In this document: in pieces, positions 1 through 64,000 of the stretch
Layout: each line of letters starts with the position of its first letter
Position numbering within the stretch: position 1 is the stretch's first letter
Assembly (NCBI RefSeq): GCF_019972295.1
Contig: NZ_BLJA01000001.1
Coordinates: forward strand, 838,049 to 902,048
Direction: 5' to 3'
Length of the DNA: 64,000 nt
Source of the DNA: Geobacter sp. AOG2
GTDB lineage: Bacteria > Desulfobacterota > Desulfuromonadia > Geobacterales > Pseudopelobacteraceae
Notes under the pieces: generated by a model
Databases searched by the model: none
The model's input: only the letters and a program-made list of their open reading frames with translations
What the model was told of the DNA's origin: nothing
Position numbers and translations under genes: made by a program

Positions 1-1344
1 TGGTGGACCGAGGAGGGATGGAACTGGCGGGAGTTCAGGCAGGCCGAGCACCCACTCTTCTGGATCAAAAGTGGCGGCGGCTGGAAGCTGCGCACCATGG
101 CCTCGGAGATAGACCTGCCTTGGAACTGGCCGGTGGAGGTCAACTACCTTGAGGCCAAGGCCTTCTGTACCTGGAAGGCGTCCGCAACCGGCCTCCCCAT
201 CCGCCTGCCGACCGAGGACGAATGGAACCGGTTGCGGGACGTGTGCGACATTCCGGACCAACCCTGCTGGGACAAGGCGCCGGGAAACATCAACCTGGAA
301 TACTGGTCGTCATCCTGTCCGGTGGACCGCTTCCGTTCCGGCGATTTCTACGATGTGGTGGGCAACGTGTGGCAGTGGACCGAGACCCCCATCTACCCCT
401 TCCGCGGGTTTCAGATCCACCCGTGGTACGATGATTTCTCCACCCCTACCTTCGATACCCGCCACAACCTGATAAAAGGCGGGTCATGGATATCCACCGG
501 CAACGAGGCGACACGGGATTCGCGCTACGCTTTCCGCAGGCATTTTTTTCAGCATGCCGGTTTCCGTTACGTTGAGAGCGCCGCGCCGGTGGAGGTCCAT
601 CATGATCAGTACGAGACCGATACCTTGACGGCCCAGTACTGCGATGCCCATTACGGGGCCGAGCACTTCGGCGTGGCCAACTTCCCGGCGACCTGCGCAA
701 GGCTCTGTCTGGAAGTGATGGCAGGACGCTCCAGGGGGCGGGCTCTGGACCTGGGGTGCGCCTTGGGGCGGGCCTCTTTCGAGCTGGCGCGAGGTGGCTT
801 CCGGCAGGTGACGGGACTGGATTTTTCCGCACGATTTTTCCGCTTGGCAGCCCGCATGCAGGACGAAGGGTACCTGCGTTACGCCTTCCCCGAGGAGGGC
901 GAGATTCTCTCGTTCCACGAGATCGGTCTGGCCGACCTGGGGCTGGAAGGTGCGCGCGACCGCGTGGAATTCTTTCAGGCAGACGCCTGCAACCTGCCGG
1001 AGAAGTTCACCGGCTACGATCTGGTTCTGGCGGCCAACCTGATCGACCGACTCTACTCGCCCCGCCGTTTCCTTACAACCATCCACGAACGCATCAATCC
1101 GGGCGGAGTGCTGGTGATTACCTCTCCGTACACCTGGCTGGAAGAGTTCACCAAAAAAGAGGAATGGCTGGGGGGCTACAAGGATGCGGGTGAGAACGTT
1201 ACCTCGCTGGAAGGGCTCAGCAGTGCCCTTGCTCCCCGTTTCCGCATGCTGGGGGAACCGCGTGACGTCCCCTTTGTGATCCGCGAGACCCGGCGCAAGT
1301 TCCAGCACACCGTCGCCGAGATGACCGTATGGGAGTTGAAATGA
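1..1344 (+). CDS. ovoA: Ovothiol synthase OvoA, C-terminal part (gene starts upstream of window)
   Basis: The frame is open from base 1, so the start and the iron-binding N-terminal DinB-like region lie outside the window; 447 residues are visible. The first third is the end of an FGE-sulfatase/SUMF1-type domain (GNVWQWTE, GGSWISTGNEATRDSRYAFRR). The rest is a class I SAM methyltransferase with the glycine-rich motif LDLGCALGR near base 750. This domain order is that of OvoA, in which 5-histidylcysteine sulfoxide synthase is fused to a 4-mercaptohistidine N1-methyltransferase; it joins cysteine to histidine and methylates the product on the route to ovothiol A, a redox thiol. The stop overlaps the region where slyX starts, so the two are probably cotranscribed. 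An EgtB/EgtD-like fusion is less likely because the methyltransferase is C-terminal. Confidence 0.88.
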   Translation, partial: WWTEEGWNWREFRQAEHPLFWIKSGGGWKLRTMASEIDLPWNWPVEVNYLEAKAFCTWKASATGLPIRLPTEDEWNRLRDVCDIPDQPCWDKAPGNINLEYWSSSCPVDRFRSGDFYDVVGNVWQWTETPIYPFRGFQIHPWYDDFSTPTFDTRHNLIKGGSWISTGNEATRDSRYAFRRHFFQHAGFRYVESAAPVEVHHDQYETDTLTAQYCDAHYGAEHFGVANFPATCARLCLEVMAGRSRGRALDLGCALGRASFELARGGFRQVTGLDFSARFFRLAARMQDEGYLRYAFPEEGEILSFHEIGLADLGLEGARDRVEFFQADACNLPEKFTGYDLVLAANLIDRLYSPRRFLTTIHERINPGGVLVITSPYTWLEEFTKKEEWLGGYKDAGENVTSLEGLSSALAPRFRMLGEPRDVPFVIRETRRKFQHTVAEMTVWELK

Positions 1345-1358
1345 CCCTGGAGGAAACC

Positions 1359-1562
1359 ATGGAAGAACGAATTACCGAACTGGAGTTGCGTTTCATGCAG
1401 CAGGAACACACCATCCAGGAGTTGAACGACACCGTCTGCCGCCAGGAGATTACCATTGAGCGGCTTGTGCGGGATCAGAACCTGATCCGCGAACAGCTTC
1501 GCCTGTTGGCACCTTCCATCAATCGCAGTGCCGACGAGGAGGAGCCACCCCCCCATTACTGA
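1359..1562 (+). CDS. slyX: SlyX family protein
   Basis: This is a 67-residue, almost entirely coiled-coil protein that opens MEERITELELRFMQQE and ends in a Pro/Tyr tail, both typical of SlyX. Its biochemical role is unknown. I chose the ATG at 1359 because a strong GGAGG lies 5 bases upstream. Earlier in-frame ATGs at 1329 and 1341 exist; the one at 1341 overlaps the ovoA stop as ATGA. Either way it is translationally close to ovoA. No terminator follows before the riboswitch region. Confidence 0.85.
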   Translation: MEERITELELRFMQQEHTIQELNDTVCRQEITIERLVRDQNLIREQLRLLAPSINRSADEEEPPPHY

Positions 1563-1662
1563 GAGGGAGAGGAGCAAAAATAATGAATACTTTACTTGAA
1601 TTGTGAAAAATATATACAGTTTGCACTTGCTTATTTAATGGAGTAATTTTATAAAAGTACCA

Positions 1663-1752
1663 TAGTTCATCGAACCGGCAAAACCAGGGTAACCTGGCGA
1701 CGCAAAGCTACCTGTCCAACCCAGATTGGATAGAGGGGCCGCCGAAATGACA
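1663..1752 (+). promoter_or_regulatory. GEMM-I (cyclic dinucleotide) riboswitch aptamer upstream of cheW
   Basis: The core GACGCAAAGCTACC matches the conserved J1/2-P3 segment of c-di-GMP-I aptamers. It is preceded by a CCAGG-GTAA-CCTGG stem capped by a GNRA tetraloop (P2) and followed by a P3 arm and a closing P1 (TCAT..CG at 1667-1672 with CG..ATGA at 1743-1750). The 5' conserved box reads CCGGCAAAACC instead of the common AGGGCAAACC, so this may be a variant subclass. Geobacter GEMM-I members include cGAMP-selective (GEMM-Ib) RNAs, so the ligand is left open. A terminator follows at once, which implies transcriptional control of cheW. Confidence 0.85.
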
Positions 1753-1768
1753 CAAAATCCATTTGTGA

Positions 1769-1804
1769 CAAGGCCCATCTTTGCGTAAAGGTGGGCCTTT
1801 TTTT
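1769..1804 (+). terminator. Rho-independent terminator serving as riboswitch expression platform
   Basis: A 13-bp stem (AAGGCCCATCTTT pairing with AAAGGTGGGCCTT, one G-U) with a 3-4 base loop is followed by seven T. It sits between the GEMM aptamer and cheW. The aptamer segment GAGGGGCC (about 1733-1740) can pair with GGCCC in the terminator 5' arm, which would form an antiterminator. A small hairpin (CACAAA/TTTGTG) lies between aptamer and terminator. Confidence 0.88.
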
Positions 1805-1896
1805 GTCATGTGCCCGTAGCGTCGGGCTTAACGGCAATCCGGGACGAAATGGCCTCTATTTTATGGTTTGCGCATGAAGCGCGGGAAGGAGAACCA

Positions 1897-2391
1897 ATGT
1901 CGAACGCACTTGTACCGGTGAAGAACACGGGGACTCAAGGGGAATTGGCCCAACTGGTCAGTTTCAACATCTTCAATGAGGAATACGGGGTTGAGGTCCT
2001 GAAGGTACGGGAGATCATCCGCATGACGGCCATCACCCATATCCCCAACACGCCTCCCCATGTGGAAGGGGTCATCAACCTGCGCGGCAAGGTGATCCCG
2101 ATCATGTCCATGCGCAAGAGGTTCGGCATGGCGGAGACGGAGAGCGATAGTCAGACCCGAATCATCGTGATCGATGTCGGCGGCGACCTGACCGGCTTCA
2201 TCGTCGATTCGGTCGCGGAGGTGATCCGTATCTCCGGCAGCGAGATTCAGCCGCCGCCCAGCATGGCATCGGGAGGTATCGAGCAGGAGTTCATCGTTGG
2301 CGTCGTCAATCGGCCCGATCGTCTCCTCATCCTGCTCGACCCCGACAAGATGCTCTCGCAGACGGAAAGACAGTTCATCGGTGAGTGTTGA
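1897..2391 (+). CDS. cheW: Chemotaxis coupling protein CheW
   Basis: The 164-residue single-domain CheW links receptor signalling domains to the CheA kinase. It has the expected order: LVSFNIFNEEYGVEVLKVREIIR, then the motif HVEGVINLRGKVIPI, then the C-terminal IVGVVNR and LLILLDPDK strands. The ATG at 1897 is chosen because GGAAGGAGA lies just upstream; an upstream in-frame GTG at 1810 is inside the terminator tail and would add an unrelated N-terminus. It is the first gene after the GEMM riboswitch, so its expression should respond to a cyclic dinucleotide. An EAL/HDOD gene follows within 75 bases. Confidence 0.95.
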   Translation: MSNALVPVKNTGTQGELAQLVSFNIFNEEYGVEVLKVREIIRMTAITHIPNTPPHVEGVINLRGKVIPIMSMRKRFGMAETESDSQTRIIVIDVGGDLTGFIVDSVAEVIRISGSEIQPPPSMASGGIEQEFIVGVVNRPDRLLILLDPDKMLSQTERQFIGEC

Positions 2392-2462
2392 TCATGGGGA
2401 TCCCATGGGGAGAGGTCGTGAACAGCCCTCCAGGGGGCCCAAAAACAGACAGGGACAGAGCA

Positions 2463-3689
2463 ATGCATGATGCGGCATATCTGATCGGCCGGCAGCCGAT
2501 CCTGAACGGACAAGAAGAGATCACGGCCTTTGAACTGCTTTTCAGGTCGCCGGAATCGGTTTCATCCGCCCGGTTTGAGAGTCCGCTCCGGGCCAGTTCC
2601 CAGGTAATCCTTGCCACCCTTTCCGCCATCGGTATCGAGCCGCTCCTCGGCCGTCAGCACGGCTTTGTCAATGTCGACGCCGACCTCCTAATGAACGATG
2701 TTATCGAACTTTTGCCCCACGAGCGAATCGGTTTGGAGTTGTTGGAATCCATTGAAATTACTCCCGACGTCGTCAAGCGATGCCGGACGCTGAAATCCCG
2801 CGGTTATCGACTGGTCCTGGACGACCACGAATACCATTCGTCCTTCGAACCGCTCTATGATGGTCTTGTCGAGATCGTCAAGATCGATCTGGTCAAGACC
2901 CCTCTCGGCAGGCTCCCCGAGATGGTAGAGCGTTTTCAGCGCTACCCGGTCAAACTGCTGGCCGAAAAGGTGGAGACTCGCGGCGCCTTTCTGCGCTGCC
3001 GCAGTCTTGGGGTGGAACTGTTCCAGGGATATTTCTTCGCCCGTCCATCTCTCATTCAGAGACAACAGGTGGCAAACGCTCTCTCCAGCTTTCTCACCCT
3101 GATGCAACAACTGGTCAGTGGGGCCGAGACCAGCGAGATAGAGACAACCTTCAAACAGAGCCCGGCCCTGGTCTATAAACTCCTCTTGCTGGTCAACTCG
3201 GTATCCGTCGGCCTGCATGAGAAGATTCGCACCATCCGCCACGCCATAACCATCATCGGGCGACAGCAACTCAAACGGTGGGTGCAGATAGCGCTTTTCG
3301 CCGGCGACGGACACCAGGGGGCCAACAGCCCGATCATGCACCTGGCGGTGACCCGTGCCACTTTCATGGAAGAGTTGGCCCGGACGCCCCCTCACATCGG
3401 CAGTTGTTCTCCCGACGAAGCGTTCATGGTCGGCATCCTTTCGATTTTGAAGGACATATATGAGGTTTCCGTGGAGGAAGTTGTGGCGAGCCTTGGACTT
3501 TCCGACGATATCCGCAACGCCCTGACAGGCGGAAAGGGGGAGATGAGTGTCCTGCTCTCCCTGGCCAGGATGCTTGAGGAAAACGACTTCGACGAGGCTG
3601 CCGAATGCTTTGAGGTATTGGGTATCCCGCTTCCGCTTGTTTTGGAGTGCCAGAGAAGGGCCTTCAATTGGCATCAGGCGCTCATATGA
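2463..3689 (+). CDS. EAL-like/HDOD two-domain signalling protein (YuxH/CdgJ type)
   Basis: The 408-residue protein has an N-terminal degenerate EAL-like domain (YLIGRQPIL, AFELLFRS in place of the EAL signature, later VKIDLVKT and LAEKVETR) and a C-terminal HDOD domain from about residue 215 (SPALVYKLLLLVNS, IRHAITIIG). Loss of the canonical EAL triad suggests it does not hydrolyse c-di-GMP and acts as a signalling or binding module, as in CdgJ-type proteins that affect motility. Start choice is uncertain: ATG 2463 gives the usual N-terminus, while GTG 2418 has a better ribosome site and would add 15 residues. It is probably cotranscribed with cheW under the riboswitch. Confidence 0.88.
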   Translation: MHDAAYLIGRQPILNGQEEITAFELLFRSPESVSSARFESPLRASSQVILATLSAIGIEPLLGRQHGFVNVDADLLMNDVIELLPHERIGLELLESIEITPDVVKRCRTLKSRGYRLVLDDHEYHSSFEPLYDGLVEIVKIDLVKTPLGRLPEMVERFQRYPVKLLAEKVETRGAFLRCRSLGVELFQGYFFARPSLIQRQQVANALSSFLTLMQQLVSGAETSEIETTFKQSPALVYKLLLLVNSVSVGLHEKIRTIRHAITIIGRQQLKRWVQIALFAGDGHQGANSPIMHLAVTRATFMEELARTPPHIGSCSPDEAFMVGILSILKDIYEVSVEEVVASLGLSDDIRNALTGGKGEMSVLLSLARMLEENDFDEAAECFEVLGIPLPLVLECQRRAFNWHQALI

Positions 3690-3747
3690 TCATTCAGGTA
3701 ATCCGCTAAGCGTTTTGGCTTTTATGCCCTATCCTCCGGAGGCTGTT

Positions 3748-3957
3748 ATGAAGAATTTGACCATTGGAACCCGCTTGCTGGCGGGCTTTTCTATTGTTTC
3801 GTTGTTGCTGCTCATCGTGATCGCCACAGCGGTCAATGGCCTCTACAAGAGCGGGGATCAACTTGAAAATGTAAATCGCGTCAGCGGCCTGAGCAGCAAG
3901 GTAGCAAAAGCCCTGGTCTGCATCAAAAATATCGATGAATCCTCTATCCTGGCGTAA
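3748..3957 (+). pseudogene. Truncated methyl-accepting chemotaxis protein (N-terminal fragment)
   Basis: This 69-codon ORF has a good ribosome site (CCGGAGG at about 3736) and encodes a typical chemoreceptor N-terminus: MKNLTIGTRLLAGF, one transmembrane helix, and the start of a four-helix-bundle sensor (LSSKVAKALVCIKNIDESSILA). It stops at TAA just where the periplasmic domain should continue. No HAMP or signalling domain follows in any frame before pncB. It therefore looks like the left end of a receptor gene whose remainder was deleted. It lies third in the cheW unit. Confidence 0.75.
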
Positions 3958-4200
3958 GTCCACCGTGTGTCCACCGGAAAATGTCTTGGGCATCCGCTGG
4001 TGCTCTTGACGCGGGAATAAAAAGGCTGTACGTTTGCGTTACACGGCCAAAGGGGGTTGCGGGATTCTTTCCGCATCTCCCTTTTTCCTTATGGCTGCCG
4101 GTTGCCGGGGACGTCGTGGTATACTTGTATCCGAAGGTCCGTTGCGCGGGACTGCGGCGCATATCGGCGATGATTACTGCTGCATCCCGGGAGAAGTCTC
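3958..4200 (+). other. Non-coding gap between MCP fragment and pncB
   Basis: About 240 bases with no continuation of the chemoreceptor in any frame and no recognisable RNA. The last part carries the pncB ribosome site (GGGAGAA). Confidence 0.5.
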
Positions 4201-5628
<1,428 letters not shown>

Positions 5629-5630
5629 CA

Positions 5631-6212
5631 ATGGAACGGGACAGTGCGCTTTTGATCGTGGATGTGCAGAACGACTTCTGTCCCGGCGGGGCGCTTGCCG
5701 TGCCGGAGGGCGACCGGGTGGTGGAGCCGCTCAGCCGGGCGGCGGAACGGTTTGTGGGGGCCGGCCTACCGATGTTTGCCAGCCGCGACTGGCATCCGGC
5801 CGTGACCGGGCACTTCAAGGATTACGGCGGGATGTGGCCGCCCCACTGCGTGCAGGGAAGCCGGGGGGCCGAGTTCCACCCCGCTCTGGGCCTGCCGCCG
5901 GGTACGGTGATTATCTCGAAGGGGACCGCACCTGACAGCGACAGTTACTCGGCCTTCGAGGGGAGCCGCGAAGACGGGGCGACTCTCGGGGCGTGCCTTG
6001 CCGCGTTGGGAGTGGGGCATCTCTACGTCGGCGGTTTGGCCACCGACTATTGCGTGCGCTCGTCGGTGCTGGATGCCTTGAAGTCTGGCCTCAAGGTGAC
6101 GGTGCTGACGGATGGGGTTGCGGGCGTGGACCTGAAACCGGGGGACTCGGACCGGGCTCTGGAGGAGATGGTCCGGGCCGGGGCGCAGCTTGCCACGGTC
6201 GATGCGATATAG
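5631..6212 (+). CDS. pncA: Nicotinamidase
   Basis: The 193-residue cysteine hydrolase of the isochorismatase fold deamidates nicotinamide to nicotinate for PncB just upstream. The catalytic triad Asp11, Lys97 and Cys141 is present (IVDVQNDF, ISKGT, TDYCVRSS), as are metal ligands Asp53, His55 and His72 (SRDWHP, PPHC). The ribosome site GAGGA overlaps the pncB stop. A decayed partial copy of this gene's 3' end lies at 8995-9106, on the far side of an acquired-looking cassette. Confidence 0.95.
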   Translation: MERDSALLIVDVQNDFCPGGALAVPEGDRVVEPLSRAAERFVGAGLPMFASRDWHPAVTGHFKDYGGMWPPHCVQGSRGAEFHPALGLPPGTVIISKGTAPDSDSYSAFEGSREDGATLGACLAALGVGHLYVGGLATDYCVRSSVLDALKSGLKVTVLTDGVAGVDLKPGDSDRALEEMVRAGAQLATVDAI

Positions 6213-6401
6213 ACTTGATAATCGTGCTTAACCCATGATGACGGGGGCTGCATTTCAGGTTTAAGTGAGACGGAATGAACAGGCCACTGACCCAAAGAGC
6301 CACACCCCCGTCAGACGAATATATACACGATGGGAAGTGTACCGTCATCTGCTTATCCCATCGGATGTCCCTTAATTATGGGGCAATACTGTCCAGTTTC
6401 T
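6213..6401. other. Junction between pncA and the inserted cassette
   Basis: About 190 bases with no gene. It marks the left boundary of the 6.2-9.0 kb cassette. A GACGGGGG / CCCCCGTC pair (about 6239-6312) could form a loose inverted repeat, but no transposase remnant or clear terminal repeat was recognised. Confidence 0.4.
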
Positions 6402-7265
6402 TCAAGGTTTCGGTGACAGCGTCAACTTACCAGCCGCCAGGTTCTCGCGGAGATGAGCGACCGACGACGTGCCCGGGATCAACAAAATGTTGGACGACCG
6501 GTGCAGCAGCCACGCCAGCGCGACTTGCATCGGCGTAGCCCGAAGTTCGCCTGCAATGTCCGACAGAGTGGATGATTGTAGTGGTGTGAACCCACCTAGC
6601 GGGAAAAATGGCACGTAAGCGATACCCTGTGCAGCGAGAGAATCGATCAGGCCATCATCATTTCGGTTGACGATATTGTAAAGGTTCTGCACACACACAA
6701 TCGGCACCATCCGGCGTCCTTCCTCAATCTGCGAGGGTGTGACATTGCTGAGACCGATGTGGCGTATTAAGCCCTTTTGCTGGAGCTCGGCCAGAACCGT
6801 CAGCGGTGCTTCGATTGATCCTTCGGCAGGCCCATGCACGTTGAACATGGCGCGAAGGTTGACGATCTCCAGCACATCGAGCCCCAGGTTGCGCAGGTTA
6901 TCGTGAACCGCCTGTGTCAGTTCTTCGCGTGAGAAAGCCGTAGACCATGATCCATCCGTGCCGCGCCGGGCACCGAGCTTCGTCACGATGACGAGGTCAT
7001 CGGGATAGGGATGCAGCGCCTCGCGGATCAACTGGTTGGTGACGTGCGGGCCATAGAAGTCGCTCGTGTCGATATGATTTACTCCGCTCGCAACCGCTTC
7101 GCGTAGCACAGCCAATGCCGCATCATGATCCTTGGGCGGCCCCCACACGCCGGGTCCGGCCAACTTCATCGCGCCGTAGCCTATTCGTTGGACCGTCAAT
7201 GACGTGCCAGGGAACGTAAACTGACCGCCGAGTTTGGCTTTATTCATCGAATTATTTGTCGTCAT
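6402..7265 (-). CDS. Aldo/keto reductase family oxidoreductase
   Basis: The 287-residue TIM-barrel protein is an NADP(H)-dependent carbonyl reductase by family. Visible features are IGYGAMKLAG, HIDTSDFYGP (the Asp and Tyr of the active-site tetrad), VTKLGARR (Lys) and the C-terminal IPGTSSVAHLRENLAA cofactor segment. The usual active-site His is not seen; the position reads EIVNLRAM, a form found in some AKR subgroups. The ATG at 7265 follows AAAGGAGT. It is downstream of the SDR gene with a 68-base gap and probably in the same operon, opposite tetR. Base composition is visibly lower in GC than pncA or hflX, which suggests acquisition. The substrate is unknown. Confidence 0.88.
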   Translation of the reverse strand: MTTNNSMNKAKLGGQFTFPGTSLTVQRIGYGAMKLAGPGVWGPPKDHDAALAVLREAVASGVNHIDTSDFYGPHVTNQLIREALHPYPDDLVIVTKLGARRGTDGSWSTAFSREELTQAVHDNLRNLGLDVLEIVNLRAMFNVHGPAEGSIEAPLTVLAELQQKGLIRHIGLSNVTPSQIEEGRRMVPIVCVQNLYNIVNRNDDGLIDSLAAQGIAYVPFFPLGGFTPLQSSTLSDIAGELRATPMQVALAWLLHRSSNILLIPGTSSVAHLRENLAAGKLTLSPKP

Positions 7266-7333
7266 TGGGATACTCCTTTTAGATGGGGTATTATGCCTTA
7301 AACGGCCTTCAGTGCCGTTGCCCCCTAAACCCG

Positions 7334-8221
7334 TCACCGATAGCTTGCGCGGTCGAGATCGAAAATGAGGCCGGCCTGCGTCGGTCGCCACCCCAACCTT
7401 TCTTTCGTTAGCGCGCTCGAAGCCGGCATATCGGTACCAACGAACATGGCGAGCCAGCCAAAGTGCTTGCCTGCTTCATCAGGGGACATAGACGCCACCG
7501 GAAGCTTCAGACCCCGGCCGATAGCATCCGCGATTTCCCGAACCGGTAGCCCTTCTTCGGCAACCGCGTGATATCTCGCCCCCGACAATCCCTTTTCAAG
7601 CGCCAACCTATAAAGGCGGGCAGCATCAAGCCGATGCACGGCAGGCCAGCGGTTGAGCCCATCGCCGACATACGCCGAGACGCCCTTTTCACGGGCCACG
7701 GCGATCAAATAACTGATAAGGCCTTGCCTGAATGGATCGTGTACCTGCGGAAGGCGCATAACAGATACATTGACACCACGGCCCGCGACTGAGACCCCCG
7801 CTAACTCCGAAGCTTTACGGGGATTCGGGTGATCGGGATTGAAGTTTTCTTCGGTCGCAGGTTGATCTGGCAGGGTGTTCCCCATTCCAGTGCCGGATGT
7901 GATGACCAATGGGCGGTTCGAGTCTGCGAGCGCGTCGCCGAGCGCCTCGATGGCCCGCCTGTCAATCTCGCAGTTTTCCTGGAATTTTGAGAAGTCGTGA
8001 ATGAAAGCCGTATGAATGACGCCATCCGAGGCAGCGGCCCCACTGCGCAGGCTATCGAGGTCTTCAAGCGAGCCGCGCTGCACATCGGCTCCGGCAATCA
8101 CAAGTGATTGAGCCGCCGCATCCGAACGAGCGAGGCCGAGAACCTTGTGTCCTGCGGAAATCAGTTCCTCAATGATGGCGGAACCAAGAAACCCTGTAGC
8201 ACCTGTTACGAAGATACGCAT
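7334..8221 (-). CDS. SDR-family NAD(P)-binding epimerase/reductase
   Basis: The 295-residue atypical short-chain dehydrogenase starts MRIFVTGATGFLGS, the TGxxGxxG dinucleotide loop of the extended/atypical SDR class, and continues with RWPAVHRLDAARL near residue 200, typical of NAD-dependent epimerase-like proteins. The substrate cannot be read from the sequence. The ATG at 8221 is favoured by AGGAGAAATAAC; an upstream in-frame ATG at 8239 adds six residues. It is first in a two-gene unit with the aldo/keto reductase and is transcribed away from tetR, so it is the likely direct target of that repressor. Confidence 0.87.
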   Translation of the reverse strand: MRIFVTGATGFLGSAIIEELISAGHKVLGLARSDAAAQSLVIAGADVQRGSLEDLDSLRSGAAASDGVIHTAFIHDFSKFQENCEIDRRAIEALGDALADSNRPLVITSGTGMGNTLPDQPATEENFNPDHPNPRKASELAGVSVAGRGVNVSVMRLPQVHDPFRQGLISYLIAVAREKGVSAYVGDGLNRWPAVHRLDAARLYRLALEKGLSGARYHAVAEEGLPVREIADAIGRGLKLPVASMSPDEAGKHFGWLAMFVGTDMPASSALTKERLGWRPTQAGLIFDLDRASYR

Positions 8222-8340
8222 TGTTATTTCTCCTTTCATTCACGGTTGCGATTTTCGTGACATTCCCCTTTCGTGTATAGATGGTTTTGGGCGCTGCCTG
8301 CGCAAACTGATGCCGAGATGACTTGACGAATTCGGTAAAA

Positions 8341-8354
8341 CGGAGTTAATCTCC
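8341..8354. promoter_or_regulatory. Probable TetR operator, copy 1 (CGGAG-N5-CTCC)
   Basis: CGGAGttaatCTCC is an inverted repeat that overlaps the putative tetR -10 region (TTGACG at 8323-8328, 17-base spacer, TTAATC at 8346-8351). It has the same arm sequence as the element 30 bases downstream. This position suits autorepression of the TetR gene. Confidence 0.6.
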
Positions 8355-8363
8355 TCTTAGTGA

Positions 8364-8392
8364 AATTTACCGGAGACATTCTCCGTTTGCAA
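8364..8392 (-). promoter_or_regulatory. Promoter of the SDR/AKR unit with TetR operator copy 2 in its spacer
   Basis: On the minus strand, TTGCAA (8392-8387) and TAAATT (8369-8364) are separated by exactly 17 bases. The spacer contains the inverted repeat CGGAG-acatt-CTCCG (8371-8385 on the plus strand), so a bound repressor would sit between -35 and -10. Together with copy 1 it forms a paired-operator divergent control region. Confidence 0.65.
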
Positions 8393-8403
8393 GGATTTTT
8401 TAC

Positions 8404-8988
8404 ATGGATAAAAAACATGTACAACCTGTCGGACGAAAACCGCGTGCCGACGCACAACAAAACCGCACGCGCATTCTGGAAGTGGCCAAGGAGGCGTTCA
8501 AGAAGTCGGGGGTCAATACCAGCCTCGACGACATTGCCAAACAGGCAGGTGTGGGACCGGGAACTCTCTATCGCCATTTTCCTTCGCGAGAGGAACTTTT
8601 AACCGCCGTATATCGGACCGAAGCGGAAAAACTCGCCGCTGCGGAGCAAAAATTTGCTGAAACCCTTTCCCCAGTCGAGGCATTGCGTGCCTGGATGTTG
8701 TTGTTTGTTGACTACATTGCCGCGAAGCAGATCATCGCGCCTGCTCTTAATGCACTGGTCGGAGATCCCAAGAAAATCTTTGAAGCTTCTTATTCCCAAA
8801 TATGGGAAGCTATCAGGGCCTTGGTCAGGCGCGCAATCGAGAGTGGGGATATACGGGAAGATTTGGATCCAATCGATTTGCTTCGCGCGCTTATTGGTGT
8901 CGCTAATATAGCAACAAGCCCAGATTGGCAACAAAGCGCCAGAAGATTGGTGGATATTCTCATTATGGGATCGCGGCCGGCCAAGTAG
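8404..8988 (+). CDS. TetR/AcrR family transcriptional regulator
   Basis: The 194-residue protein has an N-terminal TetR helix-turn-helix (RILEVAKEAFKKSG, TSLDDIAKQAGVGPGTLYRHFPSREELL, residues about 20-70) and an all-helical ligand-binding domain of ordinary length. It is divergent from the SDR/AKR operon, with two matching inverted repeats between them, so it most likely represses both that operon and itself until an unknown inducer binds. Base composition is AT-richer than the surroundings, as for the other genes of this cassette. Its stop is followed within 7 bases by a decayed pncA tail. Confidence 0.92.
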   Translation: MDKKHVQPVGRKPRADAQQNRTRILEVAKEAFKKSGVNTSLDDIAKQAGVGPGTLYRHFPSREELLTAVYRTEAEKLAAAEQKFAETLSPVEALRAWMLLFVDYIAAKQIIAPALNALVGDPKKIFEASYSQIWEAIRALVRRAIESGDIREDLDPIDLLRALIGVANIATSPDWQQSARRLVDILIMGSRPAK

Positions 8989-8994
8989 ATTGAA

Positions 8995-9106
8995 GTGATT
9001 CCAGCGGATTGCGTGGTGGGTGTGGACCTCAAGCCGGTGACTTGGACCGGACTCTGGAGAAGATGGTCCGGGTCGGGCGCGGCTAGCTACGGTCGATGCC
9101 ATATAG
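8995..9106 (+). pseudogene. Decayed duplicate of the pncA 3' end
   Basis: This stretch aligns with the last about 110 bases of pncA (6100-6212): both share GTGGACCT, CTCTGGAG, GATGGTCCGGG, ACGGTCGATGC and the final ATATAG. In frame pieces it would encode the end of a nicotinamidase (GVDLKP, KMVRVG, ATVDA), but several single-base deletions break the frame. The differences from pncA are those expected of a related allele, so this is more likely a remnant of a homologous donor or duplicated locus than a recent copy. It forms the right boundary of the 6.2-9.0 kb cassette. Confidence 0.75.
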
Positions 9107-9116
9107 TCAAAATCTG

Positions 9117-9147
9117 CTCTCACAGAGCACACAGAGGCACAGAGGAA
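9117..9147 (+). repeat. CACAGAG-type dispersed repeat, partial copy
   Basis: The stretch reads as tandem CACAGAG units with two-base spacers. The same unit builds the paired inverted copies at 47178-47318 and 62271-62361. Here only one arm is clear. Confidence 0.6.
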
Positions 9148-9232
9148 CAAATATATAAAATCTGACGTTAATCGTTTTTCGCTCTTCTCCTTGCCTTTGT
9201 GGGCTTGAGCGAGCAAAGCGAGCGGGTGAGAG

Positions 9233-9270
9233 AACTGATAAAGGCGGCCGTTTGGCCGCCTTTATCAGTT
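9233..9270. terminator. Strong bidirectional hairpin downstream of the DRTGG ATPase gene
   Basis: Perfect 17-bp arms (AACTGATAAAGGCGGCC and its complement) with a four-base loop lie 14 bases past the stop of the minus-strand gene. The run of T is short and interrupted, so termination is likely but not certain. Confidence 0.7.
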
Positions 9271-9283
9271 CCAGGGCATATCT

Positions 9284-10426
9284 TCATGCTGCCCGGACAA
9301 GGCGCATCTTGTCCGCGGTGGGCGGCGCGGCTGACTCTAGAAGCGTTTCTATGGCGTCGAAGTCGATGACCTGCTCGGCCTGGCTGGTTATCAATGAAAT
9401 CTTCTCGGTATCTTCGGCCGAGATTTTGGAGACGTGGCCGCTCAGGGCGCTGAACGCCTCGGCCGTGGTCTGCTCGATGCGGATGTAGGGGATGCCGCTG
9501 TCGTCGATGATCCGCTGGGTAATGGCCGACACCGGTGCGTGTCCGGGGATGACGATCCCGGCGATCAGTTTGTGGAACGAGGGGATGTTGTACAGGGATG
9601 AGAGGGTCACCAGGAGTTCGTCACGGGAACTGGTGGAGATCAGAAGGGTCGATTCCTGCAGGTTGTCGATCACCTTCTGGGAAGAGGCAGCCCCCAACTG
9701 GAAGTGATGGATGATGCGCAGTTTTTTGTGCTGGTCCCCCATCAGGGGACGTCCGAGCAGTTTGGCGACGCTTTGCAGTGTCGGATCGGCCAGGACCGGT
9801 GAATAATCGAAGGCCCCGCAGACCTGAATCTGCTTGTTCTCGAAATAGCGTTCAAGGTAGGAAAGGGACGATTCGCGTTTTTCCGCCAGCAGTTTGTTGA
9901 CCAGGAGCATGCGCACATCCACTCCCTCCTGCCCGTACAATGCCAGGTTGAGCCGCACCGAGTCAATGACGTTGCCGATGCCGCCTCCGGCCACCATCAC
10001 AACCGGCGCATCCAGTAATTTTGCCATGTCGGCGTTGTTGAGGCCGATGACCGAACCGACGCCGCCGTGGCCGGCCCCCTCGATCAGAAGCAGATCGTAG
10101 CGTGACTCCAGCTCACGGCATGCCTTGGCGACCTTTTCCATGGCCCACTCTCGTGACAGCTCCCCATCCACGAATTTCTTGGTGGAACCCGGGCCTATGA
10201 CCAGCGGCGACATAAGTGCGATCTCGTTTTCCAGGCCGAACACCTGGGCCATCAGGGCCGCATCCTTATCCACGACGACGCCGCCGAATTCGTGGCATTT
10301 TGGGCCCAGCGGCTTGATGTAGCCGACCCGGCCGTACCGCTGCCGCGCCAGATGCATCAGCGAGAGGCTGATGGTGGTCTTGCCGCAGTGTTGGCCGGTG
10401 GCGGCGATGAAGAGCTTTTTGCACAT
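9284..10426 (-). CDS. P-loop ATPase with DRTGG domain (phosphotransacetylase N-terminal-like)
   Basis: The 380-residue protein begins MCKKLFIAATGQHCGKTT, a Walker A P-loop of the dethiobiotin/cobyrinate-synthase-like class, followed by LLIEGAGHGG and VVMVAGGGIGN. The C-terminal half (about residues 210-320) is a DRTGG regulatory-type domain (QESTLLISTSSRDELLV, IAGIVIPGH). The same pair forms the N-terminal part of long Pta enzymes, but here the phosphotransacetylase domain is absent, so catalysis cannot be assigned. The ATG at 10426 is preferred because of the GGGAG upstream and the family N-terminus; a longer frame reaches 10504. Confidence 0.82.
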   Translation of the reverse strand: MCKKLFIAATGQHCGKTTISLSLMHLARQRYGRVGYIKPLGPKCHEFGGVVVDKDAALMAQVFGLENEIALMSPLVIGPGSTKKFVDGELSREWAMEKVAKACRELESRYDLLLIEGAGHGGVGSVIGLNNADMAKLLDAPVVMVAGGGIGNVIDSVRLNLALYGQEGVDVRMLLVNKLLAEKRESSLSYLERYFENKQIQVCGAFDYSPVLADPTLQSVAKLLGRPLMGDQHKKLRIIHHFQLGAASSQKVIDNLQESTLLISTSSRDELLVTLSSLYNIPSFHKLIAGIVIPGHAPVSAITQRIIDDSGIPYIRIEQTTAEAFSALSGHVSKISAEDTEKISLITSQAEQVIDFDAIETLLESAAPPTADKMRLVRAA

Positions 10427-10738
10427 GGACGAACACTCCCTGAACGCACAAAACATACGTGTAACATCGTAAGTATAGCGATTGGGGACGTCATTACCAA
10501 TCACGTATACCTGTAGACGTGTATACGGTTACGGTTGAGATTCCGGTCGGCAAAATCCGCTGACCCGGCGTCCCGCATCGTGCTATACTGGCAGCCTTAT
10601 CGTGTACCTGAAGCCGTGGCGCCGTTCATGCGGCAAAGCGGCATGAGATTAGCGGCGGCGCTTGCCCCTGCTTTTCGTTTGATCCGCCGTTCAGGCGGTA
10701 TGGTTTCGGGATGTAGTGATGTGAGAAAGGAGTTTCCC
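10427..10738. other. Divergent intergenic region with repeat and possible yceH promoter
   Basis: This 312-base gap lies between divergent genes. It holds two GTATAC palindromes near 10505-10530 and an extended -10 (TGCTATACT, 10581-10589) that suits transcription of the DUF480 gene. It also carries one copy of the CCTGAATCCGTG-type palindromic repeat at 10606-10710. Confidence 0.45.
10606..10710. repeat. Palindromic repeat family A, degenerate copy
   Basis: The left arm ACCTGAAGCCGTGGCGCC and the right arm (complement CCCGAAACCATACCGCC) form an imperfect inverted repeat. It also shares GATCCGCCGTTCAGGCG with the copies at 13146-13321 and 21605-21684. Confidence 0.6.
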
Positions 10739-11398
10739 GTGGACAATTTACTGGATAGCGTGGAGGTACGGGTTCTTGGTTGCCTGATCGAAAAGGAGAT
10801 GACCACCCCGGAATACTATCCCCTGACCCTGAATGCCCTTACCAATGCCTGCAACCAGAAATCGAATCGTGACCCGATCATGGCCCTGGCCGAGGAAGAA
10901 GTAGTCCGGGCCCTGGACGGCCTGCGCTTCAAGCAGATGGCGGTGGTGGCGGCGGACGGCGGGCGGGTGCCCAAGTACCGACATCTGCTGGCTGAAAAGC
11001 TGGGCCTGGTTCCGGCCGAGCTGGCCCTTGTGTGCGAGTTGATGGTGCGCGGTCCCCAGACTGTGGGGGAGTTGCGCACCCGGTGCGAGCGGATGCACGC
11101 CTTTGCCGACCTGACGGCGGTGGAGGAGGCGCTTGGGGAGCTGATGGGGCGCGATACACCGCTGGTGGTGCGCCTGCCGCGGCAACCGGGGAGGAAGGAA
11201 TCCCGCTATGCCCAGCTTTGGAATGGCGAGCCCGAGTCCGTAGCGGGTGAAAGCGGCATGCCCCCCGAAGCGGCACGGCAGCGGGTGATGGCGGAGAATG
11301 AGCGGATTGGGAAGCTTGAAGAGGAGGTTGTGCTCCTCCGGGCGGAGGTGGCAGGTCTGCGACAGGTGGTGGAGGAGTTTAAGGCCCAGTTTGAGTAG
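10739..11398 (+). CDS. DUF480 / YceH family protein
   Basis: The 219-residue protein matches YceH: VRVLGCLIEKEMTTPEYYPLTLNALTNACNQKSNRDP is the family signature. It folds as two winged-helix domains (about residues 1-85 and 90-170), and ends in a predicted coiled coil with an RLKLEEEV-like heptad pattern. The function in the cell is unknown. The start is a GTG at 10739 with AAAGGAG upstream; the frame remains open further 5' but that part is repeat sequence. It converges on hflX, overlapping its 3' end by 20 bases. Confidence 0.88.
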   Translation: MDNLLDSVEVRVLGCLIEKEMTTPEYYPLTLNALTNACNQKSNRDPIMALAEEEVVRALDGLRFKQMAVVAADGGRVPKYRHLLAEKLGLVPAELALVCELMVRGPQTVGELRTRCERMHAFADLTAVEEALGELMGRDTPLVVRLPRQPGRKESRYAQLWNGEPESVAGESGMPPEAARQRVMAENERIGKLEEEVVLLRAEVAGLRQVVEEFKAQFE

Positions 11399-13187
11399 GG
11401 GCCGGGAAATCGTTCTGCTCGGATGGCCAGAACCTCCGCTGTAGCTCCTCAACCAGCGGCGCCAGGCTCTTCCGGTCCCGGGCCGAGATGGTCAGCCCGC
11501 CTCTGGTGCGGGCAATCTGACGCACCTTGAGGAAGGCTACCGTGTCCTTCTTTTTCAGGTCATTCAGGATGTCGGCCTTGTTGAAGACCAAGAGCTCCGG
11601 TTTGTCTCCCAGTTCCAATTCGGTAAGAATGGTCCTCACCTGGGCGATCTGGTCCTCGAAGCGCGGGTTGGCCGCATCCACCACGTGCAGCAGCAGATCG
11701 GCATCCCGCAGCTCTTCCAGGGTGGCCTTGAAGGCGCCCAACAGCGACTTTGGCAGGGAACGGATGAAGCCGACCGTATCGGTGATGATCACCTCCCGTT
11801 CACGGGGGAAGCGGAGGCGGCGGGTGGAGGTGTCCAGGGTGGCGAAGAGCAGATCTTCGGTAAAGACCTCGCTCCGGGTCAGGGCGTTCAGCAGGGTGGA
11901 TTTGCCGGCATTGGTGTAGCCGACGATGGAGATGATCGGCACACCGGCCTTGACCCTCTGGCGGCGGCGCTGGTCGCGGCCCCGGGACAGTTCCTTCAGC
12001 TCCCGCTCCAGGCTGGCGATGCGGTCGCGAATACGGCGGCGGTCGGTTTCCAGTTTGGTCTCACCCGGTCCGCGCCCGCCGATGCCGCCCATCAGCCGCG
12101 ACATCTGCACACCCCGTCCGGTCAGGCGCGGCAGCAGGTACTTGAGCTGGGCCAGTTCCACCTGAACCTTGCCGTCCAGGCTTTTGGCCCGCCGGGCAAA
12201 GATGTCCAGGATCAACTGGCTGCGGTCGATAACCTTCAACTCGGTCATGGCCGATATGGAACGGATCTGGGCCGGCGTCAGCTCCTGATCGAAGACCAGC
12301 ATGGTGGCGCCCCGCTGGAGGGCGCGGATGACCACGTCGCGCATTTTGCCCTCGCCCATCAGGAAACGGGGATTGAGGCTGCGCGGGCGCTGGATGAAGC
12401 TGTCCAGGGCCTCGATGCTGGCGGTCCTCGCCAGTTCGCGCAGTTCGGCGATGGAATCCTCCGCTTCCTGCCGCGTCCCGCTGATGGTGACGGAGATCAG
12501 GATGGCGCGCTCGACGGCGTCTCCGGCATGGGCGGCGGCGCGCATGGTGCGTTCCAGGTCGGCTTCCAGCTCGGGGATGAAGTGGGTGAGGTCCAGGTCG
12601 ATGCGGTCGAGAGGCGCGGCAGGCATGGTCACGGCCGAGGGGCCGCCGTGGGCCGGGGAAAGATGGGCGATCTGGACGGAAATCTGCTGCCTGGCCGGGG
12701 TAACGAACAGGGCGGCCAGCAGGTCGAGGCGCAGCAAGGAAAGGTCGGTGATGTCGTCTTCGCTGACCGGCTCGTTCTTGAGATGCGTATGGATCAGGCG
12801 CAGTCCCCGTAGCGGATGCTTGCCCAGGGGATAGTCGCGCAGTTCCGGTATGACCAGCCCCTTTTCGTCGCCCACGACGACGTATTCCACCATGCCCTGG
12901 CGATTGACCAGGATACCGATCTGACGGCGGATGTCGGATGATAGTTCGACGAGGCGGGCGGCCAGTTCAAAGGAGCAGAACTCGGCGGGCGGGACGCGCC
13001 TCCGGTAGAGGCGTTCCAGCGCCTGAATCTGGCTTTGTTTGAGTCCTGCGAGATTGCCGTAAGGTTCTTTGATGGGAAGGCTCCGGGGAAAATCGGGTAA
13101 AGGGAGAAAAGGGGTAATCCCTGCCTTTACCTCGTTTATACGTACACCTGAATCCGTGACACCTTCACGGCTCCTCTCGCTTACCAT
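11379..13187 (-). CDS. hflX: GTPase HflX
   Basis: The 602-residue HflX is a ribosome-associated GTPase that splits or rescues stalled ribosomes under stress. It has the HflX N-terminal domain with MGEGKMRDVV (the glycine-rich region), the linker GRGPGETKLETDRRRIRDRI, and a G domain with GYTNAGKST (G1), DTVGFIRSLP (G3) and NKAD (G4). It is longer than E. coli HflX because of an extra N-terminal domain of about 190 residues, common in this group. The only usable start is the ATG at 13187, which lies inside a palindromic repeat, so about the first 14 residues come from the repeat. Its 3' end overlaps the DUF480 gene. Confidence 0.93.
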   Translation of the reverse strand: MVSERSREGVTDSGVRINEVKAGITPFLPLPDFPRSLPIKEPYGNLAGLKQSQIQALERLYRRRVPPAEFCSFELAARLVELSSDIRRQIGILVNRQGMVEYVVVGDEKGLVIPELRDYPLGKHPLRGLRLIHTHLKNEPVSEDDITDLSLLRLDLLAALFVTPARQQISVQIAHLSPAHGGPSAVTMPAAPLDRIDLDLTHFIPELEADLERTMRAAAHAGDAVERAILISVTISGTRQEAEDSIAELRELARTASIEALDSFIQRPRSLNPRFLMGEGKMRDVVIRALQRGATMLVFDQELTPAQIRSISAMTELKVIDRSQLILDIFARRAKSLDGKVQVELAQLKYLLPRLTGRGVQMSRLMGGIGGRGPGETKLETDRRRIRDRIASLERELKELSRGRDQRRRQRVKAGVPIISIVGYTNAGKSTLLNALTRSEVFTEDLLFATLDTSTRRLRFPREREVIITDTVGFIRSLPKSLLGAFKATLEELRDADLLLHVVDAANPRFEDQIAQVRTILTELELGDKPELLVFNKADILNDLKKKDTVAFLKVRQIARTRGGLTISARDRKSLAPLVEELQRRFWPSEQNDFPAPTQTGP

Positions 13188-13321
13188 GCCTCAGTCCGGC
13201 ATTGCCAACCGTGTCTCCATGGTAGCGGAGGACGCACGGCAAAGCAGGCAAGATGCTGCATGGGCGGCGTTGGACTCCGGCCTGTCGCTCGCTCCGCCGT
13301 TCAGGCGTCACGGATTCAGGT
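13146..13321. repeat. Palindromic repeat family A, full copy between fabI and hflX
   Basis: Terminal inverted repeats ACCTGAATCCGTGAC (left) and GTCACGGATTCAGGT (right) are perfect over 15 bases. The right arm touches the fabI stop codon and the left part contains the hflX start codon. Total length is about 175 bases. Related copies are at 10606-10710 and 21605-21684. Confidence 0.8.
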
Positions 13322-14091
13322 TACAAGCCGATCACGTTATAGCCACCGTCCACGTAGTGTATTTCGCCGGTCACGCCGCTGGCCATGTCACTGCACAGGT
13401 AGACGGCGGAGCGGGCCACATCCTCCTGGGTGATGGTGCGGCGCAGGGGAGCCTTGGACTCGACGTGGTTAAGTATCTGGATGAAGCCGTTCACGCCGGA
13501 AGCGGCCAGGGTACGGATGGGCCCGGCGGAAATGGCGTTGACCCGGATGCCCTCGGGGCCCAGCGCCTCGGACAGGTAGCGTACGGAGGCCTCCAGGGCG
13601 GCCTTGGCAACGCCCATGACGTTATAGCTGGGGAATACCTTCACGGCACCATGGTAGGTAAGCGTCAGTGCCGCTCCATTGCGTCCCTGCATCAGCGGCT
13701 GGGCCGCCTTCAGGACGCCGAGGAAGGAATAGACGCTGATGTCCATGGCGGTGGCAAAACCCTCGCGGGTGGTATTGACGATGGTCCCTTTCAGTTCTTC
13801 CTTGTTGGCGAAGGCCACGGCATGGATGATGATGTCGATGCCGTCCCACCGCTTGCCCAGTTCCGTGAATACCGCCGCGATCTCGTCGTCGCTGGTGACG
13901 TTGCACGGAAGGATCGCTGCGGCGTTCAACGATTCCGCCAGGGGTCGGACCCTTTTTTCGATCGCCTCATTGGCATAGGTAACGGCCAGCTCGGCGCCCT
14001 GTTCATGAAAAGCCCGGGCAATGGCCCAGGCAATGCTTTTTTCGTTTGCAACCCCGAAAATTACTACTTTTTTGCCCTGCAACAACGGCAT
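13321..14091 (-). CDS. fabI: Enoyl-[acyl-carrier-protein] reductase (NADH) FabI
   Basis: The 256-residue enzyme reduces trans-2-enoyl-ACP in the last step of each fatty-acid elongation cycle. Signatures are the FabI-specific dinucleotide loop GVANEKSIAWAIA, the active-site Tyr-X6-Lys (YNVMGVAK) and RVNAISAGPIRTLAASG. The ATG at 14091 follows GGAGGA with 8-base spacing; the longer open frame upstream has a proline-rich, non-family N-terminus. A small membrane protein gene lies 55 bases upstream on the same strand. Confidence 0.95.
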   Translation of the reverse strand: MPLLQGKKVVIFGVANEKSIAWAIARAFHEQGAELAVTYANEAIEKRVRPLAESLNAAAILPCNVTSDDEIAAVFTELGKRWDGIDIIIHAVAFANKEELKGTIVNTTREGFATAMDISVYSFLGVLKAAQPLMQGRNGAALTLTYHGAVKVFPSYNVMGVAKAALEASVRYLSEALGPEGIRVNAISAGPIRTLAASGVNGFIQILNHVESKAPLRRTITQEDVARSAVYLCSDMASGVTGEIHYVDGGYNVIGL

Positions 14092-14146
14092 CTCGTATGT
14101 CCTCCGATTCATATTGGTGCGGTGAATACTATCGTAAAAAGGTTGT

Positions 14147-14437
14147 TCAGGCAAGGGTGGGGGAGGCGGGCGCATCATCCGGCCGGCCTTCGCCCTGCGT
14201 CGTGGCGTCCGGAACAGGCGGAGCATGTTCGGCTGCAACGGGCCGGTCAACCTGTCGGAGTACCGCCAGCCGGGCTTCCACCTCCCCCAGCCGTTTTTCG
14301 ATACGCTCCATCACTTCCAGCGTGCGGTCCTGTTTCCCCTTGATGGCGAACACCACGAACGGCATAATGAGCCAGATGACCGCTAAAAAGAAGCCGATAA
14401 TGCTCATCATCACCATGAAACCGCCAAATATTTCCAT
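14147..14437 (-). CDS. Small membrane-anchored coiled-coil protein (unrecognised)
   Basis: The 96-residue protein has one or two N-terminal transmembrane helices (residues about 3-33, very rich in Ile, Phe and Met), then a basic, coiled-coil stretch (LEVMERIEKRLGEVEARLAVL) and a disordered Pro/Ala tail. I do not recognise a named family. It is likely anchored in the inner membrane with its C-terminus in the cytoplasm. It is 55 bases upstream of fabI on the same strand and could be cotranscribed. Confidence 0.7.
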   Translation of the reverse strand: MEIFGGFMVMMSIIGFFLAVIWLIMPFVVFAIKGKQDRTLEVMERIEKRLGEVEARLAVLRQVDRPVAAEHAPPVPDATTQGEGRPDDAPASPTLA

Positions 14438-14636
14438 GTGTTCTCCGATACAGCGTAATAGCTGAACATCTATATCATAGCGCGGAAAAAATGTTAAGGT
14501 GAAAGTACCGGATAGTGCCGTATGACCGGTGTGATTTGCACGATTGATGCTATTTTGCGGCTGAGAACAAAAAGCGGTGAATAATTGTCGCGAAATGTGG
14601 TAAGTTATAACGATTTAATAGGTAACAGGTGAATGT

Positions 14637-15257
14637 GTGACGCTTATTCCCATAACCTCCCCCCGGTTTATCGACGCTGAGTCGCTGGCTTCCATGCCGG
14701 CCTGGAACGAGATCTTTGGTAACGGCAATCCCCTGGCGCTGGAGATCGGATGCGGTACGGGGCATTTCGTGGCCCAGATGGCGCAGTTGCACCCCGACTG
14801 GAACTTCATAGCCGTGGACTATTACAATAAGGGGTGCCTGAAGACCTCCAAACGGGTCGATAAGGCCGGGCTGGACAACGTGCGGGTCGTCCGCGCCGAA
14901 GCGCGCTCCTTTATGGAACGCTGCATCCCCCGCCGTTCGTTGCAGGCGGTCGTCATCAACTGCCCCGATCCATGGCCCAAAAAGCGACACCGCAAGCGGC
15001 GGCTGGTCAATGGGGAATTCGTCGGCTACCTGTCGGAATTCATGCTGCCCGGTGGCGATTTTCATTTCGCCACCGATTTCGACGACTACGGCGAGGACGT
15101 GGCCCGGCTGATGCCGGAGATGCCCGGCTTCGTCAATGTCCTCTCTCCCGATCCTTATCGGCATGCCCTTGAAGGCTATCCGCTTTCCAAGTACATGCTC
15201 AAGTTCATGGATGCCGGCAAGCAGATTTACTTTATCCATTACCGCAGAGTTTCATAA
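14637..15257 (+). CDS. trmB: tRNA (guanine-N7-)-methyltransferase TrmB
   Basis: The 206-residue SAM-dependent enzyme makes m7G46 in the tRNA variable loop. It contains [15 protein letters not shown] (SAM binding), the family signature [17 protein letters not shown] and the substrate motif ATDFDDY. The start is a GTG at 14637 with AACAGGTG upstream; no good ATG fits. The gene begins about 200 bases from the divergent small membrane protein gene. Confidence 0.94.
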
Positions 15258-15284
15258 CAGGGCGCCGAAAACGGGGGTAAAGCC

Positions 15285-15629
15285 ATGGAGGAATCCAGAA
15301 CGGACAAGGAAATCAGCTTTTTCAGGCCGCGCGGAACCGCCATGCGTGGCGAGGTTCGGGTTATCTGGCTGGTTCTCGCGGGTTGGTTTGTCGCCATCGT
15401 CGGCACCCAGGCATTTGTTTACCTGCTGGAGGTCAACTATTCCGAGTTGCTGCTCAACGAGATGACCTTCTTCAATCTTCCCATCCATTTCTGGCTGACC
15501 GGCCAGTTGTTGCCGCTCTGGTTTATCATCCTCTGCGTACTTTTCAATATCTGGATGGACCGCCATGCGGCCCGCCGTCTGGACGGGGCTCTGCGCTTCC
15601 GCATCCGTTCCGGCCGGGAGGAGGACTAA
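15285..15629 (+). CDS. DUF4212 small subunit of sodium/solute symporter
   Basis: The 114-residue protein has two transmembrane helices (about residues 25-48 and 68-90) and an FNLPIHFWLTGQLLPLWFIILCVLFN segment typical of DUF4212. Members are always next to a VC_2705-type sodium:solute symporter and are thought to be its small subunit. The large subunit begins at the base after this stop, so the two are translationally coupled. Confidence 0.88.
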   Translation: MEESRTDKEISFFRPRGTAMRGEVRVIWLVLAGWFVAIVGTQAFVYLLEVNYSELLLNEMTFFNLPIHFWLTGQLLPLWFIILCVLFNIWMDRHAARRLDGALRFRIRSGREED

Positions 15630-17156
15630 ATGGCCGAATCCGCGGTACAGCTCGTGCCCCTGGCCATCGTGGTCGGGATGTTTGCCCTGTTCATTGCTTC
15701 GGGATTGCGTACCAGCAGCAGGCAGGCGTCGGAATACGGCGTTGCCGGCGGGTACACCGGGCGGATCGGCATCGGCGCTGCCATCGCCAGCAACTGGATG
15801 AGCGCCGCCAGCTTTCTGGGATTGGCCGGCATGTTCTACCTCAAGGGGTACTACGCCATGGCCTTCGTGGTCGGCTGGACCGGAGGCTACGTGTTGCTGC
15901 TGGTGCTGATGGCCACGCAGATCCGGCGCTTCGGCAAGTACACGGCTCCCGATTTCGTCGGTTTTCGCTATGAATCCGAGGCCGCCCGTACCCTGGCGGC
16001 AATCATTGCCATTGTTATCACCATCATCTACGGTGTCGCCCAGTTCCGCGGCATTGCCCTGATCGTCTCATGGCTGTTCGGGATTGCCTATACCCCGGCG
16101 GTGATCGTCGGTGCCGCGCTGGTGGTGGGGTTCGTGGTCGTATCCGGCGCCCTCGGGGTCGCGCGGAATCAGAAACTGCAGTATTTCGTGCTGATCACCG
16201 CCTTTATCCTGCCGCTGATGCTCATGGCCCGCAAGCTGGGGTATTTCTGGATACTCCCCCAGTTCGGCTACGGTGCTGCCATCCGCGACCTGCAACAGCA
16301 ATTCGGCTTTGCCTGGTCGGAGCCGTTCGCCACGGTATCGTCCTTCCACTGGCTGGCGCTCTGCTTTACCCTCATGTTCGGCACGGCCGGCCTGCCCCAC
16401 GTGCTCTCCCGCTTCTACATGGTACCCGGTATCCGTGACGCCCGCTGGGGGGTGGTATGGGGATTGTTCTTCATCGCCCTCATCTACTGGTCGGCCCCGG
16501 CCTATGGCGTCCTGGCCAGGCTGTTCGAGGCGCGCGGCGGCATCGTACTGAACAGCACCGACCCGATGGTGGCGGATATGGCCGTGCTTTCCGCCGTACG
16601 TTACAGCGGCCTGCCCCTCTGGTGCATCGGCCTGTTGGCCGCCGGCGGGATGAGCGCCGCCTTTTCCACGGTAGCGGGCCTGCTCCTGACCGGTTCGGCC
16701 TCATTTTCCTACGATATCTATCCCCGCCTGATCAGACCGAATGCCAGTGAGGTGGACAAGGTCTACGCAGCCAAGGGTTTTTTTCTGGCCCTGGCCGTGA
16801 TCGTCATGGCATTGTCCCTCAGGCCGTGGGGTATGATCGCCGAGATTGCGGCCCTGGCCTTTGCCTTGGCCGGCAACACCATCTTTCCCGCCTTTCTGTT
16901 GGGAATCTGGTGGGGCAGGGCTAACGCCGCCGGGGTCATCAGCGGGATGCTGGCCGGGGTAGTGATCACCTTTGTCCCCTTCATGGCCGGGGCTCTGCCG
17001 TTTCTCTCCGCTCTGCCGCCCGCCACCTCGTCGGCCTTCATCGGCGCGCCGCTGGTGATCCTGGTCATGGTGGCGGTTTCGCTCCTGACATCCCCTCCGA
17101 GTGAAGAGATCAGGCGCTTTCTGGCCCGCAACGTACATGACACTACGGAGGAGTGA
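15630..17156 (+). CDS. Sodium:solute symporter (VC_2705 subfamily, acetate/monocarboxylate-type)
   Basis: The 508-residue inner-membrane protein has about 13 hydrophobic helices and SSS-family motifs (SNWMSAASFLGLAGMFY, KYTAPDFVGFRYES, GTAGLPHVLSRFYMV, GMSAAFSTVAGLLLT). Partnered with DUF4212 it belongs to the VC_2705 group, whose members are often linked to acetate or other short carboxylates; the substrate here is inferred only. A DUF294-type protein gene overlaps its stop, a pairing common for these symporters. Confidence 0.9.
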   Translation: MAESAVQLVPLAIVVGMFALFIASGLRTSSRQASEYGVAGGYTGRIGIGAAIASNWMSAASFLGLAGMFYLKGYYAMAFVVGWTGGYVLLLVLMATQIRRFGKYTAPDFVGFRYESEAARTLAAIIAIVITIIYGVAQFRGIALIVSWLFGIAYTPAVIVGAALVVGFVVVSGALGVARNQKLQYFVLITAFILPLMLMARKLGYFWILPQFGYGAAIRDLQQQFGFAWSEPFATVSSFHWLALCFTLMFGTAGLPHVLSRFYMVPGIRDARWGVVWGLFFIALIYWSAPAYGVLARLFEARGGIVLNSTDPMVADMAVLSAVRYSGLPLWCIGLLAAGGMSAAFSTVAGLLLTGSASFSYDIYPRLIRPNASEVDKVYAAKGFFLALAVIVMALSLRPWGMIAEIAALAFALAGNTIFPAFLLGIWWGRANAAGVISGMLAGVVITFVPFMAGALPFLSALPPATSSAFIGAPLVILVMVAVSLLTSPPSEEIRRFLARNVHDTTEE

Positions 17157-18391
17157 TGGCGGTCCTGGTCACGTCAAAAAGTGGCGATATCAGTGCCTGC
17201 CGGGCTGCCGGAGAGTTTGGCGCCGATTTTCGCCAAGCGCTTCTGGAACGGAGTGTTTCGTGCCGCTCCGAGGAGGCGGAAGGGCTGTTTGACGAGGCCT
17301 GCCAAGCCCTTGAAACCCTTGCCGCCGCCAATGACGAACGTGTGGCGCGGCTTGAGCGGATTGTCGACCAGACGGCGGCAAGCGCGGACCCTGTCCGTCT
17401 TGGGGAACTTTGCGACGACTTCTATGCCGAACTCTACGACCATTTTGGCTGCTACGGTTCCGCCGTGGCCTTTTATCATTTCAGCACGCACTTTTTGCAC
17501 GCTCTGGCCGGTTCCTTGCACCGTTATGCCCTGAAACGGCTCGGCCCCTCCGGCAAGCGGCTGCCCGACATGATGCCCCTGGCGCTGGGTCCGGCCGGCC
17601 GCCGGGAATTCTCACCCTTCTGTCCGTTGCAGGTGGCGTTGGTCTTCGGGCGGGCCGCTAATGGCGACTTGGACGAGGTTTCCCGTTACTGCGACATTCT
17701 CCAGGAGGGCTTTGCAACGTGCGGCCTGCGTGTTAACGGCGATATCGCTCTCGTGAATTCCTCCTGGCGGGGGAGCCTGCCGGAGTGGAGCCGGCGTTTG
17801 GAGCAGGGCTTGGCGCGGGGCAAGCGACGGGAGTTGGTCGAACTGCTCAGGTGGGCCGATCACGAGGCCCTTCTGCAAACCCCGGCGATGGAGGGGGAAT
17901 TCAGGGCTTTGGTGCTGTCGCAGCTCCAGCAGAGCCGCCGTGCCATAGGCGACCTTGTCTCCCGTCTGTTGGACCTGTCCAACGGCCTGGGTATCATGGG
18001 GGGCTGGCGCCTTGAGAGGGGCGGTCCGTACAGCGGGCTGTTCAGATTGTTCGAGCATGGCCTTCTGCCGCTCTCGGCTACGGTTACCGCACTGGCCCTG
18101 ATCAACCGGGTCGATGCCGTAGAAATCCCCCAGCGCATCCGGGCGCTGCTCGTGCACCGGGCATTGGATGTGGATGCTGCCGAACGATTGCTGCAATCCT
18201 GGCATACCCTGAACGAGTTGCGGCTGATGCGGGAACGGGAGATGTTTCCGGGCCGGGATAGCGCGGCGGCCATGTATCTGGATGTTGCCGCCCTGGACGA
18301 AAAAACGCGCTTGATGCTCAGGGAAGCGCTGGAGACCATCGACAACGTCCAGCGGCGGGTGAGCGCCGCCTATCGCGTGGTCGAAGAGTAG
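17156..18391 (+). CDS. Degenerate DUF294-type nucleotidyltransferase-like protein linked to the symporter
   Basis: The 411-residue protein ends in a DUF294-C-like helical substrate-binding region (VSRLLDLSNGLG onward to LRLMREREMFPG). The central nucleotidyltransferase-like segment reads LGPAGRREFSPFCPLQVALVFG, where family members normally have a GS-GR-E pattern followed by a D-x-D metal pair; here both Ser and the Asp pair are missing, so catalysis is unlikely. CBS domains, common in relatives, are not seen. The ATG at 17156 overlaps the symporter stop. It probably modulates that transporter, but this is inference from context. Confidence 0.65.
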   Translation: MAVLVTSKSGDISACRAAGEFGADFRQALLERSVSCRSEEAEGLFDEACQALETLAAANDERVARLERIVDQTAASADPVRLGELCDDFYAELYDHFGCYGSAVAFYHFSTHFLHALAGSLHRYALKRLGPSGKRLPDMMPLALGPAGRREFSPFCPLQVALVFGRAANGDLDEVSRYCDILQEGFATCGLRVNGDIALVNSSWRGSLPEWSRRLEQGLARGKRRELVELLRWADHEALLQTPAMEGEFRALVLSQLQQSRRAIGDLVSRLLDLSNGLGIMGGWRLERGGPYSGLFRLFEHGLLPLSATVTALALINRVDAVEIPQRIRALLVHRALDVDAAERLLQSWHTLNELRLMREREMFPGRDSAAAMYLDVAALDEKTRLMLREALETIDNVQRRVSAAYRVVEE

Positions 18392-18396
18392 GCCTC

Positions 18397-19248
18397 ATGC
18401 TGATCTCCCTCTCCACAGGAAGTCTCTTCACGCTTCCGCTTCCGCGGGTCTTCGAGCTTGCGGCGGCGGCCGGCTTCGATGGTGTGGAACTGATCATCAG
18501 CCAGGACTTCCAGAAGATCAATCCGGTCAAGCTGATCAGATCCCTTCAGCAGATAACGGTGATCCACTCCATCCATGCGCCCTTCATGCCGCTGGACGGC
18601 TGGGGCGGTCCGGCTGATTCGTTGCGGCGGAGCGTGAGCCTGGCGGCGGAATGCGGCATTCCGCTGGTGAACTTTCACCCGCCGTCATGGATGGGACTGG
18701 AGATTACGTATTGGCGCTGGCTCTACAGTGTGACGGATTTTCAGAAGGTCGTGGGAATGGACGGCCAGGTGGCCGTTACTATCGAGAACATGCCGTGGGT
18801 CGGCAGGATGAAGATAAACCCCAACATTCTATCCGCCACCCACCGGATGATCGAGTTTATCCGTGATCACAACCTGTTCATGACCTTCGACTGCACCCAT
18901 ATGGGATCGGGTAAGGCCAATTTCATCAATGACTTTTATCTGTTCTATGAAACCGGCCGTATCAGGAACATCCATTTTTCCGATTACGGGCAGGGACGTG
19001 AGCATCTTTTGCCGGGGCACGGCATGCTGCCGCTGACCCGCTTCCTGAACCACTTGCGAAACACCGATTATCAGAGTACGGTAACGCTGGAGCTTGATCC
19101 GTCCGAATTTCCCAAAGCGGAGCATATCATCCTGGAAAGCTTGAAGGAAATCCTGATGTACCTTCGTGCCGAAACCAGCAAGCAAAACGATGCGGTACTG
19201 AACTACGACCGGGGTTTCCAAGCCGTTCCCATGCCCGAGGGGGAGTAG
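18397..19248 (+). CDS. Sugar phosphate isomerase/epimerase family protein (xylose-isomerase-like TIM barrel)
   Basis: The 283-residue protein has an AP-endonuclease-2-like TIM barrel: FELAAAAGFDGVELI at the start, NFHPPSW, TIENMPWVG, MTFDCTHMGSG and HFSDYGQGREHLLPGHG supply the Glu, His and Asp residues that bind metal in this fold. The reaction is unknown. It begins 6 bases after the DUF294-like gene, so it belongs to the same unit. Confidence 0.82.
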   Translation: MLISLSTGSLFTLPLPRVFELAAAAGFDGVELIISQDFQKINPVKLIRSLQQITVIHSIHAPFMPLDGWGGPADSLRRSVSLAAECGIPLVNFHPPSWMGLEITYWRWLYSVTDFQKVVGMDGQVAVTIENMPWVGRMKINPNILSATHRMIEFIRDHNLFMTFDCTHMGSGKANFINDFYLFYETGRIRNIHFSDYGQGREHLLPGHGMLPLTRFLNHLRNTDYQSTVTLELDPSEFPKAEHIILESLKEILMYLRAETSKQNDAVLNYDRGFQAVPMPEGE

Positions 19249-19308
19249 CCCCCGCGCGACGGCGGCATATCCGGTTTGTTCTATCTTTTTTCCGAGTGAC
19301 CATCCTGC

Positions 19309-20181
19309 ATGTCTGACAAATATATCGAAAAAACCTTTATCTACCTTCTGGTAATCTCCGTGGCGCTGCATGTCGGCATGTTTGCGTTGATATACTATCT
19401 GCCCCACGAACAAAAACCGCCTCCCAAGGAACCGGTCTTCATCGACCTGCAGCAGATGCCGGAACCGAAGCCGCAGATGGCGCCACGGCAACAGGAGACA
19501 AAACGTTTCTCCGAGCAACGGCAGCGTGTTCCGAAAGAGATGGCTCCCCGGGGGAATGCCCCCCGGGACAGCTTCGGGCCGGCGCCACGGCCGGCCGCAA
19601 GGCCGCAACCCCAGGAGGCCGGGAAGAGCGCACAACGTCAAGCCCCTCCGGCCAGACAGGCCCTGCCGTTGCCTTCGAAACGCCAGGAAGCCCCGCTGAC
19701 ACCCGGTTCGTCGGTGGCGAGCCTGCTCAGGCCGAAGTCCCAGAGCGTACCGCAGATCGCCCGGCCCCAGCTTTTTCCGGGCGCGCAACGTCTGGCCAAA
19801 CTGGAAGAGGGGTATCGTCGCAAATTCGAGAACGACGTGGCCGAAGGGGATACCCGTTTCCTCAACAGCGACGATATCCAGTTCGGTTCATTCCTCCGCC
19901 GGTTCGAGACCGCCGTGTACGGCGTCTGGCGTTATCCGCAGGAGGCGGCCCAGAACGGGATCGAGGGCGTGACGCCGGTACGGATAACCTTCAACCGGCA
20001 CGGCGAGATCACCAAGGTGGAGTTGCTGGAAAGTTCCGGCGCTCGGATACTGGATGACGAGGTCATGCGCACCCTGCGCGCCATCGGTCCGGTGGGGTCG
20101 TTCCCCCGGAACTACGACAAGGAAGAGTTCCACTTGATCGCGTTTTTCCAGTACGGCGGCGCAAGAAAGTCGCTGCGATGA
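19309..20181 (+). CDS. TonB family protein
   Basis: The 290-residue protein has an N-terminal signal anchor (residues about 10-30), a long Pro/Gln/Arg-rich linker of about 130 residues that spans the periplasm, and a C-terminal TonB-like domain ([42 protein letters not shown]). TonB passes proton-motive energy to outer-membrane receptors. The stop overlaps the cbiA start as ATGA, so it is cotranscribed with a cobamide gene; a role in B12 or corrinoid uptake is an attractive inference. No ExbB/ExbD or receptor lies in the window. Confidence 0.85.
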
Positions 20182-21599
20182 CCCGGCGCGGTTTCCTCCT
20201 GGCCGCTCCCCAGAGCGGTTCCGGCAAGACCACCGTGGCCCTGGCCGTCATGGCGGCCTTCAGGCGTCGCGGGATGGCGGTTGCGCCCTTCAAGTGCGGG
20301 CCCGATTTCATCGACCCCGGTTATCACCGCCTGGTCACCGGTCGCCCCTCCGTCAACCTGGACGGCTGGATGTGCCCCGAACCGTTCGTGGCCGGTACCT
20401 TCCGGCTGCATGCGAGCGGAGCCGACGTGGCGGTGGTGGAGGGGGTGATGGGGCTGTTCGACGGCATCGGCCACGCGCCCATGGAGGGGAGCAGCGCCCA
20501 GGTGGCCGCCGTTTGCGGCCTGCCGGTGGTACTGGTGGTCAATGCCCGCGGCATGGCGGCCAGTGCGGCGGCGTTGGTCAAAGGGTTCGTCGGGTACGAC
20601 GAACGCGTCAGGATTGCCGGCGTGATCTTCAACAATGTGGGAAGTCCGTCCCACGGAGAATTGCTGTGCCGGTCCGTGGCAACGGCGCTGCCGGAACTGA
20701 CGGTGTTCGGCTGCATCCCCCGTGACGATTCCCTGGGGATTCCCTCGCGCCACCTGGGGCTGGTCACGGCCGAGGATAACCCGCTGTCGCCCGACTATCT
20801 GGAACGGCTGGCCGACGTGGCGGAAAACTGCCTGGATATGGCGGGGCTGGCTGACATTCACATCCTCACCGCGCCCCCTTTTTCAAAGGGGGGAGAACCC
20901 CCCCTGCCGGCCAATGACGATGCCGCACCCTTTGAAAAAGAGAGGCTCGAGGAACGTTCTCCGGTCCGTATCGCCGTGGCGCGTGACGCGGCCTTCTGCT
21001 TCGTGTACGAAGACAACCTGCGGTTGCTGCGGGAGGCCGGCGCCGAAGTGGTCCCGTTCTCGCCGCTGGCAGATGTGCACCTGCCGCCCGGTATCCACGG
21101 CATCTACCTGCCGGGAGGGTACCCGGAGCTGTATGCCGAACGCCTGGCCGCCAACAGCGCCATGAAGGCGGCCGTGCGGGATGCTGTCGAGGCGGGCATG
21201 CCGGTGTATGCGGAGTGCGGCGGCTTCATCTACCTGACCCGGGGCATGGAGTCCGGGGAGGGGCGGCAGGAGGCCGATTTCGTCGGCATCTTCCCGGTGC
21301 GGGCGCGCATGTTGCCGAAACGTAAGGCGCTCGGGTATCGCCAGGTCGAATTCACGGCAGCTTTCGGTGTGATCGCCGCCGACGGCGCCCGCGGTCACGA
21401 GTTCCACTATTCCGAGGTCGGGACGATGCCGGATGCCGTCGAGCGCTGTTACCGGGTGTCCCGGCAGGGCAAGGAACTGGGCCGGGAGGGGTATCGTCTC
21501 CAAAACTGCCTGGCGTCCTACATCCACCTGCATTTCGGCAGCAATGACGGGATCGCGCCCACTTTCACGGCCGCCTGCCGGCGTTATGGCAGCAGGTGA
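20178..21599 (+). CDS. cbiA: Cobyrinate a,c-diamide synthase
   Basis: The 473-residue ATP- and glutamine-dependent enzyme amidates the a and c carboxylates of cobyrinate. It has the N-terminal P-loop [33 protein letters not shown], and a C-terminal class I glutamine amidotransferase with AECGGFIYL (Cys nucleophile) and HEFHYSE (His). Between the two domains (about residues 230-262) lies an extra low-complexity stretch starting [13 protein letters not shown], encoded by C- and G-runs that look like an intergenic palindrome read in frame. The gene overlaps tonB by four bases. Confidence 0.94.
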
Positions 21600-21604
21600 G
21601 GCGC

Positions 21605-21684
21605 CCCTGAATCCGTGGCGCTTTCACGGTTCCCTGCGCTTGGCATGGCGCTTGATCCGCCATTCAGGCGTTGCGGATTCGGGT
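21605..21684. repeat. Palindromic repeat family A, short copy after cbiA
   Basis: The left arm CCCTGAATCCGTGGCGCT and the right arm GCGTTGCGGATTCGGG are imperfect inverted repeats, with the shared internal GATCCGCCATTCAGGCG. It lies between the cbiA stop and the B12 riboswitch. Confidence 0.7.
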
Positions 21685-21714
21685 TGTCTTTTGCCGTTCG
21701 CCATGCTACAAAAT

Positions 21715-21868
21715 GGAAGAAACTGCTTCCGGTTCAAGGGAAGCCGGTGCGAATCCGGCGCTGCCCCGCAACTGTGAGGGGGGACTGCCACCGCATAAGG
21801 CCACTGTCCGCAAAGGATGGGAAGGCGCGGTGACGGGACGATCCCCGAGTCAGGAGACCTGGCTGGAA
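21715..21868 (+). promoter_or_regulatory. Cobalamin riboswitch upstream of cbiM
   Basis: The stretch contains the conserved GAAgCCGGTGcgAATCCGGCGCTGCCCCGCAACTGT block, later GGAAGGCGCGG, and the closing GAGTCAGGAGACCTGGC (B12 box region), in the right order and spacing. It precedes cbiM by about 40 bases. No T-run terminator is seen, so control is probably at translation initiation through the GGGGAAGGGA ribosome site. Confidence 0.95.
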
Positions 21869-21907
21869 GCCACATAAACACTCCAACCGTGGGGAAGGGA
21901 GCGTATC

Positions 21908-22657
21908 ATGAAACATCCAGCGTTACTGTTGTCAGCCGTTGTCCTGCCTGTCGTTCTTCTGCCGTCCATCTCATTTGCCATGCACATCTCCGAGGGAATT
22001 TTGCCTTTTTCCTGGGCAACGTTCTGGTTTGTCGCGTCAGCGCCCTTTTTGGCCTTGGGGTTGCGCAGTCTGACGCGGCGGTCGGCCCGGGACCTGTCCA
22101 GCAAACCCCTGGTGGGGATGGTGGCGGCCGTGGTATTCGTCATCTCCTGCATGCCGGTGCCGGTGCCGACCGCAGGAACCTGTTCCCATCCCTGCGGTAC
22201 GGGGCTGGCCGCGATTCTTCTCGGCCCGGCAATGGGGGTTGTCGTCGCGGCGGTGGCTCTCTTGATCCAGGCACTCTTTCTCTCCCATGGCGGCCTTACC
22301 ACTTGGGGTGCCAACCTCTTTTCCATGGGGGTTGTCGGCTCCTTTACCGGGTTTTTCGTATTTCGGGGATTACGCGCCTGCGGCGCCGGGTCGGTCGTGG
22401 CCGCGTTCATAGCCGGCCTGCTGGCCGATTGGGCTACGTACGCCACGACCGCCATGATCCTGGCCGCCGGCATTCGCGGCGCAAGCCCGTTCTGGCCCCT
22501 GGCCGGCAAGATCGCCCTGGCGTTCGTCCCCACCCAGTTGCCTTTAGGGATCATCGAAGGCGCGATCACCGCCGGCATGGTCTCCCTGCTGCGCAGGAAA
22601 CGACCGGACCTGCTCTCCCGCACGGTCCTGGAGGGTACGGAGGGATGGGGACGATGA
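21908..22657 (+). CDS. cbiM: Cobalt ECF transporter substrate-binding membrane protein CbiM
   Basis: The 249-residue integral membrane protein has a cleavable signal (to SISFA at about residue 24) so that the mature protein starts MHISEG, the N-terminal Met-His cobalt-binding motif of CbiM. Other signatures are PVPTAGTCSHPCGTGLAA and THLPLGIIEG-like FVPTQLPLGIIEGAIT. It captures Co2+ for uptake. It is directly under the cobalamin riboswitch. The energising CbiQ and CbiO genes do not follow. Confidence 0.94.
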   Translation: MKHPALLLSAVVLPVVLLPSISFAMHISEGILPFSWATFWFVASAPFLALGLRSLTRRSARDLSSKPLVGMVAAVVFVISCMPVPVPTAGTCSHPCGTGLAAILLGPAMGVVVAAVALLIQALFLSHGGLTTWGANLFSMGVVGSFTGFFVFRGLRACGAGSVVAAFIAGLLADWATYATTAMILAAGIRGASPFWPLAGKIALAFVPTQLPLGIIEGAITAGMVSLLRRKRPDLLSRTVLEGTEGWGR

Positions 22658-22950
22658 GACGCCACACCACCATCATTATGATAAGCGTGTTTTTGCTGGC
22701 AATGGGAGCGGTGTCTCAGGCTGCGGAGCAGTGGCAGGGGATCGATGAAACCATTGTCCAGAAGGTCGCCAGGGAACATGGCCGCGAGGCCAGAAAACCG
22801 CTGATCGATACCGGCGAGGGGGATATGCAGTTGTTCGTGTTCCTGCTGGCGGGAGCGGTGGGCGGCTTTGCGGCCGGGTATTGCTGGCGCGCCCTGCTGG
22901 ACGGCAGAAAAAAGGAGGACAAAACGAGGGGGCCTTCCGATCTGGAATGA
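22654..22950 (+). CDS. Small CbiN-like membrane protein
   Basis: The 98-residue protein has an N-terminal signal/anchor (residues about 6-26), a charged periplasmic section and a second transmembrane helix (LFVFLLAGAVGGFAAGYCW, about 62-80) with a basic cytoplasmic tail. This two-helix layout and its place after cbiM match the small CbiN subunit, but sequence similarity is weak to my eye. The start ATG overlaps the cbiM stop (ATGA); an ATG at 22645 is possible. The next gene is recO on the other strand. Confidence 0.65.
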   Translation: MRRHTTIIMISVFLLAMGAVSQAAEQWQGIDETIVQKVAREHGREARKPLIDTGEGDMQLFVFLLAGAVGGFAAGYCWRALLDGRKKEDKTRGPSDLE

Positions 22951-22966
22951 GTTTGCTGCGATCCCC

Positions 22967-23716
22967 TCAGTCCGGCGGGCTCCCAGGCTGTGTGACCTGC
23001 GTCAAGAACTCCAGGCTTTTCAGCCGACGTCCGGCATGTGTGGCGATGGACCTGTCCAGCAGTATCCCCCCTTCCACCAGGAGATCGGCTGGAAAAACGA
23101 CCTTGCCGAAGGTGCCGGTCGCCATGCAGGCGTTCAGTGCCTTGAGGGTCGCGGAGTGCAGCGGCCTGCCGGTCGTGGCGCATGCCCGGCACACCGGCTC
23201 GCCGCTCTCCTGCAGCAATGCACCGGTTGTCCCAAAGGGTCCGTTGCAACGGGAACAGCTCTCCAGTGCGGGGCGATAGCCCAGGATATTCAACAGGTTG
23301 ATCTCGAAAAAACGGCGGTCGCCATCATCGGCTGCCGTTTCCATTTCCAGACGGTCCAGGTATGCGGCCAGTAACCGGTAGAGCCGCGGCAGCGGGTGCC
23401 CTTCGGGGGTCATGGCTTCCACCACCTCGCAGGCATAGAGCGCATGGGCAATGGCGGACAGATCGCCGCGGATGCGGGGATAGATGGTGACGATCTCGGC
23501 CTGTTGAAGACCTGCAAGGCCGTCTTTAACCCGCACCTGGGCCTCGATACGGGCAAAGGCCTCCAGCGCCGCCCCGAAACGCTTGCGGCTGGTGCGCGCG
23601 CCGCGGGCAAAGGCCTTGATGCGGCCATGCTCCAGGGAAAACAACGATGCGATCCGGTCGCTGTCGCCGTAATCGATGGTCGAGATTACTATGGCCTGGA
23701 GCTTTTCGGCATGCAT
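22967..23716 (-). CDS. recO: DNA repair protein RecO
   Basis: The 249-residue protein has the N-terminal OB fold (AIVISTIDYGDSDRIASLFSLEHGRIKAFARGAR) and the C-terminal helical domain with a four-cysteine zinc site (CSRCNGPFG ... CRACATTG). RecO anneals SSB-coated single strands and loads RecA with RecR in gap repair. It converges on the cbiM unit. Confidence 0.93.
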   Translation of the reverse strand: MHAEKLQAIVISTIDYGDSDRIASLFSLEHGRIKAFARGARTSRKRFGAALEAFARIEAQVRVKDGLAGLQQAEIVTIYPRIRGDLSAIAHALYACEVVEAMTPEGHPLPRLYRLLAAYLDRLEMETAADDGDRRFFEINLLNILGYRPALESCSRCNGPFGTTGALLQESGEPVCRACATTGRPLHSATLKALNACMATGTFGKVVFPADLLVEGGILLDRSIATHAGRRLKSLEFLTQVTQPGSPPD

Positions 23717-23822
23717 GGGTCGCCTATTGATCTATTGTAAAGTAGGTTGGATTTATTTATTCTAGGCTACAAGACAAGGCAAGAAAAAAAGTTCACGTAT
23801 CTCTTTCCCAAGAGGAGGCCGC

Positions 23823-25073
23823 ATGGCCCGTTTCTTTCCATTGGTAGCTATGGTTGCCCTGAGTCTGTTCACCATGACCGCCTGTGCCCCCGTCGGCAGG
23901 CAGGTAATGGGCGACCCCCAGGACCCCTATCCGCTCGCAGCGCCGCCCCGGATCGGCCAGGTCGTCCATCTGCCGACCGGCATCCTGGTCAGCCCGGAGC
24001 AGATGCTGGCCGTAGCGGGAGACGCACGCATCGTCTATGTGGGTGAGACCCATGACAACCCGGCTTCCCACCGTTTGGAGCTCCAGGTCCTTCAGGCCCT
24101 TGCCGAACGCTATCCCGACCGGGTGGCGCTGGGCATGGAGATGTTCGTGCGGTCCCAGCAGCCGATCCTTGACCGCTGGGTTGCCGGAAAGCTGGATGAA
24201 AAGGCCTTTCTCAAGGAATCCCGCTGGTTCGAAATCTGGAATATGGATTTTGCCTACTACAGGGACCTGCTGAACTTTGCCCGCGAACGGCACATCCCGG
24301 TCATCGCCCTGGATGCCGAGAAAAACCTGGTGCGGGCGGTACGCAGCAAGGCGCCGGAGCAGCTTAGCCCGGCAGAGCGGGCCCAATTGCCGGAACTCGA
24401 CCTGGCCGACCCGTATGAGCGAGGTTTGGTGACGGCCGTCTTCGGCGATCACATTCATGGGGGAATGGTCCTCGACAATTTTGTCCACGCCCAGACCGTG
24501 CGGGACGAAACCATGGCCGAATCGGCGGCCCGCTACCTGGCAAGCCCGGCAGGACAGGGCAAACATCTGCTGGTGGTCGCCGGCGGCGATCATGTCAGCA
24601 ACGGTTTCGGCATTCCGCGCCGGGTTTTCCGCCGCCTTCCCACATCCTATGTTATCATCGGCGGCAAGGAGATCAATCTCTCTCCCGAGAAGAAGAGCCG
24701 TTTGATGCACGTCGATATTCCCGATTTCCCCATGGTGCCCTACGATTTCCAGGTGTACCAGGCCTATGAGGACCTGCCGGAGACGGGGGTCCGCCTCGGC
24801 GTGATGATCGAACCGGCGCGAACCGGCCACGGTCTGGAAGTGAAGGCGGTGCTGCCCGGTTCCAACGCCGACCGCACGGGCCTGAAACAGGGAGACCTGT
24901 TGCTTTCCTTCGACGGCGAGAGGCTGACCGACAACTTTGACCTGACCTATGCCGTGCAGCAGAAACACCCCGGCGACCGCGGGGTCGTGCAGGTCGAGCG
25001 GCAGGGCGCGGTCCTGAAGCTGGAGGTCGTGTTCCAGGCGACACGGAAAGACCATCAACACGGCAAACCGTAA
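23823..25073 (+). CDS. ChaN family lipoprotein with C-terminal PDZ domain
   Basis: The 416-residue protein begins with a signal peptide ending in a lipobox-like MTAC (Cys about residue 21). Residues about 50-290 form a ChaN/haem-binding-uptake domain (YVGETHDNPASHRLELQVLQAL, GMEMFVRSQQPILDRW, HVSNGFGIPRRVFRRLP). Residues about 325-405 form a PDZ domain (LPGSNADRTGLKQGDLLLSFDGERL). ChaN-type proteins bind haem or iron-regulated ligands at the outer membrane; the PDZ fusion suggests binding of a protein partner. A DJ-1/PfpI gene follows 22 bases later. Confidence 0.85.
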   Translation: MARFFPLVAMVALSLFTMTACAPVGRQVMGDPQDPYPLAAPPRIGQVVHLPTGILVSPEQMLAVAGDARIVYVGETHDNPASHRLELQVLQALAERYPDRVALGMEMFVRSQQPILDRWVAGKLDEKAFLKESRWFEIWNMDFAYYRDLLNFARERHIPVIALDAEKNLVRAVRSKAPEQLSPAERAQLPELDLADPYERGLVTAVFGDHIHGGMVLDNFVHAQTVRDETMAESAARYLASPAGQGKHLLVVAGGDHVSNGFGIPRRVFRRLPTSYVIIGGKEINLSPEKKSRLMHVDIPDFPMVPYDFQVYQAYEDLPETGVRLGVMIEPARTGHGLEVKAVLPGSNADRTGLKQGDLLLSFDGERLTDNFDLTYAVQQKHPGDRGVVQVERQGAVLKLEVVFQATRKDHQHGKP

Positions 25074-25095
25074 CCGGGGGAGCCGGGAGGGGCTC

Positions 25096-25722
25096 ATGGA
25101 CAGGAAACGCGTGGGTATCGTGCTGTTCGACGAGATTGAGGTGCTCGACTTCTGCGGACCGTTCGAGGTCTTTTCCACGGTGCGGCTCAACGAGGCAAAG
25201 CGACGCGAGGAGCCCTCACCCTTCGAGGTGTTGCTGGTGGCCGAGAACAACGATCCCGTCACCACCTCGGGCGGGATGAGGGTCGTGCCCGGCGTCACCT
25301 TCGCAACCTGCCCGAGGCTGGATATCCTTGTGGTGCCGGGCGGTTGGGGTACCCGGAGGGAACTGGACAACCCGGTGATGCTCCAATGGCTGCGCGAGCG
25401 CAATGCCGAGGTGGAAACGCTGACCTCGGTATGTACCGGGGCCATGCTGTTGGGCTGTGCCGGCCTGCTCGACGGGCTGCATGCCACGACCCACTGGCGC
25501 TCCCTGGACTGGATGCGCGACTCGTTTCCCGCCGTGACGGTGGAATACGGCCAGCATGTGGTGGAGGACGGGCGCGTCGTTACGTCCGCCGGGATCTCGG
25601 CCGGCATCGACATGGCGCTCACGGTGGTCGCCCGCTACCATGGCGGGGAGGTGGCGCGGGCCACGGCCCGGCACATGGAGTACCCGTATCCTGAGTCGAA
25701 TGCCCGGAGAATAGTATTGTAG
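25096..25722 (+). CDS. DJ-1/PfpI family protein (isonitrile hydratase-like)
   Basis: The 208-residue protein has VGIVLFDEIEVLDFCGPFEVFS at the N-terminus and the nucleophile elbow SVCTGAMLLGCAGLLDG, with THW downstream, the pattern of the InhA/GATase1-like group of the DJ-1 superfamily. The conserved Cys is the likely catalytic residue. Activity in this strain is unknown. It probably shares a transcript with the ChaN/PDZ gene. Confidence 0.86.
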   Translation: MDRKRVGIVLFDEIEVLDFCGPFEVFSTVRLNEAKRREEPSPFEVLLVAENNDPVTTSGGMRVVPGVTFATCPRLDILVVPGGWGTRRELDNPVMLQWLRERNAEVETLTSVCTGAMLLGCAGLLDGLHATTHWRSLDWMRDSFPAVTVEYGQHVVEDGRVVTSAGISAGIDMALTVVARYHGGEVARATARHMEYPYPESNARRIVL

Positions 25723-25827
25723 GCTTTTTTGCTTATGAGGATCATTAATGCCTCTGTGAATTTTATCCGGCAGTTTTTTGTAAATGACGTATTTTACCTC
25801 CATAACCTCTTTATTCTTCGCAGAGGT

Positions 25828-26064
25828 TCAGTACCTTTTTGCCATTTCTTTTCTGGCGTTAGGCCACTTGTCCTGTTCATCAAGCCCGCACATGAGATAG
25901 GCAGCCTCCACGGTGTTTCGGCTGACCGAAAGTTCGTCAGCCAAATCCCTGACGGAGGGGAGCTTGAAATCCGCGGACATCTGCCCCGAGAGAACTCGTT
26001 CTCTTATCTGATTATAGAGTTGTTTGTAGAGCGGTATATCCCCGTTGTTATTCAGAATGAACAT
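25828..26064 (-). pseudogene. Truncated GntR/MocR-type regulator (DNA-binding domain only)
   Basis: The first 50 residues are a GntR winged helix (IPLYKQLYNQIRERVLSGQMSADFKLPSVRDLADELSVSRNTVEAAY). After AAYL, where MocR/PdxR proteins continue into the linker and aminotransferase-like domain, the frame changes to unrelated sequence (CGLDEQDKWPNARKEMA) and stops. It looks like the stub left by a deletion. It is divergent from a PPOX flavoprotein gene, which an intact MocR/PdxR-type regulator might have controlled. Confidence 0.7.
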
Positions 26065-26234
26065 GGCGCCCCACTTCTCCGAGTAGTTTCCAGCCCGTCT
26101 CGGAAAAAAGCCTAGGGCATCCTTGAAAGGTCGTCAAGGGGAAACCGACACCTGACGGAATGCAGATATCACCTGATCGAATGGGTCCAGTTGTTGGGAT
26201 GCAATAAAACTAAAGAGAGTCTAAGGAGAAAATC

Positions 26235-26606
26235 ATGATTCCGGATAAACTGTTGGAAGTGCTGAAACACGATGGGGTCGTTGCCATTGCGACCCTTGGA
26301 GAAGAAGGTCCGCATATGGTCAATACCTGGAACAGTTACGTGAGAATCTCCGAGGATGGCCGCTTGTTGATTCCTGCCGGTTACATGCACCGCACGGAGG
26401 CGAACATCGCCTTCAACAACAACGTATTGATTACGTTGGGAAGCAGCAAGGTAGCAGGCAATCTCGGTCCGGGCATCGGTTTCCTTATCAAGGGTACGGC
26501 GCATTTTATTACTACCGGACCGGATTTCGATGTAATCAAGGCGAAGTTCGCGTGGGCACGGGCCACCGTGGCTGTCACCATTGAGACGGTCACCCAGACG
26601 TTGTAA
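26235..26606 (+). CDS. Pyridoxamine 5'-phosphate oxidase-like FMN-binding protein
   Basis: The 123-residue split-barrel protein opens IPDKLLEVLKHDGVVAIATLGEEGPHMVNTWNSYV, typical of small PPOX-family flavoproteins. It is too short for true PdxH. The ATG at 26235 follows CTAAGGAG with good spacing. It is divergent from the GntR stub at 25828. Confidence 0.85.
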   Translation: MIPDKLLEVLKHDGVVAIATLGEEGPHMVNTWNSYVRISEDGRLLIPAGYMHRTEANIAFNNNVLITLGSSKVAGNLGPGIGFLIKGTAHFITTGPDFDVIKAKFAWARATVAVTIETVTQTL

Positions 26607-26642
26607 TTGGGAGGTCCGCGGGGCAGGGCGCAATTACAGGGA

Positions 26643-29408
26643 TCAGTGCGCCTCGCTCCAGTTCTTCCCGTAGCTGATATCCACCTTGAGCGGCACCTTC
26701 AATTCCACGGCGCGGGACATCTCCTCCTCCACCAACAACTCCATGGGGAGCAGTTCCTCCTCCGGTATCTCGAAGACCAGTTCGTCGTGCACCTGCATGG
26801 TCAGACGGCTTTTCAGTCCCTCAGCCCGTATCCGTGCGTCCACCCGGATCATGGCGCTCTTGATGATGTCTGCCGCCGAGCCCTGGATGGGGTAGTTGAT
26901 GGCGTTGCGCTGGGCAAAGGCCCGCACGTTGCCGTTCGTGCTCTGGATGTCGGGTATGGGGAGCCGCCTGCCCAGGATGGTGGTGACGTATCCTGTCTCT
27001 TCCGCCTGGCGGATACAGGAATCCAGGAAGCCGACCGCGCCGCTGTGGCGTTCCTTGTAGGCGGCGATGAACTCCTCGGCGGTCTTGCGGGCGATGCCCA
27101 ACTGCTTTGCCAGGCTAAAGGCCCCCTGGCCGTAGATGATGCCGAAATTGATGGTCTTGGCCTGGCGGCGCATCTCGCTGGTGACCATCTCGGGGAACAG
27201 GCCGAAGACCTCTGCCGCGGTGCGGGTGTGGATGTCCTCGTCGTGGGCGAAGGCGTGGCAGAATACCTGGTCGCCGGAGAGGTGGGCCAGCACGCGCAGC
27301 TCGATCTGGGAGTAGTCGGCCGAGAGGATGACATGCCCCGGCGGGGCGATGAAGGCGTGGCGGATACGGCGCCCCTCGTCGGTGCGGACCGGGATGTTCT
27401 GCAGATTGGGATCTGAGGACGAGAGCCGCCCGGTGGCGGTGACGGTCTGGTTGTAGGAGGTGTGCACCCGGCCGGTTTTGGGGCAGACCAGGCGCGCCAG
27501 GGCGTCGCTGTAGGTTGACTTGAGTTTGGTAAGTCCGCGGTAATCCACGATCAGCCGGGCGACCTCGTGTTCCTCGGCCAGAGCGCTCAAAACCTCGTTG
27601 TCCGTGGACCAGCCGGTCTTTCCCTTGGTTTTCTTGCCGGTCTTCAGCCCCATGCGCTCGAAGAGCACCTCGCCCAACTGTTTGGGGGAATTGAGGTTGA
27701 AGGGGGCGCCGGCAACGGCGAATATCTGCACCTCCAACTCTGCCAGGCGGGTTGAAAAGTCCTCGGAAAGCTCCTTCAGCATGGTCCTGTCCAGTAATAC
27801 CCCGTAATTTTCCATGTCGGCCAGGATCGTGACCAGCGGCATCTCTATGGTGCGGAAAAGCCGCTCAAGGCCGGTTTCGGCCAGTTGCGGTCCGAATTTG
27901 CGCCGCAGGAGCCAGGTGGCGTCGGCGTCCTCGCAGGCATAGCGGGAGGCGGCCTCCACCTCAACCTGGGAAAAGTTCTTCTGCCCCTTGCCGGTTCCGG
28001 TCACCTCGCTGTAACTGATCATGCGGTGGTTGAGGTGCTCCTGGGCCAAGGCGTCCAGGCCGTGCCCGCTCCGGGCCGGGTTGAGCACATAGGAGGCCAG
28101 CATGGTGTCGAACCAGGCCCCTGCGACCGTGATGCCGCTGTTGGCCAGCACCTGCATGTCGAACTTGATATTCTGTCCGACCTTGTGCAGTTCCGGATTC
28201 AGGAACAAAGGGCGCAGGCGTTCCAATACCTGGTCCCGCGGGAGTTGGTTGGGGGCTAAGGGGGGGGCGTCCTCACCCTTGCCCCTGGTGTGATGGTGGG
28301 ACGCGAACAACGAGCCTTCATCTGCGGGAGGCGCCTGGGAGGGGGGGGAGGTTACGTGCCCCACCGGTATATAGCAGGCCTCGTGATCGCTGTAGGAGAA
28401 CGACAGGCCGACGATCTCGGCCAAGCGCGGGTCGAGGCTGGTGGTCTCCAGGTCAAAGGCGAATTCTCCGGCCTGTTCCAGGGCTGCGGCCAACGCCTCC
28501 AGATCCCGGGCCGTGGTGACGGTGCGGTAGCTCTCGGTGGAGAGGGTGGCGTGGCCGGTCAACTCCTTGATCAGGGTGGTGAAACCGTATTGTTTGAAAA
28601 AAGCGTTCAGGGTCGGGGTATCCGGTTCCCGGGCGGCCAGTTCGTCCAGGTCGATCTCCAGGGGGACGTTGCGCTCTATGGTGGCCAGCTTGCGCGACAG
28701 GAGCGCCTGGTCGCGGAATTCCCGCAGCTTTTCGCCGTTTTTTCCCTTGACCTCGCCGGCCCGCTCCAAAAGCCCGTCCAGCGAACCGAACTCCTGGACC
28801 AACTTGATGGCGGTTTTCTCCCCGATGCCCGGTACGCCGGGGATATTGTCCGAGCTGTCGCCGGCCAGGCCGAGGATATCCGGGACCAGGTCGGGGCCGA
28901 CGCCGAAGCGTTCGTTCACCTCAGCCAGGCCCGACCGCTTGTCCTTCATCGTATCCAGTAGGGTAACGTTTTCCGTCACTATCTGCATCAGGTCCTTGTC
29001 GCCGGTCACTACCACGACCCGGCCGCCCAGAGCGCTGTAACGGGCGGCCAGGGCGCCGATGATGTCGTCCGCCTCGAACCCTTCCAACTCCAGGGCCGGG
29101 ATATTGAAGGCGCGCACCACTTCGCGGATCGGCCCGACCTGCTGGCGCAGGTCATCCGGCATGGCTGCCCGGTTGGCCTTGTATTCGGGGTAGATCCCGG
29201 TGCGGAAGGTTATCCGGCCGGCGTCGAAGACCACCGCCAGGTGTTTGGGATCATGGTCCTTGATCAGCTTGAGCAGCATCTGGATAAAGCCGTAGATGGC
29301 GTTAGTGGGATGGCCGCTGGGCGAGGAAAGGTGACGGATGGCGTAGTAGGCCCGGTAGATGTAGGAGGAGCCGTCGACCAGGTAGAGGGTGTCGTCGTGG
29401 CTGTTCAT
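26643..29408 (-). CDS. polA: DNA polymerase I
   Basis: The 921-residue Pol I has an N-terminal 5'-3' exonuclease (LVDGSSYIYRAYYAI, VVVTGDKDLMQ, GLAGDSSDNIPGVPGIGEKTA), a 3'-5' exonuclease-like domain (FAFDLETTSLD, VGQNIKFDMQVL) and a C-terminal polymerase with DYSQIELRVLAHLSGD (motif A), RRQAKTINFGIIYG (motif B) and QVHDELVFE (motif C). The 3'-5' domain keeps the DxE of ExoI. Between VGHVT and QLPRD (about nt 28240-28355) is an extra, low-complexity insertion of about 35 residues. The start ATG overlaps the upstream DUF4177 gene as ATGA. Confidence 0.95.
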   Translation of the reverse strand: MNSHDDTLYLVDGSSYIYRAYYAIRHLSSPSGHPTNAIYGFIQMLLKLIKDHDPKHLAVVFDAGRITFRTGIYPEYKANRAAMPDDLRQQVGPIREVVRAFNIPALELEGFEADDIIGALAARYSALGGRVVVVTGDKDLMQIVTENVTLLDTMKDKRSGLAEVNERFGVGPDLVPDILGLAGDSSDNIPGVPGIGEKTAIKLVQEFGSLDGLLERAGEVKGKNGEKLREFRDQALLSRKLATIERNVPLEIDLDELAAREPDTPTLNAFFKQYGFTTLIKELTGHATLSTESYRTVTTARDLEALAAALEQAGEFAFDLETTSLDPRLAEIVGLSFSYSDHEACYIPVGHVTSPPSQAPPADEGSLFASHHHTRGKGEDAPPLAPNQLPRDQVLERLRPLFLNPELHKVGQNIKFDMQVLANSGITVAGAWFDTMLASYVLNPARSGHGLDALAQEHLNHRMISYSEVTGTGKGQKNFSQVEVEAASRYACEDADATWLLRRKFGPQLAETGLERLFRTIEMPLVTILADMENYGVLLDRTMLKELSEDFSTRLAELEVQIFAVAGAPFNLNSPKQLGEVLFERMGLKTGKKTKGKTGWSTDNEVLSALAEEHEVARLIVDYRGLTKLKSTYSDALARLVCPKTGRVHTSYNQTVTATGRLSSSDPNLQNIPVRTDEGRRIRHAFIAPPGHVILSADYSQIELRVLAHLSGDQVFCHAFAHDEDIHTRTAAEVFGLFPEMVTSEMRRQAKTINFGIIYGQGAFSLAKQLGIARKTAEEFIAAYKERHSGAVGFLDSCIRQAEETGYVTTILGRRLPIPDIQSTNGNVRAFAQRNAINYPIQGSAADIIKSAMIRVDARIRAEGLKSRLTMQVHDELVFEIPEEELLPMELLVEEEMSRAVELKVPLKVDISYGKNWSEAH

Positions 29409-29593
29409 GGCACGTCCTTCTCCGCGTGGTCCAGCGTGAACAGCACAAAGGCCATGCTCGGCCGCCGGCTGGATTCGCGCATGGCAAACTGCATGCCGTC
29501 GAAGCGCCATCCTTTGGCTGTCCACTCGTTGAGCGTCTCCTCGATGGCTTCCTCGGTGACGGTACCCAGTTCGATCACTTTATAAGTCGGCAT
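29405..29593 (-). CDS. DUF4177-like small protein
   Basis: The 62-residue protein YKVIELGTVTEEAIEETLNEWTAKGWRFDGM follows the DUF4177 pattern, with a conserved W near the middle. No function is known. Its stop overlaps the polA start, so it is translationally coupled upstream of polA. Confidence 0.75.
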   Translation of the reverse strand: MPTYKVIELGTVTEEAIEETLNEWTAKGWRFDGMQFAMRESSRRPSMAFVLFTLDHAEKDVP

Positions 29594-29660
29594 GTTCGTA
29601 CCTCAAAAGGCTTCCCGCGATAACCGGATAGTAGCCAACGGCGGGTATATCTTCAAGCGG

Positions 29661-29690
29661 AAACGACAAAGGCGGCCTGAAAGCCGCCCT
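29661..29690 (-). terminator. Hairpin terminator downstream of iclR-type gene
   Basis: GGGCGGC and GCCGCC arms with a short loop, followed on the minus strand by TTTGTCGTTT, lie about 30 bases past the stop of the IclR gene. Confidence 0.65.
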
Positions 29691-29718
29691 CGTTATGGAT
29701 ATGAGAAGGTTGGTGCCG

Positions 29719-30498
29719 TTATTGAAAACCAAGTTTGGAGGATATCTCCTTGGCCGCCTTCGTCACCAGGGGGATGAGTTCCTTCTCCAGCCGGTCATCC
29801 GTAAAGCGCATGGATGGGCCGGAGATGCTGACCGCGCCGATGATCCGGCGGGTATAGTCGCGGATCGGGGCGCTGACGCACTTGACGCCGACATCGAGTT
29901 CCTCGTTGTCGATAGCGTAGCCCTGCTCGGCGATGGCCTTCAACTGCTTCTTGAGGACATCGCGGTCGGTGACGGTATTTTTCGTATAGCGCTTCAGCTC
30001 TTTGGTCGGGAGATAGTTTTCCAGCTCTTCATCGCTCATATGGGCGATCTGAACCTTGCCGGCGGCGGTGCAGTAGGCCGGCAACCGTGAACCGACCCGG
30101 GGCACCACGCGCACGGTCATGTCGGTCTCCACGGCATCGAGATAGATGATGTTGAAATCCTTGAGGATAGCCACGTAGGTTGTTTCGTTGCAGTCCTTGA
30201 CCAGCGATTCCAGAACCGGTTTCGACTGGCGCAGAAGGCCCATCTGGCGGATGAAGGTTTGTCCGAGTTCAAGGGTCTTGAGGCCGAGGCGATAGTTCTC
30301 GGTCACCCGGTTCTGCTCGATGTAGCCCCGTGACTCCAGTGTCGCAAGAAGCCTGAAGACGTTGTTTTTGTGAAGCTTCAGCCGCTTGCTGAGTTCGGTG
30401 ACCCCCAGTTCGTCCGTTTCCCCGTGAAATTGTTCCAAGAGGTCCAAGGCGTGGGAGACGGCCTGAATGAGGTACTCTGATTTTTCTTTCTTTGCCAT
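29719..30498 (-). CDS. IclR family transcriptional regulator
   Basis: The 259-residue protein has an N-terminal winged helix (ALDLLEQFHGETDELGVTELSKRLKLHKNNVFRLLATLESRGYIEQ) and the C-terminal IclR effector domain (RLGLKTLELGQ, LPAYCTAAGKVQIA, YAIDNEELDVGVKCVSAPIRD). Members sense small metabolites such as carboxylates or aromatics; the ligand here is unknown. It is divergent from a universal stress protein gene with an AT-rich region between. Confidence 0.92.
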   Translation of the reverse strand: MAKKEKSEYLIQAVSHALDLLEQFHGETDELGVTELSKRLKLHKNNVFRLLATLESRGYIEQNRVTENYRLGLKTLELGQTFIRQMGLLRQSKPVLESLVKDCNETTYVAILKDFNIIYLDAVETDMTVRVVPRVGSRLPAYCTAAGKVQIAHMSDEELENYLPTKELKRYTKNTVTDRDVLKKQLKAIAEQGYAIDNEELDVGVKCVSAPIRDYTRRIIGAVSISGPSMRFTDDRLEKELIPLVTKAAKEISSKLGFQ

Positions 30499-30524
30499 GG
30501 TCGGTACCCTGTGTTGTCAGATAT

Positions 30525-30582
30525 AATGAAAAATATGGGGATTAAGATTGTGAAATTTAATGAAAAATCATAACATCTTCAA
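30525..30582 (-). promoter_or_regulatory. Promoter of the IclR gene with a direct repeat AATGAAAAAT
   Basis: On the minus strand, TTGAAG (30582-30577) and TAAATT (30559-30554) are 17 bases apart. AATGAAAAAT occurs at 30525-30534 and 30559-30568, with starts 34 bases apart (about three helical turns); one copy overlaps the promoter spacer. This is a plausible autoregulatory site. Confidence 0.5.
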
Positions 30583-30634
30583 AAAATGGCGCAAAAACGA
30601 CAGATCGCCATAAATGTAGAATAATGTTTTATAA

Positions 30635-30663
30635 TTGTCAAGTCATAAAAATTGCATTATATT
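30635..30663 (+). promoter_or_regulatory. Sigma-70-type promoter for the universal stress protein gene
   Basis: TTGTCA, a 17-base spacer and TATATT lie about 65 bases upstream of the start codon in an AT-rich stretch. Confidence 0.6.
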
Positions 30664-30727
30664 CCTATTTAAGGGATTAAAGTGGTCTTGTAACAAAGTG
30701 TTATGAATAGAACATGGCGGGGGTTGT

Positions 30728-31183
30728 ATGCTGAATCTGAGAAAAAAGATACTCGTCGCCATCGACGGTTCACCACAATCGGATAAGGCTGCCGAAGAGG
30801 CCGTCAGGCTTGCCGCCGGCAACAAAAGTCAGTTCAAGAGCCAGGTATACGCCATGCTGGTCCTGCCCAACTCGCCGACTGCGACGTACACCGATTTCGT
30901 GCCCTCGGCCCCGGTTACCGAGACGGAACAGTGGGACGATCTGCGCCGCCGCATATTCTATGTAGTCGAAAAATGCGCCTCCGAGCACGATATCCCCCTG
31001 GAGATGATTGTCGAATACGGTGAACCCGCCGAGAAGTTGATTGAATTTGCCAAGCGCGAACACATCGATGTAATCGCCATCGGCAGCTCCGGTAAAGGTT
31101 TTATACAGCGTCGCCTCATGGGAAGCGTTTCTCACCGGGTGGCAAGCAGCGCACCTTGTTCCGTGTATATCGTCAGGGGATGA
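30728..31183 (+). CDS. Universal stress protein (UspA family)
   Basis: The 151-residue single Usp domain has KILVAIDGSPQSDKAAEEA at the N-terminus and the ATP-binding motif GSSGKGFIQRRLMGSVSHRVASSAPCSVYIV (G-2x-G-9x-G-S/T pattern), so it belongs to the nucleotide-binding class. Usp proteins accumulate during growth arrest. It has a clear upstream promoter and is divergent from an IclR regulator. A polysaccharide deacetylase gene follows after about 40 bases. Confidence 0.92.
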   Translation: MLNLRKKILVAIDGSPQSDKAAEEAVRLAAGNKSQFKSQVYAMLVLPNSPTATYTDFVPSAPVTETEQWDDLRRRIFYVVEKCASEHDIPLEMIVEYGEPAEKLIEFAKREHIDVIAIGSSGKGFIQRRLMGSVSHRVASSAPCSVYIVRG

Positions 31184-31226
31184 TCCCCCGGAGCGGTAAC
31201 TCTCTTTCAGAAAGGTTGTGCAGGAT

Positions 31227-32024
31227 ATGATGCTGTTGCGTTTCGCATGTTACGTGCTGATAAGCGTGTTCTCCTTGTCGGCCCCTTGTTTCGCTGCCGC
31301 CGCCGAAGATTTTCGCGTCCCGATCCTGCTTTATCACCGGTTCGGCCCCACGGTTGCCGATGGCATGACGGTCACGACGCCGGTATTCGAATCACATATG
31401 AAATACCTGCACGACAACGGTTATACCGTCATTCCTCTGCGTCGTCTCGTGGATCATTACCGGGGGAAGGTGCCGGCTCCCAAACCAAAATCGGTGGTTA
31501 TCGTTGCGGACGATGCCCATAAATCCGTGTACAGCGATATGCTGCCGGTCATCCGAAAATATAATTATCCGGTCACGATCTTTGCCTATCCCTCCGCCAT
31601 CTCCAACGCAAAGTACGCCATGACCTGGGATCAATTGCGGGCTCTGAAAAAAACGGGGCTCTTCGATATCCAGTCCCATACCTATTGGCACCCGAATTTC
31701 AAGAAAGAGCGGAAAAAGCTCAGTAATGAGGCCTACGACAAATTCGTGACGACTCAACTGCTGAAGTCGAAGGCCAAACTCGAGTCGGAGCTCGGCGGGA
31801 AGGTAGACCTGCTTGCGTGGCCATTCGGCATCTACGATGATTACCTGATCAAAAAGGCCGTCGAGGCCGGCTACGTGGCCAGCTTTACCATTGAACGCCG
31901 CCATGCCGCGCCCGGCGACCCGGTCATGAAGATCCCGCGCTATCTGCTGGTGAATTCCGACAGCGGCAGGGCGTTTGTCCGGCTTTTGGAAGGGAATGCC
32001 GTCAAACGGAATGTCGTGTACTAG
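31227..32024 (+). CDS. Secreted polysaccharide deacetylase-family protein
   Basis: The 265-residue protein has a signal peptide (MLLRFACYVLISVFSLSAPCFAAA) and a NodB-type domain. The catalytic first motif reads VIVADDAHKSV where TFDDG is usual: the metal Asp pair region is kept but Gly becomes Ala-His. The second motif SHTYWHPNF supplies His residues. The fold removes N-acetyl groups from envelope glycans; whether this one is active is uncertain. ATG 31227 is preferred over an in-frame GTG at 31218 that would sit too close to the AAAGG ribosome site. Confidence 0.8.
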   Translation: MMLLRFACYVLISVFSLSAPCFAAAAEDFRVPILLYHRFGPTVADGMTVTTPVFESHMKYLHDNGYTVIPLRRLVDHYRGKVPAPKPKSVVIVADDAHKSVYSDMLPVIRKYNYPVTIFAYPSAISNAKYAMTWDQLRALKKTGLFDIQSHTYWHPNFKKERKKLSNEAYDKFVTTQLLKSKAKLESELGGKVDLLAWPFGIYDDYLIKKAVEAGYVASFTIERRHAAPGDPVMKIPRYLLVNSDSGRAFVRLLEGNAVKRNVVY

Positions 32025-32181
32025 TGTCGTGCGGTTAGTTCGCCGTGGCCATTCCGAGGGACGTTAGTCCCTGGCAAGGCGGGGCGAGGTTGGCGGAGCC
32101 GGGCTATGCCGGGGGGTTGTAACGCAGCCAGGGGCCAAAGGGACCGGAAATGACAGGGCATGAATTAACCGCACGGGACAC
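32024..32181. repeat. MITE-like element with GTGTCGTGCGGTTA terminal inverted repeats
   Basis: The left end GTGTCGTGCGGTTA and right end TAACCGCACGGGACAC are inverted over 14-16 bases and enclose about 125 GC-rich bases with no ORF. The left end touches the stop codon of the deacetylase gene. A compact relative lies at 63502-63552. Confidence 0.7.
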
Positions 32182-32190
32182 GAGTCGCCC

Positions 32191-32385
32191 ATGACCCAGG
32201 AAGAAGAAAAAAAATATCCCTGTCCCGATTGCACCTACTGCCAGTGGTGCTCGGACGACCGCTGCCGGTTGTGCCGCAACAGGGATGCCTGCCGGCGCCG
32301 TAAATTGTCCCTTGCCGAGCAAATCGCCTTGTATGAAGCACTCAACAGGCCTGCCGGCGATCCTGAGCCGAACGATAAGGATTGA
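32191..32385 (+). CDS. Small cysteine-rich protein (unrecognised)
   Basis: The 64-residue protein has eight cysteines packed into residues 11-34 (CPDCTYCQWCSDDRCRLCRNRDAC), then a basic helix RRRKLSLAEQIALYEALN. The density suggests binding of zinc or an iron-sulfur cluster. I recognise no named family. The start is ATG 32191 with CACGAG weakly upstream. It follows a repeat element and precedes a MarR-type gene. Confidence 0.7.
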   Translation: MTQEEEKKYPCPDCTYCQWCSDDRCRLCRNRDACRRRKLSLAEQIALYEALNRPAGDPEPNDKD

Positions 32386-32514
32386 TTCTTCGCGTACCGT
32401 CATGCTTCCCGGCTGCCGTTGCCCGTAGCGCGGCGTACCCCGTCACATTCGAGGGACGGGGCAGTTACCATCGATGCCGGCATGAACGACGAACTGCCGC
32501 GCAAAAGGAGCCTT

Positions 32515-33024
32515 ATGCAGCCGATCCCCACTTTAGTCGCGGAAATTATCGACAATCTGCGGCGCGTATTTCAGGTCGTTAACGAGCAATCCAAAAGGGT
32601 CGAGCGGGAAACCGGGCTGACAGGGCCGCAGTTGTGGGCTATCAAAATGATTGCCGAAAATGCGCCGATCAAGATATCGGATTTGGCCCACAGGATGTAT
32701 CTGCATCCGGCCACGATTGTCGGGATAGTCGACCGGCTTGAAAAACGGGGGCTCGTGGAGAGGGAGCGGTGCAGCAAGGATCGGCGGGTGGTCCATGTCG
32801 CGTTGACGGATGCGGGCAAGCAGGTCGTGGCGACCTCGCCGGAGGTGGCCCAGGGGCTTCTCGTCAAGGGTTTGGAAGTTCTGCCTGATTCGGAATTGCG
32901 CACGATTGCGGGTGGTTTCGAACGGATGGTTAAAATATTGGGGGCGCAGGAGATTCCCCCCCGTCTGATCTTGTCTCCAGAGATCAATCTTCCCAAAAAA
33001 CGGTCTGCGGCCGGGCAAAACTAA
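32515..33024 (+). CDS. MarR family transcriptional regulator
   Basis: The 169-residue protein has the MarR winged helix: GPQLWAIKMIAENAPIKISDLAHRMYLHPATIVGIVDRLEKRGLVERERCSKDRRVVHVALTDAGK, covering recognition helix and wing. AAAAGGAG at 7 bases sets the start at ATG 32515; an upstream ATG at 32482 has no such site. The target genes are unknown. A PilZ-domain gene follows. Confidence 0.93.
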   Translation: MQPIPTLVAEIIDNLRRVFQVVNEQSKRVERETGLTGPQLWAIKMIAENAPIKISDLAHRMYLHPATIVGIVDRLEKRGLVERERCSKDRRVVHVALTDAGKQVVATSPEVAQGLLVKGLEVLPDSELRTIAGGFERMVKILGAQEIPPRLILSPEINLPKKRSAAGQN

Positions 33025-33085
33025 GATTACTCCGAAAGGGGCCGCCACCAGATCATTCCGACGGGGCGGCTGTACGGGATGGGCG

Positions 33086-33367
33086 ATGGAGGACAAACGC
33101 ATTTGTGAGCGGATTGAGGCCCCTCTGGATATAAAGGTCACCTGGCCCGCTACGCAACAGATCAAGCCGGCCACCACCAGGGACTTCAGCGACAGTGGGG
33201 CCTTTGTGCTCGTGTCCTTCGACCCCCCTCCGCCGGTTGATGCCGAGATGCATCTGCAACTCAACGGGTCGGTGTTGGGTAAAGAGCCGCCGCTACTCAA
33301 GGCACGGGTGGTGCGGGTCACGGATGAAGGCATGGCTTTCAGGTTTGTGCGCGAGGGATCGGAATAG
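33086..33367 (+). CDS. PilZ domain protein
   Basis: The 93-residue single-domain protein has RICERIEAPLDIKV followed by TRDFSDSGAFV, positions of the RxxxR and D/NxSxxG motifs that bind c-di-GMP in PilZ proteins. Both motifs appear shifted (RIEAP; DFSDSG), so binding is plausible but not assured. It is the second c-di-GMP-linked element in the window besides the GEMM riboswitch. It ends at a bidirectional terminator. Confidence 0.85.
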   Translation: MEDKRICERIEAPLDIKVTWPATQQIKPATTRDFSDSGAFVLVSFDPPPPVDAEMHLQLNGSVLGKEPPLLKARVVRVTDEGMAFRFVREGSE

Positions 33368-33409
33368 GTGATGTGAAACGGGGATACGTTAATGGACCGA
33401 AAACACGAG

Positions 33410-33441
33410 ACGGGCGGCTTGGTAGCCGCCCGTTTGACGTT
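33410..33441. terminator. Bidirectional hairpin terminator between the PilZ gene and proC
   Basis: ACGGGCGGCT and AGCCGCCCGT form a perfect 10-bp stem with a four-base loop, followed by TTTGACGTTT. It lies between convergent genes. Confidence 0.75.
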
Positions 33442-33452
33442 TGACGGTGGGC

Positions 33453-34265
33453 TTATTTCCCGGAGAGTTCCTTTGAACGTTGGCAGGCGCTGTCCACGGC
33501 ATCCATGAGCAGGCCTCGGAAACGGCCGTTTTCCAGCGTATGCAAGGCTGTGATGGTGGTCCCGCCGGGTGATGTCACCTTCTCCCTCAATAATGCCGGA
33601 TGCTCACCTGTCTCCGCTACCATGCGGGCGGCCCCAAGCACGGTCTGTACCGCCAACTGTGCCGCGATGTCCCGCGGCAGACCGTTTTTCACCCCGGCGT
33701 CGGCCAGGGCCTCGATGAAGGTAAAAACATAGGCCGGGCCGCTGCCGGACAGGCCGGTTACCGCATCCATCTGTTTTTCCGGGATGGTGACGACCGTGCC
33801 GACCCGGGAGAATATCTCGCGGGCAATTTCCAGATCCTGCTGCGTGGCCTTCCTGCCGGCACAGACAGCCGTGGCCGCTCCCTGGATCAGGGCCGGTGTA
33901 TTGGGCATTACCCGTATGACCCGCGCACCGCTGGCAAATGTTTTTTCGATGAAATCGGTAGAGATGCCGGCCATGATGGATATGACCAGTTGGTCCGCCG
34001 AAATGGCCGGTTCGAGTCCCGTCAGCACGCTGGCCGCCACCTGGGGTTTTATCGCCAGGATGATGATGTCGGCACGGCGGACTATGTCGGAATTATCTTC
34101 GTGAAGTTCCACGCCGTACTCGCCGGCAAGAAAATCCCTGCGGCTGGAAACCGGTTCCGCCACCAGGATGGATGTGGTCGAAAGGCCGCCGGCCAGGAGC
34201 CCCTTGATGATCGCCTCGGCCATGTTGCCGCCGCCGATGAAGCCGATTGTTTTTCCGTCGAGCAT
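33453..34265 (-). CDS. proC: Pyrroline-5-carboxylate reductase
   Basis: The 270-residue enzyme reduces pyrroline-5-carboxylate to proline with NAD(P)H. It starts TIGFIGGGNMAEAIIKGL (dinucleotide loop) and has the C-terminal P5CR signature around residues 220-245 (LREKVTSPGGTTITAL), with VMPNTPA and GLSGSGPAYVF between. The ATG at 34265 follows AAAGGAGA. An upstream in-frame start at 34316 lacks a ribosome site. Confidence 0.96.
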   Translation of the reverse strand: MLDGKTIGFIGGGNMAEAIIKGLLAGGLSTTSILVAEPVSSRRDFLAGEYGVELHEDNSDIVRRADIIILAIKPQVAASVLTGLEPAISADQLVISIMAGISTDFIEKTFASGARVIRVMPNTPALIQGAATAVCAGRKATQQDLEIAREIFSRVGTVVTIPEKQMDAVTGLSGSGPAYVFTFIEALADAGVKNGLPRDIAAQLAVQTVLGAARMVAETGEHPALLREKVTSPGGTTITALHTLENGRFRGLLMDAVDSACQRSKELSGK

Positions 34266-34362
34266 GGATCTCTCCTTTTGTAGGCTGTGCTTTCTACGCA
34301 GCGCGCCGGTGGTCAACGTCCCGTGCGGTGGAAGTAGTGCCCACGGCTAACTGGGCAGCACT

Positions 34363-34746
34363 CTACTGCGCCCCGCCGCTTTTCGTAATCATCATCACTC
34401 CCACGCAGACCAGCAGGGTGCCGGCCCACCGCAGGGGAGTCACGGTTTCATGCAGAAAGTACTGGGAGAGGAACGCCACCAGCACGTAGTTGAGGGCCTG
34501 CATGGGGAGCGCCACCGACAGGTCCTCCCAGGAAAGGACTGCCAGCCAGAGAAAGAAAAAAATGGCCAGCATGGCGGTGCCCATGATGAGCTTGGGCGTG
34601 GTCAGCGCTCTGAAAGCGGCATCCATGATACCCCGCAGGTTCATGGCCGAGATGTCTCCCATTTCCTTCATCCCCTTGGCCAGCAGGATGTCGCCCACGG
34701 TTCCGGCGCTTACCGCCATGAACATGATGATCACGGTCTTAAACAT
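34363..34746 (-). CDS. Small DMT/EamA-type membrane protein linked to hopanoid genes
   Basis: The 127-residue protein has four predicted helices (about residues 3-24, 50-70, 78-97, 104-122), the size of half an EamA transporter or of ArnE/SMR-type small carriers. The motif SVALPMQALNYVLVAFLSQYFLHE resembles EamA. Its start overlaps the hpnK stop, so it probably serves a lipid or lipid-linked intermediate in the same pathway. It could act as a dimer. This is inference from neighbours. Confidence 0.72.
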   Translation of the reverse strand: MFKTVIIMFMAVSAGTVGDILLAKGMKEMGDISAMNLRGIMDAAFRALTTPKLIMGTAMLAIFFFLWLAVLSWEDLSVALPMQALNYVLVAFLSQYFLHETVTPLRWAGTLLVCVGVMMITKSGGAQ

Positions 34747-35605
34747 ACTGTTTTACGTCTCCCCGATAATTGGTCAATTCGATTGCTAAAGCAGCCAGTT
34801 TCCGCCTGACCTGCGGGCTGGTGATGGCGGCCAGTTCGTCTTCATGGCGGTAATCCGGCATACGGCGGGTGATCTCGCTGTCCGGCAGGCAGCCGGGATG
34901 AAAGTATATCTCCGTCAGTCCCTCGTTCAGTCCGTCCAGGATGTTGAGGATGTACTCCTCGTTCATCCGCCCCGAGTTGAGGACCCCCTTGACCTCGCAG
35001 GCATGGCGGATGCCCATTCGTTGCAGTCCCGAGCAGGCATGGGAGGAGAGTGCGCCGAAAATGAGCCGTTCCAAAGTCTTTCCCGCGACACGTTCACGGT
35101 TGAAGGTCAGGTTGTGCAGGAGGCGCTCCCGCGAGAGGCGGAAGCTGGCGATGCCGTAGCGGGGCATCAACTCTCCGAGGATCGAGAAGACCGTGGGGTG
35201 CAGGTGGATGTTGAGGTGACCGTCGATGTGCGTCACGGGGATGCCGGCGTCCTTCACCCGTTTGATCTGGGCTTCGATCTCCCGCTGCAACGGTTTGTAC
35301 AACCCTTTGTCGAAAAAGTACCGCATGCCGGCGGCCACAGGGTTATCCCTGAAGTTGCCCGCTGCATCCACCAGGCCGGGGATATCTTCCGGGGGCAGCA
35401 CGGCCGATCCCTGGACCAGGGTCAGGTGCAGGCCGACCTGGAGATCCGGATTACGGCGGGCGATCCCCACTGCTTCGTCGAAAGCCGCTGCTCCCGGCAT
35501 GATCGAAGCACAGGTCAGGATGCCGTCACGCCAGGCCTTTTCCACGGCAGCATTGACTCCGGGGGAAAGGCCGAAGTCGTCGGAGGTTATGATAAGCTGT
35601 TTCAT
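34739..35605 (-). CDS. hpnK: Hopanoid biosynthesis deacetylase HpnK (ChbG/YdjC fold)
   Basis: The 288-residue protein has the YdjC signature: LIITSDDFGLSPGVNAAVEKA, VGLHLTLVQG, THIDGHLNIHLHP and EIYFHPG, giving the Asp and His residues that bind metal. HpnK removes the acetyl group from N-acetylglucosaminyl bacteriohopanetetrol made by HpnI. The ATG at 35605 fits the family N-terminus. The 16-base gap to hpnJ upstream shows one operon. Confidence 0.9.
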   Translation of the reverse strand: MKQLIITSDDFGLSPGVNAAVEKAWRDGILTCASIMPGAAAFDEAVGIARRNPDLQVGLHLTLVQGSAVLPPEDIPGLVDAAGNFRDNPVAAGMRYFFDKGLYKPLQREIEAQIKRVKDAGIPVTHIDGHLNIHLHPTVFSILGELMPRYGIASFRLSRERLLHNLTFNRERVAGKTLERLIFGALSSHACSGLQRMGIRHACEVKGVLNSGRMNEEYILNILDGLNEGLTEIYFHPGCLPDSEITRRMPDYRHEDELAAITSPQVRRKLAALAIELTNYRGDVKQYV

Positions 35606-35621
35606 ACCGGTGCGCTCTGCT

Positions 35622-37043
35622 TCAGGACGCCGCCTGCTTGCGTTTGCGCATGTAGTCAAGGTACTGCTTGCCTTCCTTGAGCAGTTTTTTACGTTCCTCG
35701 CCGTTGACGATCATCTTGCCGATGCTGCGCAGGATGTATTTGGGGCGAAAGTAGAACTTGTTGTAGAACTCCTCCACCGAGTTGAAAATCTCGGCGTTGG
35801 AGAGGTGCGGGTAGTTGATCACGCATTTCTGGTGGCCGGTATCGTCGATGAAGGCGTCCGAGGCGATCCAGCCCTGCTCCTTGCACAGGTCGTAGAACTC
35901 GGTGCCGGGGTAGGGGGAGGCCAGCGAGGCCTGAATGGAGTTGAGGTCCAGCATCTTGGCATACTCGATGGTCTCTTGGATGGTTTCCCTGGTTTCGCCC
36001 GGCAAGCCCATTATGAAGGCACCGTGGATCGAGAGTCCCAGCTTCTTGCAGTCTTTGGTGAACTGGATCGCCTGTTCCTTGGTGACCCCCTTTTTGATGT
36101 TCTTGAGGATCTGCTCGTTGCCGCTCTCGTAGCCCACCACCACGTGGCGCAGGCCTGCTTCGCGCATGACTTTCAAGGTTTCGTAGTCGCAGTTGGCGCG
36201 GGCATTGATGGTCCAGGAGATGCCCAGCGGCTTGATCAGCTCGGCCACTGCGCGGGCATGTTTCTTGTCCGCGGAAAAGGTGTCGTCGTCAAAGGAGAGT
36301 TCGCGCATCTCGGGGATGTTGTCCACGATCCACTTGATCTCTTCGTAGACGTTCTGCGGGCTGCGGGTACGCATCTGGCGGCCCGAAAAGGTCTGGGGCC
36401 AGAGGCAGTAGATGCAGCGGGCCGGACAGCCGCGGCTGGAGTAGATCGATACATAGGGATTCTTGAAGTGCGGGATGACGTATTCCTTGATCGGCAGATC
36501 GCGCTTGTAGACCGGGGCCACGAAGGGGAGTGCGTCCAGATCCGCAATCGGAGCCCGGTCGGGAGTGTGCACGACCGCCCCGTCCTTCAGAAAGCTGATG
36601 CCGTCCACCCGTTCCCAATCGCGGCCTTCGCAGAGTTCCTTGGTGGAATAGTCGAATTCTCCGCGACAGACGATATCGATGGCACCTTTGCCGGCCCTGA
36701 GCGATTCCTCCGGCAGGATGGTAACGTGCGGTCCGGTCAGGACCGTGAGGATGCCCGGTTTAACCTCCTTGATGCGGCGCGCGGTCTCGATATCGATCGG
36801 CAGCGTGGGGGTGGAGGTGTACATCACCACCATGTCGAAATCCCTGGCGATCTTAAGGCAGTCGTCCAGAGTGAATTTCTGTACCGGCGCGTCTACCACG
36901 CGGCTGCCTTCGATCATCCCGGCCGGAAAACAGAGCCAGGTGGGATACCAGAATGAGGTCACCTCGCGGGATGCCTGATAGCGGGCTCCGGCACCGCCAT
37001 CAAAGTCCTCGAAGGTGGGAGGATTCAAAAAGAGTGGTTTCAT
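35622..37043 (-). CDS. hpnJ: Hopanoid radical SAM enzyme HpnJ
   Basis: The 473-residue protein has a B12-binding-like N-terminal part (about residues 1-170) and a radical SAM domain with CPARCIYC (Cys-x3-Cys-x2-Cys) at about 207-214 and GLPGETRETIQETIEYA. Full-length similarity in the opening MKPLFLNPPTFEDFDGGAGARYQ is characteristic of HpnJ. It converts the glucosamine of bacteriohopanetetrol glucosamine to the cyclitol ether. It is first in the operon, followed by hpnK and a small transporter. HpnI, the glycosyltransferase, is not in the window. Confidence 0.92.
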   Translation of the reverse strand: MKPLFLNPPTFEDFDGGAGARYQASREVTSFWYPTWLCFPAGMIEGSRVVDAPVQKFTLDDCLKIARDFDMVVMYTSTPTLPIDIETARRIKEVKPGILTVLTGPHVTILPEESLRAGKGAIDIVCRGEFDYSTKELCEGRDWERVDGISFLKDGAVVHTPDRAPIADLDALPFVAPVYKRDLPIKEYVIPHFKNPYVSIYSSRGCPARCIYCLWPQTFSGRQMRTRSPQNVYEEIKWIVDNIPEMRELSFDDDTFSADKKHARAVAELIKPLGISWTINARANCDYETLKVMREAGLRHVVVGYESGNEQILKNIKKGVTKEQAIQFTKDCKKLGLSIHGAFIMGLPGETRETIQETIEYAKMLDLNSIQASLASPYPGTEFYDLCKEQGWIASDAFIDDTGHQKCVINYPHLSNAEIFNSVEEFYNKFYFRPKYILRSIGKMIVNGEERKKLLKEGKQYLDYMRKRKQAAS

Positions 37044-37132
37044 TTCAACTCCTTACAGCTATTGTAAAATATTAAACTTACAGTTATTCGCCGATTAAGT
37101 CAAGGCATACCGTTGCCGTCCGGGCAAAACGG

Positions 37133-37163
37133 AAAAGGGGTGGCCACAGCGGCCACCCCTTTT
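37133..37163 (-). terminator. Hairpin terminator downstream of the helix-hairpin-helix protein gene
   Basis: AAAAGGGGTGGCC and its complement form a 13-bp stem that ends in TTTT on both strands, 25 bases past the stop of the minus-strand gene. Confidence 0.8.
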
Positions 37164-37187
37164 ACCGGAATTGCACCGTTCGTCCGG

Positions 37188-37541
37188 TTATTTTTTGGGT
37201 TGTTTTGCAATGATGCGGTCTTTTACCTTTTCGTAAACCGGAGCGGGCAGGATATTGCGGGACTTGAGCTGTGCCTTGTTGGCATAGGGGCGGCCGACGA
37301 TGATCTTGGCGGCGTAGGCGTCGCCGATGCCGGGAATGGCCTTCAGTACTGCTTCGCCGGCGCTGTTGATGTCCACCGGCTCCATTTTTGCCGCTGCCGG
37401 GGTTTTGGCGGTGGCGGTTTTCGCCTTTGCCGTTTCGGCGGCAGGCTTGGCAGGGGCCTTGGTATCGGCGCCAAAGGAGAGGCCGACGGCCAGCAACAAC
37501 GAAACAGCGGTCAAGGCTGCCTTGAACAGACTCTTCTTCAT
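37188..37541 (-). CDS. Secreted helix-hairpin-helix (ComEA-like) protein
   Basis: The 117-residue protein has a signal peptide (to SFGA at about residue 24), an Ala/Lys-rich linker and a C-terminal ComEA-type helix-hairpin-helix (VDINSAGEAVLKAIPGIGDAYAAKIIVGRPYANKAQL). ComEA proteins bind DNA non-specifically at the cell surface; stand-alone secreted versions are common in Geobacter relatives. A role in DNA uptake is inferred. Confidence 0.87.
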   Translation of the reverse strand: MKKSLFKAALTAVSLLLAVGLSFGADTKAPAKPAAETAKAKTATAKTPAAAKMEPVDINSAGEAVLKAIPGIGDAYAAKIIVGRPYANKAQLKSRNILPAPVYEKVKDRIIAKQPKK

Positions 37542-37598
37542 GGGAAACCTCCATTAGTTGATAGCGTGTGGTCTATTTAACAGCTCCCGCCCGGGCTG

Positions 37599-38450
37599 TC
37601 AACCGGTCTCTCCGGCCAGGAACGGCCGGATCAGGTCAAAAGTCTCCTTCGGGAGTTCCTCATGGGGATTATGTCCGCAGTCGGCGAGGATCGCGAGCCG
37701 GGAACCGCCTATCTCCTCGTGCAACTTCCGGGCTTGCCACAACTTGACGATCCGGTCGTGCTCCCCCCACAGGATGAGGACCGGTATGGCAAGGCCGCAG
37801 TAGCGGCACGTCATCCGCTCCGCATCAGCCGGTATCATCTGCCGCACCGTTTCGGCCAGAGCACGGGCCGCTGCAACTCCCCGGTAACCGGCGGCGTAGC
37901 GCTCAATAAGCCGCTCCGTAATCCGCTCCTGCCGGTAAAAGACCGATTCCAATCCCTTGCGGGCAATCCGGCGGGGGGAGAGAAGCGCCATGAACAGCGG
38001 GCCGATGAACGGGATACGCAGAATGCGCATGAAACGGGGGATATTCTGGGGGAAGCCGGGGGCATCGATCAGGATCAGGCGGGAGATCTGCGGACATTCC
38101 AGGGCGGCACACATCCCCACCAGCCCGCCGAAGGAGTGCCCTACCAAACTCACGTCGTTTTGGCCGAGGGAACGGATGTAAGCGCTCACAATGTGGGCGT
38201 TGTGCAGGGTTGAATAATCGCCCCGGCATTGTTTCACGGAATTGCCGTGCCCCTTCAGGTCCATCAGGTGCAGGGTGTACTCGTTGGCCGGAAAAAACGG
38301 CACGAGGTCCTCCCAGGTGTGCCGTGACGCGGCAAAACCGTGCAGAAACAGGATATGACGCCGGCCGCTTCCGGTTACGCGGTAATGGATTCTGTCTTCG
38401 GAGGAGAAACGGAAATATCCTGCTTCTGTTTCTAGTGCTTGGTCAGCCAT
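37599..38450 (-). CDS. Alpha/beta hydrolase
   Basis: The 283-residue alpha/beta-hydrolase has HILFLHGFAASRHTWEDLVPFFP (oxyanion region), the nucleophile elbow GHSFGG (Ser about residue 103), ILWGEHDRIV (Asp) and DCGHNPH (His), so the triad is complete. The substrate is unknown. The start overlaps the 3' end of the upstream secreted protein gene, so they are coupled. Confidence 0.88.
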   Translation of the reverse strand: MADQALETEAGYFRFSSEDRIHYRVTGSGRRHILFLHGFAASRHTWEDLVPFFPANEYTLHLMDLKGHGNSVKQCRGDYSTLHNAHIVSAYIRSLGQNDVSLVGHSFGGLVGMCAALECPQISRLILIDAPGFPQNIPRFMRILRIPFIGPLFMALLSPRRIARKGLESVFYRQERITERLIERYAAGYRGVAAARALAETVRQMIPADAERMTCRYCGLAIPVLILWGEHDRIVKLWQARKLHEEIGGSRLAILADCGHNPHEELPKETFDLIRPFLAGETG

Positions 38451-39196
38451 GTTCCCAGGTTGGTTGCCAGCTTCCGGTTGTTGTCGTCAAGAAAGCGGTT
38501 CTGGAAGATGGCGTCATCGCCGAAGACGACGAAGCCGCCTTTTCCCATGGTTCCCGCGACAACCACTGCGAGGGCGCCCACGGCATCCCCCTTGGAGAGG
38601 ACCTTGTCGCCATTCAGGTCGACCCACGCCTCGGGCGAGGTGCGGGCAAGGGCGCTGGATGATGTGCCGGGCCTGAGGGCCCAGACGCCATAGGCCGAGA
38701 AGCTTTTGATCCCCGAGAAGAGCGGGCTGGCGGAAAGGTCGGTGACCTGGAAGTTAAGGTCTTTGTCGATAACGTTCTTGCGTTCGTGCAGGATCGAATT
38801 GGAATAGTCGACGTCCAGGAGGGTCAGCAGGCTGCTCAGGGGAGAGGCTATGTGCAGCATGACGGCCAGCCTGCCGCCGTTTTGCATAAAGCGGGCAACC
38901 GCCTCGACCTCCGCAGGTTGGAGCGGTTTGAAGGCACCGGAGATAACCAGGCCGGAGGCGCCTTTCAGTGTATCGTCGCTCAGTGGGTCCGCGGTGGGAG
39001 TGATGGTGATCTTCGAGGCCCGCAAGGTATCCGCCAGCTTTGAAAGCTGAAGTTCGCCGGTGTCGTTGACGGTAAAACGCTGGCCATGGCCCTGGTCGAA
39101 AACGACGATGGGGTTGGTTTCTGCGGCGAACGACAGGGAAGAAGCCAGGATCATTGCAGATATGGCATAAAGAAGTGCGGACATTTTTTTCACCAT
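38432..39196 (-). CDS. Secreted DUF4350-like protein
   Basis: The 254-residue protein has a signal peptide (to SFAA about residue 24) followed by a ThuA/DUF4350-like Rossmann fold (IVVFDQGHGQRFTV, GLVISGAFKPL, MLHIASPLSSLL, GGFVVFGDDAIFQN). It resembles proteins that hold a glutamine-amidotransferase-like fold without catalytic residues. The function is unknown. The ATG at 39196 has GAAGGGAG upstream; the open frame extends further but has no signal-peptide start. It overlaps the hydrolase gene by 19 bases. Confidence 0.78.
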   Translation of the reverse strand: MVKKMSALLYAISAMILASSLSFAAETNPIVVFDQGHGQRFTVNDTGELQLSKLADTLRASKITITPTADPLSDDTLKGASGLVISGAFKPLQPAEVEAVARFMQNGGRLAVMLHIASPLSSLLTLLDVDYSNSILHERKNVIDKDLNFQVTDLSASPLFSGIKSFSAYGVWALRPGTSSSALARTSPEAWVDLNGDKVLSKGDAVGALAVVVAGTMGKGGFVVFGDDAIFQNRFLDDNNRKLATNLGTWLTKH

Positions 39197-39361
39197 CGGG
39201 AGCTCCCTTCGTAAAACAAGACTTTGTTGGTCTTTTATAGGCTCGGGCCGATTATTTTGCAAGATTTTCTTTTCCTCGCTCCGTCCGGTGTGGTAAGTGA
39301 CATAAGACGATATTGCCATGGATTTGGTCGGATGGCGAATTTCATGAAAAGGAGAGCAAAG

Positions 39362-39736
39362 ATGAGTGTCAAGAAACCCGAGATCACCTTTAAGTATATT
39401 TTCAACTACGGATACAATCCTACCTATGTCAATGGTGCCCAGGGGGGCTTCTCGCCCCGCGGTGAGATGGTGATACACTTTTATCTGGAGCGTCAACCCC
39501 TGCCCGAGTCGATCAGCCACGAGATCACCCCCGAAGGCGCCATTGGCCGGGAAAGCGCCGTTGAGCCCGAAGGACTGAACGGCAGTATGGTGCGCTTTAT
39601 CGACACCGGCGTGGTGATGAGTTATGAAAACGCCCGCGTTTTTCACGCCTGGCTGGGGGACAAGCTGCGGGAAATGGAGGAGTTGCACAAGCTGCGCAGC
39701 GCGTTTGAGAGCACACCCGCCGGCGGTCAGGCCTGA
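39362..39736 (+). CDS. DUF3467-like conserved protein
   Basis: The 124-residue protein FKYIFNYGYNPTYVNGAQGGFSPRGEMVIHFYLERQPLP, later VVMSYENARVFHAWLGDKLREME, follows the DUF3467 layout (a strand-rich core, then a helix-rich end) but with a longer insert. No enzyme motif. AAAAGGAGAGC gives a firm start at 39362. A DUF3108 gene follows 15 bases later. Confidence 0.72.
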   Translation: MSVKKPEITFKYIFNYGYNPTYVNGAQGGFSPRGEMVIHFYLERQPLPESISHEITPEGAIGRESAVEPEGLNGSMVRFIDTGVVMSYENARVFHAWLGDKLREMEELHKLRSAFESTPAGGQA

Positions 39737-39751
39737 AAGTGAGGTTGGGTA

Positions 39752-40522
39752 ATGAATAAACCGGGTAGTATCGTTTTCCTGGCCATCGTGTCGGTGCTCT
39801 GTGCGGGACTGGTTGCGACGCCGCGCGGCGCATCGGCCTTTCCGATGCCGGAACGGCTGGAATTCGAGATATCCTACACCGGCATCCCGGCCGGGCGGGC
39901 GGTACAGGAGGTGTCCCTCGAAGGCAACGAGGTGCATATCGTCTCCACGGCCAAATCCGCCGATTGGCTGAGGGTTTTTTTTCCGGTGGAGGACCGCATC
40001 GAATCGGTGCTAGTCTCGGGTGCGCCGCCTCTCTATATCGGAGTGCCCCGGCTGTACCGGGAACGTATCCGCGAGGGATGGACCCGTTTTCAGAAGGATG
40101 CGGTCTTTGATCGCCAGAAGCTGGAGGTCCGCACCAGGGACCTGTTGAAAAACAGTGAAACAACCAGGAGCATCACCAGGCGGACCTACGATACCCTGTC
40201 CAGTTTCTTTTATTTCCGCTCCATCCCGCTCCAGGTCGGTACTTCGTATTTTATCGACATATTCGACTGTAAGAAGCTCTGGAACACCGAAGTGCAGGTA
40301 CTGCGGCGGGAGGTGATCGAAACCCCCCTGGGACGGTTCAGGACCGTTGTGATCAAACCGCTGCTCAAATCCGAGGGGATCTTTGCCCGCACCGGCGACA
40401 TGTATATCTGGCTGACGGACGATGACCGCCGCATACCGGTGCTGATGAAGTCCAAGGTCAAGATAGGCAGCATCACGGCAACCCTGGTGGGCGGAAACTA
40501 CTGGCCGAACAAGAAACAGTGA
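39752..40522 (+). CDS. DUF3108 secreted protein
   Basis: The 256-residue protein has a signal peptide (to ASAFP about residue 30) and a DUF3108 beta-rich domain: EFEISYTGIPAGRAVQEVSLEGNEVHIVSTAKSADWLRVFFPVEDRIES and the terminal PVLMKSKVKIGSITATLVG. The function is unknown; members are periplasmic or outer-membrane associated. It is in one unit with the DUF3467-like gene. Confidence 0.87.
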   Translation: MNKPGSIVFLAIVSVLCAGLVATPRGASAFPMPERLEFEISYTGIPAGRAVQEVSLEGNEVHIVSTAKSADWLRVFFPVEDRIESVLVSGAPPLYIGVPRLYRERIREGWTRFQKDAVFDRQKLEVRTRDLLKNSETTRSITRRTYDTLSSFFYFRSIPLQVGTSYFIDIFDCKKLWNTEVQVLRREVIETPLGRFRTVVIKPLLKSEGIFARTGDMYIWLTDDDRRIPVLMKSKVKIGSITATLVGGNYWPNKKQ

Positions 40523-40594
40523 AGAAGGAAATCGGATTTATCGGCGTTGTCGATTTGGGCAATCCTCAACTTTTACCGTAAGGAGGCTGCGGCC

Positions 40595-41716
40595 ATGGGT
40601 ATATTCGGAGGCACGAACAAGCGTGAGATCGAGGCAAAGGATGCCGAAATCCACCGATTGGAACAGATGCTGGACAACGTGGACAATATTGTCATGCTCT
40701 GCGATACAACGACCGACAACAAGATATTCTATATGAACAGACAGGCCAAGGAGTTGCTCGGCCGGCATCGCGGCGAACTGAACGCCGGTTTAAGCGGAGC
40801 CGACGTGGGCAATGCCTTCGGCAACACTATTCATCAGTACCACAAGGACCCGGCCCGCATCCGTCGCATGTTCGGCAATCCCCGGACGGATCTGCCCCAT
40901 ACCGCCGAAATACCCATCGGCGCCGTGACCCTGCGTACAACGGCTTATCCGGTGTGGGACAGCCAGGATTCCTCCAGGGTCTTGTGCTATATGGCCTGTT
41001 GGAGTGATATAACGGCGGAAAAAGCGGTGGTGGAACATCAGCGCATGGAGATCGAGCGCAAAAACTATCTGGAGACCAGGGTCGAACAGATTGCCACGGC
41101 CATGGAAGAGATGAGCATGACCGTCAATGAGGTTGCCCGCAACACCACCAATGCATCGGATTCGGCCGCCACTGTTGCCGCAAACGCCTACGATGGGCAG
41201 AAAATCGTCAACCAGGCCGTCAGGGAGATGCAGAAGGTGGCCGAGATCGTCCGCAGTTCGGCCGTTATCGTCGGCGACCTGGGAACGAAATCGGAGAAGA
41301 TCAGCGAGTTTGTCACCGTGATCAACGAAATCGCCGAACAGACCAACCTGCTGGCCCTCAACGCAGCCATCGAAGCGGCCCGTGCCGGCGAGCAGGGCCG
41401 TGGGTTCGCCGTTGTCGCCGACGAGGTCCGCCGCCTGGCGGACCGCACCATGGCGTCCACCAAGAAGATCGGGGCCATGGTTGCGGAGATCCAGACCGGC
41501 GCGGCCGAAGCAGTGAAATCCATAGAAAAGGGAAAAAATGAGGCGGAAGGCAGCGAGCGACTCTCCAAGCATGTGGAGGAGTCCCTGAACGGGATCGTCA
41601 TTTCCATCGATCAGATCAAGGACGTGATCTCCCAGATCGCCACCGCATCGGAAGAACAGGCCGCCACGGCGACGGTCATTGCCGGCAATCTGGAGGAAAT
41701 CTCCCACAGGGGCTGA
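40595..41716 (+). CDS. Soluble PAS-type methyl-accepting chemotaxis protein, short C-terminus
   Basis: The 373-residue protein lacks transmembrane helices. It has a short N-terminal coiled coil, a PAS-like domain (residues about 20-145, [24 protein letters not shown]) and an MCP signalling domain with the hairpin tip [41 protein letters not shown]. It ends NLEEISHRG, soon after the ATASEEQAA segment, so the last part of the return coiled coil is missing compared with usual receptors. The ATG at 40595 follows AAGGAGG. It would couple to CheW/CheA in the cytoplasm. Confidence 0.88.
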
Positions 41717-41786
41717 TGCCGCCCCTTGGCCCTGGCCGGAGAAGATAAAGCTTGTTTTTTTATTCTGTTTCTAATATAGTAACAAT

Positions 41787-42206
41787 ATGTCGAACAACAC
41801 ACAATTCTCCATAGCGGTGCATATCATGACCGGGCTTGGCTACAAGGATGGTGCCGATATGACCTCCAGCAGTCTGGCGAAGAGCGTCAATACGTGCCCC
41901 AGTTTTGTTCGGCGGGTTCTTTCGAAATTGTCCAAGGCGGGGTTGGTTCATACGACGATCGGCAAGGCAGGCGCCTGTACGCTGGCAAAAAAGGCAAGCG
42001 AGATTTCACTGTTTGATATCTATGAGGCGGTGGATGCGCCGAAGGCCTTTGCAATCCACGGCTATGACGTTCAAAAACCGTGTCCCGTGAGCTGCAATAT
42101 CAAAACGGCCCTTGAAAGGGTGTTGGGAAAGACGCAGCTATCGGTTGAGGAGAGTTTGAAACGCATCACCCTTGAAGAGGTTATTTCAGACGTTAAGAAG
42201 GTGTGA
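41787..42206 (+). CDS. Rrf2 family transcriptional regulator
   Basis: The 139-residue protein has an Rrf2 winged helix (FSIAVHIMTGLGYKDGADMTSSSLAKSVNTCPSFVRRVLSKLSKAGLV) like YwnA rather than IscR. The three-cysteine [Fe-S] loop is not seen; only CPVSC is present near residue 99. The effector is therefore unknown. It is followed at once by a long structured leader and a very short ORF, which it could regulate. Confidence 0.88.
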   Translation: MSNNTQFSIAVHIMTGLGYKDGADMTSSSLAKSVNTCPSFVRRVLSKLSKAGLVHTTIGKAGACTLAKKASEISLFDIYEAVDAPKAFAIHGYDVQKPCPVSCNIKTALERVLGKTQLSVEESLKRITLEEVISDVKKV

Positions 42207-42239
42207 TTTTTTTTGCCATAAATTGTGATGTTAGAGGTA

Positions 42240-42390
42240 ACAATTTATGAAGATTCGCCAGGTTACAGGTTGCTGCTGTGAATCTTTCCCCGCCCGCCGA
42301 TGGCCGGGCGCAATGGTCGCGGGTGGGGGAACAAACTGGGAATCGGGCTTGCGGGCCTGATTCCCAATCCAAGAGAAAGGAGGAACAGCC
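42240..42390 (+). ncRNA. Structured RNA leader (candidate regulatory RNA)
   Basis: Between the Rrf2 gene and a tiny ORF lie two strong foldings. The larger pairs TTCCCCGCCCGC-like sequence (about 42286-42298) with GCGGGTGGGGGAA (42319-42331) and encloses a smaller CGCCCG stem. The second is TGGGAATC / GATTCCCA (42348-42365). AAAGGAGG follows. No known riboswitch consensus was recognised. It reads as a leader that shapes access to the ribosome site. Confidence 0.45.
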
Positions 42391-42453
42391 ATGTTTACCG
42401 AACGCTTCAGGATTCGTCCCGTATCCCATTGTAAAGAAGGTTGCATACGTTAG
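42391..42453 (+). CDS. Candidate 20-residue peptide with a CxxxC motif
   Basis: ATG at 42391 lies 7 bases after an excellent AAAGGAGG and opens a 20-codon ORF that begins MFTERFRIRP and ends with CKEGCIR before TAG. The peptide is basic with two cysteines separated by three residues. It ends at the base of a hairpin (42453-42475) and is followed by an independent terminator. The strong ribosome site and the terminator argue for translation, but I recognise no family. It could be a leader, a metal or haem binder, or a modified-peptide precursor. Confidence 0.4.
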   Translation: MFTERFRIRPVSHCKEGCIR

Positions 42454-42519
42454 CCTGCCGCTCCTGGCGGCAGGCGCATTCAGGGCCCCCTGCCGGCGAG
42501 ATCGGCAGGGGGCTTTTTT
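42453..42519 (+). terminator. Two stacked hairpins, the second a rho-independent terminator
   Basis: The first stem is GCCTGCCG / CGGCAGGC (42453-42460 and 42468-42475). The second is GCCCCCTGCCG / CGGCAGGGGGC (42485-42495 and 42503-42513) followed by six T. CTGCCG is shared by both stems, so the 5' arm of one can pair with the 3' arm of the other, a layout often used in attenuation. Confidence 0.8.
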
Positions 42520-42620
42520 GCAGGTACAGACAGGGGTTTCTGTCGAAAAGATTTTGGAGATAACGAAGGCGCATCAGGTCCGGGCTGTGCCGTTCCGGAG
42601 GACTGCCGGAGCCAGGGGCA

Positions 42621-44876
42621 CTAGGGAACGAGTGAAACATCCCCGGGGCCGCTCCCGACGGATATGGCTGTGGCCGACGTGTTCGTGGTAGTGTCGATGA
42701 TTGAGACGCTATTACTGCCGCTGTTGGTCACATAGGCCCGACCGGAGGCGGTATTCAGCGCCACGCCCCGGGGGGTTATTCCTACGGAAACAACGGCAAT
42801 TACCGTATTGGAGGCGGTGTCGATGACGGAGACGCTGTTGCCGCCGCTGTTTACCACATAGGCCCGGCCTGAGGCGGCATTCAGCGCCACGCCCTGGGGC
42901 GAGGTCCCCACGGCAACAGCGGTAAGTACCGTGTTGGTGGTGGTGTTGATGACGGAGACGCTATTGCTGACGCTGTTGGTCACATAGGCCCGGCTTGTGG
43001 AAGCGTTCACGGCAATCCGCTGGGGAGCGCTTCCGACGGAAACGGTTGAAATCGCCGTGTTGGTGGTGGTGTCGATGACGGAGACGCTATTGCTGCCGCT
43101 GTTGGCCACATAGGCCCGGTTGGAGGCGGTATTCAGCGCAATCCCCCGGGGGGCGGTTCCCACGGCAACGGTAGCAACCACGGTATTGTTGCTACTGTCG
43201 ATAACGGAGATACTATTGCTGCCGTTATTGGTCACATATACCCGATTGGAAGCGGGAGCAACCGCTATCCCGAGGGGGACCGCTCCTACGGAAACGGTGG
43301 CGACTACGGTATTGTTGGCGGTGTTGATGACGGAGACGCTATTGCTGCCGCTGTTGGCCACATAGGCCCGGTTGGAGGAAGAGTTTACCGCAATCCCCTG
43401 GGGTGCGGCTCCCACGGCAACGGTGGCGACTACGGTATTATTGGCGGTGTCGATGACGGAGACGCTATTGCTGCCGCTGTTGGTCACATAGGCCCGGTTG
43501 CTTTGGATGACGGACAGGGGCGTTGACGCCGAGACGGCTCCCATGGTCGCCGTAATGGTGGTGGAGCCGATGGTGTTTGCGGTGGCCAGACCTTTTGAGC
43601 CCGAAATGTTGCTGACCGTTGCAACGCCGCTATTGAGCGAAGACCAGGTGACCGAAGCGGTTATGTCCTGTGTGGAGGCATCCGAGAACGTTCCCGTCGC
43701 AGAAAGCTGTAGCGTCGAACCAAGCCCCATGGTTGGGTTTGAAGGTGTCACGGCAATGGACGTGAGTGCTTTTACCGTCAAGGTGCTTGAGCCGGAAACA
43801 CCCAGGGTTGCGCTGATGGTCGCAGAACCTGCCGCAACGGCGGTGGCGCTTCCCCGTGAACCTGCGGCATTGCTGATGGTTGCGACCGCGCTGTTTGACG
43901 AACTCCAGGTGACCAACGTCGTCAAATCGTGGACGGAACCGTCCGAAAAGGTCCCCGTAGCCGTAAACTGTTGGGTTGAACCGACTACCGCGCTGGGGCC
44001 GGCAGGCGTTACGGTTATGGACAAGGGGCCTTGAACCGCCAGCGAGGTTGTGCCGGAAACAGCGCCAAAGGTTGCGCTGATGGTGGTTGAACCGATTGAA
44101 GCGGAAGAAGCCAGCCCTGCCGAGTTGATGGCGGCAACACTCGTATCGGACGAATTCCAGGTAACGAGCGATGTGACATCCTGGATGGCGGCATTCGACA
44201 GTGTCCCGCTTGCAGAGAATTGTTGGGTGGTTCCCGCGGCGATGGTCGGGTTTGCAGGCGTAACCGCAATGGATACCACGGTTGCCGAGGTGAGACCGGT
44301 GGAACCGGAAATACCGGCAAAGGTCGCGCTGATAGTGCTGCTTCCGGCGGCAACAGCCGTGGCGAGCCCGCTTGCGTTGATCGTGGCCGCAGAGGTATCG
44401 GATGAATCCCAGGTTGCCAGGGCGGTCAAATCCTGGGTGGCATTGTTCGATAAAATCCCCGTTGCCCTGAACTGTTTACTCGTGCCGACGATGCTGGTCG
44501 AATTTGCCGGTGTCACCGAAATGGACGCCACTGCCGCAGAGGTAAGCGTGGTCGAACCGGAAATGCTTCCCGAGGTGGCGGTAATGGTGGTGGAGCCCAA
44601 AGCGACGGCCGTAGCCAGTCCTTTGGTTCCCTGGGTGTCGCCAATGGTGGCAACAGCAGTATCCGATGATTTCCAGGTAACGGAAGCCGTCAGGAGTTGG
44701 GCGGTATTGTCGGAATATATCCCCAACGCTGAAAACTGTGCGGTTGTACCGGGGGTAATCGTCCCGTTGGCCGGAGTAACCGTGATTGAAACCAGGGTTG
44801 CGGAAGAGGATTTGCCGCCGCCACATCCGGAAAGAGCGAGAATCATCATGAGTGCGACAAAAAAACATTTTGCCAT
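42621..44876 (-). CDS. Lipoprotein with BIG2 repeats and a YVTN beta-propeller
   Basis: The 751-residue protein has a lipobox (LALSGC, Cys about residue 18), then five BIG2 (Ig-like) repeats of about 85 residues (pattern VTPANxTIxxGTTxQF ... LVTWxSSDTxVATI ... STTISAT), residues about 25-455, and from about residue 460 eight YVTN propeller repeats of about 42 residues (NRAYVTNSGSNSVSVIDTANNTVVATVxVG). The DNA repeats are close to one another, as shown by recurring GACGGAGACGCTATTGCTGCC. It is probably exported to the outer surface. It stops 100 bases from the structured terminator region. Confidence 0.9.
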   Translation of the reverse strand: MAKCFFVALMMILALSGCGGGKSSSATLVSITVTPANGTITPGTTAQFSALGIYSDNTAQLLTASVTWKSSDTAVATIGDTQGTKGLATAVALGSTTITATSGSISGSTTLTSAAVASISVTPANSTSIVGTSKQFRATGILSNNATQDLTALATWDSSDTSAATINASGLATAVAAGSSTISATFAGISGSTGLTSATVVSIAVTPANPTIAAGTTQQFSASGTLSNAAIQDVTSLVTWNSSDTSVAAINSAGLASSASIGSTTISATFGAVSGTTSLAVQGPLSITVTPAGPSAVVGSTQQFTATGTFSDGSVHDLTTLVTWSSSNSAVATISNAAGSRGSATAVAAGSATISATLGVSGSSTLTVKALTSIAVTPSNPTMGLGSTLQLSATGTFSDASTQDITASVTWSSLNSGVATVSNISGSKGLATANTIGSTTITATMGAVSASTPLSVIQSNRAYVTNSGSNSVSVIDTANNTVVATVAVGAAPQGIAVNSSSNRAYVANSGSNSVSVINTANNTVVATVSVGAVPLGIAVAPASNRVYVTNNGSNSISVIDSSNNTVVATVAVGTAPRGIALNTASNRAYVANSGSNSVSVIDTTTNTAISTVSVGSAPQRIAVNASTSRAYVTNSVSNSVSVINTTTNTVLTAVAVGTSPQGVALNAASGRAYVVNSGGNSVSVIDTASNTVIAVVSVGITPRGVALNTASGRAYVTNSGSNSVSIIDTTTNTSATAISVGSGPGDVSLVP

Positions 44877-45133
44877 GTTGTCTTCCTTTCATCCGCGCTG
44901 GTAGTAGTCCTTACGTGAGGCGGGCGGTGTTACCCCGTTGATGAAATATCGTGGGAGCAAGTGAAGATTGTGCCTATATGCAAGGAGATGAGGCTGTTGA
45001 ACCGCCTTCCGGATTCAAACTGCTGTGAACCTACGATGCCCGATTGAAGGGACAAGGCAGGCTGCCGTCGCGAAGTCTGCCGGGCCTGAGTCTATCCGCC
45101 GTTAGCCTTCATGGCCACTCCTGAAACGAACGC
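44877..45133. other. Intergenic region upstream of the BIG2/YVTN gene
   Basis: About 255 bases between same-strand genes. GC-rich with no recognised RNA or repeat family. It holds the AAAGGAAG ribosome site of the lipoprotein gene. Confidence 0.4.
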
Positions 45134-45736
45134 CTACTCCCTGAACCGGTCCGCAAAGTCGATGACACACACGCTCCCAAAGCCCGGATGGTAACCGCAG
45201 GCAGCCCCGGCGGTGCGGAAAACCGTGCTGAAGATGTTCTTGCGATGCCCCCGGTCCGGCACCCCGTCGTCGGTGATCAGTTGTATGACCATGTAGCGGG
45301 CCTCTGTGGGGCCATAGCCGATATTCTCACCGATCTGCCGGTTCCATTTTCCGTGCCGGTCTATCCGTTCCCGTATGTTGTCATGGCCGATTGCGCCGGA
45401 CTCCCCCTGCTCCTTTGCCAGTTCGTCCGCCGCCGCGGCCAGACCGTCCGACCAGATAAGCGGCGGCAGGGGTTTCCGGCGCGAAAGAAATCTGATCGCC
45501 TCGTCCACGGCCTTGACCCCTTCGTTTGTCTGCATGTGGGTGTCGCTCCCCGGCAGCACGAAGTATCTGCCCCGGAACAGGCCGCGGAACTCGCGGAGAA
45601 AGCCGGCATAGGTGCGCGGTGCGGTGCGGGCCAGGTTCATCTCCGCCAGCACCTGCTCCGCCATGTCCTGGTCGATGGCCGCGGCGGGGACTGCCAGCGC
45701 GAGAAGCACCCAAATGGTCGAACAAAAGAGTCGCAT
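45134..45736 (-). CDS. Secreted CAP/SCP domain protein
   Basis: The 200-residue protein has a signal peptide (to PAAA about residue 19) and a CAP domain: LAEMNLARTAPRTYAGFL, LIWSDGLAAAADELAKEQGESGAIGHDNI, GENIGYGPTEARYMVIQLITDDGVPDRGHRKNIF, ACGYHPGFGSVCVIDFA. The two His and two Glu of the CAP cavity are present. The function of bacterial CAP proteins is mostly unknown. Confidence 0.9.
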   Translation of the reverse strand: MRLFCSTIWVLLALAVPAAAIDQDMAEQVLAEMNLARTAPRTYAGFLREFRGLFRGRYFVLPGSDTHMQTNEGVKAVDEAIRFLSRRKPLPPLIWSDGLAAAADELAKEQGESGAIGHDNIRERIDRHGKWNRQIGENIGYGPTEARYMVIQLITDDGVPDRGHRKNIFSTVFRTAGAACGYHPGFGSVCVIDFADRFRE

Positions 45737-46096
45737 TTTACTGTAGCCGTGGGTAAATAATCGAAGTCACTTTTGTAGATTACACCGAGTCAAAACAAAA
45801 TCAATTAAAAAATCAGTTACTTAAGTAAGCGGTAAAATGTATCATTTTGTCTGGCCTTTAAAAATAATTATTTATTTCGTTATGATAGGTGTGTTGGAAA
45901 AATGTTAATTTTATTAACATGAACGGCACAAACTGTATGGTGCCGAAAATGACTGGTAATATCTGGTAGTTATGCTCTTGGTGCCGTCTGTGGTGGGATA
46001 CATTTTTTTATTGGGCGGAGATGTTGTGCGGAATCCCCTGGGGGGCGGCATGATCCGGGTTGGAGGGATGATGTTTCACGGGGCGCAACGGAGGTC
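45737..46096. other. AT-rich intergenic region
   Basis: This 360-base stretch holds no gene. The middle (45770-45930) is the most AT-rich part of the window, with poly-A/T runs and GTTAATTTTATTAAC at 45904-45918, a palindrome. It could contain promoters for the CAP protein gene (reading left). Nothing more specific is supported. Confidence 0.4.
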
Positions 46097-46411
46097 CTAT
46101 TTGCTGAGGTAATCCCCCAGCAGGTCCCTGCTGTGCTCATCCTCGTGGCAGTGGGCGCACAGGTTTTCCCAGTTGCTGCCGTCGGCAGGGTTGTTGTTGT
46201 GGTTGCCGTCCTTGTGGTGCACAGTCAGCAGGTGCAGGCTGGACGAGTCGAATTCCCGTCCGCATTTTGCACAGATGGCACCGTGGATCCTCAAGGATTT
46301 CGTCCGGTAGTTGGTGCTGTCCTCCGCTTGCCGGCGCATGGACTCTATACGGGCTGCGGCTTCGGCAGCCGAGGGCAATTTGACCGTGACCGGTCGTCTG
46401 AGGCGTGCCAT
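46097..46411 (-). CDS. HNH endonuclease-domain protein (YajD-like)
   Basis: The 104-residue protein has a zinc-stabilised HNH fold: ICAKCGREF and CAHCHEDEH supply the paired cysteines, and LTVHHKDGNHNNNPADGSNWENL carries the HH and N residues. The length and layout match the YajD group, whose role is unclear. It lacks neighbouring phage or toxin genes. Confidence 0.87.
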   Translation of the reverse strand: MARLRRPVTVKLPSAAEAAARIESMRRQAEDSTNYRTKSLRIHGAICAKCGREFDSSSLHLLTVHHKDGNHNNNPADGSNWENLCAHCHEDEHSRDLLGDYLSK

Positions 46412-46449
46412 GGAGACTCCCTTTCTCAGAATAAATCTAGTGAGCGGCC

Positions 46450-46540
46450 GGGCAAAAAAAGCTCCCGCTGCAAGGCTTGCGGCCCCTGAAGAGCGAGGCG
46501 TACCCCCTGGTACGCCGCAGATGGACTTTTTGTGCGGCTG
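46450..46540. repeat. REP-like repeat family D, copy 1
   Basis: Read on the minus strand it gives AAAAGTCCATCTGCGGCGT, a GGTACGCCTCGCTCT palindrome and GCCTTGCAGCGGGAGC. The same order is found at 52733-52832 and, more degenerate, at 54556-54650. Confidence 0.65.
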
Positions 46541-46541
46541 T

Positions 46542-47144
46542 TCACCCGTTCAGCAGTTTGACCGTGACCCTGCCGTCGGCATGGTAATCGATGATGTTCA
46601 GGCAGCCGTAGTTCTGCTCGATGTTGAACATTCCGGCCAGAGGGGCGCCGATGGCGTTTAAAAGTACGATGCGGTTGACCCCGCCGTGCCCTACCACCAG
46701 GATTTCCTGTCCCTTGTGGCGCTCCACGACCTCCGCGATGACCGGCATGACCCGCGCCTGCACATCCAGCAGATTTTCCCCCCGGGGCACCCGGTAGTTC
46801 ACCAGGTCATCCAGCCGGGCCTGCCACTCCACGGGCCAGCGCTGGGTGATCTCCTTCCAGGTCAGCCCCTCCCAGACGCCGATGTTCAGCTCGCGCAGTT
46901 CGGGGCGGCGCACCGGCTCGATGCCGAACTGGCCACAGATGATCTCCGCTCCGATGGCGCATCGGGACAGGTCGCTGGTGTAGCAGGCCGAGAGCGGTTT
47001 TTCCGCCAGACGTTCCTTGAGGACATGATACTGCTCCAGGCCGATATCGGTCAAGCCCACGTCGGTTTGGCCGTTGTAGCGGGGTTGGTCGTGACCTGCC
47101 ACCTGGCCGTGGCGGATGAGGTAGATGCGAGTTGCCGGGGTCAT
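46542..47144 (-). CDS. cobC: Histidine phosphatase, probable alpha-ribazole-5'-phosphate phosphatase
   Basis: The 200-residue phosphoglycerate-mutase-like protein has the phospho-His motif LIRHGQV, then TSDLSRCAIGAEIICG, ELNIGVWEGLTW and VGHGGVNRIVL (second His). In a cobamide gene cluster it is likely CobC, which removes phosphate from alpha-ribazole phosphate, though the family has many substrates. The ATG at 47144 follows AAAGGAAAG. A repeat-bearing gap separates it from cobS. Confidence 0.82.
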   Translation of the reverse strand: MTPATRIYLIRHGQVAGHDQPRYNGQTDVGLTDIGLEQYHVLKERLAEKPLSACYTSDLSRCAIGAEIICGQFGIEPVRRPELRELNIGVWEGLTWKEITQRWPVEWQARLDDLVNYRVPRGENLLDVQARVMPVIAEVVERHKGQEILVVGHGGVNRIVLLNAIGAPLAGMFNIEQNYGCLNIIDYHADGRVTVKLLNG

Positions 47145-47177
47145 GAGTATCTTTCCTTTCAGCCTGAAAAAGTGTTT

Positions 47178-47318
47178 GCCACAGAGCCACAGAGTCACAG
47201 AGGGAATAAAAGAGAAGATTACGCCATAAAACAGCCGATTGGGGTTTCTTCATTCAGATAGCATGGCGTTACGAGAAAAAGCTCTGTGATTTACTCTGTG
47301 CCTCCGTGGCTCTGTGGC
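47178..47318. repeat. CACAGAG-type inverted repeat between cobC and cobS
   Basis: Two arms of about 25 bases, GCCACAGAGCCACAGAG.. and ..CTCCGTGGCTCTGTGGC, are inverted about 90 bases apart. The unit is a loose tandem of CACAGAG. Similar arms are at 62271-62361 and 9117-9147. Confidence 0.75.
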
Positions 47319-47355
47319 CTGACTGCCCTTTTCAGGCTAAAAACAAGGCAGAGGA

Positions 47356-48093
47356 TTAGGTTAATCTAATGGAGATGACCGTCAGGGCCGCAATCTCGGC
47401 CAGTTCGCTGATGCATCCCACCACATCGCCGGTCAGGCCGTCCAGCCGGCGCTGGAAGTAGCCGCGTAGCGCTACGGTCAGCAGGATGACGACGACGTAG
47501 GCGGCCAGCCCGGTTAGGGGCGGCAGTAGAAAGGCCGCGGCCAGGGTCAGGGTTAAAGCGGCAATCAATCGGGCATTGCCGGTGCCCTGGATAAATACGG
47601 CCCCCAGACCCTCTTTGCGGGCATGGCGGGCGCCGGTCATGGCAAGGACCTGGGCGCAACGGGCCAGGATAGGAAAGAACAGCAGGGCCTGCATCTTGAT
47701 GCCGGCAGGCACCGCCAGCAGGGCCTGCCATTTCAGCAGCAGGCCGAGGACTATGCCGACGACGCCCACGGCGCCGACGCGGGAGTCCTTCATGACTTCC
47801 AGGAAGCGTTCCCGGCCACCCCGGGCCGCGATGCCGTCGCAGACATCGGCCAGGCCGTCCAGGTGCAGGGCGCCGGTCACGGCGGCCAGGGCGGCAATCA
47901 GCAGGGCGTCGGCCAGCGGCCGGGCCAGCCAGGGGGTGATCAGCCAGTTGAGCCCGGCCAGCAGGGCGCCGATGGTCAGTCCCACCAGGGGAAAAACCGC
48001 CGTGGAGCGCCCCAGGTCCCGGGCCTCGCAATCAACCTTGAAGGGGAGCGGAATGATGGTCAGAAACTGGAAGGCAATAAGGAAACGTTTCAT
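47356..48093 (-). CDS. cobS: Adenosylcobinamide-GDP ribazoletransferase CobS
   Basis: The 245-residue integral membrane enzyme joins adenosylcobinamide-GDP and alpha-ribazole (phosphate), the final assembly of the nucleotide loop. Signatures are FLTIIPLPF, GALHLDGLADVCDGIAARGGRERFLEVMKDSRVGAVG and GLTGDVVGCISELAEI. The start overlaps the stop of the PPC-domain gene (ATGA), so the two are coupled. Confidence 0.93.
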   Translation of the reverse strand: MKRFLIAFQFLTIIPLPFKVDCEARDLGRSTAVFPLVGLTIGALLAGLNWLITPWLARPLADALLIAALAAVTGALHLDGLADVCDGIAARGGRERFLEVMKDSRVGAVGVVGIVLGLLLKWQALLAVPAGIKMQALLFFPILARCAQVLAMTGARHARKEGLGAVFIQGTGNARLIAALTLTLAAAFLLPPLTGLAAYVVVILLTVALRGYFQRRLDGLTGDVVGCISELAEIAALTVISIRLT

Positions 48094-48512
48094 GGGGTTG
48101 TTTCGACAGGGGTTGTGATGACCAGTTCCGCATAGCCGGTGGCGGCATCGTGGCGTCGCGAAAAGCGCACCTCCGGCATGACCGCCAGTACGATCTCGGC
48201 CGTTGTCAGGACAATACAGCCGTCCAGCAGATGGCCTCCCAGCACGCGGCCGATGCTGTCGGCAAAGGCAATGTGCAGGTGCGGCCCCTGGGGCGACAGG
48301 GTGCCGGAGAGGGAGACGATCTCCAGCGGCCCCTCGATGATGGTGCCGCCGCCGTTTCCGGCCAGCCGCAAGGCCGCCCGGCTCAGGCTCCCGGCGCAAC
48401 TGAGCACGCAGGCGGCGGGCAATTCCCGGTCGTGGAGCAGGCGGGACAACGAGCTTCGAATGTCATCCCCCGGCCGTAGCCGTAACGAAAGCGATGTAAT
48501 GGGGCTGTACAT
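48090..48512 (-). CDS. DUF296/PPC domain protein
   Basis: The 140-residue protein is a single PPC (AT-hook-associated DUF296) domain: LRLRPGDDIRSSLSRLLHDRELPAACVLSCAGSLSRAALR, PLEIVSLSGTLSPQGPHLHIAFADSIGRVLGGHLLDG. The GxHLHIA-type motif binds metal or anion in some structures. It overlaps cobS and follows bzaF by 24 bases, so it belongs to the cobamide operon. Its role there is not known. Confidence 0.87.
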   Translation of the reverse strand: MYSPITSLSLRLRPGDDIRSSLSRLLHDRELPAACVLSCAGSLSRAALRLAGNGGGTIIEGPLEIVSLSGTLSPQGPHLHIAFADSIGRVLGGHLLDGCIVLTTAEIVLAVMPEVRFSRRHDAATGYAELVITTPVETTP

Positions 48513-48536
48513 GGCGCCTCTTTCTCTGCGTTTTCA

Positions 48537-49844
48537 TCAGATCTTATCCTGTTTCAGGTCATCTGCAAAGAGCTTTCCTGCACCCCGGGAGGCGCAGAAG
48601 TTGCCGCACATGGTGCAGGTGGCGCTGTCCTCGGGAACCCGGCTGGCGCGGATGGCCCGGGCGTCCTCGGGATAGAGGGCCAACTGGAACTGCTTTTCCC
48701 AGTCCAGGTCGCGGCGGGCCTTGGACATCTCCTTGTCCCGTTCCCGCATCCTGTCCGGGTATTTGTTCATATCCCCGATGTAGGCGGCGATCCTGGCGGC
48801 CTTCACCCCCTGGCGCACGTCCTCTTCGGTGGGCAGGGCCAGATGTTCGGCCGGGGTGATATAGCAGATCAGGTCGGCGCCGAAGCGGGCCGATTGGGCC
48901 GCGCCGATGGCCGAGGTGATGTGGTCGAAGCCGGGCGCCACGTCGGTGGTGATCGGCCCCAGCATGTAGTAGGGCGCACCGCCGCTCATGCGCTTTTGCA
49001 GTTTGATGTTCCCCTCGATCTCGTCCAAGGGGACATGTCCCGGCCCTTCCACCAGCATCTGGCACCCCATGTCGCGTCCCAGTTCGGCCAGTTCGCAGTT
49101 GATGACCAACTCCTGGATCTGGGCCCGGTCGCTGGAGTCATGGATGGCCCCGGCCCTGAGGCCGTTCCCCAGGGAGAGCACGGTGTCGTATTTTTTCAGG
49201 ATCGCGGCCACCCGGTCGAATTGCTCGTAGAGCGGATTTTCCCGCTTGTTGGCCAGCATCCAGGCCACCATGGAGACCCCTCCCTTGGAAACCAGGCCGC
49301 CGTAACGGTATCCCTGCTTCCTGAGGCGTTCGATGGTGGAGAGGTTGATGCCGCAGTGCACCGCCATGAAAGCCATGCCGTCGGCGCATTGGCGCTCGAT
49401 CAGGTCGAAGAGTTCCTCAGGATCGAGCCGGTTCGGGTCGCCGTACTTGCGGGCGGCCTCGCAGAAGGCCTGGTAGAGCGGAACATTGCCCACCGGCAGA
49501 TCCACGCAGGCGATCACCTCACGCCGCACCCGGTCCAGGTCGCCCCCCACGGAGAGTTCCATCAGGGTGTCGGCTCCGCTTTCCAGGGCGGCGCGCGCCT
49601 TGGCCACCTCGGCCTGGTAGTCGATGATGTCGGAGGAGGTGCCGATGGAGGCGTTGACCTTGGTGCGCAGGCCAAAACCGATGCCGGTGGCCTTGGGCTG
49701 GCGGTTGTGGTTCCAGGGGATGACGATCCTCCCCTCGGCCACCATGCTGCGCACGAACTCCGGCGCAAGCGCTTCATCGGCGGCAACCGCCGTCATCTGG
49801 GGGGTAACGATGCCTTCGCGGGCGGCTTCTATCTGAGTCTTCAT
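48537..49844 (-). CDS. bzaF: Probable 5-hydroxybenzimidazole synthase BzaF (ThiC paralogue)
   Basis: The 435-residue radical SAM enzyme of the ThiC family has GIGFGLRTKVNASIGTSSD, MAVHCGIN, SKGGVSMVAWMLAN, VEGPGHVPLDEIEGN and a C-terminal cluster motif CTMCGNFC. The spacing is Cys-x2-Cys-x3-Cys, one residue shorter than the CX2CX4C common in ThiC. It stands between cobT and cobS and no TPP riboswitch was found upstream. Both points favour BzaF, which turns AIR into the lower-ligand precursor 5-hydroxybenzimidazole without oxygen, over the thiamine enzyme ThiC. The ATG at 49844 follows GGAG. Confidence 0.75.
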   Translation of the reverse strand: MKTQIEAAREGIVTPQMTAVAADEALAPEFVRSMVAEGRIVIPWNHNRQPKATGIGFGLRTKVNASIGTSSDIIDYQAEVAKARAALESGADTLMELSVGGDLDRVRREVIACVDLPVGNVPLYQAFCEAARKYGDPNRLDPEELFDLIERQCADGMAFMAVHCGINLSTIERLRKQGYRYGGLVSKGGVSMVAWMLANKRENPLYEQFDRVAAILKKYDTVLSLGNGLRAGAIHDSSDRAQIQELVINCELAELGRDMGCQMLVEGPGHVPLDEIEGNIKLQKRMSGGAPYYMLGPITTDVAPGFDHITSAIGAAQSARFGADLICYITPAEHLALPTEEDVRQGVKAARIAAYIGDMNKYPDRMRERDKEMSKARRDLDWEKQFQLALYPEDARAIRASRVPEDSATCTMCGNFCASRGAGKLFADDLKQDKI

Positions 49845-50180
49845 GGGGTGTGACTCCACTCTCATTTTGGATTTAGGTTTATCAGGCTGTTGAGAATCTC
49901 AGGTTGTTCAAAAATAGTCAGATCGTCGCACCCGCAGTATAATCGCCTCCGGCGATTATCGGTGACGAAGCGCAGCGGAGTTCATCCCGCAGGGACAGAA
50001 GCGGAACGGTTCTGCTAAAAGCCCTGAGGAGGCAGGCCCTCTCTCTATCTCTCCCCCAGAGGGGGAGAGCATGCCGTGCCCTCTCCCTCCGGGAGAGGGA
50101 TTGGGTGAGGGTTTGCAGCGCTACGCCGCACGAAAGGACTTTCGAGGACGAAGGCCTGATGGCTGTTTTTCAACAACCTC
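49845..50180. other. Repeat-rich gap between bzaF and cobT
   Basis: About 335 bases without a gene. It contains a GTTGTT/AACAACC-type short repeat at both ends (near 49886 and 50160-50180) and a CCCTCTCC.. GGAGAGGG hairpin-type repeat (50038-50112). These are common dispersed intergenic elements; no promoter could be assigned. Confidence 0.5.
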
Positions 50181-51236
50181 TTATAGCTGTTCCGATACCC
50201 CGGCCTGTTCGAAGGTAGCCATCTCCTTCATGATCTTCACCCCGGCCTCGATCAGGCCCATGGCCAGGGCTGCACCGGTGCCCTCTCCCAGGCGCAGGTT
50301 CAGGTCCAGGATCGGTGCGGCGCCGATCCGCTCCAGCATGAAGCGGTGGCCGATCTCCACCGATTCGTGGGCGGCAAATATGTAGTCGCGTACGTGGGGG
50401 TGCAATTCCGAGGCGATCAGCGCGCCGGCCGTGGAGATGAAGCCGTCCACCACCACCGGTATGCCGTTGGCTGCGCATCCCAGCACCAGGCCGGCTATGG
50501 CGGCGATCTCCAGTCCACCCACCTTGGCCAGCACATCCACCGGGTCCTTGGGGTCGGGACGGTTGAGCGCCAGGCCCTGTTCGATGACCCGGATCTTGTT
50601 TTCCAGGGCAATGTCGTTGATGCCGGTGCCGCGGTGGGTCAGTTGCCTGGCTGAAATGCCGGAGATAGCGGCGATGATGGCCGACGACGGGGTGGTATTG
50701 CCGATACCCATCTCCCCGGTTCCCGCCAGGGCCACACCTTCTTCCTTACACCGGTCGGCCAGGTCGATACCGACCTTCAGGGCTGCCAGGGTCTCCTCGC
50801 GGGTCATGGCCGGCCCTTTGGCGAAGTTTTTGGTGCCGCGGGCCACCTTGCGGTCGATCAGGCCAGAGGCCCCGTTGAAATCATGATCGACCCCCACGTC
50901 CACCACCCGCACCTCGACCCCGGCGTGGCGGGCCAGCACGTTGACGCCGGCCCCGCCTGCCAGGATGTTGAGCACCATCTGGGGCGTGACCTCTTTCGGG
51001 AAGGCCGAGACTCCCTCGTCAGTGACCCCATGATCGCCGGCAAAGGTGAAGATGACCTTCTTCGCCGTATCGGGGTTAAGGGTGCCGCTGATGGCGGCGA
51101 CACGCCGCCCGAACTCCTCAAGCCTCCCCAGGGAGCCCAAGGGTTTGGTCTTGTTGTCCAACTTGGCCTGGGCCTGTTCCAGTAATTCGGTGCTGACCGG
51201 TTTGATGCGTTCCAGTGTGCTTTCCACGATGTTCAT
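50181..51236 (-). CDS. cobT: Nicotinate-nucleotide-dimethylbenzimidazole phosphoribosyltransferase CobT
   Basis: The 351-residue enzyme moves phosphoribose from nicotinate mononucleotide to the lower-ligand base, giving alpha-ribazole phosphate. Motifs are [37 protein letters not shown] and the C-terminal [14 protein letters not shown] with the catalytic Glu. The benzimidazole made by BzaF would be its substrate. It is 41 bases after cobU. Confidence 0.95.
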
Positions 51237-51276
51237 CGGTCGTCTCCTCTTGTTTTAATTTCGAAGGTCTGTATTG

Positions 51277-51810
51277 TTACTTTAATCTCAATGGTATCCC
51301 GCTGATGACCACATGCGCCTCGTCCGCCATGGCCGCCAGGAGCTGATTGGCCTGCCCGGCCATGTCGCGGAAGCGGCGCGCCAGGCGGTTTTCCGGCACA
51401 ATGCCCTGGCCAACCTCGTTGGATACGATAATGACCGGAGTCCGCATCTTCCGCAGGGTGGCCGTCAGGCTGTGCACATCCTCCAGGATGCGCGCCTCGG
51501 CGTCTTCCCCTTGTTCTTCGTAGTGAAAGAGCAAATTGGACAGCCACAGCGTGAGACAGTCCACCAGCACCGCCTTGCAGGTATCGTCGCAACGGACGAG
51601 CGCCTGGGACAGATGCAGGGGTTCCTCCACGGTCTGCCAGGCGTCGCCCCGGCGCAGGCGGTGTTTTCTAACCCGTTCCTCCATCTCGTCGTCCAGCGTC
51701 TGGGCCGTTGCCAGGTAGCCGAGCGGCGCGCCGAATTGTCGGGCCAACTCCTCGGCGAAACGGCTCTTGCCGCTTCGCGCCCCGCCGGTGATGAAAATAG
51801 TTTTGGCCAT
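51277..51810 (-). CDS. cobU: Adenosylcobinamide kinase/adenosylcobinamide-phosphate guanylyltransferase CobU
   Basis: The 177-residue bifunctional enzyme phosphorylates adenosylcobinamide and adds GMP. It has the P-loop FITGGARSGKSRFAEELA, and LVDCLTLWLSNLL, SNEVGQGIVPENRLARRFRDMAGQANQLLA, VISGIPLRLK. The ATG at 51810 follows GAGGAAC; a longer frame reaches 51840. It is the first gene after a B12 riboswitch and terminator. Confidence 0.94.
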   Translation of the reverse strand: MAKTIFITGGARSGKSRFAEELARQFGAPLGYLATAQTLDDEMEERVRKHRLRRGDAWQTVEEPLHLSQALVRCDDTCKAVLVDCLTLWLSNLLFHYEEQGEDAEARILEDVHSLTATLRKMRTPVIIVSNEVGQGIVPENRLARRFRDMAGQANQLLAAMADEAHVVISGIPLRLK

Positions 51811-51851
51811 GTGTTCCTCGCGGCAGTTATTTGCGAACAAACTCTTGAAAC

Positions 51852-51891
51852 AAAAAAGCCCCTGCCGAATAATCCAATGGGCAGGGGCTCG
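51852..51891 (-). terminator. Rho-independent terminator, expression platform of the cobU riboswitch
   Basis: On the minus strand GAGCCCCTGCC and GGCAGGGGCTTTTTT form an 11-bp stem with a run of six T, between the B12 aptamer and cobU. This gives ligand-dependent termination. Confidence 0.9.
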
Positions 51892-51959
51892 AAAATACCG
51901 GGATGAAGATGTTATCCGGCTTCGGCCCCTCGTTCCACGGAGGTCCCAAAAGCATCGGA

Positions 51960-52110
51960 ATGGCAGGTTTCCTGGCTCGGGGATCGTTCCTTCGCCGCGC
52001 CTTCCCAGGTTTCCCCAGTGGCATGTTGCGGCGTCGGTCCCCCCTTACAGTTGCGGGACAGCGAGGGACTTGCACCCTCTTCCCTTTTAACCGCGCTGAT
52101 CGAGAGCGCG
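51960..52110 (-). promoter_or_regulatory. Cobalamin riboswitch upstream of cobU
   Basis: On the minus strand the stretch contains GGGTGCAAGTCCCTCGCTGTCCCGCAACTGTAAG-type core, GGGAAGGCGC, and the B12 box GAGCCAGGAAACCTGCC, in the usual order. With the downstream terminator it would switch off cobU-cobT and later genes when cobalamin is abundant. Confidence 0.95.
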
Positions 52111-52315
52111 GCACCAAACCGGTTGATAAACAGTTGCGCGTTTTGTACCAGACGCCAGGCCGATTGTCAAAACGGAAAGTGATGAAAATAATTGCCCTGA
52201 GCGGTTTGCTCTTGTATCTATAGGTATTCATTTGGTATTTAACCTGTGGTTGTTTGATATTCGCACGGTTTTCCGGCGGCATGACCGCCAGTTTGGAAAA
52301 TTTTTTTCACACCCC

Positions 52316-52344
52316 TTGATTTTTACCCACCTGTTGATTATATT
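52316..52344 (+). promoter_or_regulatory. Sigma-70-type promoter of groES-groEL
   Basis: TTGATT (52316-52321), a 17-base spacer and TATATT (52339-52344) precede a CIRCE element by seven bases. Confidence 0.8.
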
Positions 52345-52351
52345 TCTCACG

Positions 52352-52378
52352 TTAGCACTCGGTGGTTGTGAGTGCTAA
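52352..52378. promoter_or_regulatory. CIRCE operator (HrcA binding site)
   Basis: TTAGCACTC-N9-GAGTGCTAA is an exact match to the CIRCE consensus. It lies where transcription should start, so HrcA would repress groESL until heat shock. Confidence 0.97.
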
Positions 52379-52430
52379 TCTCGTCTGTGACTTTACACCA
52401 CCAACCGGTAATAGAAAGGAGAAGGACAAC

Positions 52431-52718
52431 ATGAGTTTGAGACCACTTCAGGACCGCATCCTCGTTAAGAGGGTCGAAGAGGAAACCAAAACGGCAGGGG
52501 GGCTCTTTATCCCTGAAACCGCCAAGGAAAAACCGCAGCGCGGCGAGATCGTGGCTGCCGGCAACGGCAAAAAGACCGAAGACGGCAAGGTGCTGCCTCT
52601 GGACGTGAAAGTGGGAGACAAGGTGCTGTTCGGCAAGTACTCGGGTACCGAGATCAAGGTGGACGGTGAAGAGTATTTGATTATGCGGGAAGACGACATC
52701 CTGGCCGTCGTAGAATAA
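52431..52718 (+). CDS. groES: Co-chaperonin GroES
   Basis: The 95-residue protein forms the heptameric lid of the chaperonin chamber. [42 protein letters not shown] is diagnostic, with the mobile loop at residues about 16-32 and [14 protein letters not shown] at the end. The ATG follows AGAAAGGAGAAGG. It is controlled by a CIRCE operator. Confidence 0.97.
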
Positions 52719-52732
52719 ACGGCTTCGCCAAA

Positions 52733-52832
52733 GGTCCATCTGCGGCGTTGCGTTCGTCGCGGAACGTTCAACGTACCTCCGGTACGCCTCGCGCTCCGCT
52801 CCTCGCGCGCCTTGCATCTGGAGCCTTTTGCT
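52733..52832. repeat. REP-like repeat family D, copy 2, between groES and groEL
   Basis: Contains TCCATCTGCGGCGTTGCG, a GTACCTCCGGTACGCC hairpin, and GCCTTGCATCTGGAGCC. The same layout is at 46450-46540. It fills most of the 179-base gap between groES and groEL. Confidence 0.7.
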
Positions 52833-52894
52833 GTGCCGCGGGAAACTCGTTTCAATAAATCCAGAAACCACTATATATCAACATGGAGGAATAA

Positions 52895-54544
<1,650 letters not shown>

Positions 54545-54555
54545 CCGGGAAACGC

Positions 54556-54650
54556 CGCTAGCTCGGCGTTGCCTTCGTCAGTCATTCGTGCGGCGTAGCG
54601 CTGCTACGCCTCCTCGCTCTTCCTCGGCGCCTTGATCTGACGAAAAATCG
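54556..54650. repeat. REP-like repeat family D, degenerate copy 3
   Basis: GCTCGGCGTTGCCTTCGTC, a GCGTAGCGCTGCTACGCC hairpin and GCGCCTTGATCTGACG follow groEL by 12 bases and echo copies 1 and 2. Confidence 0.55.
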
Positions 54651-54672
54651 ACGTTCACGCAATTGTGTGGAG

Positions 54673-54707
54673 GAGGCCGGAGACATCATGTCTCCGGCCT
54701 TCTCGTT
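54673..54707 (+). terminator. Hairpin terminator downstream of groEL
   Basis: AGGCCGGAGAC and GTCTCCGGCCT form an 11-bp stem with a five-base loop, followed by TCTCGTTT. It follows the repeat after groEL. Confidence 0.7.
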
Positions 54708-54784
54708 TAAATCTGTTGCCTGGGGGGCGTTTACGTCATATTATGGCGTTGCTGGCAGACTTTGTGTGCTGAAAGGGGAAGGAC

Positions 54785-55102
54785 ATGGACCTGATCGGAA
54801 AAGCCCTGACCATGAGCGATCTGGTGGCGTATCAGGATGGCTCGGTGGTCAGCAAGACATTGATCGATAAGAAGATCGGGACGCTGACGCTGTTTTCCTT
54901 CGATGCCGGACAGGGGCTTTCCGAGCATACCGCCCCTTACGATGCCTTTGTGCAGGTCGTGGACGGCGAGGCGGAGGTGACCATCGAGGGGAGCGCCCAG
55001 ACCGTGGAAGCCGGGCAGATGATCATCATGCCGGCCAACAAGCCCCATGCGCTCAAGGCGGTGAAGCCGTTCAAGATGCTCTTGGTGATGATTCGCGCTT
55101 AG
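54785..55102 (+). CDS. Cupin-domain protein
   Basis: The 105-residue protein is one cupin barrel: GLSEHTAPYDAFVQVVDGEAEVTIEG (motif 1, with a single His) and MIIMPANKPHALKAVKPFKMLLVMI (motif 2). The metal residues are only partly conserved. The function is unknown. It begins about 80 bases after the groEL terminator. Confidence 0.88.
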   Translation: MDLIGKALTMSDLVAYQDGSVVSKTLIDKKIGTLTLFSFDAGQGLSEHTAPYDAFVQVVDGEAEVTIEGSAQTVEAGQMIIMPANKPHALKAVKPFKMLLVMIRA

Positions 55103-55212
55103 CAGGTTGTTGAAAAACAGCCTGTTCGAAAGATGATTTCCATCCGGAACCCCCGGATGGGAGGCGATTTGTTTTCGATGCTTTTTATGCACTGAGATGA
55201 AGGAGGTTCAAA

Positions 55213-56175
55213 TTGTCAGAAAAGACCGCAGTACTGCTGCTCCAGATGGGCGGGCCGGATTCCCTGGACGCCGTCGAACCGTTTCTGTGCAACCTGTTTT
55301 CGGACCGCGACATCATTCGTATCGGCCCGGCCTTCCTGCAACCGGTGATTGCCCGTTTTATTTCTCGCCGGCGCGCCCGCAAGGTGGTGGAGTATTACCG
55401 CCGGATGGGGGGCAAGTCTCCCCTGCGTGAACTGACCGAACAGCAGGGGGCCGAGTTGGAAAAGGTCCTGGGCGAGGGGTATCGTTGTTTCGTGGCCATG
55501 CGCTATTGGAAGCCGGACACGATCGAAGCTCTGGCCGCCATCAAACGCGAAGGCATCAGCCGGATCGTGGCATTGTCGCTCTACCCCCACTATTCGCGAG
55601 CCACCAGCGGTTCCAGTTTCAACGAATTGGAGCGGGTGCTGGCCCAGGCAAAGGTGCGTTTCGATCTGGCGTATATCCGTCAGTTCTTCGACCATCCCGG
55701 CTATATTGCAGCTCTGGTGGAGAAGATCGAGCAGGGGTTGGCCGGATTTGCCGACCGAAGCACCGTTCAACTGGTTTTTTCAGCCCACGGCCTGCCCCAA
55801 TCGTTCATCGACTCCGGCGACCCGTACCTGGACCACATCCAGGCTACGGTGCGGCTGGTGATGGAGCATTTCGGCGGCGTTTCCCACCATCTGGCCTTCC
55901 AGTCCCGGGCCGGCCCGGTCAAGTGGCTGGAGCCTTCCACCGAAGGGAAGATCGCCGAACTGGCGGCGGCAGGCTGCAAGGACATGTTGATGGTGCCGCT
56001 TTCGTTCGTGTCCGACCACATCGAGACCCTCTACGAGATCGATATCCAGTACCGGGAAGAAGCCGAAAAACTGGGCATTACAAACTTCAGGCGGAGCGAG
56101 TCCCTGAACAGCTCGCCCACCTTTATCGCCTGTCTGGCCGATCTGGTGTCCCGCACGGTCAACTCCCGCGACTGA
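55213..56175 (+). CDS. hemH: Ferrochelatase
   Basis: The 320-residue enzyme inserts Fe2+ into a porphyrin. It has [19 protein letters not shown], the signature [22 protein letters not shown] with the catalytic His, and [18 protein letters not shown] with the conserved Glu. The start is a TTG at 55213, shown by AGGAGG 6 bases upstream and the family N-terminus. It is downstream of a cupin gene but separated by a repeat; a Cys-rich secreted protein follows. Confidence 0.95.
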
Positions 56176-56268
56176 CCGCACGGACACAATACCTGTTTTT
56201 CCGATGATCTTATGTTCGACGCAGAACGTTGCACACAAAAAGAATGACCATTTTCAGGAGGTAGGTGT

Positions 56269-56682
56269 ATGAAGGCATCTGTTTCAACCGTGGTGGCCCT
56301 GATGTTGACCCTGGCCGTTGCCGGCACGGCCCTGGCCGGCATGAACGGCGGCTGTGCGAAGTGCCCCCAGAGCGCCGGTCAGTCCGACCAGTTGAGAAAG
56401 TTTCAGCAGGATACCCTGGACCTGCGCCAGGAGATGATGAACAAGCGTTTCGATCTGCAGCGCGAAAACCTGAAGGGCATGCCGGATGCAGTCAAGGTGG
56501 CGGCTTTGCAGGCCGATATCACCGCGATCCAGGCTAAAATCGTCGCCATCCGAGCCCAGAGCGGCCTCCCCCAGAGCGGAAAACTCGACGGCGAGTGTGC
56601 CGTAATGGGTATGGGATGCAACAAGGCTATGAATCCGGGTTGTGCCGGTCAGCCGTGCCCGAACCGGCCCTGCGGGAAATAG
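56269..56682 (+). CDS. Secreted Cys-rich Spy-like protein
   Basis: The 137-residue protein has a signal peptide (to ALAG about residue 23), an amphipathic helical middle (LDLRQEMMNKRFDLQRENLKGMPDAVKVAALQADI) like Spy/CpxP or zinc-responsive ZraP proteins, and a C-terminus with seven cysteines (GECAVMGMGCNKAMNPGCAGQPCPNRPC). A metal-binding or periplasmic chaperone role is likely. It follows hemH by 93 bases. Confidence 0.78.
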   Translation: MKASVSTVVALMLTLAVAGTALAGMNGGCAKCPQSAGQSDQLRKFQQDTLDLRQEMMNKRFDLQRENLKGMPDAVKVAALQADITAIQAKIVAIRAQSGLPQSGKLDGECAVMGMGCNKAMNPGCAGQPCPNRPCGK

Positions 56683-56766
56683 GCTGGCCCTGGTAGGGTG
56701 CGTAAGGGGCCTTGCCCTCCCGCGCCGGGAATAATCGTTAACCTCATTATGTGAAGGAGAACCGCA

Positions 56767-57339
56767 ATGCTCAGAAAATTGGTAATTGCTCTTATGGCTG
56801 TTTTCATGCTGTCAGGTGTCGCCTGCGCCGGAGGCAAGGCAAAGAACCCGGTCGTCCTGATGGAGACCAGTCAGGGGGCCATAAAGATCGAGTTGTTCGA
56901 AAAAGAGGCGCCTATCAGCGTCAAGAACTTCCTCGGCTACGTCAATAAAGGATTCTACAACGGTACGATCTTCCATCGCATCATAAACGGCTTCATGATC
57001 CAGGGGGGCGGTTTTACTACCGATTTCGTCCAGAAAGCAACCGCCGCGCCCATTAAAAACGAGGCCGCCAACGGCCTGAAAAACGACCGCGGCACCATCG
57101 CCATGGCCCGCACCGGCATGCCGGACAGCGCCACGGCGCAATTCTTCATCAACGTAGTGAACAACAATATGCTGAACCGTCCCAACCCGGACGGCTTCGG
57201 CTATGCAGTCTTCGGTAAGGTCATCGCGGGCATGGATGTGGTCGACAAGATAAAAGCGGTCAAAACCGGCGTCTACCACGGTATGGGGGATGTGCCCGAG
57301 CAGCAGGTAGTGATCAAGTCCGTGAAGGTGCTGAAATAA
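56767..57339 (+). CDS. Secreted cyclophilin-type peptidyl-prolyl isomerase
   Basis: The 190-residue PPIase has a signal peptide (to ACAG about residue 22) and the cyclophilin core: NFLGYVNKGFYNGTIFHRIINGFMIQGGG, MARTGMPDSATAQFFINV and FGYAVFGKVIAGMDVVDKI. It helps fold exported proteins in the periplasm. The gene is flanked by a short GTTGTT repeat after its stop. Confidence 0.94.
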   Translation: MLRKLVIALMAVFMLSGVACAGGKAKNPVVLMETSQGAIKIELFEKEAPISVKNFLGYVNKGFYNGTIFHRIINGFMIQGGGFTTDFVQKATAAPIKNEAANGLKNDRGTIAMARTGMPDSATAQFFINVVNNNMLNRPNPDGFGYAVFGKVIAGMDVVDKIKAVKTGVYHGMGDVPEQQVVIKSVKVLK

Positions 57340-57380
57340 CAGGTTGTTGTAGGGTTTGGGGGCGAAAAAGGGGGGGCGAT

Positions 57381-58829
57381 ATGGCGGTCCGCTGGATGCG
57401 CACGATGACGATGGCAATGGCGCTGGTCGCAGCGATGGTTTCCCATCTGTGGGGCGCGGGCGGCGAGGGGACGGTGACCACCTCGACCGTTGCCGAACAG
57501 ACCGGGGTGGCGGTGACCATCTACAATTCCAACCTCGGCCTGGTCAAGGACCTGCGCACGTTACACCTGCCCAGGGGGCGCAGCCAACTGCGTTTCATGG
57601 ACGTGGCCACGGCCATCATACCGGCCAGTGTCTCTATCCGTTCCCTTTCGGATGCGGCCGGCCTGAACGTCCTGGAGCAGAACTATGAGTATGACCTGCT
57701 CAGCCCGCAGAAACTTATGGACAAGTATGTGGGCAAAGAGGTCAAACTCTACCAGAAAAACCCCTACAGCGAGCGGGAAGAGGTAACGACCGCCACGCTC
57801 CTCTCCAATAATAACGGTCCGGTCTTCAGGATCGGCAACGAGATCACCTTCGGCCATCCGGGGCGGGTCATCTTCCCCGAACTGCCCGGGAGCCTGATCG
57901 CCAGCCCGACCCTGGTGTGGCTCCTGGAGAACGGCCGTGAAAAACCGCACGCCGTGGAGGCCGCCTACCTGACAGGCGGCATCGGTTGGCACGCCGACTA
58001 CGTCCTGACCCTCAACGAGCGGGACGACGCGGCCGACCTGGGAGGGTGGGTCACCATTACCAACAACAGCGGGGCTACCTATCGAGATGCCGCCGTCAAA
58101 CTGGTGGCCGGGGATGTGAACCGGGTCCGCGACGAGGCGCAGCCACGCTTGCGGGGTAAGGTCATGCTCGCGGAGGCTGCCGCCCCGGCTCCTCAGTTCC
58201 GGGAGGAGGGGCTTTTGGAGTACCACATGTACACGCTCCAGCACCCTTCCACCATCAAGGACAACCAGTCCAAGCAGATCAGTCTGCTCTCGGCCGCCGG
58301 CATACCGGTGCGCAAGGAACTGCTCCTGTCCGGGGCCTCTTATTACTATCAGGAGGCCTACAGCGGCGACATCGCCAAAAAACAGAAAATCGGCGTGTAT
58401 ATCGAGCTGGAGAACCGGGAGAAGAATCACCTGGGGATGCCGCTTCCCCGGGGAACCGTGCGGGTCTACAAAAAGGACGGCGACAAGTCGCTCCAGTTTG
58501 TGGGCGAGGACGCCATCGATCACACCCCAAGGGACGAAAAGGTGCGCATCAAACTGGGGGAGGCCTTCGATGTGGTGGCCGACAAGCGGCAGACCGATTG
58601 GAAAAAGCGGGCAAACGACAGCTATGAGGCGGCCTACGAAATTTCGATCCGTAACCATAAAAAGGAAGCGGTCGTGGTGCGGGTGACGGAACCGGTCCCC
58701 GGCGATTGGCAGGTGCTTGATTCCAGCCACGACTACGTCAAGGCCGATTCCGGCACACTGGAGTACAAGATACCGGTAGCGGCGGACGGCGAGGCGAAGC
58801 TGACCTACCGGGTGTTGATGCGGTACTGA
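57381..58829 (+). CDS. DUF4139-like secreted protein
   Basis: The 482-residue protein has a signal peptide (to LWGA about residue 26), a beta-rich N-terminal half (VAVTIYNSNLGLVKDLRTLHLPRG) and a DUF4139-type C-terminal half (EAAYLTGGIGWHADYVLTLNERDDAADLGGWVTITNNSGATYRDAAVKLVAGDV). The GIGWxADY motif is typical. It is likely a periplasmic or outer-membrane protein of unknown function. Confidence 0.87.
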   Translation: MAVRWMRTMTMAMALVAAMVSHLWGAGGEGTVTTSTVAEQTGVAVTIYNSNLGLVKDLRTLHLPRGRSQLRFMDVATAIIPASVSIRSLSDAAGLNVLEQNYEYDLLSPQKLMDKYVGKEVKLYQKNPYSEREEVTTATLLSNNNGPVFRIGNEITFGHPGRVIFPELPGSLIASPTLVWLLENGREKPHAVEAAYLTGGIGWHADYVLTLNERDDAADLGGWVTITNNSGATYRDAAVKLVAGDVNRVRDEAQPRLRGKVMLAEAAAPAPQFREEGLLEYHMYTLQHPSTIKDNQSKQISLLSAAGIPVRKELLLSGASYYYQEAYSGDIAKKQKIGVYIELENREKNHLGMPLPRGTVRVYKKDGDKSLQFVGEDAIDHTPRDEKVRIKLGEAFDVVADKRQTDWKKRANDSYEAAYEISIRNHKKEAVVVRVTEPVPGDWQVLDSSHDYVKADSGTLEYKIPVAADGEAKLTYRVLMRY

Positions 58830-58836
58830 ACCGGCC

Positions 58837-59562
58837 GTGGACGGATTTCTCACCGCGATCCTCAACGTCCTTTTCCCGCCGCTCTGCCATATCTGCCGGG
58901 CGTTCATCCCCGATGCCGGCCCCTTGCACATCTGCCCGGAGTGCCGGGACCGGATGCCCGCTCCGGCGCATCCGCTTTGCCCGGTGTGCGGCATCCCCTT
59001 TCCGGGGGCGGGCGATGACCATGTGTGCGGCGCATGCCTGCAGTCAAAGCCCGATTTTGGTGCCGCCCGGTCGGCCCTGATCTACGAGGGGCACTGCCGT
59101 GAGCTGGTCCACGCCTTCAAGTACCGCTATAAAACCCATCTGCGCCGTCCTCTGGCGCTGCTGGCGGCCGGCTCTCTGCGGGATTTCGTCGCCGCCTGCG
59201 CCCCGGAACTGATGGTACCGGTGCCGCTGCATATCCGTCGGCTCAGGGAGCGTGGCTTCAATCAGGCGGTGTTGTTGGGCGAGATCTGGGCGCGCGAATG
59301 GAAGCTGCCCCTGGAACGTGGCGCGATGCGGCGCATCCGGTGGACGGAACCCCAGATCAACCTGACGGCGGCAGAGCGGCGCGACAATGTCAAGGGGGCC
59401 TTTGACGTCAGGGATGCCGATGCCGTGAAGGGCCGGCGCGTGTTGCTGGTGGATGATGTCTATACCACCGGCAGTACCGTCAGGGAGTGCGCCAGAGTGC
59501 TCAAGGCGGCCGGTGCCCGCGAGGTATCGGTTGTGACGGTCGCCCGGGCCGTGGAAAGTTGA
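58837..59562 (+). CDS. ComF family phosphoribosyltransferase-like protein
   Basis: The 241-residue protein has an N-terminal double zinc finger (CHICRAF, CPECRDR, CPVCGIPF, CGACLQ), and a phosphoribosyltransferase-like fold with the PRPP motif VLLVDDVYTTGSTVRECARVLK near its C-terminus. ComF assists DNA uptake in naturally competent bacteria; many non-competent species also carry it. The start is a GTG at 58837, 8 bases after the DUF4139 gene. Confidence 0.92.
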   Translation: MDGFLTAILNVLFPPLCHICRAFIPDAGPLHICPECRDRMPAPAHPLCPVCGIPFPGAGDDHVCGACLQSKPDFGAARSALIYEGHCRELVHAFKYRYKTHLRRPLALLAAGSLRDFVAACAPELMVPVPLHIRRLRERGFNQAVLLGEIWAREWKLPLERGAMRRIRWTEPQINLTAAERRDNVKGAFDVRDADAVKGRRVLLVDDVYTTGSTVRECARVLKAAGAREVSVVTVARAVES

Positions 59563-59706
59563 GTCGGAACCTGTCCGGGAACCGTGGGAAATCAGCATGG
59601 TTTCATGTGGAATTCCTGAATCGTTGCGGTTAGTTTTGTTGACGGATGCGGTGTATTTTTGCTATAGATGGTGCTGCGCAATGAGGTAATCGCCTGGGAG
59701 GAACTA

Positions 59707-60183
59707 ATGCGTCTGTCAACGAAAAGTCGGTACGGGCTGAGGGCTCTTTTCGATATTGCTTACAATTGTGGCAATATGCCGGCCCAGATTCAGGATATCT
59801 CCCGCCGTCAGCAGATATCGCCCCGCTATCTGGAGCAGATCTTCCAGAACCTCAAGCGGGCCGGCATATTGAAGAGCAAGCGTGGGCCGCAGGGGGGCTA
59901 CTGCCTGGCCAAAAAGCCGGAAGAAATTACGGTTCTGGATGTCCTGTGCGCCACCGAACAGGATGTGCTCCTGGTGGATTGCACCGGGGCGACGCCGAAA
60001 AAACGCAAACGCAAGACCGACTGCCCTTTTGAAGGGCAGTGCGTGACCCAAACGGTCTGGGAAGAGGCCACGGGCATGCTCAACACGCTGTTCTCCGGCA
60101 TAACCCTCCAGACGCTGTGCCAGCGCGGCCTGGATATGGGGATCAAGAAGGAGCAGGACCACCGCTTCATGTACTACATTTAG
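59707..60183 (+). CDS. Rrf2 family transcriptional regulator (CymR/IscR-like)
   Basis: The 158-residue protein opens [20 protein letters not shown] and contains [39 protein letters not shown], the Rrf2 winged helix. Cysteines at about 91, 105 and 111 ([16 protein letters not shown]) are placed like the three Fe-S ligands of IscR, with a longer insert. The ATG at 59707 follows GGGAGGAAC. cysK comes next, which suggests it regulates cysteine synthesis, as CymR does. Confidence 0.93.
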
Positions 60184-60236
60184 CTGGCTGTTTTTCAACA
60201 ACCCGTGCAGACCAACAACCTTCTGGGGACAACATT

Positions 60237-61160
60237 ATGCCCATCTCAATCAGCACGAGTGCTATCGAACAGATCGGCGCCACGCCCTTGGTCAAGCTTT
60301 CCGGAGTGACACCGGCGCGGTCGGCCGCGATCTATGCCAAGGTCGAATCCTTCAACCCCGGCGGCAGCATCAAGGACCGCATCGCCCTGGCGATGATCGA
60401 GAGGGCCGAGCAGGATGGCTGCATCAAGCCGGGTGCGACGATCGTCGAGCCGACCAGCGGCAATACCGGCATCGGTCTGGCACTGGTCTGCGCGGTACGG
60501 GGGTACCGGCTGGTACTGACCATGCCCGAGTCCATGAGCCTGGAGCGGCGGCGCCTTTTGACGGCTTATGGGGCCGAACTGGTGCTGACACCGGCTTCAC
60601 AGGGTATGAAGGGCGCGGTTCAGAAGGCCGAGGAACTGGCCGCCGAAAATGGCTGGCTCCTGCCGCAGCAGTTCAACAATCCCGCCAATCCGGAGGCGCA
60701 CCGCCGTACGACAGGTCCTGAGATCATCGCCGCCATGAAGGGACTGACCATTGACGGTTTTGTGGCCGGGGTCGGCACGGGCGGCACCATCACCGGCACC
60801 GGAGAGGTACTCCGCCGGCACAATCCGGCGATCCACATCGCCGCCGTCGAGCCGGCCGGGTCGCCCGTCCTGTCCGGCGGCTTGGCGGGTCCCCACAAGA
60901 TCCAGGGGATCGGCGCCGGTTTTATCCCCGAGGTTCTCAATACCTCAATCTATCAGGAGGTTGTCGCCGTGTCGGATGCGGATGCCTTCAGCGCCGCCCG
61001 AACCCTGGTGGCCAAGCAGGGGCTTCTGTGCGGGATCTCGAGCGGCGCGGCGTTGGTCGGTGCGTTGCAGGTGGCCCAAAAACTGGGCGAGGGCAAGAAC
61101 GTGGTAGTGATCCTGCCGGATACGGGGGAACGCTACCTCTCCATGGATGTATTCGATTAA
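60237..61160 (+). CDS. cysK: Cysteine synthase A
   Basis: The 307-residue PLP enzyme makes cysteine from O-acetylserine and sulfide. It has [24 protein letters not shown] with the PLP Lys, [15 protein letters not shown], and [16 protein letters not shown]. The start ATG at 60237 fits the family N-terminus. A GTTGTT-type repeat lies between the Rrf2 stop and this start. Confidence 0.95.
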
Positions 61161-61244
61161 CAGGCTGTTGAGGTGATCTGCTGCGGGCCGTTCTGCGGTG
61201 CTGCCGTCGCCTCAGGTTGAAAACACGACACCGGTCCGGCAAAA

Positions 61245-61276
61245 GAAAAAGCCCTTTCCGCTGACGGAAAGGGCTC
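61245..61276 (-). terminator. Rho-independent terminator downstream of the GNAT gene
   Basis: On the minus strand AGCCCTTTCCG and CGGAAAGGGCT form an 11-bp stem followed by TTTTTC. It lies 27 bases past the stop of the minus-strand gene. Confidence 0.85.
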
Positions 61277-61302
61277 GCAAACAAACAGGCGGAAAAGTAA
61301 TT

Positions 61303-61755
61303 TCAGTTCAGATCCAGGATCATGGCGTTTTCATCGCAGTCCGGGAACTTGACGCACTTGATGCAGTCCCCCCACACCTTCTGGGGCAGTTCGGACTTGT
61401 CCACCAGCCGGAACCCCAGCTTTGCGAAAAAATCGGGTTTGTAGGTCAGGCAAAAAATACGTTTGAGGCCGATCTGACGGGCTTCGGTAATGCATGCCTT
61501 CACCAGTTGACTGCCGATACCCTTGCGGCCGGCCTGCTCGTCCACCGCGACGGAGCGCACTTCGGCCAGATCATCCCAGACGATATGAAGGGCGGCCGTC
61601 CCCAAAAGCGCCCCGTCATCCTCAAAGACGTAAAAGTCGCGTAACGATTCATACAACTCCGACAGGGAGCGGGAGAGCATCTCCCCCTGGCTGGCGTACT
61701 TCATCAACAATTTCTGGATTTCCTTGACGTCGCTTATCTGTGCCTTCCGGATCAT
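61303..61755 (-). CDS. GNAT N-acetyltransferase (short ArgA-like)
   Basis: The 150-residue protein has a GNAT fold: AQISDVKEIQKLLMKYA, EVRSVAVDEQAGRKGIGSQLVKACITEA (acetyl-CoA loop with the RxGxG-like pattern) and FCLTYKPDFFAKLGFRLVDKSELPQKVWGDCIKCVKFPDC. The ending, with CxxC-like cysteines, matches the short N-acetylglutamate synthase-like family. The specific substrate is not proven. Confidence 0.85.
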   Translation of the reverse strand: MIRKAQISDVKEIQKLLMKYASQGEMLSRSLSELYESLRDFYVFEDDGALLGTAALHIVWDDLAEVRSVAVDEQAGRKGIGSQLVKACITEARQIGLKRIFCLTYKPDFFAKLGFRLVDKSELPQKVWGDCIKCVKFPDCDENAMILDLN

Positions 61756-61766
61756 TCCTTTGCCTC

Positions 61767-62252
61767 CTAGTATATCCCCACCCGTACCATCGCCGGTTTC
61801 AGTACCCTCACCAGTTCCGACGGCGCCATGCCCACCAGGTAACCGCGCTTCCCGCCATTGATATAGATCTTTTCCAGCGCGGCAACGGTTTCCTCCAGGT
61901 ACACCGGCATCGGCCTGCGCGTACCGAAAGGCGAGGTGCCGCCCACCTGGTAGCCACTGTGTTTTTGGGCCGTTTCCGGCGTACAGGGGGTGATCTGCTT
62001 GACGCCGACGATGCGGGCCAGTTCCTTGGTCGAAACCTGCAGGTCGCCGTGCATCAGGATGACGAGCGGTTTCCTGGTTTCATCCTCCATGATCAGGGTC
62101 TTGATCACGCAGTGCTCGTCAAGCCCCAACTCCCGGGCGGAGACGGCCGTGCCCCCTTTTTCCTCGTACGCATAGAGGTGGTCGGTGAATTCGACCTTTT
62201 CGGCCCGCAATTGGCGGATGGCAGGGGTTATGGGTGTTTTTTCCTTTGCCAT
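61767..62252 (-). CDS. Aminoacyl-tRNA deacylase YbaK/EbsC type
   Basis: The 161-residue protein has PAIRQLRAEKVEFTDHLYAYEE at the start, VIKTLIMEDETRKPLVILMHGDLQVSTKELARIVG and GYQVGGTSPFGTRRPMPVYLEE, signatures of YbaK, which hydrolyses Cys-tRNA(Pro) and other mischarged tRNAs. ATG 62252 is preferred over 62258 and a GTG at 62276 on spacing from AAGG. It is 11 bases upstream of the GNAT gene. Confidence 0.9.
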   Translation of the reverse strand: MAKEKTPITPAIRQLRAEKVEFTDHLYAYEEKGGTAVSARELGLDEHCVIKTLIMEDETRKPLVILMHGDLQVSTKELARIVGVKQITPCTPETAQKHSGYQVGGTSPFGTRRPMPVYLEETVAALEKIYINGGKRGYLVGMAPSELVRVLKPAMVRVGIY

Positions 62253-62270
62253 TTTCATAAACCTTGAATC

Positions 62271-62361
62271 TGCCACAGAGACACGGAGACACAGAGAAAA
62301 CCGGAAGAGTTTTGGTTTCTCGTCTGTCAGCCGTTCTCCGTGTCTCTGTGTCTCCGTGGCA
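62271..62361. repeat. CACAGAG-type inverted repeat between ybaK and hypE genes
   Basis: The arms TGCCACAGAGACACGGAGAC.. and ..GTCTCTGTGTCTCCGTGGCA are inverted around about 35 bases. Same family as 47178-47318. Confidence 0.75.
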
Positions 62362-62371
62362 GGTGCTGAAT

Positions 62372-63385
62372 TTAGCAGATTCTGGGCAGTTGCTCCCCGG
62401 CCAGCATCTCTACCGCCCTCGTGCCGCCCACGCTGGTTTCCATGCGGACGCGGCCCGCTTCTCCGTCGCCGACCTCCCCGATGATGGCGGCCTGGGCGCC
62501 GAGGGGATGCCGCTTCATTGCCGCCACGACCCGTTCGGCGGCGTCGGGGGCGACAAAGGCCAGCAGCTTCCCTTCGTTGGCGACAAAGAGCGGGTCAAGG
62601 CCAAGGATCGAGCAGACGCCGCGTACCGCCGGGTTCACAGGAATCAGCTCCTCGCGCAGGGTAATGGCCACGTTCGACTGCTGGGCGATCTCCTTGATGG
62701 TGGTGGCGATGCCGCCGCGGGTCGGGTCGCGGAGCACATGCAGTTGATCTCCGGCCTCGGCGATGATGGCGGCCACCAGGCTGTTGAGGGCGGCCGAATC
62801 GCTACGGATGTCGGTCCCGACGCTCAGCCCTTCGCGGTCGGCCATAACGGCAATGCCGTGGTCGCCCACGGTGCCGTTGATGATGATCTTGTCGCCCGGC
62901 CGGGCGTTGGCGCCGTGAATGGCGATGTCATGTTCCACTGCGCCGATGCCGGCGGTGGTAATGAATATTTTGTCCGCCTTGCCGCGGGGGACGACCTTGG
63001 TGTCTCCGGTCACGATCCGTACTCCGGCCTTGTCGGCGGCCTGGCGCATGTCGTCCAGCACGGTTTTCAGGTCTGCCCGGCTGAACCCCTCTTCGATGAT
63101 CAGGCCGACGCTCAGGTAGAGCGGTCGCGCGCCCATCATCGCCAGGTCGTTGACCGTGCCGTGGACCGCCAGGCTCCCGATGGTCCCGCCGGGGAAAAAG
63201 ATCGGATCGACCACGAAGGAGTCGGTGGTGTAGGCCAACTGCCCCGCAAACGGAGGCAGGAGCGCCGCGTCATTCTGCCCGGAAGGGGCGATGCCGCTCA
63301 GGGCCGGAATTATCAGTTCATCCAAAAGTTGGTGGGAAAGTCGGCCGCCACTGCCGTGGCCGAGAAGGATGAGGTCGTTGTTCAC
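62372..63385 (-). CDS. hypE: Hydrogenase maturation protein HypE
   Basis: The 337-residue AIR-synthase-like enzyme dehydrates the carbamoylated C-terminal cysteine to thiocyanate, supplying cyanide for the [NiFe] centre. It has LLGHGSGGRLSHQLL, SFVVDPIFFPGGTIGSLAVHGTVNDLAMMGA, VTGDTKVV, and ends in the obligatory PRIC tail. The start is GTG 63385 (VNNDLILL), set by family length. Its partners HypF, C and D lie outside the window. Confidence 0.95.
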   Translation of the reverse strand: MNNDLILLGHGSGGRLSHQLLDELIIPALSGIAPSGQNDAALLPPFAGQLAYTTDSFVVDPIFFPGGTIGSLAVHGTVNDLAMMGARPLYLSVGLIIEEGFSRADLKTVLDDMRQAADKAGVRIVTGDTKVVPRGKADKIFITTAGIGAVEHDIAIHGANARPGDKIIINGTVGDHGIAVMADREGLSVGTDIRSDSAALNSLVAAIIAEAGDQLHVLRDPTRGGIATTIKEIAQQSNVAITLREELIPVNPAVRGVCSILGLDPLFVANEGKLLAFVAPDAAERVVAAMKRHPLGAQAAIIGEVGDGEAGRVRMETSVGGTRAVEMLAGEQLPRIC

Positions 63386-63501
63386 GGTGGGATTGGGTCT
63401 CCTGCGGATAATTTTTATGCACGATAGCACGAAAGCCCCCCATTGTCACGGCAGCTTTTTCTGTTCACTTTGCCCGGCGGTTCATGGTAAGAGTAGCTTT
63501 T

Positions 63502-63552
63502 AGTGTCCCGTGCGGTCAGTCGTGCGAGTACGGACTGACCGCACGGGACGCT
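63502..63552. repeat. Compact palindrome related to the GTGTCGTGCGGTTA element
   Basis: AGTGTCCCGTGCGGTCAGT and ACTGACCGCACGGGAC are inverted across a 13-base loop. The outer sequence matches the ends of the element at 32024-32181. It lies just before the last gene. Confidence 0.7.
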
Positions 63553-63600
63553 GGTTTTGAAAAATACCGCCATGAAGCGGGCGAGCAGGTGGAGGATTGG

Positions 63601-64000
63601 ATGACTGATTACAGACCGCTGGAAAAATTGCCGGATACGGCGGGATACAAGAAGGGCGATGTGCTGGTGCTGGTTGGGGAACTTTTCGGCCGCGGGTATG
63701 CCAACGGTCTGGTGGAGGAGGCCCGGCGCATCGGTATGGATGTGATCGGCACCACCGTGGGGCGGCGCGACAGCGACGGCGCCCTGCGGCCGTTGACCGC
63801 CGAGGAGTTGGCGGACGCCGAAGCGCTCTTGGGCGGGAGCATCATCAACGTGCCCCTTGAGGCGGGCTTCGATATGGAGCAGGTGGACGGGCAGCCGTCG
63901 GTGGCCGAGCAACTCAAGAAGGCCAAACCGGACGAGTGGGCCTCCATCGGTTTCAGCCCCGATTTCATCGATAAGGCCAGGGCCGCCGGAACGGCCCGTA
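63601..64000 (+). CDS. FabMG-like enoyl-ACP reductase family protein, N-terminal part
   Basis: The frame stays open to the window end (133 complete codons), after GGAGGATTGG and ATG 63601. It begins MTDYRPLEKLPDTAGYKKGDVLVLVGELFGRGYANGLVEEARRIGMDVIGTTVGRRDSDG, which I associate with the 'enoyl ACP reductase FabMG' family found in Geobacter and Bdellovibrio. GELFGRGYANGL looks like a dinucleotide-binding loop. The assignment rests on recall of the N-terminus only, and the active-site part lies beyond the window. Confidence 0.6.
   Translation, partial: MTDYRPLEKLPDTAGYKKGDVLVLVGELFGRGYANGLVEEARRIGMDVIGTTVGRRDSDGALRPLTAEELADAEALLGGSIINVPLEAGFDMEQVDGQPSVAEQLKKAKPDEWASIGFSPDFIDKARAAGTAR

Follow-up and report, generated by a model that had tools for sequence, protein, structure and literature searches.

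The 20-codon open reading frame that follows the rrf2 gene in our window (the whole stretch of 64,000 nucleotides from Geobacter sp. AOG2 that was analysed) appears to be a copy of an ancient and apparently unnamed micro-gene of distantly related bacteria, most of which are presumably anaerobes, judging by their genus names. We propose that it is a ribosome-pausing element, in which the thiols of the nascent peptide would sense soft-metal or redox stress. We hold this reading tentatively, with rather less than even confidence, and the same applies to it when taken together with the identification of the micro-gene. A chain that is conserved up to codon 18, an RNA roadblock 8 nt beyond it and a freely varying tail make a geometry suited to holding the ribosome on that codon. 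The two thiols, one of which is often His where it has changed, and metal and redox genes nearby suggest that such a hold would respond to soft metals or thiol stress.

An earlier note on this DNA had listed, behind the Rrf2 gene, two hairpins, a ribosome site, an ATG at 42391, a 20-codon reading frame, two further hairpins and six T. Direct reading of 42207-42620 reproduces all of these base for base (Table 1). The only gene beyond them is, as the note said, convergent, and the window copy has no same-strand gene downstream. By eye this convergent ORF contains repeated Ig-like segments and then YVTN-type repeats, and its end lies about 100 nt past the terminator. The RNA from 42225 to 42530 folds at -136.9 kcal/mol, compared to -113.0 +/- 5.7 kcal/mol for shuffled sequences (z -4.2, none of 100 as low). 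The pair of hairpins in front of the ribosome site fared differently in the four rrf2-linked loci, all from one genus: hairpin B is conserved, with two pairs changed on both sides, but hairpin A is only partly retained. The stem of hairpin 1 is kept in all four. An automated listing of promoters and terminators gave none on the plus strand at this locus. It overlooked the terminator at 42485-42519, probably because G-U and A-U pairs can extend the stem into the T-run.

Table 1. Parts of the element and its neighbours in the window; positions count from the first letter of the window.
Feature	Position	Strand	Remarks
rrf2	41787-42206	+	Rrf2-family transcription regulator, 139 aa; PF02082 match
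Palindrome GTTTCTAATATAGTAAC	41767-41783	+	Overlaps the rrf2 -10 region; candidate operator for the Rrf2 protein
Hairpin A, between rrf2 and micropeptide	42288-42329	+	From the fold; partial retention in 4 orthologous loci
Hairpin B, just 5' of the ribosome site	42337-42366	+	Kept in 4 rrf2-linked loci
Ribosome-binding site AAAGGAGG	42376-42383	+	From the sequence
Micropeptide ORF MFTERFRIRPVSHCKEGCIR	42391-42453	+	ATG 42391, 20 codons, TAG 42451-42453
Cys18 codon TGC	42442-42444	+	Last conserved codon; reference point for structure spacing
8-nt spacer ATACGTTA	42445-42452	+	Between the Cys18 codon and hairpin 1
Hairpin 1, GCCTGCCG..CGGCAGGC	42453-42475	+	GC hairpin; begins 8 nt past the Cys18 codon
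Intrinsic terminator, GCCCCCTGCCG..CGGCAGGGGGC	stem 42485-42513, six T 42514-42519	+	11-bp stem; from sequence and fold
Convergent ORF, 751 aa	42621-44876	-	Only gene beyond the element

Spread of the micropeptide family

A blastn search with 42207-42530 found matches in 27 of 57 related genomes, at 30 loci with varying surroundings. The peptide RPV[ST]HCKEGC is encoded in a short ORF at 21 of these loci and the TRCKEGC form at six; three loci lack the peptide. A profile built from 16 peptides (threshold E <= 0.1, reading through stops) matches 132 of the 141 genomes of the window's order, including 29 of 29 genera and 99 of 103 good genomes, with one to three copies per genome. With this spread, a reading of the element as specific to this locus is too narrow; many copies have their own promoter. 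A second copy in the window's genome, of the MWT type, lies on the minus strand (C1:3078157-3078216).

Members also occur in other classes and phyla, for example in Omnitrophota and Moorella. A divergent form is found elsewhere in the phylum (3 of the 12 matches outside the order, 395 genomes searched), and a wider profile placed 28 of its 36 matches outside the order (297 genomes of the phylum searched). Eight of the genomes listed belong to the window's class but not to its order, and none of them had a profile match. Of 22 genomes in the class to which one Moorella genome belongs, 14 had one. The pattern VAHCKEGC occurs at 118 or more loci in named genomes, when chance alone would give a handful (estimated from the information content of the pattern). 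We judged 117 of these loci by eye to belong to the family, as a short ORF and in most cases the following motif were present, and dropped one inside a long protein (L184). Since the pattern fixes its eight codons, these counts are lower bounds, biased to this type and silent on the conservation of those codons. Among the 80 matches listed with titles, 59 come from Omnitrophota; the others include Moorella, Desulfofundulus, Ammonifex and Peptococcaceae.

The family consensus approximates [FYW]x[LI]R[PA]V[AST][HR]C[KS][EG]G[CH], which closes the first 16 to 20 codons. Several copies from the Moorella class end in HCSGGH, HCREGH or HCEGGH instead of HCKEGC, and one ends in HCCGGK. Other Desulfobacterota have HCSEGC and in one case HCEEGS (the locating motif recovered the peptide in 16 of the 22 loci L228-L249). 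One genome of the window's family (G014) carries a third copy, L075, of the distant type: IAHCKEGC with the stop directly after it and the pseudoknot motif described below. A single genome of this family can thus contain hairpin and pseudoknot copies side by side.

The earlier note recognised no family, and the databases agree with it. NCBIfam gave no match for the peptide, nor did Pfam for the two family peptides that were scanned, and known structures gave none for the family. Rfam had no match above gathering threshold at the window copy. At one Moorella copy, a search up to E 5 gave nothing but two viral families, both scoring under threshold, and 18 other loci gave only tRNAs. The open-licence literature yielded no paper containing RIRPVSHCKEGC or HCKEGC, and the listings and excerpts consulted contain no description of the family. 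A mobile or viral origin was considered and rejected: one pattern had no match in viral contigs, and plasmids gave one meaningless match (E 7) and none with blastn. That a 20-codon, apparently unnamed gene sits in nearly all genomes of an order and in distant phyla means that near-universal micro-genes still escape annotation. Elsewhere in the window, at 21665-21880 (+), 51945-52133 (-) and 1667-1746 (+), there are two cobalamin riboswitches and one c-di-GMP-I riboswitch.

Codon 18 as a boundary for peptide and RNA

For codon counts we used 101 distinct copies from the window's order, with exact duplicates removed. They are a chosen subset, made up of three batches of 20 stretches hand-picked for breadth and of loci found earlier. 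Three blastn matches without the peptide (L021, L026, L027) and three loci from other classes (L068-L070) were dropped, and L075 stands outside the set. The motif used to locate the peptide requires Cys14, Gly17 and Cys18 and limits positions 11, 12, 13 and 15. Both motif and profile favour conserved residues, hence amino-acid conservation is partly a product of how copies were selected; synonymous changes are unaffected. No profile-found locus of the order that was put into the set was lost to the motif.

Codons 9 to 18 depart from the commonest codon by 237 synonymous and 59 nonsynonymous changes. At R9, P10, V11, C14, K15, E16 and G17 there are 209 synonymous changes and a single nonsynonymous one (positions 12, 13 and 18 excluded), while positions 12 (S/T) and 13 (H/R) account for 28 synonymous and 58 nonsynonymous changes. 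Codon 14 is TGC in 78 copies and TGT in 23. At codon 18 all 101 copies have TGC and none has TGT, although Cys itself is demanded by the locating motif. Beyond it, codons 19 and 20 change freely, the stop can be lost (TAG is kept in 71 of 101) and the tail ranges across the family from 0 to about 19 residues. Other groups share the same boundary: Moorella copies stop directly after Cys18, and the tails of many Omnitrophota copies read into the RNA structure. At the level of sequence, these comparisons establish that peptide-level selection ends at codon 18. A nascent chain conserved up to the stall codon is what one looks for in an arrest peptide, and here conservation stops at codon 18. The earlier suggestion of a translated micropeptide has become very probable, in view of the codon-level selection and of a ribosome site of at least 4 bases in 100 of the 101 copies (the start codon was picked by that score).

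Metal ligands often swap Cys and His, and position 18 changes from Cys to His in several copies of the Moorella class. A strict metal site is nevertheless disfavoured, because 28 of 101 copies have Arg instead of His at position 13, and because L215 has Lys and L239 has Ser at position 18. The same variability bears on a classical cysteine attenuator, in which a shortage of charged tRNA-Cys would hold ribosomes at Cys codons. Actinobacterial Cys leaders exist, and the two Cys codons of our family do lie just upstream of a structure. The excerpted text of PMC8632094 describes a cysS leader that has tandem Cys codons. We nevertheless think such attenuation very improbable. Instead of a run of codons for one amino acid there are two separated Cys codons, R9, P10, V11, K15, E16 and G17 are equally well conserved, and position 18 can be His, Lys or Ser. 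We noticed no cysteine-biosynthesis gene or cysS among the neighbour clusters shown, and a same-strand downstream gene is present at 76 of 101 copies but not at the window copy.

The boundary at codon 18 is also the point from which the RNA structure is spaced. A GC hairpin starts exactly 8 nt past the Cys18 codon in 85 of the 101 copies and at 7 nt in ten more, and it is followed by a terminator-like stem and T-run in 87 copies under a strict scan and in all 101 under a lax one. Outside the window's order the hairpin is mostly replaced by GTCCYGGGCANGACNNTAAACTGCCC, again 8 nt after codon 18; exceptions with a hairpin or terminator in its place are L096, L098, L113, L132, L135 and L142. In four of these (L096, L132, L135, L113) a terminator-like hairpin stands 7-8 nt past Cys18, much as it does in the order of the window.

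We read GTCCYGGGCANGACNNTAAACTGCCC as an H-type pseudoknot with the helices GTC/GAC and GGGCA/TGCCC. Of 123 distinct sequences (taken from 152, after exclusion of duplicates and of those without AAA in the loop), 109 to 122 form its eight pairs. The first helix is GTC/GAC in 108 of them, CTC/GAG in nine, and GTG/CAC and GCC/GGC in one each. In 47 sequences, whose selection from the 123 to include unusual ones raises the covariation counts, 96.5% of cells are paired and six of the eight pairs have changed on both sides, as opposed to 29 to 44% pairing in slid controls; 0 of 500 shuffles did as well. The groups outside the window's order thus have two crossing helices with covariation.

The stop codon moves relative to these structures: it may lie two codons on, inside the hairpin, or directly after Cys18 (Moorella type), with the spacing of the structure constant. 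These comparisons establish that the structure keeps its distance from codon 18 and not from the stop codon. For this reason it seems to be placed for a ribosome at codon 18. The spacer opens with NNTA: in two groups, position 3 is T in 83% and 80% of copies, and position 4 is A in 88% and 85%. The window spacer, which starts with ATAC, departs from this consensus. Such agreement between two distant groups (about 80-88% of copies) points to a constraint at the nucleotide level. The earlier note had left open whether the locus makes a micropeptide or an RNA read by translation, and suggested looking in relatives for conserved codons and stems. Both alternatives turn out to be partly right: the ORF is conserved at the codon level, and together with it the structure at its fixed spacing.

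Two further roles for the structure can be weighed here. An 8-nt spacing in front of an H-type pseudoknot is the geometry of frameshift stimulators, and the structure could accordingly drive recoding, either a programmed frameshift or selenocysteine insertion. We find both most improbable and have rejected them. Codon 18 is TGC and not TGA in 101 of 101 copies (Cys is required by the locating motif, and no profile-found locus of the order was lost), and no slippery heptamer X XXY YYZ precedes the spacer, where the sequence reads GGN TGY and codon 15 is AAA, AAG, AGC or TCC (other frames were checked by eye only). The other role is a trp-type switch through the CTGCCG that the earlier note had seen in both downstream hairpins. 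The shared sequence is there, but it offers no sign of a switch. Among the 101 copies, pairing of the 3' arm of hairpin 1 with the 5' arm of the terminator gains nothing from the two being in cis, compared to arms from different loci (as low in 4131 of 5000 permutations). The arms can pair generically, at a mean of -10.2 kcal/mol.

Transcription units, gene neighbours and Rrf2

A sigma70-like promoter lies just upstream of 88 of the 101 copies of the order (12% of shuffles) and of 65 of 110 copies in the other group (17% of shuffles; the shuffles preserve base composition only). No such promoter precedes the four rrf2-linked copies and some others. The first downstream gene is on the same strand in 76 of the 101 copies and on the opposite strand in 25, the window copy among them (by simple ORF calls; 13 of these 25 neighbours fall into clusters seen elsewhere, and the rest were called mostly by ORF length). 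Because of these 25 copies a pure leader function cannot be general. The orphan copies imply that the peptide, the paused mRNA or both would also act without a downstream gene.

Gene clusters place a macA-like adaptor gene directly downstream, on the same strand, at 45 of the 101 copies (44 by motif), while the upstream gene differs; a DUF362 gene lies upstream in 35 of the 101. A macA promoter behind the element is mostly not recognisable (promoter-like sites between hairpin 1 and macA in 8 of 44 loci, compared to 5.5% in shuffles), and macA may for this reason depend on read-through of the element. One could therefore argue that the element is a leader-type transcription attenuator of a downstream gene (macA-like, copA or rrf2), and that orphans such as the window copy are relics or recently stranded copies. 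The macA-linked terminator stems are indeed weaker than orphan ones (-17.4 vs -21.1 kcal/mol, p 0.002), and in the loci of one genus a T-run lies about 26 nt before macA. However, the evidence for weakened terminators is mixed, as macA-linked T-runs are longer, not shorter (8.8 vs 5.6). With these T-runs and no cis-specific antiterminator pairing, no attenuation switch is visible, weaker stems notwithstanding. Moreover, orphan copies retain the peptide, and stops lie mostly well upstream of the terminator, so that a ribosome would rarely reach it. We consider this attenuation reading improbable.

The neighbours in the other groups point to redox and metal stress. Within 2.5 kb of the 117 VAHCKEGC loci among the matches listed, we counted Rrf2 at 53, a 2x[4Fe-4S] ferredoxin at 32, Hcp/prismane at 27, a CopA-type ATPase at 17, superoxide reductase at 12, flavodiiron protein at 8 and a Tpx-like protein at 5. 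A redox-stress family is present at 71 of these loci, a metal family at 21 and none of the counted families at 32; the loci are mutually related, and the counts are not independent. Neighbour names were partly assigned by eye, and rubrerythrin, ferritin, hemerythrin, HtrA-like and cardiolipin synthase-like proteins only so, from translations. A trypsin-like protease, also named by eye, lies downstream in 6 of 7 Moorella-class loci with HCSGGH-type or similar ends (L204, L213, L215-L219). Some of the HCSEGC-type copies (L228-L249) adjoin hemerythrin-like, PDZ-protein or CopZ/HMA-like genes by the same kind of inspection.

In Omnitrophota the element often heads rrf2-ferredoxin-hcp operons. The palindrome ATGATAC-N7-GTATCAT (at most two mismatches) lies in the promoter spacer of 39 of 44 loci with rrf2 directly downstream, as against 4 of 68 others and 3 of 2240 shuffles. 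Copies of this type have rrf2 in the transcript and the palindrome in the promoter, as an autoregulated operon would, and the palindrome is likely to be the Rrf2 operator. In Omnitrophota loci such as L077, L094 and L163, which have rrf2-headed operons, the promoter spacer carries a strong palindrome, AATGATAC-N7-GTATCATT.

In the window the gene order is reversed, with rrf2 first and the micropeptide second, and the promoter palindrome differs from that of Omnitrophota. A palindrome with 0-1 differences from GTTACTAATATAGTAAC precedes rrf2 in 4 of 4 loci of one genus (L001-L004). In the whole genome, the site in the rrf2 promoter is the only match to GTTACTAATATAGTAAC at one mismatch. Three others have three mismatches, fewer than the eight matches of a reversed-pattern control, and we rejected them as further Rrf2 targets; one of them, at window position 8899, lies inside a TetR-like coding sequence and was taken as chance. 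The simplest inference is one auto-repressed transcript, in which the micropeptide would be the only other cistron. Stress regulators of the Rrf2 family include NsrR, IscR, CymR and HypR. Like them, the window protein belongs to PF02082 (E 1.3e-29; 103.5 bits, where the cut-off is 30) and has a palindrome in its own promoter. In contrast, it stays below all NCBIfam cut-offs, those of the listed equivalogs included (64.4 vs 73.3 bits for the Rrf2 superfamily model). The earlier note had named the Rrf2 protein as the likely partner. The association does recur across phyla, but most copies in the window's order adjoin genes other than rrf2, and we know of no micropeptide that is a partner of an Rrf2 protein.

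Promoters, orphans and the Rrf2 link also fit a close rival of the pausing sensor, which we regard as nearly as likely. The element could be an autonomous small gene, whose released peptide of 18-25 aa would act in trans by binding either a soft metal or a cluster, or else a partner protein (e.g., Rrf2). The hairpin or pseudoknot would then merely slow the ribosome or protect a short mRNA. Autonomy would account for promoters at 88 of 101 copies, for terminator-like ends at 87, for opposite-strand neighbours and for the near-universal presence in the order. The Cys/His swap at position 18, the four rrf2-linked copies without a promoter and the fact that the only rrf2-type palindrome in the genome with fewer than three mismatches precedes the rrf2-micropeptide pair are also consistent with it. 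Leader peptides can moreover act in trans, as excerpts on peTrpL indicate (PMC7298713). What speaks against this rival is that a released peptide does not need conservation to stop exactly at codon 18, that the tail is free, and that the structure is spaced from codon 18 and not from the stop.

Proposed pausing at codon 18 and known systems

Under the pausing reading, a good ribosome site would start translation of the short ORF, and a hairpin or H-type pseudoknot would await the ribosome 8 nt past codon 18. With codon 18 in the decoding centre, the ribosome would meet this roadblock at its mRNA entry and pause, the conserved nascent chain lining the upper exit tunnel. Cys14 and Cys/His18 would let a soft metal, or thiol-reactive redox or NO stress, set the pause; Cu(I) is our favoured guess for the ligand. 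The output would depend on context. Upstream of a macA-like efflux adaptor, a CopA-type ATPase or Rrf2-ferredoxin-Hcp, the paused or released ribosome would gate the mRNA. In the window, where the element is the last cistron of a probably auto-repressed rrf2 transcript, the pause would set mRNA stability or the amount of peptide.

Some findings count against this reading. Positions 12 and 13 carry 58 nonsynonymous changes, the neighbour families are not independent, 32 of the 117 listed loci are without any counted family, and the eight same-class genomes outside the order have no match. We think it rather unlikely that the most complete version holds in every part: an ancient cross-phylum sensor in which an 18-residue, two-thiol chain and a pseudoknot or hairpin brake, 8 nt apart, would let the ribosome detect soft-metal or redox/NO stress, and in which copies would either head stress operons or form separate transcripts, with Rrf2 controlling some of them. 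If the pausing reading is true, the element would be a very short sensor, in which nascent chain and covarying RNA structure act together at fixed geometry. Translation would then connect Rrf2 regulation with metal efflux and with the defence of anaerobes against oxidative and nitrosative stress. The small size of the element puts full testing in vitro within reach.

Arrest peptides of the TnaC/SecM type are short and have conserved residues that run up to the stall codon. Our family likewise has an aromatic residue 12 positions before its last conserved residue, in the manner of W12 and P24 in TnaC. It differs in showing no visible sequence similarity to these peptides, in that its conserved element includes an RNA structure just downstream, and in that some copies have no same-strand gene to regulate. 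The closest worked example we found of metal sensing by a nascent chain is CruR (DUF2946), a copper-responsive uORF of Bordetella. The excerpted text of PMC9426467 describes a protein of 145 residues for which export is predicted; its CXXC and RAPP motifs lie 45 residues apart, and termination is Rho-dependent. As far as these excerpts go, the likeness lies in a two-Cys nascent peptide proposed to sense a soft metal, in a position at the head of copper-homeostasis operons and in a conserved C-terminal motif of the arrest type. CruR nevertheless differs in size, motifs and output: our family has 16-20 conserved residues, a terminal HCxxG[CH] and no RAPP, and its RNA structure keeps a constant distance of 8 nt.

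Conserved short peptides combined with conserved RNA structures also appear in a motif study by Brewer et al. In the excerpts consulted, the odc1 uORF motif comes from alpha-proteobacteria, and uORFC-8-2, in which Cys codons precede a terminator, is given only upstream of cysS in Rhodobacterales (PMC8632094). Our family, in contrast, is one peptide common to several phyla and many contexts. The leader peptide peTrpL of Sinorhizobium is reportedly a different peptide from ours. According to the excerpted text it has a function in trans (PMC7298713), and a function of this kind would fit the orphan copies.
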